This document shows positions 1 to 21,355 of a stretch of DNA of 21,355 nt, in pieces. A program made the translations under genes and the position numbers. Origin of the DNA: Cyanobacteria bacterium UBA11153 (lineage in GTDB: Bacteria; Cyanobacteriota; Cyanobacteriia; Cyanobacteriales; Coleofasciculaceae). The stretch covers positions 1-21,355 of the forward strand of contig DOIX01000160.1 of the NCBI GenBank assembly GCA_003511885.1. The letters are read 5' to 3'. The notes under the pieces were generated by a model. It did no database searches and had not been told where the DNA came from. It saw nothing but the letters and a program-made list of their open reading frames with translations. Position 1 is the stretch's first letter. Every line of letters starts with the position of its first letter.

Positions 1-116
1 AAGACTTTTTCAGCAAACCCTATTTTATAGCAACCGCCACATCGATTAAGACAGAAATAACATCATGAAGAGAGCTTTGTACCCTTGCCTCATCAACGGT
101 TTGATTACCATAAAAT

Positions 117-134
117 AATTGACAATTGTCAATT
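117..134. repeat. 18-bp perfect palindrome (AATTGACAATTGTCAATT)
   Basis: A fully self-complementary 18-bp sequence lies 15 bp past the stop of the minus-strand permease gene. It has no T tract, so it is not an obvious terminator. It could be a protein-binding site or a member of the TTGAC-type repeats seen elsewhere in this window. Nothing else recognisable was seen in positions 1-148. Confidence 0.45.
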
Positions 135-148
135 GCTATAACTTCTTT

Positions 149-1180
149 TTAAATTCCTTTAAACCCAACTTCCCTATCCATTTCTTTTTCTGTAATTTGA
201 GGTGCAGTGGGAGTTTGGAGAGTGAATTTTGATACGCCTATCTGATTTAGGGCGATGCCGCCGATAATAATAGTGCCGCCGATATATTGAGGTAAGGTGG
301 GGGCTTCTCCTAAAATAAAGTAGGCTGCTAATATGCCAGCGATTGGGCTAAATGAGCTAGCTAAGGAAACGTCAGATGCGGTGGTTTTTTTTAAGCCGAT
401 AAACCAGGATAATTGTCCCCCAACGACGATAACTGCGCTGTAAATGAACATCCATTGCCAGAGGAAGGGGGAAAATATATCGAAAAAGTGCATGGGGCCA
501 TATATAATGAGTGCGATCGCAAAAAATACTATAGTACCTATTATTGTTCTAATTATGCTAAATATCCCTATGGGTATTTGACGAAGGGTAACTTTGCTAA
601 TGATGGTGGCAATTGCTCCAGAAATTGAAGCGGCTCCTGCCATGATTTCGCCTTTGCCTAGCTCGAAACCTCCTCCCATATTTACTGTATGTACTTCTGG
701 TTTCTGAAGTAAGATGGTTAGAAAAACACCTATAAATGCTAATAATGCGCCACTAAATACCCAGGTATTTACTTTTTCTTTGAGTAATAAAACTGATAAG
801 ACTAATATGAGTGGGGGTTCGATTCTACCAATCAAAACGATATTATTTACCATGGTTAATTCCAGTGCCATGAAGATTAATGCTGGTGCTAAAGCGCCGG
901 ATAAAATGGCTACTGATACTAAGCCAATCCAATCTTTAATTGAAAGTTGTTTGAGAGGAAAATTTTGCCACTCTTTGCCATAGATAAGAATGAGAAGGAT
1001 TAAGGCGCAAAGATTCCCGACAAAGAGGAGATTGCAAAAGGAAATGGGATTTCTGCCATTGATTAAGTTATCAGCTCCAAGTTGGGTAAGTTTGCGGGTA
1101 ATTGGGCTGGCTGCGGCAAAGATGAGGATGGAAATTATTAAGTAGCCTCTGCCGGGAATTCGCTGGATTAGTTTTAACAT
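149..1180 (-). CDS. EamA/DMT-family membrane permease
   Basis: This 343-residue protein is almost entirely hydrophobic, with about ten predicted membrane segments arranged as two EamA halves (roughly residues 12-160 and 180-312). The expected features are present: a start-proximal segment ending in a polar PITRKLTQLGADNL-type loop, an RIEPPLILVLSVLLLKEKV stretch closing the first half, and a FSPIAGILAAYFILGEAP stretch closing the second. EamA proteins belong to the drug/metabolite transporter superfamily and usually export small metabolites or amino acids across the inner membrane; the substrate cannot be read from sequence. The ATG at 1178-1180 is the only plausible start. No strong Shine-Dalgarno sequence is seen. 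It stands alone, separated from aroE by 323 bp of repeat-rich DNA. Confidence 0.85.
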   Translation of the reverse strand: MLKLIQRIPGRGYLIISILIFAAASPITRKLTQLGADNLINGRNPISFCNLLFVGNLCALILLILIYGKEWQNFPLKQLSIKDWIGLVSVAILSGALAPALIFMALELTMVNNIVLIGRIEPPLILVLSVLLLKEKVNTWVFSGALLAFIGVFLTILLQKPEVHTVNMGGGFELGKGEIMAGAASISGAIATIISKVTLRQIPIGIFSIIRTIIGTIVFFAIALIIYGPMHFFDIFSPFLWQWMFIYSAVIVVGGQLSWFIGLKKTTASDVSLASSFSPIAGILAAYFILGEAPTLPQYIGGTIIIGGIALNQIGVSKFTLQTPTAPQITEKEMDREVGFKGI

Positions 1181-1185
1181 AATCT

Positions 1186-1206
1186 ATTTAGGCACTAAAG
1201 TGCTTA
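1186..1206. repeat. short palindromic repeat GCACTAAAGTGC
   Basis: The 12-bp near-palindrome GCACTAAAGTGC and the flanking TTACTAC lie just upstream of the permease start. From general knowledge, this GCACTAAAGTGC-TTACTAC motif recurs in intergenic DNA of filamentous cyanobacteria, so it is more likely a dispersed repeat than a gene-specific operator. Confidence 0.35.
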
Positions 1207-1277
1207 CTACAAACCTGTTTATACAAGTGCGATGCTACCAGACATGGTATAACTCTATTACAGTTAATTCTTGTTTA

Positions 1278-1385
1278 TATAGCACTACGGGTTGAGATTA
1301 GGACGTTTTGATCCCCCCTTGCCCCCCTTAATAAGGGGGGGATAAGCCCAAAAAGAATGTCCTAATCTATATTTGTACTGCTATA
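1278..1385. mobile_element. MITE-like element with terminal inverted repeats
   Basis: A 108-bp segment begins TATAGCACTAC and ends GTACTGCTATA, which are inverted copies differing at one position. Inside these, GATTAGGAC near the left end pairs with GTCCTAATC near the right end; over 27 bp the two ends match at about 20 positions. The centre contains a C-rich/G-rich hairpin (1322-1340: CCCCCCTT, 3-nt loop, AAGGGGGG). There is no coding capacity. The structure fits a miniature inverted-repeat element or related dispersed palindromic repeat. It occupies much of the 323-bp gap 1181-1503, which otherwise holds only the small repeats listed here. Confidence 0.5.
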
Positions 1386-1391
1386 TGTAGT

Positions 1392-1408
1392 GCGAGCATC
1401 TTGCTCGC
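1392..1408. repeat. hairpin repeat GCGAGCA-TCT-TGCTCGC
   Basis: Seven perfectly paired bases either side of a 3-nt loop, directly next to the MITE-like element. The same stem with GTAGTG before it is a familiar dispersed repeat in cyanobacterial intergenic DNA. It may also act as a weak RNA hairpin 3' of aroE, whose stop codon is at 1504. Confidence 0.45.
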
Positions 1409-1503
1409 TGGGGCTTTGAGTAAATAATCTATCAAGCGTTAGTTAGTGAATACATTTATAATTTATTCCCCAAACTAGCCCCGATAATTTACTAACTGAG
1501 TTA

Positions 1504-2376
1504 CTAACTCTCACCTTTTAAATATTCTTGTAATGATTGCCGCATAATATCGGCGGGTGGTGTTTGTTGTAACCAAATTTCTAAGGCGGCTGCACCCTGT
1601 TGTACTAACATTTCTAATCCATCAATTCCTGTAGCGCCCTGTTTGGTGGCATATTTGAGAAATTGGGTGGGCTTGGGCGTGTAAATTAAGTCATAGACAA
1701 TGGCAGTTTCTTTCAATCTTGTCATTATATCTAGATTTACCGGGGATTCTGCAATATGAGGATACATTCCGACAGGGGTGGTATTGACTAATAAGTCGGC
1801 TTGAGAGATTAATTCTGGTAATTCTGAGTCGGGATGGATATTAGTAGTTATTGGTAGGGGGGAATTTAACCAGCTTTCCTGAAATTGCTGTAATTTTTCC
1901 CAACTTCTACCGACAATATGGATAGATTTACATCCTAACTGATAACACCCAACTACGACAGCTCTTGATGCACCGCCATTACCTAAAATTACGGCTGTAG
2001 TTTGACTCCAATCCCAATTATATGCTTTTAAGGGAGCAATGAATCCGGCTACGTCGGTATTGGTGCCACTCCATCCTGTTTCGGTGCGCCAAACTGTGTT
2101 GACTGCGCCTACAGATTGGGCGATATCTGATATTTCTGATAAGAAAGGGATAATGGCTTGTTTGTGGGGAATGGTAATGCTGAATCCTTGCAAACCGATA
2201 GCGGCAAAACCTGCGATCGCGTTTTGTAAGTCTTGTGCTTTAATGGGGAATGGTAGATAAATGTAATCGAGATTGAGTTTTGCGATCGCGGCGTTGTGCA
2301 TTACTGGTGATAAGGAGTGTTCGATGGGATCTCCGATTACTCCTAATAGTTTGGTTTTTCCTGTGATTTTGGGCAT
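1504..2376 (-). CDS. aroE: shikimate dehydrogenase (NADP+)
   Basis: AroE reduces 3-dehydroshikimate to shikimate with NADPH in the cytosolic shikimate pathway to aromatic amino acids. The 290-residue length is normal. The substrate-binding signature SLSPVMHN is at residues 21-28, the catalytic lysine is K72 in TIPHK, and the catalytic aspartate is D108 in GTNTD. The NADP-binding glycine loop GNGGASRA starts at 132, followed by NTTPVGMYP and the C-terminal GIDGLEMLVQQGA segment. All key residues are intact, so the gene should be functional. The start ATG at 2374-2376 fits the family N-terminus. Seven tandem heptamers lie 7 bp upstream of the start, inside the likely leader region. Confidence 0.97.
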   Translation of the reverse strand: MPKITGKTKLLGVIGDPIEHSLSPVMHNAAIAKLNLDYIYLPFPIKAQDLQNAIAGFAAIGLQGFSITIPHKQAIIPFLSEISDIAQSVGAVNTVWRTETGWSGTNTDVAGFIAPLKAYNWDWSQTTAVILGNGGASRAVVVGCYQLGCKSIHIVGRSWEKLQQFQESWLNSPLPITTNIHPDSELPELISQADLLVNTTPVGMYPHIAESPVNLDIMTRLKETAIVYDLIYTPKPTQFLKYATKQGATGIDGLEMLVQQGAAALEIWLQQTPPADIMRQSLQEYLKGES

Positions 2377-2383
2377 GGTTTGT

Positions 2384-2432
2384 TAATGGCTAATGGCTAA
2401 TGGCTAATTGCTAATTGCTAATTGCTAATTGC
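2384..2432. repeat. heptamer tandem repeat (STRR-like), 7 units
   Basis: Three copies of TAATGGC are followed by four copies of TAATTGC with no gaps. Heptanucleotide arrays are known from cyanobacteria as STRR sequences. This one ends only 7 bp from the aroE start codon, so changes in copy number would change the aroE leader. Confidence 0.85.
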
Positions 2433-2438
2433 TAAATG

Positions 2439-2470
2439 TAGGGTGCGTTACGCGCAAGCTAACACACCAC
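2439..2470. repeat. palindromic repeat (GGTGCGTTA type), copy 1
   Basis: TAGGGTGCGTTACGC, then GCAAGCTAACACACC, is an imperfect inverted copy of the element at 4976-5007. It has decayed slightly: ACACACC replaces the ACGCACC expected for full pairing. Together the two copies bracket the HEAT-repeat gene in opposite orientation. Confidence 0.7.
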
Positions 2471-2483
2471 TAACTATAATAAT

Positions 2484-2525
2484 CTATCTATCGATAAGTT
2501 TAAACATGGTTGAAGTTGCTCCTTG
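2484..2525 (-). pseudogene. remnant of the 5' end of a second HEAT-repeat gene
   Basis: Read on the minus strand, this stretch has AGGAGCAACTTCAACC followed by an ATG at 2507-2505 and codons for MFKLIDR, then a stop. The intact HEAT gene begins with GGGAGCAATCTCAACC, ATG and MLKLIYKIR. About 26 of 31 bases match across leader and first codons, including the leader spacing. The fragment lies just past the stop codon of the intact gene. The simplest reading is a former tandem copy of which only the translation-start region survives. A dispersed repeat that happens to include the start region is the alternative. Confidence 0.55.
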
Positions 2526-2541
2526 TAATATTGAGCCACTA

Positions 2542-4890
2542 CTAAACTCCTAGTTTATTGATGGCAACCTGAATGGTATCGGCTTGGTTGTATCCCCCTT
2601 GTTTCAGGTTATTGTAATGACTTTCCAGCAGAGTAATATCTTGAGGTTTCCAAGTGACTTGGCTAGTAACTTCAGCTATTTTATCGGCTAAGTCTTTTTG
2701 TAAGCCTTTTAAGTCGTTAGATACTGTCCAGATACTGAGAAAGAGTTCGAGTGTTTTTTGGCCGTCTTCGTATTTGACTTGAGTGGGAGTTTCTTGAGGA
2801 TAGCCTAGCCATTGGAGGAGAGTTTTTACTTCATCTGTGCCGCCACCTAGGAAATAGGTGAAAAATCGCCACTCTTCCAAGTCTGATTGATTTCGTTGGT
2901 AGATGTTATTAAGGACAATAACATCCTCTTGAGTTTCTAGTTTTCTGATTTTACCTAAAACTTCTGCGGCACGCATACGAATATATTTATCAACCTTTTC
3001 ATCTGTGAGTAAGCTGAGGATATCTGGGACGTATTTAGCACCAACTTCTCCTAATTTAATCAAAGCATATGCGGCACTGTCACGAACATCTGAATTAACT
3101 TTGTCATCTTTGAGGAAGTTGAGGATATCGGGGACATATTTAGCACCAGCTTCTCCTAAATTACCCACGGCATATGCGGCATTGCTACGAATATATGGAT
3201 TGACCTTTTCTTCTGTGAGAAAGTTGAGGATATCCGGGACGTATTTACCACCTGCGTCTCCTAAATTATCCAAAGCTTCTGCAACACTGACACGAATATT
3301 TGGCTCAACCTTGTCATCTTTGAGGAAGTTGAGGATATCGGGGACGTATTTAGCACCTGCTTTTCCTAATTTAATCAAAGCATATGCGGCACTGCTACGA
3401 ACATATGAATTAACCTTGTCATCGAGGAGAATGTTGGCGATATCGGGGGCGTATTTAGCACCTGCTTCTCCTAATTCACCCAAAGCTTCTGCGGCACCCC
3501 TACGAATATTTAGATCAACCTTTTCATCCGTGAGAAAGTTGAGGATATCGGGGGCGTATTTAGCACCTGCTTCTCCTAAAATTCCTAAAGCTAATGCGGC
3601 ACTGCTACGAACACCTGGATCAACCTTTTCATCAGAGAGAATGTTAAGGATATCGGGGGCGTATTTAGCACCTGCTTCTCCTAATTTACCCAAAGAATAT
3701 GCGGCAATGCTACGAACACCTGGATCGACCTTTTCATCAGAGAGAATGTTAAGGATATCGGGGGCGTATTTAGCACCTGCTTCTCCTAAATTACCCAAAG
3801 AATATGCGGCACTTCTACGAACACCTGGATAGACCTTTTCATCGGAGAGAATGTTAAGGATATTGGGGGCGTATTTAGCACCTGCTTCTCCTAAATTATC
3901 CAAAGCTAATGCGACACCCATACGAATACCTTGAGCAATCTTTTCATCTGTGAGTAAGTTGAGGATATCGGGAACGTATTTAGCGCCTGCTTCTCCTAAT
4001 CTACTCAAAGCAGATGCGGCACTGCTACGAATATCTGGAGCAATCTTTTCATCTGTGAGGATGTTGGCGATATCGGGGGCATATTTAGCACCTGCTTCTC
4101 CTAAATTACCCAAAGCGTATGCGGCAATGCTACGAACACCTGGATCAACCTTTTCATCTTTGAAAAAGTTGAGGATATCGGGGGCGTATTTAGCACCTGC
4201 TTCTCCTAATTTAATCAAAGCACCTGCGGCACGCATACGAATATATGGCTTAACCTTTTCATCTTTGAGGAAGTTGAGGATATCGGGGGCGTATTTAGCA
4301 CCTGCTTCTCCTAATTTACCCAAAGCAAATGCGGCATTGCGACGAATATATGGGTCAACCTTTTCATCGGAGAGGATATTAACAGCTTTCAGGGCAATAT
4401 CTTCCGGTTTCTTCAGCACCAATTTCAACTCTTGCGCATCATATTGGGCTAATTGCCAAAAAGCAACACTTTTCACTTTAAGATAACTATCATCAATAGC
4501 CGCAACTATCCCATCAATTTGCCAATCTTGGGGTGCGTATTTAGCACCTGCTTCTCCTAAATTAACAAAACCAGGTATGGCAAAGCTAAGAAAAACTGGC
4601 TCAACCTTTTCATCTTTGAGGAAGTTTAAGGCTTTCCGGGCAATATCCTCCGGTTTCTTCAGGACCGCTTTTAAATCTTGCGCTTCATATTCTGCTAATT
4701 TATCGAAAGCATATTCCTTCACTTGAGGATAACTATCATCAAGTGCCGCCACTATCCCATCAATTTGCCAAGGTGTAGGCTTAGGCGGTAGTGTAGCACT
4801 CACCCAAGGGAGAGAGAGGAAGAGGGTGAGACAGAGGGTAAGGGGGAAGAGGATGAGGGGTTTTCTGATTTTATAGATAAGTTTGAGCAT
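2542..4890 (-). CDS. secreted or anchored HEAT-like repeat protein
   Basis: The 782-residue protein starts with a basic N-terminus and a hydrophobic stretch (about residues 12-33, ending WVSA), which looks like a signal peptide or membrane anchor. Residues 34-193 hold two diverged units with PWQIDGIVAAL/DDSY and LKKPEDIA motifs. Residues 194-648 are thirteen consecutive 35-residue repeats of the form GEAGAKYAPDILNFL, DEKV, P-x-(I/V)R, AAxALxxL, without indels. Such HEAT-like helical repeats usually form protein-binding solenoids. Residues 649-782 are a separate C-terminal domain with EEWRFFTYFLGGG and LLQWLGYPQ motifs that I cannot assign. The start is supported by a GGGAG-containing leader. 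Its function is unknown; a periplasmic or membrane-attached scaffold is an inference. Confidence 0.85.
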   Translation of the reverse strand: MLKLIYKIRKPLILFPLTLCLTLFLSLPWVSATLPPKPTPWQIDGIVAALDDSYPQVKEYAFDKLAEYEAQDLKAVLKKPEDIARKALNFLKDEKVEPVFLSFAIPGFVNLGEAGAKYAPQDWQIDGIVAAIDDSYLKVKSVAFWQLAQYDAQELKLVLKKPEDIALKAVNILSDEKVDPYIRRNAAFALGKLGEAGAKYAPDILNFLKDEKVKPYIRMRAAGALIKLGEAGAKYAPDILNFFKDEKVDPGVRSIAAYALGNLGEAGAKYAPDIANILTDEKIAPDIRSSAASALSRLGEAGAKYVPDILNLLTDEKIAQGIRMGVALALDNLGEAGAKYAPNILNILSDEKVYPGVRRSAAYSLGNLGEAGAKYAPDILNILSDEKVDPGVRSIAAYSLGKLGEAGAKYAPDILNILSDEKVDPGVRSSAALALGILGEAGAKYAPDILNFLTDEKVDLNIRRGAAEALGELGEAGAKYAPDIANILLDDKVNSYVRSSAAYALIKLGKAGAKYVPDILNFLKDDKVEPNIRVSVAEALDNLGDAGGKYVPDILNFLTEEKVNPYIRSNAAYAVGNLGEAGAKYVPDILNFLKDDKVNSDVRDSAAYALIKLGEVGAKYVPDILSLLTDEKVDKYIRMRAAEVLGKIRKLETQEDVIVLNNIYQRNQSDLEEWRFFTYFLGGGTDEVKTLLQWLGYPQETPTQVKYEDGQKTLELFLSIWTVSNDLKGLQKDLADKIAEVTSQVTWKPQDITLLESHYNNLKQGGYNQADTIQVAINKLGV
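2947..4311 (-). repeat. 13 in-frame 105-bp coding repeats of the HEAT array
   Basis: The 1365-bp block encodes the thirteen 35-residue HEAT-like units with exact 105-bp periodicity. The units are highly similar at DNA level, and the segment around TATCGGGGGCGTATTTAGCA recurs nearly unchanged. Three neighbouring units at 3577-3891 (sharing NILSDEKV and PGVR) are the most alike and look like the youngest duplications. The array can vary in length by recombination without shifting frame. It is also a place where short-read assemblies collapse. Confidence 0.9.
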
Positions 4891-4907
4891 GGTTGAGATT
4901 GCTCCCT

Positions 4908-4945
4908 ATACTGATTTTATAGATAGATACTGATTTTATAGATAG
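4908..4945. repeat. perfect 19-bp tandem duplication upstream of the HEAT gene
   Basis: Two exact copies of ATACTGATTTTATAGATAG lie back to back 17-55 bp upstream of the HEAT gene start. A 15-bp part (CTGATTTTATAGATA) also occurs inside the coding sequence at 4865-4879, where it encodes IYKIR. So a piece of the N-terminal coding sequence is repeated in the leader or promoter. On the minus strand each copy reads CTATCTATAAAATCAG and contains a TATAAA(A)T string that could serve as a -10 element. Confidence 0.75.
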
Positions 4946-4975
4946 GAATTATGCAGTAATGCTACTAATAGTTGA

Positions 4976-5007
4976 TGGTGCGTTAGCTTGAGCGTAACGC
5001 ACCCTAC
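4976..5007. repeat. palindromic repeat (GGTGCGTTA type), copy 2
   Basis: GGTGCGTTA (4977-4985) pairs perfectly with TAACGCACC (4995-5003) around a 9-nt loop, GCTTGAGCG. This dispersed hairpin is common in cyanobacterial intergenic DNA. Here it lies between two minus-strand genes, 15 bp past the stop of the HEAT gene's upstream neighbour, and matches the inverted copy at 2439-2470. Confidence 0.75.
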
Positions 5008-5021
5008 AAATAGATGCTTTA

Positions 5022-5528
5022 CTAATGTTTATTAGTTTCTTCTTCCTTCTGTAACTCTTTTGTGGCTGTAAATTCTCCTCCTGGTATGTTGTTGAGACTT
5101 ATTTTACCTGCGATGGTGTCTCCTTGAATAATTCCTTGGATTTTTACCAAGTTATGATTTCCGGATTTAGATGATTCATCGCAATTAGTCAGCCATGGTA
5201 CTTTTCCTGTTAAACTAATTTCTCGATTAATAAATTGTCCGCTAAGAGACGGGTTATTTTCTATAGATGTTGTTGTCTTTTTATGGGTATCTCCAGAAAG
5301 TAATGTACCATTGATATAAACTCCAGATTGTAGAAGGTTTAATCCTAGGGATTCTGATTTGAGACAGTCTGGTAAGTTTTCGCTACTGATGGGATAGTAA
5401 CCATCAATGGGAGGATTTGCTTTGAGATTGGTATTGCCGTAAGCTGTGACAATTTTAAATAATACTACCACTGAGCTGATGGCCGTACCATAAAACAAGA
5501 GAGATTTGAGACTAAAATGACTGCTCAT
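5022..5528 (-). CDS. small membrane-anchored or exported protein coupled to the antiporter
   Basis: The 168-residue product has one hydrophobic segment at about residues 9-29 followed by a polar domain. That fits an N-terminal anchor or uncleaved signal with the rest outside the cytoplasm. Two cysteines (C55 in PDCLKS, C116 in TNCDES) could form a disulfide there. Its ATG overlaps the antiporter stop codon in an ATGA arrangement (5525-5528), so the two are very likely co-transcribed and translationally coupled. The GYYPISSENLPDCL and GVYINGTLLSGD segments do not match a family I can name. An accessory or regulatory subunit of the antiporter is a reasonable inference from the coupling only. 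Confidence 0.75.
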   Translation of the reverse strand: MSSHFSLKSLLFYGTAISSVVVLFKIVTAYGNTNLKANPPIDGYYPISSENLPDCLKSESLGLNLLQSGVYINGTLLSGDTHKKTTTSIENNPSLSGQFINREISLTGKVPWLTNCDESSKSGNHNLVKIQGIIQGDTIAGKISLNNIPGGEFTATKELQKEEETNKH

Positions 5529-7717
5529 AAGGTAACTCCTGATTCATCTTTTGTCAGAGAAAGGATTGAAGTGAGGTGAGATGTAACTTGTGAATATCTG
5601 CGAGTAATTAGCAAAGAAGAAGAACATTCAATCGCTAATCTATCGGTATATCTTCCCAAGGTTTGCCGTTCAATTCCCCAGGCGCGACTAGTACCAGCAA
5701 TGGTAAGATCTACATGTTCTGATTTAGCAACTACAGCTTGGATGGGATCGAGTGCTTCTACTACTTCTATGGTAATGCGATCGCGGATTTTTTGTGGTAA
5801 TTGTCCCATTAAGGTGCGAAACTCGTAGCTGAATTCTTTGCCAATTTCCTCCCCTTGCACTACCCTAAAAACTATTAAGCTTCCCGTATTGTCATCCACC
5901 ATTAATCTGAGGGCAAGTTCCAATCCTAAATCGTCATGGCTATTGCCTGAATAAGGTACTAAAATTTTACTAATTCTCTCCTTGCCTCGATCTACAAATA
6001 CGGCAACATCTGTCTGGGCTGTACTGAGAATTTGGCCTACTCTTCCTCCCAAACGATTAGTACTAAAAGCGGGACGATGCCATCCCATTAAGATAAGGTT
6101 AGCTCCATCTATTTGAGCGATTTCTATTGTTGTTCTGGCTACATCGTTAGCAATCCGCACGATGGGATGTACTATTTGTCTGGCTTCTGGCGGTTCCAAA
6201 CTTTGAATTAATTCTTCTAAATGATAACGCCTTTCTTGAATTAATCTTTCTGCTTCAATTGGCGTACTTTCAAACATATAGTTTTCCTCCAATTCAATTA
6301 AACTGAGAGGATGAACTATCGCCGTTTGGAGAGAATTTCCCGCCAGAGATACCGCCAATTTCAATAATCCTTTCTGGCTATTAGGATTGGCAACTGGGAC
6401 TAAAATACGATAGCTTGGGTGAAGAATACCTCTATCGGTTTCTGTGGCAGTTTCTGGTTCTAAAATATCCAACTTAATCAGATTTTTGGGATAAGTCCAT
6501 TCCAGTAGAGGTGAAGTCATGACAGTGGTAACCAGTGCCATAATCACCAACATAGTGAATAGTAAGGGAGAAATCACGCCTAAACTCAAACCAATATTAA
6601 GGACAATTAGTTCAGTTAATCCTCGCGTATTCATTAACCAACCTAAAGCTGAAGCCTCTCTATTATTAATCCCGCAAACACGTGCAGCCACATAAGTCCC
6701 AACGTACTTACCAATAATCGCTACTGCCACAACTAGCCCACATAGTAACCATAATTCAGGACTATTGAGTAAGCCAATTTGGGTGCGAATACCGCTATAA
6801 GCAAAAAATACAGGCAGCAAAACACTGAGAACAAAATCTTCAGTTTTTTCAGCTAATTCACGGACTAGATTTGGATTTTTGGGCATAACAGCACCAATCA
6901 GAAAAGCCCCAAAAATTAGGTGAATTCCGATTAATTCAGTAATTAAAGCTGAAGCGATTACACCCATGTAAATACTTGTCACTACCACCTGACTTAACCT
7001 TTCTGTGCGGTTGTAGTGCGCTGATAATTTTTGCAGAAACCATCGCCCTAATGTCATCATCAATGCGATGTATAATAGAGCTTCACCAACCGTAAAAATA
7101 ACACCTGTCATCGAGTTGGTAGCAGCAGGTGAAGCATTAGCTTTACCCACAGCAATTGCCAAGGCTAACAAACACCAAGCCGTCACATCATCTACCGCAG
7201 CACAAGTAAGTGCCAAAGTCCCTAATCTAGTACCCTGTAAGTTATTTTCTGTAATAATTCTAGCCAGTACCGGAAAAGCCGTAATCGACATCGCCGCACC
7301 TAAAAATAGGGCAAAAGCCGTAAAAGATACCGCCGAATTAGAAACAAGAGGATATAATAATAAAGCCAGGATACTCCCTAATGAAAAAGGAACTAAAATA
7401 CTGACATGGGAAGTAAGAATCGCAATATCCAAATTACCTTTAAGATATTTGGGATCCAACTCTAACCCAATCAGAAACATGAAAAAAATTAATCCAATCT
7501 CCGAAAGAACTTCCAAAAACGGTATCGTAGTAGCAGGGAATAAAGCCGCAGCCAAATCTGGCGCAATCAAACCCAACAGCGAAGGACCAAGCATAATCCC
7601 AGCAATAATCTCCCCAATCACCAAAGGTTGTTTGATGAGTTTGCACCCCAAACCCATAATCCGGGAGAGTCCAATAATGATAAGTACTTGAAGGAGAACT
7701 AATATCGCAGCGTGCAT
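5525..7717 (-). CDS. CPA2-family cation:proton antiporter with two C-terminal USP domains
   Basis: Residues 1-410 form a CPA2 Na+(K+)/H+ exchanger domain with about twelve membrane helices. It includes the LVIGEIIAGIMLGPSLLG motif near residue 32, AFPVLARIITE at 148-157, the paired aspartates D176-D177 in AAVDDVTAW, which are the expected ion-binding site, and NTRGLTELIVLNIG at 363-376. The DVTAW and NTRG signatures resemble plant CHX exchangers and cyanobacterial relatives. Residues about 435-575 and 580-710 are two tandem universal-stress-protein-like domains, each starting with (I/K)ILVP, which probably sense nucleotides or other cytosolic signals and control transport. The start ATG at 7717 has an AGGGA sequence a few bases upstream. 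It is the first gene of a two-gene operon. Confidence 0.93.
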   Translation of the reverse strand: MHAAILVLLQVLIIIGLSRIMGLGCKLIKQPLVIGEIIAGIMLGPSLLGLIAPDLAAALFPATTIPFLEVLSEIGLIFFMFLIGLELDPKYLKGNLDIAILTSHVSILVPFSLGSILALLLYPLVSNSAVSFTAFALFLGAAMSITAFPVLARIITENNLQGTRLGTLALTCAAVDDVTAWCLLALAIAVGKANASPAATNSMTGVIFTVGEALLYIALMMTLGRWFLQKLSAHYNRTERLSQVVVTSIYMGVIASALITELIGIHLIFGAFLIGAVMPKNPNLVRELAEKTEDFVLSVLLPVFFAYSGIRTQIGLLNSPELWLLCGLVVAVAIIGKYVGTYVAARVCGINNREASALGWLMNTRGLTELIVLNIGLSLGVISPLLFTMLVIMALVTTVMTSPLLEWTYPKNLIKLDILEPETATETDRGILHPSYRILVPVANPNSQKGLLKLAVSLAGNSLQTAIVHPLSLIELEENYMFESTPIEAERLIQERRYHLEELIQSLEPPEARQIVHPIVRIANDVARTTIEIAQIDGANLILMGWHRPAFSTNRLGGRVGQILSTAQTDVAVFVDRGKERISKILVPYSGNSHDDLGLELALRLMVDDNTGSLIVFRVVQGEEIGKEFSYEFRTLMGQLPQKIRDRITIEVVEALDPIQAVVAKSEHVDLTIAGTSRAWGIERQTLGRYTDRLAIECSSSLLITRRYSQVTSHLTSILSLTKDESGVTL

Positions 7718-7880
7718 ATTTCCCTGGTAGGATGTATTGACTAGTCTGAAGTGATTATGACCCTATTTGGGGAATTGCGATCGCATTTTAAGCTAAATTA
7801 CAAATAATGTCACATCACTTAACATTTGGTTGTATCCTCAGATACTGTTAATTGTTACTTGTTAATAATGGCCGATCGAA

Positions 7881-7896
7881 GTAGAATTAATTCTAC
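7881..7896. repeat. 16-bp perfect palindrome GTAGAATTAATTCTAC
   Basis: The palindrome lies 14 bp past the DoxX stop codon on the minus strand. It has no loop and no T tract, so a terminator role is only possible, not supported. It could be a protein-binding site. Confidence 0.4.
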
Positions 7897-7910
7897 GGCG
7901 AGTTTGGCTC

Positions 7911-8297
7911 CTATTTACCCTTGAATTGGATGACGATTTGACCTGCACCATATTCCATAATCATTAACAAACCACCCATAATCGCAAGATTTTTTAAGAA
8001 CATAACTTGAGTTATCCGGTCAGCTAAGTTATTATGGAAGATGAGGGTTGTAGGAATGAGAAACCCTAAGAGAATTCCTGCTCCCCAGCGTGCTTTGTAT
8101 CCTAGTAAAACTGACAAGCCACCGAAAATTTCTGTTGCGATCGCTAAAATTAAAAGTATACCTGTAAAAGGAAGTCCCTGGGCAGCCATATACTCCTGAG
8201 TGCCTGCTGGGTTCAGGAGTTTATTAATCCCTGACCACAAGAAAATAGTTGATAGAAAAATCCTCGCCAATAGGGGGATAATTGTTTCGCGTTTCAT
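7911..8297 (-). CDS. DoxX-family membrane protein
   Basis: The 128-residue protein has four predicted membrane helices. It carries DoxX-family signatures: RIFLSTIFLWSGINKLLNP near the N-terminus, FTGILLILAIATEIFGGLSVLLGYKARWGA in the middle, and MFLKNLAIMGGLLMI before the C-terminus. DoxX/DoxD-type proteins are small inner-membrane proteins often linked to redox or thiol stress; the reaction here is unknown. An AAAGGAG Shine-Dalgarno sequence at 8308-8314, 10 nt from the ATG, supports this start. The gene is monocistronic by spacing. Confidence 0.88.
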   Translation of the reverse strand: MKRETIIPLLARIFLSTIFLWSGINKLLNPAGTQEYMAAQGLPFTGILLILAIATEIFGGLSVLLGYKARWGAGILLGFLIPTTLIFHNNLADRITQVMFLKNLAIMGGLLMIMEYGAGQIVIQFKGK

Positions 8298-8323
8298 AGA
8301 TTGCGATCTCCTTTATGTAAGAT

Positions 8324-8329
8324 AGTATA
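8324..8329 (-). promoter_or_regulatory. candidate -10 box TATACT for the DoxX gene
   Basis: On the minus strand TATACT lies about 27 bp upstream of the DoxX ATG, just ahead of its AAAGGAG ribosome site. No convincing -35 hexamer is visible at the usual spacing, so this is tentative. Confidence 0.35.
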
Positions 8330-8430
8330 TTTTATTTTGTGTGGGCAGGTTTGGGACCAATATTATTGGTGAGAATTATAACTTACTGGCTAAACCAGAT
8401 TCTACAACTGTAACATTGTTCAGATCATCA

Positions 8431-8500
8431 CCAATGACTAACAATCAATGACTAATCCCCAATAACTAATGACCAATGACTAATGACCAATGACCAATTG
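8431..8500. repeat. degenerate heptamer array (CAATGAC/TAATGAC)
   Basis: Repeats of the form (A/C/T)AATGAC(C/T) run through this stretch with some interruptions. The array overlaps the end of the NlpC/P60 gene: the last codons for LVIGH and the TAG stop are built from TTGGTCA heptamers. It is an STRR-like repeat that has reached into a coding 3' end. Confidence 0.75.
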
Positions 8501-9211
8501 TTTCCACCGTAAAGCATAAACTGGAATAGTGAACCAATAATTATTTAGTTCCGGAATTTTCACCTCAATTACTTTTTTGTATCCCGGATCCGCTTCAATC
8601 CAGGTTTTCTCTCCTAAATAAGCTAAAATATGTTTGCCATCTGTGGTAACTGCCATGTCACCTTTGCTAATTTTAGTATAATCTAACTCATTAATACTAT
8701 TAGACGATAATAGTCGAATAGTTAAATTACGGTAGCCATCTCGAAGAGATTCGGCGCTAGTATCATACCACCATAATTCTAAGCCTTTTCTCACCAGTCC
8801 GGGATTTAAAGATGTAATCCCTTGGACTAAGTTTACCCTAATTAAACCCTGACGAACTAAACCGGAACAGTCAATCCCCAATTGATTTTCACCTCCCCAC
8901 ACATAGCGGATTCCGGAATAACTTTTGAGGGCTTGAACGTAATTATCCCGGAAGTAACTAACATCGGTGGGACGACTGGGGCTAATTAAAAATAAACTAA
9001 TTATTAGAGTAAGAGAGATCAGAAAAAATCTCATCGCTTTTTGAGACCAGAATAAAAAAATCGCCCCTGCCCAAATTATAATACCAGATAAAACTGTAGC
9101 TAAACGGATTGCCCCGTAACTGATAGGATAAATTAGTAATAGGATGAAGGTAAACCAGGTGATGCACCAGCAAATGTAGAGTTGACGGCGTTTTATTTTA
9201 ATACGGTTCAT
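8480..9211 (-). CDS. membrane-anchored NlpC/P60-type cysteine peptidase-like protein
   Basis: The 243-residue protein begins with three hydrophobic helices (about 12-32, 36-55 and 60-78), followed by an NlpC/P60 domain. The catalytic cysteine is C115 in GIDCSGLVRQG, preceded by YVWGGEN. The histidine is probably H194 in GDMAVTTDGKHILAYLG, and EAD at 206-208 may supply the third catalytic residue. NlpC/P60 enzymes usually cleave peptidoglycan stem peptides (gamma-D-Glu-diamino acid bonds) or related amides. The triple-helix N-terminus in place of SH3 or LysM domains suggests a tethered enzyme. The last four residues come from the heptamer repeat over the stop codon, so the true C-terminus may have been extended or trimmed by repeat slippage. 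Confidence 0.85.
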   Translation of the reverse strand: MNRIKIKRRQLYICWCITWFTFILLLIYPISYGAIRLATVLSGIIIWAGAIFLFWSQKAMRFFLISLTLIISLFLISPSRPTDVSYFRDNYVQALKSYSGIRYVWGGENQLGIDCSGLVRQGLIRVNLVQGITSLNPGLVRKGLELWWYDTSAESLRDGYRNLTIRLLSSNSINELDYTKISKGDMAVTTDGKHILAYLGEKTWIEADPGYKKVIEVKIPELNNYWFTIPVYALRWKQLVIGH

Positions 9212-9472
9212 AGTTTGTTTGGGAATGCGATCGCTAGATGGGGTAATAATTTAGATTATGACAAGATCCCCATATCTGTAAATCCCTTATTTCGTACCGC
9301 TGTGACTCATATTATAACCAATCTAAATACAGCAGGAATGAGTCGAAAGATATACTTCGAGTTACTAGATAGGATCTAATTTTAATTAAAAACAAGCAAA
9401 ATCCGCTGCTGCGGAAATTGAAAATACAGTTGGGTTAAGATGTCGATTATTCCTATCGATTATTACCACTAA

Positions 9473-9670
9473 TTAATAACGTCGCGTTTTCTGCACGCCA
9501 TAAACTAATCCCGTACCAATCGAAAGCAAAATTAAGAATAAAATCATTCCTCCCGGAATAAATGTGACAATTGCCAATCCTCTGAGCAGATAAATAACAA
9601 CAGTAACTGATAAACTGATAGCAAAGGCATAAGCGTAAATTATTGTGTCAGATGGAGGCTTAGGAGTCAT
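9473..9670 (-). CDS. small two-helix membrane protein
   Basis: A 65-residue protein with two predicted membrane helices (about residues 10-32 and 36-58) and a basic QKTRRY tail. The LRGLAIVTFIPGG and LSIGTGLVYG segments are reminiscent of a small conserved membrane protein in cyanobacteria, although I cannot name a family or function. It is separated from both neighbours by about 200-260 bp, so it probably has its own promoter. The ATG start fits the hydrophobic profile. Confidence 0.65.
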   Translation of the reverse strand: MTPKPPSDTIIYAYAFAISLSVTVVIYLLRGLAIVTFIPGGMILFLILLSIGTGLVYGVQKTRRY

Positions 9671-9728
9671 TTTCTTGATAATTTCCTGAAATAGAGGGCA
9701 GGGGCTGTAACACCAATTCAGTATTGCT

Positions 9729-9796
9729 AGAAACTGGGTTTCTGGTAGGTGCTGCCTGTGAAATTTGAGCGATTTGCCAAAAGAAACCCGGTTTCT
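9729..9796. repeat. pair of AGAAAC-nnn-GTTTCT hairpins
   Basis: AGAAACTGGGTTTCT at 9729-9743 and AGAAACCCGGTTTCT at 9782-9796 are each perfect 6-bp stems with 3-nt loops. They are two copies of a dispersed cyanobacterial palindromic repeat, with related loops. They lie between clpB and the small membrane-protein gene, downstream of clpB on the minus strand, where they could protect the clpB mRNA 3' end. Confidence 0.7.
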
Positions 9797-9874
9797 GTAT
9801 TGAGGCTCTAGGGAAAGGAGGAAGGATAAATCGTTAATTAACGATTAGCCATGAGCTTTTCTTCCATTCCCCGA

Positions 9875-12499
9875 TTAATGGGATGAGTCAATCAATAAAT
9901 CAGCATGTAATCGATTAAAAACTAATCTTTCATTCTCTACATCCACAAAAATCATATCCCCATTACTAAACTGACTGCGCAAGATTGCTTTGGCAATTTG
10001 GGTTTCTAATTCCCGCTGAATGGCACGTTTTAATGGTCTTGCACCATATACAGGGTCATATCCTATATCTGCCAAAAAGTCAATGGCTGCTTCGGTAAGT
10101 TTGAGTGACATTTGGCGTTCCGCTAATCGTTTTTCTAAGCGCTGAGTTTGGAGTTGGACTATTGTCCGTAATTGATGTTTTTGTAAGGCGTGGAAGATAA
10201 TTACTTCGTCAATCCGGTTGAGGAATTCGGGACGGAAACTGACTCGCATTGCTTCCATTACTCGGTTGCGCATTTCATAGTATTGGGAATCATCACCAAC
10301 TACATCCAGAATATATTGAGAACCAATATTACTGGTCATGATAATAATACTATTCTTGAAGTCTACCGTATGACCTTGGGCATCGGTAACGCGACCATCA
10401 TCGAGAATTTGCAGCATAATATTGAAAACATCTGCGTGGGCTTTCTCGATTTCATCGAAGAGAATGACGGCAAATGGACGGCGGCGAATTGCTTCTGTGA
10501 GTTGTCCACCTTCTTCGTAACCTACATATCCGGGAGGTGCACCAATTAAGCGAGAAACTGTGTGTTTTTCCATATATTCTGACATATCAATTCGTACCAT
10601 GGCATCTTCGGTATCGAATAAATATGCGGCTAAGGCTTTGGCTAATTCTGTCTTGCCAACACCTGTCGGACCGAGGAAAATGAAGCTAGCAGTAGGGCGA
10701 TTGGGATCTGCTAAACCTGCGCGGGATCGCTGAATGGCATCGGCAACGGCTGTAACTGCTTCTTCTTGCCCAACTACGCGCTCGTGGAGTTCGTCTTCTA
10801 AATGGAGTAGTTTCTGCATTTCTGACTCGACTAATTTGCTGACAGGAATACCTGTCCATTTAGAGATAATTTCGGCAATATCGGCTTCGGTAACTTCTTC
10901 TCGCAGGAGCGATTTTCCACTAGTTTGACTGGCAGCAATTTGGGATTCTGTTATTTGCAATGCCCTATATAATTCGGCTAATTTGCCATATTTTAATTCA
11001 GCGGCTTTATTGAGATTGTATTCTCTTTCGGCTTGCTGAATTTCGACATTTACGCGATCGATTTCTTCTTTAATGCCTTGGATTTTATCTAGCACACCTT
11101 TTTCTGATTGCCATTGAGCATTTAGTGCCCGTTGTTCTTCTTTGAGGTTAGCTAATTCTTTATCCAATTTATCTAATCTTTCCAGAGAAGCGGGGTCGCT
11201 TTCTTTTTTCAGTGATAACTTCTCCATTTCTAATTGGATAATTTTGCGATCAATTTCATCCAATTCTTCTGGTTTGGAAGTAATCTCCATTTTCAGTCTG
11301 GCAGCGGCTTCATCCACCAAGTCAATCGCTTTATCGGGCAAAAAGCGATCGCTAATATATCTAGTTGATAGCGTAGCTGCCGCCACTAAAGCACTATCAG
11401 AGATTTTTACCCCGTGATGGACTTCATACCTTTCCTTCAAACCGCGTAAAATGGAAATGGTATCTTCTACACTGGGTTGATCCACATAAACCTGTTGAAA
11501 TCTTCTTTCTAATGCCGCATCTTTTTCGACATATTTCCGATATTCATCCAAAGTTGTTGCCCCAATACAGCGCAATTCTCCTCTAGCTAACATCGGTTTC
11601 AGTAAATTCCCCGCATCCATCGCCCCTTGAGTTGCACCTGCACCAACTACGGTGTGAATTTCATCAATAAATAAGACAATTTGTCCCTTGGAATCAGTAA
11701 CTTCCTTGAGAACAGCTTTTAATCTTTCTTCAAATTCCCCACGAAACTTTGCCCCGGCAATTAATGCGCCCATATCCAGAGCAATTAATTGACGATCTTT
11801 GAGAGATTGAGGGACATCACCTGCTACAATACGTTGAGCCAAACCTTCTGCGATCGCAGTTTTCCCTACCCCAGGCTCTCCAATTAAGACTGGATTATTT
11901 TTGGTGCGACGGGATAAAATTTGGATGGTGCGGCGAATCTCATCATCTCTGCCAATTACGGGGTCAAGTTTGCCATCCCGCGCTGCTGCTGTCAAGTCGC
12001 GTCCGTATTTTTCGAGAGATTGATATTTACCTTCTGGATTTTGATCAGTCACGCTTTGATTTCCTCGAATTTGGGCTATGGTATTTTTTAGTTTCTTTTC
12101 ATCTAGTTTAAATTCTTGGCATAAAGTTTTGCCAAGGCGGTCGTCTTTGAGATACCCTAAGATCAGATGCTCGATGGAAATGTATTCATCTTTATATTCT
12201 TTACGATAAGCTTCAGCTCGATCTAATAGTGTATCCAAACTCCGCCCCAAATAAACGGAAGCCCCACCGGAAACTTTAGGTTGGCGAGTGATAAAAGCAT
12301 CTGTCACTTCCCGTACCCGCTGCACGGGCACTTCGGCTTTATTAAAAATACTCGCAGCTAGTCCATTTTGATCTAACAGCGCCTTCATCAGGTGTTCGCT
12401 TTCAATCTGTTGTTGTTGTGCGGCTTTGACAATATCGGGAGTGCGTGCGAGGGCTTCCCAGGCTTTTTCTGTAAATTGATTAGGGTTAGTCGGTTGCAT
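9875..12499 (-). CDS. clpB: ATP-dependent protein disaggregase ClpB
   Basis: ClpB is a hexameric AAA+ chaperone that works with DnaK to pull apart protein aggregates in the cytosol. The 874 residues cover the full family length: an N-domain (about 1-150), first AAA+ module with Walker A GEPGVGKT at 207-214, pore loop [12 protein letters not shown] at 249-260 and Walker B LFIDE near 277-280, a coiled-coil middle domain (about 405-530) that distinguishes ClpB from ClpC/ClpA, and a second AAA+ module with Walker A GPTGVGKT at 610-617, GYVGYEEGG pore loop near 657 and Walker B ILFDE near 679. No ClpP-binding loop is evident. All catalytic residues are present. The gene stands alone; no heat-shock operator (CIRCE-like) was noticed upstream. 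Confidence 0.97.
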
Positions 12500-12616
12500 A
12501 GGCGTTGTTTTGTTTAATAGTTAATTGGTGTAACTGAGGATATTATAGAAAATTCGGTCTTGGGGTTGGGATCGGTATTTCCGTCTTCAGGCGTGGAGAT
12601 TGCCGTCCTTTTTTAG

Positions 12617-12898
12617 TGTGGGGTTGATGGGAAACTCATTAGACATCTTGATTTGATAGCAGTTGACAGTCATTTAAAGAAAATCAACACCTTTATTCAG
12701 CAATGTTTTAATCCTCTTCATCACTTAATTTATCTCTTAACTGATATAGGGGTTGCGATAACCAAGAGGATTATCAAGTCTTTATTTCCTGGCTCAAGTC
12801 AATTTTCATTTCATGAAAATATTGGCGATCTTTCGACCTCATCTCTTGATGATTTGTGCCAAGCTGTACCTCAGCCTAAATTACCCAAACTCAAATAA
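12617..12898 (+). other. unidentified short reading frame, possible gene remnant
   Basis: An open frame without an internal stop runs from 12617 to the TAA at 12896-12898. It has no ATG near its start; the first usual initiation codon is TTG at 12653. The sequence encodes about 80-93 residues, with segments such as DSHLKKINTFIQQCF, GVAITKRIIKSLFPG and STSSLDDLCQ, that I do not recognise. It converges on the DUF218 gene and overlaps its last 28 bp. ATAGCAGTTGACAGT at its beginning matches the repeat at the right end of the window, so a repeat boundary may lie here. It could be a small gene or the tail of a decayed mobile or host gene. It is the only content of the 371-bp gap 12500-12870. Confidence 0.25.
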
Positions 12899-13608
12899 CC
12901 ATAAATATAGGCAATCGCTTCCCCAATGACAATCCGCACTCCTTCGCTATATTGCCACCAATTTTTAGCATCATATTCTTGGGGTTGAGCAGCAATAGAA
13001 CCCACCTTATATTCAGGTGCTAGGACAGTTTGAAAAATCAGCCAACTGCGACGTGTATGAGGCCCTAAACTAAAAAGATTAAGAGATTTAATGTTTAAAT
13101 CCGAATTTAATAGCCATTCCCGTAAAGCGACAGCGCTGGCGTAGGTGCGATCTTTTTTAACATAAGAAGTAGGGACTGAGATTATGCGATCTGGATTTAA
13201 CCCTAAAGCGATAAAAGTTGCCGCTGTCAGATTGGCGAAATTTTTGTATTCTGCCAAATAATATCCCTTAGATAAAGGAGTACCCGTAGTAATAACTTGG
13301 CGATAATCACCTGTTTTGAATTCTGCGATCGCATCTTCAATAGCATAATCGGGCATCCACCCTTCCACAACCAAGACATCGGCGGCAATCGGCTGATTGA
13401 CAGAGAGGAAGGGATAGATATTGGCGATCGCGATCGCCAATAATGCCACAATACTAATCAGAGTTACTATCCATCCTGCCACTGTCAATGTCCATTGCTC
13501 TTTGCGCTGAATGAGGCGAATTTTTAGACGTGGAATTTTATTGTTGCAGCGCTTTGCGATAGCTTGCGCTGCTGCAAAGCAGTTCGATGTTTTATACCTA
13601 AACTTCAT
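12871..13608 (-). CDS. DUF218 (YdcF/SanA/ElyC-like) membrane protein
   Basis: The 245-residue protein has a basic N-terminus, one membrane helix at about residues 40-66, and a DUF218 domain from about 77 (ADVLVVEGWMPDYAI) to the end. Typical features are VLVVEG, the ITTGTPLSKGYY turn, a GLNPDRIISVP stretch and FSLGPHTRRSWLIFQ. DUF218 proteins such as E. coli SanA and ElyC affect cell-envelope integrity and polysaccharide or undecaprenyl-linked precursor metabolism; the exact chemistry is unsettled. It lies 35 bp past the stop of the first Rieske gene on the same strand, so it may be read through from it. Two overlapping HIP1 sites (GGCGATCGCGATCGCC near 13424-13439) fall in its membrane-helix codons. 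Confidence 0.8.
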   Translation of the reverse strand: MKFRYKTSNCFAAAQAIAKRCNNKIPRLKIRLIQRKEQWTLTVAGWIVTLISIVALLAIAIANIYPFLSVNQPIAADVLVVEGWMPDYAIEDAIAEFKTGDYRQVITTGTPLSKGYYLAEYKNFANLTAATFIALGLNPDRIISVPTSYVKKDRTYASAVALREWLLNSDLNIKSLNLFSLGPHTRRSWLIFQTVLAPEYKVGSIAAQPQEYDAKNWWQYSEGVRIVIGEAIAYIYGYLSLGNLG

Positions 13609-13643
13609 TATTCCTCATTATTCCTCTCGATCTGAACATAAGT

Positions 13644-15008
13644 TTAGCTGCGATGGTAGGAATCTTTGAACTTCCTTTCTATTTTACCAGTTATAGCTGC
13701 GAAAACGATCGCCAATCCAGCACCAGACACAGCCACGATTTCCCGCCACTCCCCGTCTGTAACTATGGCTAAAGCGAAAAGTGCGATCGCTACTCCCACA
13801 CCAGTATATTTTAATCGGTTTGTTATCTGATATGCGCGATGGCAAGAACTACAAATTACTGTGTGTTGCGAGAATCTATCTGACTCTACCGACTGTGGTA
13901 TGTACTCGCCATTACTCATATTTTTTGTCGTATTATAGCCCTGATAATATGGTAATGATGCCCCAAAATTATCCAACCATTTGCGGTACTCAGTCACCAA
14001 AACATCTGATGTTTTCAAAGGCAAAAATATTTCTTGCAGGCTTTTACCCAAACGTGCAATTTCTGTCTGTTGTCCCAAGATTAGAGGTAAATCTTCTTCC
14101 AATACTCGGTTTTGACGTAAATGTTCTAACCAGCGAGGTTTCAGTTTCATTTGCCCAGTAAAAAAGTTCCGATATCTTCTGAGAATAACGCGGGATCTAC
14201 CTCGCCCCAGTGGAACTGTATACAACGCCAATCCCGCTAACCAATCTGGCTTGGCAAAACTAAGTCTATAATGAACTAAATTAGGCGCAATAAAATCAAG
14301 GCGTTGGTAGCGTCCATTAACTTTTAACATGCCCCGAAATTTCCCGCGAATTCCCATCGCACAACTTTCCAGTACTTCTATTTCCAGGGGTTGGGCATCT
14401 TGGCGATTCGCTTCACTGCCATCGTGACTAATATAAACATGAGCCGGATCGATAAAGTTTTCTATCAAATAGTTTTGATCGTAAGGAAGTTCGCGGATAT
14501 AGTCTGTGCTAACAAATGCTGGATTGTCTAACTCTGGTATAATGGGAATTAGTCGCTCGTCAGCCTTTTTCGCTTCACCTATCCACAGCCAAATCATCCC
14601 TTGGCGTTGGACAACTGGAAAGGATTCTACACAAGCATTAACCGGAATTTTGGCATCTGGAGCTAACTGAGGAATGTGGAGACATTCCCCATTAATTCCA
14701 AACTGCCATCCGTGGTATAAACACTCAATTTTACCATCAATGATTTGTCCGTCTGAGAGTTTTGCCGCACGGTGCGGACAACGATTGGTTAAACAAATTA
14801 GTGTTCCTGTTTCATTTCTGAATAAAACTAATGGTTCCTCATACAATGAAAAACTATAAGGTTTATTTTTGGGTAAATCTTGGACAAAACAGATGGGATA
14901 CCAGCAAGAGCGATAGTGGAAGGTTTGGTCAGTTTCAGGTGTTACCTCGGTGGTAGTTGTTTCTCTTGGGGTTGGAGTTTCATCGGATATGTAGGTAGGT
15001 ACTGTCAT
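13644..15008 (-). CDS. PaO/Tic55-like Rieske non-heme iron oxygenase, copy 1
   Basis: From the ATG at 15008 (454 residues), the Rieske [2Fe-2S] ligands are C77-x-H79 and C96-x2-H99. The mononuclear iron site follows as E183-x3-D187-x2-H190-x4-H195 in ENFIDPAHVYISH. A PaO-type C-terminal region contains EYRKWLDNFGASLP. The CxxC motif ICSSC is at 386-389, and two membrane helices lie at about 402-418 and 424-442. This layout matches the PaO/Tic55/PTC52/ACD1 group, which oxygenates tetrapyrroles in plants. The Rieske cluster takes electrons from ferredoxin; the CxxC may be thioredoxin-controlled. An in-frame TTG at 15059 would add 17 residues, but ATG alignment with the paralogue favours 15008. 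The physiological substrate is not known. Confidence 0.9.
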   Translation of the reverse strand: MTVPTYISDETPTPRETTTTEVTPETDQTFHYRSCWYPICFVQDLPKNKPYSFSLYEEPLVLFRNETGTLICLTNRCPHRAAKLSDGQIIDGKIECLYHGWQFGINGECLHIPQLAPDAKIPVNACVESFPVVQRQGMIWLWIGEAKKADERLIPIIPELDNPAFVSTDYIRELPYDQNYLIENFIDPAHVYISHDGSEANRQDAQPLEIEVLESCAMGIRGKFRGMLKVNGRYQRLDFIAPNLVHYRLSFAKPDWLAGLALYTVPLGRGRSRVILRRYRNFFTGQMKLKPRWLEHLRQNRVLEEDLPLILGQQTEIARLGKSLQEIFLPLKTSDVLVTEYRKWLDNFGASLPYYQGYNTTKNMSNGEYIPQSVESDRFSQHTVICSSCHRAYQITNRLKYTGVGVAIALFALAIVTDGEWREIVAVSGAGLAIVFAAITGKIERKFKDSYHRS

Positions 15009-15328
15009 GAATATTTTTGCGTGAATATGTTGATATAGGGAGATTAAACGAGCCAGCAATGCTAACTGTTGTCACTAATTTTATATATTTAAGCACCGCT
15101 ATATCCACTGATCGAGTGAAGAATGCTAAAGTTATGTGAAGAAATCTGCCACCACTTTTGCCGCAATCATTGTGGATTATGCTTGCTAAATTTAATAGAT
15201 TTCTCGAAGATCCTTCTACCCTGACATATCGTTTAACAGAGACGATGTGGTATGGTGTGAGATTATGTCCGCTACTATCGGACATAATCTCAGTGGTAAA
15301 TTAAATCATCAGTTTATTGTACAGTGCC
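15009..15328. promoter_or_regulatory. divergent promoter region between Rieske copy 1 and the P450
   Basis: This 320-bp gap separates two oppositely transcribed genes, so it should hold both promoters. I see no clear -10/-35 pairs. It contains the direct repeat GTGAAGAA at 15116-15123 and 15136-15143 (20 bp apart, about two helical turns) and the strong inverted repeat described separately. No good Shine-Dalgarno sequence precedes either start. Confidence 0.55.
15258..15292. promoter_or_regulatory. perfect 14-bp inverted repeat, candidate operator or hairpin
   Basis: TGAGATTATGTCCG (15258-15271) and its exact reverse complement CGGACATAATCTCA (15279-15292) flank a 7-nt spacer, CTACTAT. The site ends 36 bp before the P450 ATG. 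The length and perfection are far beyond chance in a 320-bp gap. There is no T run after it, so a factor-independent terminator is unlikely. It may be the binding site of a dimeric regulator acting on the P450 and perhaps on the divergent Rieske gene, or an RNA hairpin in the P450 leader. Confidence 0.65.
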
Positions 15329-16675
15329 ATGTTGCGATCGCAAGAACAAATTCCACAAGCCTCGACAGCACCCCATTGCTTCCAGAAGATGCAATGGATT
15401 ACTAACCCTCTGGCTTACATGGAGGCTGCTAGCCAAGAATGTGGTGACATTTTCAAAGCACCAATCATTGGTAAATATCCCTACGTGTTACTAGTCAGCC
15501 ATCCCCAAGCACTACAGGAAATTTTTGCTAATCATCATCAGTTTATATCTCCGCCCAATCCCCTAGTTCAACCTATTGTCGGAGATTATTCTTTATTTGT
15601 ACTAGAAGGGGAACGTCATCGACGGGAACGAAAACTTTTAATGCCATCTTTTCACGGGGAACGCATACTTGCTTATGGGCAACTCATTAGCAATCTCACC
15701 GAAAAGGTAATGACACAATTGCACCCAGGACAAGTTTTTACTGCCCGCGACTTAATCCAGGAAATTTCTCTAGAAGTCATCCTCCAAGCAGTTTTTGGTA
15801 TTCATTCAGGGGAAAGATTTAATGAACTTAAACAAGAAATTATTACCTTAACAGATGGATTTCGCTCTCCCTTAAAATCAGGTGCGCTTTTCTTTCCATC
15901 ACTCCAGAAAGATTTAGGTGCTTGGAGTCCTTGGGGATCTTTTCTCCGGAATAAGGGGCGAATTAGCCAATTGTTATTAGCTGAAATTCAGGAACGGAGA
16001 CAAGAAGGCAATCCTACTCGTTCAGATATTCTTTCTCTACTTTTAGAGACTAAGGATGAGTCAGGAGAAGGGATGACAGATGAACAATTACGAGATGAGT
16101 TGATTACCCTATTATTAGCTGGGCAAGAAACTACTGCTACTGCCATATCTTGGGGATTATATTGGATATATAAATTGCCAGAAGTCCGAGATAAACTGCA
16201 CCAAGAATTGGCATCTCTGGGGGATAAAGCGACACCTATGGAGATAGTTAGCTTACCCTATCTTACAGCAGTTTGTCAGGAAACTTTACGGATTTATCCG
16301 GTGGCGATTTTAACAGTACCTAGAGAAGTCAAAGAACCTGTAGAATTAATGGGTTATCAGTTAGAAATAGGTACGAGAATTTATGGCTGTATTTACTTAA
16401 CCCATCATCGCCCAGATTTATACCCTCAACCCAAACAATTTAAACCAGAGCGATTTTTAGATCGTCAGTTTACTCCCTATCAATTCTTGCCTTTTGGTGG
16501 TGGAATCCGTCGCTGTTTGGGTGAAGCTTTGGCGCTATTTGAAATGAAGTTAGTTTTAGCTAAAATTGTCTTCAACTATCAATTAACCTTAGCAGATAAG
16601 CAACCAGAATATCCCCAGCGACGAGGAGTGACTTTGGCACCTGCTAGAGGTGTGAGAATGATGATGCAAGGTTAG
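15329..16675 (+). CDS. cytochrome P450, CYP110-like
   Basis: From the ATG at 15329 (448 residues), the I-helix oxygen-activation motif is AGQETT at about 264-269, and the ExxR pair is ETLR at 318-321. PERF follows at 373-376, and the heme-binding loop FGGGIRRCLGEA has the axial cysteine C396. The length is normal for a soluble bacterial P450, and no N-terminal membrane anchor is seen. Motifs and overall sequence resemble the cyanobacterial CYP110 family, members of which hydroxylate fatty acids or terpenes; the subfamily call is from memory and not tested. An in-frame TTG at 15317 could add four residues. No redox partner gene is nearby, so ferredoxin from photosynthesis or general pools probably donates electrons. 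It converges on Rieske copy 2. Confidence 0.93.
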   Translation: MLRSQEQIPQASTAPHCFQKMQWITNPLAYMEAASQECGDIFKAPIIGKYPYVLLVSHPQALQEIFANHHQFISPPNPLVQPIVGDYSLFVLEGERHRRERKLLMPSFHGERILAYGQLISNLTEKVMTQLHPGQVFTARDLIQEISLEVILQAVFGIHSGERFNELKQEIITLTDGFRSPLKSGALFFPSLQKDLGAWSPWGSFLRNKGRISQLLLAEIQERRQEGNPTRSDILSLLLETKDESGEGMTDEQLRDELITLLLAGQETTATAISWGLYWIYKLPEVRDKLHQELASLGDKATPMEIVSLPYLTAVCQETLRIYPVAILTVPREVKEPVELMGYQLEIGTRIYGCIYLTHHRPDLYPQPKQFKPERFLDRQFTPYQFLPFGGGIRRCLGEALALFEMKLVLAKIVFNYQLTLADKQPEYPQRRGVTLAPARGVRMMMQG

Positions 16676-16757
16676 TCAGCCAAAATAGCAATCTTCATGG
16701 ACGACCATGCTCATAAATACCAGACTTATTCCTGTTTGTTCTCAAAGTATTTCTCTC

Positions 16758-18092
16758 TCATAAATAATCCTCAAATTTAGTTTTAATTCGATCGGCTAAC
16801 ACTGCGGTAATAACTGCTACCATCGCACCGGAAACTGCCGCTATTTCTAGCCAAAAAGGATCGGTAAGTATCGCTAAAGCTAATAGTGCGATCGCAATTC
16901 CTACACAGGCTTGTTTTACTTGCTTTGTCGCCCGATAAGCTCCCTGACAAGAGTTACAGAATTCTGTGTGCCGAAAATATGGTTTTATTTGGACATCTCG
17001 CGATTCATCTGTATTTTTCCCTCCTTTTGAGGTAGAATACCCGCGATAAAATGGCAAAGAAGCTCCATATCTATCTAGCCACTTACGATACTCAATGGCA
17101 AAGGTATCGCAAGTAGGAATCGGTGTATAAATTTCTTTGATATTTTGTCCCAATCTTTCAACTTCTGCCTCTTGCCCTAAGAGGATTGATACATCTTGGG
17201 CGACAATATTATTTTGTTTTAAATGAATCCACCATCTTGGCGTTAGTTTAACTTGCCAAGTCACAAAATTACGATAGCTGCGGGTGAGAATTCGGCATTT
17301 TCCTTTACTAAGTGGGAAGAAATAAAATGCTTGCCCAAAAAACCAACCTCGATCTGAAATGGGAAAGTGTAAATGGGCTAGACTAGGAGCGATAAAATCA
17401 AGATATCTCCAGGTTTGATTGGGTAGTTTTGTGTCGCGAAACCTACCACGAAATCCCTCAATTGAACTTTCAATCACTTCCATTTCTAAGGGTTGAGCTT
17501 TTTTGCGATTACCCTGATAACCATGATGGGTGATGTGAATATGAGCCGGATCTAACATGTGTTCTATCACATAGCCGATGTCGCAAGGCAATTCGGTTAT
17601 TTTATCTGAATAGACAAATCCCGGCTCATCTAACTTAGGAATAGTGGGGATGCGATTGCTATCAGCTAATTCTGCTGCACCTGCCCACATCCAAATCATT
17701 CCTTGAAGTTCGATAACTTTAAAGGATTTGACGCAGGCATTATGAGGCATTTTGGCATCAGTTGGTAATTGGGGAATATGGAGACATTCTCCTTCACTTC
17801 CAAACTGCCATCCATGGTACAAACATTCAATTTTTCCATCAATTATCTGCCCGTCGGATAGTTTGGCTGCACGGTGGGGACAACGATCCGTTAAACAGAC
17901 TAACTGCCCATTTTGGTTTCTGAATACAATGAAAGGTTCATCGTATATCGAAAAATTATAATGGCGGTTTTTCGGTAAGTCTTGCACAAAACAAACAGGA
18001 TACCAACATTCCCTCCAGTTAAATTCTCGATTCTCTTTAGGTGCGATTTTGGTTTCTATTGATCTTGCTTCGATCTGGGTATCTAATATCAT
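16758..18092 (-). CDS. PaO/Tic55-like Rieske non-heme iron oxygenase, copy 2
   Basis: The 444-residue protein is a paralogue of the copy at 13644-15008 and keeps every functional residue. These are the Rieske ligands C71/H73 and C90/H93, the iron site E177-x3-D181-x2-H184-x4-H189 (EHMLDPAHIHITH), EYRKWLDRYGASLP in the PaO-type C-terminal region, CxxC at 379-382 (FCNSC), and two membrane helices at about 394-412 and 417-435. A 29-residue stretch around the Rieske cluster is identical in the two proteins, yet their DNA there differs at a dozen or more, mostly synonymous, positions. So both are old and under purifying selection. The iron-site surroundings differ (HIHITHHG versus VYISHDG), suggesting different substrates or steps. 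It follows the 46-codon gene by 88 bp with a hairpin between. Confidence 0.92.
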   Translation of the reverse strand: MILDTQIEARSIETKIAPKENREFNWRECWYPVCFVQDLPKNRHYNFSIYDEPFIVFRNQNGQLVCLTDRCPHRAAKLSDGQIIDGKIECLYHGWQFGSEGECLHIPQLPTDAKMPHNACVKSFKVIELQGMIWMWAGAAELADSNRIPTIPKLDEPGFVYSDKITELPCDIGYVIEHMLDPAHIHITHHGYQGNRKKAQPLEMEVIESSIEGFRGRFRDTKLPNQTWRYLDFIAPSLAHLHFPISDRGWFFGQAFYFFPLSKGKCRILTRSYRNFVTWQVKLTPRWWIHLKQNNIVAQDVSILLGQEAEVERLGQNIKEIYTPIPTCDTFAIEYRKWLDRYGASLPFYRGYSTSKGGKNTDESRDVQIKPYFRHTEFCNSCQGAYRATKQVKQACVGIAIALLALAILTDPFWLEIAAVSGAMVAVITAVLADRIKTKFEDYL

Positions 18093-18135
18093 ATTATTTT
18101 CCTAATTTACTGATTATTCGCTAGTTTAATTTATT

Positions 18136-18172
18136 AATCTAAGGTGGTAGCTTAGTCCTACGACCTTAGATT
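18136..18172. terminator. stable hairpin between the small gene and Rieske copy 2
   Basis: AATCTAAGGT (18136-18145) pairs with ACCTTAGATT (18163-18172), and inside this GTAG pairs with CTAC around a 7-nt loop, with one G-G mismatch between the two stems. On the minus strand the hairpin starts 8 nt past the stop of the small gene and is followed by AATAAATTAAAC rather than a clear U tract. It may attenuate or process the transcript ahead of Rieske copy 2, or be an operator. On the plus strand it is followed by TTTT-like sequence (ATTTTGACTTCTT), a weak terminator for that strand. Confidence 0.5.
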
Positions 18173-18180
18173 TTGACTTC

Positions 18181-18321
18181 TTAATCTTCTCGGTGAAATA
18201 CTTCCGAAATAAACATGGCAAAAGCACCATAATTATCAGATTTTTCTGTGATTCGCTTATACTCATTAGTTGTCAGGTTGCCAAATAATTTTTCCCAGTG
18301 TTGTTCTTGGAGATTGGTCAT
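18181..18321 (-). CDS. 46-residue small protein, unrecognised
   Basis: ATG at 18321 opens a 46-codon frame ending in TAA at 18181-18183. It starts MTNLQEQHWEKLFGNLT and ends AMFISEVFHRED. The product is soluble, charged and probably helical, with one tryptophan, no cysteine and no signal peptide or membrane helix. The start lies only 5 bp past the stop of the DUF3598-like gene, a spacing typical of an operon, which is the main reason to accept it. Its context among tailoring enzymes allows a small partner protein or, less likely, a ribosomal peptide precursor; a classic Nif11-type leader and Gly-Gly cleavage site are absent. Function is unknown. Confidence 0.6.
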   Translation of the reverse strand: MTNLQEQHWEKLFGNLTTNEYKRITEKSDNYGAFAMFISEVFHRED

Positions 18322-18326
18322 GTTCT

Positions 18327-18821
18327 TTACTTAACTCTCTCTTCTTTGATGACTAAAAATCCTTGTAATGTACCTGTTTCTGTGAAAATGGTAGCTGTCC
18401 GAATCCGTTTATTTTCACCCATAAAGGTTATGGTTTCTATTTCCCTAGGCATACCTGTTGCTCTATTAATGACTTTAAATGTAATGATATTATCCTCTTG
18501 TTCTAAAGCTGTTAGTTGGTAGTCTTTGAATCTGGGATTTTCTCCCACAACCTCTAACTTGACTTTTCCTGGACTGGTGGGGATAATATCAAAGCTCTGA
18601 CTAGCCGTTGCGCCATCTGGGTAAATATAAGTGTTAGTGAGAACCCACTTATCCACAACTTCGGCAAAAGTTTGAGCAATTTGGTAACGCTTTAACTCCT
18701 GGAGATCTCCATCCAGAAATCTTACAGTTCCCTCCCATTTGCCAACATTTTGAGGGAAGACTGTGTAGTTATTGAGTAAATTGTCTGAACTAGAGTCAAA
18801 AGTAGACATAGAGAAAATCAT
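18327..18821 (-). CDS. putative calycin/DUF3598-like beta-barrel protein
   Basis: A 164-residue soluble protein with alternating hydrophobic strands and features such as NVGKWEGTVRFLDGD near residue 24, DKWVLTNTYIYPDG near 57 and FKVINRATGMPREIETITFMGENKRIRTATIF towards the C-terminus. The WEG motif followed by many strands resembles the lipocalin-like (calycin) fold and cyanobacterial DUF3598 proteins, which can bind hydrophobic ligands or pigments. This assignment is from pattern resemblance only. The ATG at 18821 is used here; a second ATG four codons in (18809, MSTFDSS) is equally possible. It lies 5 bp ahead of the 46-codon gene and 105 bp after the membrane hydroxylase gene, all on the minus strand. 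A carrier or binding protein for the cluster's substrate would fit, as inference. Confidence 0.6.
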   Translation of the reverse strand: MIFSMSTFDSSSDNLLNNYTVFPQNVGKWEGTVRFLDGDLQELKRYQIAQTFAEVVDKWVLTNTYIYPDGATASQSFDIIPTSPGKVKLEVVGENPRFKDYQLTALEQEDNIITFKVINRATGMPREIETITFMGENKRIRTATIFTETGTLQGFLVIKEERVK

Positions 18822-18846
18822 TCTTTAACGAGATGACCATGCCATA

Positions 18847-18873
18847 AATCCTACCTCTAGATTGGTAGGAATT
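18847..18873. promoter_or_regulatory. inverted repeat TCCTACC-8-GGTAGGA between hydroxylase and DUF3598-like genes
   Basis: TCCTACC (18849-18855) and GGTAGGA (18864-18870) flank an 8-nt spacer; two further outer bases pair on each side after one mismatch. It lies 26-54 bp upstream of the DUF3598-like start on the minus strand, where an operator would sit. No T tract follows on either strand. Confidence 0.45.
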
Positions 18874-18926
18874 CAGGGGAACAGATAGACTGATGAAATC
18901 AAATAGCTTTGAATCTTGTAGGTACT

Positions 18927-19430
18927 TTACCACCACTTTAGTTGTAAATAACCCCGTTCCGCTTGAGTTGTTTCCTCTTCAGTCAGCCATTCCACTGGTT
19001 TGTAAGTACCAAAAATGCGATCCCACCAATCTACAGCTAAACCAAAATTATGATGCCACATACCATATTTGTGATGGACGTAATGTACGGGCATTTTCAT
19101 CCAGAAACATTTGGTGGGATTTTCATGCTGAAGCTGATGAGCGTAGGCAGAAAAGGCGGCGTAAACTAATCCACCGAGAAACCAACCGATGCCAGCAGTC
19201 CATGACCAGAAAAACATTAAACACATTACCACAGCGCTACCTCGCACGTAATCGCGGAATTCCCAAACCACCCCTTGTCCTTCATTGCGGCGGTGATGAT
19301 CCCGGTGACGCTCGCCAATTTTAGCATTGGCGTGCATGAGGCGATGTATCCAGTATTCGACTAAACTGGCTAGAATAAAAGCTAAAACGAAACAGCCGAT
19401 GCCGATAGCTATCCTTTCTAAGGGGGTCAT
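18927..19430 (-). CDS. short fatty acid hydroxylase/sterol desaturase superfamily membrane enzyme
   Basis: The 167-residue protein carries the histidine boxes of the di-iron membrane hydroxylase superfamily: H29-x3-H33 (HRLMH), H42-x2-H45-H46 (HRDHH), H98 and H102 region (HQLQH), H116-x2-H119-H120 (HYVHH) and H126-H127 (WHHNFG). Four hydrophobic segments surround them (about 5-25, 66-78, 80-98 and a short one near 130). Family members hydroxylate or desaturate fatty acids, sterols, carotenoids and sphingolipids at the membrane. At 167 residues it is shorter than most, close to a minimal catalytic core, but it is not missing a box. It is transcribed divergently from the GH3 gene across a 130-bp gap. 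Substrate unknown; a lipid or isoprenoid is expected. Confidence 0.87.
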   Translation of the reverse strand: MTPLERIAIGIGCFVLAFILASLVEYWIHRLMHANAKIGERHRDHHRRNEGQGVVWEFRDYVRGSAVVMCLMFFWSWTAGIGWFLGGLVYAAFSAYAHQLQHENPTKCFWMKMPVHYVHHKYGMWHHNFGLAVDWWDRIFGTYKPVEWLTEEETTQAERGYLQLKWW

Positions 19431-19560
19431 GACTAACTCTACCTCACAATTTTTCCAGTAACCATCCTGACTATTTTGACATGAGATTTAATAATTGTGT
19501 CACGGAAATAGGGGCTAAGGAATGCTGGTTTAATCGTCGTTTCATTAAATTTTGAGATAA
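19431..19560. promoter_or_regulatory. divergent intergenic region, hydroxylase and GH3 gene
   Basis: The 130-bp gap must hold both promoters. A TTGACA hexamer occurs on the plus strand (in ATTTTGACATGAG) but no matching -10 box at normal spacing was found, so I call no promoter precisely. GH3 lacks a strong Shine-Dalgarno sequence; the bases before its ATG are TTTTGAGATAA. Confidence 0.4.
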
Positions 19561-21246
19561 ATGCCAAATTATTTGTTACCGCTATTGACAACTGTCGCCA
19601 GATATGCAAAATCAAGTTTTGTCAAGAAAACCTGCAATACTGAGGCCGTACAGGAAAAGTTTCTCTTCAAGCTTTTACGGGATCATCAGGATACGGAAAT
19701 TGGTCGTCTATATGGGCTAAGGGATATCAAGACTATCGAGCAATTTCGCGATCGCGTCCCGATTTTACCTTACAGTAGTTACGAACCCTATACCAATCGT
19801 ATTTTCCAAGGCGAATCTAATATTCTGACTCCCGATCCTGTAGTTTATCTCAATCTTACTAGTGGTTCTACAGGGGCGAAAAAACTGATTCCTGTTACCA
19901 AAAGATTTCAGAATTCCTTGAGACGGGCAAATCTGGCAAGTATGGGATTTTTAGCGGATGCTTTAAGTAAGCAAAAACGCAAGTTTGGGAAGTTACTCTT
20001 AACTAATTCTGTTCAATTATTGGGACGAACCCCTGGAGGGATTGAATATGGTGCCGCGAGTGTGGGGGTACTGCGGATGGGGAAGTTTCTCTACGAGCAA
20101 ATTTTTGCTAATCCTTTTGAAACCCTATTGCCTCATGATAGCCTCAGTCGTCATTATGTTTGTTTACTATTTGCTTTGCGCGATCCTTATATGCGGGGAA
20201 TAATTGCTAACTTTCCCATGTTAATTTTGCGGATATGTGACTATTTGGAAAGATATGGGGAAGAATTGATTCGAGATTTAGGGAAAGGAACTATTGCTAG
20301 TTGGCTAGATTTGGAGCCAGAAGTTATGGCACAATTAGAAAGTCAATTGATTCCTAACCCTACCAGGGCTAATGAATTAAAGATAATTTTAAATCAGTCA
20401 GGAAGGTTGACACCGAAACTAGTTTGGCCTCATTTATCTTTTGTTGCTACTGCCAGAGGTGGAACTTCTGATTTCTATTTTCAGCGTTTTCCTGGTTATT
20501 TTGAGGATACGCCTGTATTTGGCGCTGTTTATTCTTCTGCTGAAGCCACTTTTAGTATTTATCCAGATGTCGATACTGATGGTAGCATTTTAGCAATTGA
20601 AACTGGATTTTTTGAGTTTATTCCCGAAGATAGATGGGAAGATGAACATCCCCAAACTATCCTAGCTACTGAAGTAAAAGTGGGACAATGTTATCGCTTA
20701 CTCACTACAAATTATAGTGGCTTTTATCGTTACGATATTGGCGATGTGGTGGAAGTAGTAGGATTTTACAATACAGCCCCCCTAATTGTTTTCCGCTATC
20801 GACGCGGCGGGACACTCTCTGCCACAACAGAAAAAACAACAGAGTATCATGTAACTCAGATATTTCAGGCTTTACAGGAAGAATTTGGGATCTTTTTAGA
20901 AGATTTCTGCGTTACCCTATCTGAAAATATTGTGGAACCATACTATCTGATTAACATTGAATTACGTCGGGGTCAAAAGTTAGACAATCCGGAATTATTT
21001 TTGGCTAGTTTTGAGGATAAATTAAAGGAAGCAAATACATCATATTCAGTAAAAAGACCAGATAATTATATTTCTGCACCTCGCTTACGGATTTTAGCAG
21101 AGGGAAGTTTTGCGATCCTGCGTCAGCGTCAGTTAGCCAAGGGGGTTCCCGATTCTCAGTTGAAGTTTCCTCATATTAGTGAAGATCGGGATTTTTTGGC
21201 GGGGTTGGTGGTTGAGAAAGAAGTCAGGATGAGATATAGCAGTTGA
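19561..21246 (+). CDS. GH3-family acyl-adenylating amide synthetase
   Basis: GH3 enzymes activate a carboxylic acid with ATP and transfer it to an amine or amino acid. The plant members JAR1 and GH3.x conjugate jasmonate or auxin. The 561-residue length fits. ATP-binding motif 1 is LNLTSGSTGAKKLIPVT (97-113). Motif 2 is around VYSSAEATFSIYP (323-335). Motif 3 is TTNYSGFYRYDIGDVV (382-397). The hinge and C-terminal domain begin near RGGTLSATTEKTTE (415-428). All three nucleotide-binding motifs look intact. Plant numbering cannot be used to infer acyl specificity in a bacterial member. The stop codon overlaps an STRR-like heptamer repeat. Beside four oxidative enzymes it would act last, on a carboxylate they create or leave free; this is inference. 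Confidence 0.9.
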   Translation: MPNYLLPLLTTVARYAKSSFVKKTCNTEAVQEKFLFKLLRDHQDTEIGRLYGLRDIKTIEQFRDRVPILPYSSYEPYTNRIFQGESNILTPDPVVYLNLTSGSTGAKKLIPVTKRFQNSLRRANLASMGFLADALSKQKRKFGKLLLTNSVQLLGRTPGGIEYGAASVGVLRMGKFLYEQIFANPFETLLPHDSLSRHYVCLLFALRDPYMRGIIANFPMLILRICDYLERYGEELIRDLGKGTIASWLDLEPEVMAQLESQLIPNPTRANELKIILNQSGRLTPKLVWPHLSFVATARGGTSDFYFQRFPGYFEDTPVFGAVYSSAEATFSIYPDVDTDGSILAIETGFFEFIPEDRWEDEHPQTILATEVKVGQCYRLLTTNYSGFYRYDIGDVVEVVGFYNTAPLIVFRYRRGGTLSATTEKTTEYHVTQIFQALQEEFGIFLEDFCVTLSENIVEPYYLINIELRRGQKLDNPELFLASFEDKLKEANTSYSVKRPDNYISAPRLRILAEGSFAILRQRQLAKGVPDSQLKFPHISEDRDFLAGLVVEKEVRMRYSS

Positions 21247-21301
21247 CAGTTGATAGTTGACAGTTGATAGTTATTCTTATAGCAGTGGACAGTTGACAAT
21301 T
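21236..21301. repeat. heptamer tandem repeat (AGTTGAC/AGTTGAT) over the GH3 stop
   Basis: Alternating AGTTGAC and AGTTGAT units run from 21241, with the GH3 TGA stop inside the first unit, and a further TATAGCAGTGGACAGTTGACAAT stretch follows. The leading ATAGCAGTTGACAGT also occurs once at 12655-12670. It is another STRR-like array. Nothing else was recognised up to 21355. Confidence 0.8.
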
Positions 21302-21355
21302 ACTGGATGGAAATCAAACTGTTTACTCAGGGAGGATTCCGCTTCTCTTCATGAT

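What the first reader, a model, noticed from the sequence alone, without database searches (positions are those of the whole stretch)
13644..21246. Possible undescribed oxidation-plus-conjugation pathway: two PaO-type Rieske enzymes, a P450, a di-iron hydroxylase and a GH3 synthetase
Seen: seven adjacent genes, four of them oxygenases of three unrelated iron chemistries, plus an ATP-dependent acyl-amide synthetase, a putative ligand-binding barrel and a 46-residue small gene. Known: CYP110 members and the fatty acid hydroxylase superfamily act on lipids or terpenes, and GH3 enzymes conjugate oxidised acids such as jasmonate to amino acids. Inferred: a hydrophobic acid is oxidised in several steps, then conjugated, giving an oxylipin-amide-like or terpenoid-amide product. 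There is no backbone enzyme, so standard cluster-finding rules that require PKS, NRPS or terpene cores would overlook it.
Basis: partly seen in the sequence, partly recalled or inferred. Interest (0 to 1): 0.75.

Follow-up and report, generated by a model that had tools for sequence, protein, structure and literature searches.

The report
Cyanobacterial hydroxylase–GH3 lipid gene pair
Two of the seven genes, a lipid hydroxylase and an amide-forming GH3 enzyme, are a conserved cyanobacterial pair that travels with genes resembling those bacteria use to build ceramides, while the other oxygenases beside them look like unrelated neighbours.

Summary
The genes are there, but evidence is against one pathway. 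In 119 genomes of the order, the hydroxylase (FAH) and GH3 are a conserved pair: every one of 35 GH3 genomes has FAH, within 15 kb in 23. The two PaO-type Rieske genes and the P450 do not go with it: 0 of 15 Rieske loci examined elsewhere carry FAH, GH3 or this P450, and Limnofasciculus baicalensis, same genus, has DUF3598–FAH–GH3 without the Rieske genes. The 46-residue "small gene" is a remnant of a DUF3598 gene.

Backbone-type enzymes exist elsewhere. FAH tracks an alpha-oxoamine synthase (c8) and an acyltransferase (c9, homologue of E. coli YghO, a ceramide-pathway enzyme) nearly genome for genome (41 and 42 of 42 FAH genomes). GH3, an Mpo1-like protein and an amidohydrolase form nested subsets. 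In one genome nine such genes are contiguous.

Best reading: FAH and GH3 hydroxylate and amidate a long-chain lipid in a ceramide-like pathway. Substrates are unproven; c8 does not group with known serine palmitoyltransferases. A 2022 paper calls the genetic basis of cyanobacterial sphingolipids unreported.

The parts
18927..19430 (-). FAH: fatty acid hydroxylase / sterol desaturase family protein, 167 aa; one half of the conserved pair
   Evidence: PF04116 5e-15; ten histidines invariant in 33 relatives; present in 42 of 119 order genomes at 68% identity or more
19431..19560 (.). 130-base intergenic region between the divergent FAH and GH3 genes
   Evidence: gap 130; first part reads closely alike in L. 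baicalensis L003 (by eye)
19561..21246 (+). GH3: ATP-dependent acyl-amide synthetase family protein, 561 aa; other half of the pair
   Evidence: PF03321, PF23571, PF23572; nearest solved chains are plant GH3.12 and JAR1; 35 of 119 order genomes at 50% identity or more
18327..18821 (-). DUF3598_N lipocalin-like barrel protein, 164 aa; next to FAH here and in L. baicalensis only
   Evidence: barrel model and PDB matches; 79% homologue beside FAH in L003; homologues in 9 other order genomes, none on the contig of FAH
18181..18321 (-). Remnant of a full-length DUF3598 gene (the '46-residue small gene')
   Evidence: two-piece match to the ends of the 276-aa protein L127:12616-13446
16758..18092 (-). 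RieB, PaO-type Rieske oxygenase; neighbouring block, probably not part of the FAH-GH3 unit
   Evidence: distribution and neighbours
15317..16675 (+). Cytochrome P450, 452 aa; neighbouring block, probably not part of the FAH-GH3 unit
   Evidence: no homologue at the 15 Rieske loci; one 51% homologue near FAH in G065
13644..15059 (-). RieA, PaO-type Rieske oxygenase, 53% identical to RieB; neighbouring block

Best explanation
The functional unit is the divergent FAH-GH3 pair together with genes elsewhere in the genome. FAH is a membrane di-iron hydroxylase and GH3 an ATP-dependent amide-forming enzyme (both inferred from family and conserved motifs). Both act on a long-chain lipid of a ceramide-like pathway: alpha-oxoamine synthase c8 condenses an amino acid with a fatty acyl thioester, acyltransferase c9 N-acylates the product, epimerase-family protein c10 reduces the ketone, FAH and the separate Rieske enzyme c7 hydroxylate, and the MFS protein c5 may export. 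GH3 joins a free, probably hydroxylated, fatty acid to an amine; the Mpo1-like protein c3 and the amidohydrolase c2 act on hydroxy-acyl and amide groups. Shown: gene content, order, co-occurrence, nested distribution, c9 homology to YghO. Inferred: every chemical step and every substrate. The Rieske pair, P450 and DUF3598 remnant are most likely a separate neighbouring block.
For: Over the same 119 order genomes: GH3 (>=50% id) 35, FAH (>=68%) 42, c2 29, c3 29 (>=59%), c8 42, c9 43. Sets are nested: c2 = c3 inside GH3 inside FAH; FAH shares 41 of 42 with c8 and 42 of 42 with c9. FAH-c9 at family level p = 1.8e-8, and within mixed families genomes agree one by one except G096. FAH-GH3 within 15 kb in 23 of 35, FAH-c2 and FAH-c3 in 25 of 29. 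Contiguous c10-c9-c8-c7-c5-GH3-FAH-c3-c2 in L145. c9 matches E. coli YghO over nearly its length (27%, 6.9e-48), named as the acyltransferase for dihydroceramide synthesis in PMC9386255 (passages). The trio oxoamine synthase-GNAT-oxidoreductase, or the E. coli operon, surrounds c9 homologues in 3 of 5 plasmid records opened. c8's best solved relatives are serine palmitoyltransferases. c3 is Mpo1-like PF06127. FAH's nearest PDB sequence is yeast ceramide hydroxylase Scs7 (0.0067). Remnants next to partners (FAH pieces beside GH3 in G017 and G118, a GH3 piece beside FAH in G044) fit an ancestral pair.
Against: c8 sits on a long branch apart from both the BioF rows and the SPT-like rows, so it may make something else; its best models are below every curated cut-off. 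c10 resembles the E. coli ceramide-pathway epimerase only weakly (22%, 8.6e-11). FAH-c8 lie within 15 kb in only 14 of 41 genomes (9 farther on one contig, 18 on different contigs). c8 and c7 were not found in the window's own genome; an assembly gap is likely for c8 but unproven. The 68% FAH cut-off was chosen after seeing the data; at 50% FAH is in 56 genomes, 13 of them without c9 (listing). Seven FAH genomes lack an intact GH3 at 50%. The FAH structure match to Scs7 is not significant (E 1.0). GH3 scores far below the OlsH cut-off. Relatedness inflates the genome-level Fisher values.
Confidence: 0.55

Rival explanations
1. The c8/c9/FAH/GH3 genes make an exported specialised metabolite with an oxoamine-synthase core, not a ceramide; c8 uses another amino acid or acyl donor.
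For: c8 lies outside the SPT-like rows; an MFS transporter c5 stands in 10 of 20 and a B12-radical SAM protein c4 in 9 of 20 pair loci; distribution is patchy within families. Npun_R3567, the one alpha-oxoamine synthase of Nostoc punctiforme, did not make the SPT product (PMC8895605 abstract).
Against: c9 is a YghO homologue and the oxoamine synthase-GNAT-oxidoreductase trio is that of bacterial ceramide synthesis.
Confidence: 0.25
2. One seven-gene pathway: Rieske enzymes, P450 and FAH oxidise a hydrophobic acid and GH3 conjugates it.
For: The genes are adjacent here; a P450 51% identical lies near FAH in G065; several Rieske enzymes do stand with a distant FAH and GH3 in another cluster (L133-L140).
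Against: 0 of 15 other loci of this Rieske type carry FAH, GH3 or the P450; RieB and GH3 share only the window's genome among 119; same-genus L. baicalensis has DUF3598-FAH-GH3 and no RieB match at 1e-100; opposite strands for P450 and the Rieske genes; a decayed gene lies within the block.
Confidence: 0.07
3. GH3 conjugates small acids (auxin- or jasmonate-like) to amino acids, as in plants, and its tie to FAH is incidental.
For: The ten solved chains matched are plant GH3 enzymes; an amidohydrolase partner c2 recalls plant conjugate hydrolysis (analogy recalled, not tested).
Against: Every GH3 genome has FAH (35 of 35); c3 is of the 2-hydroxy fatty acid dioxygenase family; the one bacterial GH3 assay seen in the literature here used fatty acids (OlsH, PMC12493201 abstract).
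Confidence: 0.08

Closest known systems
Bacterial ceramide pathway (Spt, YghO/bCerS-type acyltransferase, epimerase/CerR) of Caulobacter and E. coli B
   Same: Oxoamine synthase, YghO-homologous acyltransferase and an epimerase-family protein together
   Different: c8 does not group with the SPT-like rows, c10 is only weakly like the E. coli epimerase, and here Rieske c7, MFS c5, FAH, GH3, Mpo1-like and amidohydrolase genes are added
OlsH, GH3-type lyso-ornithine lipid synthetase of planctomycetes (PMC12493201; abstract, section 8 and passages seen)
   Same: Bacterial GH3 family protein; OlsH joins free fatty acids to an amine using ATP
   Different: Window GH3 scores 98.9 bits against a cut-off of 620; different gene partners
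Yeast Scs7 (ceramide fatty acid hydroxylase) and Mpo1 (2-hydroxypalmitate dioxygenase)
   Same: FAH: same Pfam family, nearest PDB sequence Scs7. c3: PF06127 Mpo1-like
   Different: FAH is only 167 aa and the structural match is not significant; activities untested
Pheophorbide a oxygenase (PaO/Tic55-type) Rieske enzymes
   Same: RieA and RieB carry Rieske and PaO domains and a C-terminal CxxC (read; its meaning in PaO is recalled)
   Different: Not linked to the FAH-GH3 unit; substrate unknown; neighbours elsewhere include SnoaL-like and DUF3598 genes
Npun_R3567, putative SPT of Nostoc punctiforme (PMC8895605; abstract and passages seen)
   Same: Cyanobacterial alpha-oxoamine synthase
   Different: Described there as BioF-like; c8 is a separate lineage from the cyanobacterial BioF rows in my tree

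Membership tests
Bacterial ceramide pathway | Serine palmitoyltransferase | tested here: inconclusive
   c8: best PDB matches are SPTs but the tree puts c8 apart from SPT-like and BioF rows and no NCBIfam cut-off is reached
Bacterial ceramide pathway | YghO/bCerS-type N-acyltransferase | tested here: met
   c9 against E. coli YghO: 27% over 378 positions, 6.9e-48; also 35% to the Rubrobacter GNAT
Bacterial ceramide pathway | Ceramide reductase (epimerase family) | tested here: inconclusive
   c10: 22% to the E. coli epimerase (8.6e-11), 28% to the Aureispira one (1.6e-23); best NCBIfam model HpnA, below cut-off
Bacterial ceramide pathway | All three genes in the window's own genome | tested here: inconclusive
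   c9 present on C153; c8 not found, contig ends about 105 bases past c9; c10 not searched there
Bacterial ceramide pathway | Ceramide product | not testable with these tools
   needs lipidomics
GH3 acyl-amide synthetases | GH3 N, M and C domains | tested here: met
   all over Pfam cut-offs
GH3 acyl-amide synthetases | Conserved nucleotide-binding residues | tested here: met
   SGST...K and later motif residues invariant in 39 relatives; motif roles recalled
GH3 acyl-amide synthetases | Amide-forming activity | not testable with these tools
   needs assay
OlsH lyso-ornithine lipid synthetase | NCBIfam NF052613 equivalog cut-off | tested here: not met
   98.9 bits against 620
Fatty acid hydroxylase superfamily | PF04116 domain and histidine motifs | tested here: met
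   56.5 bits against 31; ten invariant histidines in 33 sequences
Mpo1-like proteins (partner c3) | PF06127 domain and conserved histidines | tested here: met
   50.7 bits against 24; three histidines in 24 of 24 rows
PaO-type Rieske oxygenases (RieA, RieB) | Rieske and PaO domains | tested here: met
   PF00355 and PF08417 over cut-off in both
Single seven-gene pathway | Neighbourhood conserved beyond close strains | tested here: not met

The most novel reading that the evidence does not exclude
Cyanobacteria carry an undescribed amide cycle on hydroxylated long-chain lipids: a di-iron hydroxylase makes hydroxy-acyl groups, GH3 couples them to an amine, an amidohydrolase releases them, and an Mpo1-like dioxygenase shortens the released 2-hydroxy acid. 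The same four-part kit appears twice: with the ceramide-like c8/c9 genes, and, built from distant homologues and a different amidohydrolase family, in a second cluster with two or more Rieske enzymes (complete in 3 of the 8 second-type loci fetched).
Probability: 0.3. Interest if true: 0.75.

Novelty: new variant of a known kind. Interest (0 to 1): 0.58.

Why it matters
PMC8895605 (2022; abstract and passages seen) says that only two sphingolipids had been identified in cyanobacteria and that their genetic basis had yet to be reported. The FAH/c8/c9 set names candidate genes, predicts which strains should have such lipids, and offers a compact nine-gene locus to test. It would also give bacterial GH3 enzymes a lipid role beyond ornithine lipids. 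For this window it shows that adjacency misled: most of the oxygenases look like bystanders, and the likely partners lie on other contigs.

Tried and rejected
Rejected: one seven-gene pathway; the 46-aa ORF as a small protein; DUF3598 as a general partner of FAH-GH3 (beside FAH only in L. baicalensis among loci examined); OlsH membership; 'no backbone enzyme'.

Weak or led nowhere: PDB sequence search with c9 (no match at E <= 1); Foldseek with the FAH model (best E 1.0); two c8 trees that do not settle its substrate (the first held a wrongly translated BioF row from L202, which I dropped in the second together with four of ten c8 rows); the named-genome scan gave 19 loci; homologue searches with c9 and FAH gave names but no function. 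Of ten paper searches, the nine on sphingolipids, GH3 or clusters in cyanobacteria listed no report of this gene set; one search was the YghO search. The library is limited to open PMC papers, and the phylum lists behind PMC11334938, which may already hold cyanobacterial homologues, were not seen. 10.1038/s41589-021-00948-7 is not held.
Full report
What is there. The window is one whole contig (C91, 21,355 bases) of a genome of 6.65 Mb in 437 contigs, 95.4% complete. The organism is a cyanobacterium by its named relatives; the closest is Limnofasciculus baicalensis. The same-genus genome G127 and the genome of the L. baicalensis locus L003 (G133) hold c9 at the same contig place, so I take them as one.

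The small gene is a remnant. The 46-residue ORF matches, in two pieces, the two ends of a 276-residue DUF3598 protein encoded near a PaO-type Rieske gene in another genome (L127). The 164-aa DUF3598_N protein next to it is modelled as a lipocalin- or fatty-acid-binding-type barrel.

The Rieske-P450 block does not go with the pair. RieB homologues of 41% identity or more occur in 10 of 119 order genomes. In 20 family genomes 8 reach E <= 1e-100, seven of them other than the window's own; two of the seven (G065, G042) are also in the order set, and same-genus G127 has no match. I fetched 15 such loci, ten from the order set and five more from the family set. None carries FAH, GH3 or a homologue of the window's P450, though several contigs are short. 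Among their neighbours that I looked at are SnoaL-like genes (4 of 15 loci), DUF3598 genes (2) and FAD mono-oxygenases (2). L. baicalensis has DUF3598 (79%), FAH (92%) and GH3 (83%) in the same order without these Rieske genes. Against this: in G065 a P450 51% identical to the window's stands one gene from FAH, and the P450 was not searched across genomes.

FAH-GH3 is a real pair. In the 119 genomes GH3 (50% identity or more) is in 35 and FAH (68% or more) in 42; every GH3 genome has FAH. They lie within 15 kb in 23, farther apart on one contig in 6, and on different contigs in 6. I fetched 20 of the 22 close pairs outside the window's genome: 18 are divergent, one on the same strand, one convergent, and 9 have no ORF of 70 aa or more between. 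FAH pieces beside GH3 in G017 and G118, and a GH3 piece beside FAH in G044, look like remnants of the pair.

Partners. ORFs around the pair were clustered and named by domain. In the 20 loci: amidohydrolase c2 15, Mpo1-like c3 15, MFS c5 10, B12-radical SAM c4 9, cupin 7, Rieske c7 6, alpha-oxoamine synthase c8 6, acyltransferase c9 6, epimerase c10 4. Over the 119 genomes c2 and c3 (59% or more) occupy the same 29 genomes, c8 42 and c9 43. The sets are nested: c2 = c3 inside GH3 inside FAH; c9 is the FAH set plus G096; c8 is c9 minus the window's own genome. The 68% limit for FAH was set after seeing the data, at a gap from 68 to 64%; with a 50% limit FAH is in 56 genomes by the listing, which include all 43 c9 genomes and 13 without c9. 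Relatedness inflates the genome-level Fisher values (1.7e-23 for FAH-GH3); collapsed to families FAH-c9 gives 1.8e-8, and within the ten families tabulated genomes agree one by one except G096. FAH and c8 are within 15 kb in only 14 of 41 genomes.

The own genome. It has c9 on C153 (77%), c2 and c3 on C189 and a second GH3 on C114 (68%) with no FAH in the 20 kb fetched. c8 was not found; the weaker matches are BioF-like ends of two contigs. C153 is 3,744 bases and ends about 105 bases past c9, on the side where c8 lies in L. baicalensis, so an assembly gap is likely. The Rieske search gave no c7-like match there either, and c10 was not searched.

Why ceramide-like. c9 is homologous over nearly its whole length to E. 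coli YghO (27%, 6.9e-48). PMC9386255 (passages) lists yghO with Caulobacter CC_1154 as the acyltransferase required for dihydroceramide synthesis. PMC11334938 (passages) describes Spt, bCerS and CerR as the known backbone set, often clustered. Of five plasmid records with c9 homologues that I opened, Rubrobacter and Aureispira have the oxoamine synthase-GNAT-oxidoreductase trio and E. coli the operon; Tunicatimonas and Sphingomonas show no oxoamine synthase within 6 kb. c8's best solved relatives are serine palmitoyltransferases, but a 16-row tree sets c8 on a long branch apart from both BioF and SPT-like rows. The class of chemistry is supported; the exact product is not.

A contiguous example. 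In L145 the order is c10-c9-c8-c7-c5-GH3-FAH-c3-c2.

A second, distant kit. Nine order genomes have a distant FAH and a distant GH3 side by side in the listings; I fetched eight. All eight have Rieske families c13 and c16, ferredoxin c15, AurF-like c14 (weak), FAH c17 and GH3 c18. In three of them an amidohydrolase and an Mpo1-like protein lie upstream on the same strand (Pfam run on one of the three). The Mpo1-like proteins of both kits share three histidines in 24 of 24 rows. Hydroxylase, GH3, Mpo1-like protein and amidohydrolase thus come together twice.

Mechanism and weight. OlsH, a bacterial GH3, forms N-acyl ornithine from fatty acids (PMC12493201; abstract and section 8), so amidation of a fatty acid by this GH3 is plausible, but it fails the OlsH cut-off and its substrate is unknown. 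FAH's nearest solved relative is the ceramide hydroxylase Scs7, weakly by sequence (0.0067) and not significantly by fold; the model is less certain (block means 62-76) in its second half, where part of the metal site lies.

Noticed in passing
L133-L140 (other genomes): A second cluster type with two Rieske families, ferredoxin, AurF-like and ferritin-like genes, a distant FA hydroxylase and a distant GH3.
   Followed up: partly
L213-L215: Upstream of that cluster an Amidohydro_3-type protein and an Mpo1-like protein, repeating the amidohydrolase + Mpo1 + hydroxylase + GH3 combination; an SnoaL-like gene and a family 2 glycosyltransferase lie further upstream.
   Followed up: partly
G000:C114:9477-11147 (L132): A second GH3 gene, 68% identical, in the window's genome without FAH in the 20 kb fetched; L. 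baicalensis also has two.
   Followed up: partly
G017:C53:62137-62232, G118:C14:63901-63996, G044:C284:11416-11586: Gene fragments: FAH pieces beside GH3 in two genomes and a GH3 piece beside FAH in a third, as if the pair had been broken up there.
   Followed up: no
L123, L175: PaO-type Rieske genes stand in tandem, three in L123 and two in L175, so this family expands locally.
   Followed up: partly
L122, L124, L127, L173: SnoaL-like small proteins sit next to or near PaO-type Rieske genes, a possible functional link of that family.
   Followed up: no
window 2542-4890: A 782-aa protein made largely of HEAT repeats (10 HEAT_2 stretches).
   Followed up: no
window 5525-7717: A sodium/hydrogen exchanger fused to universal stress protein domains.
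   Followed up: no
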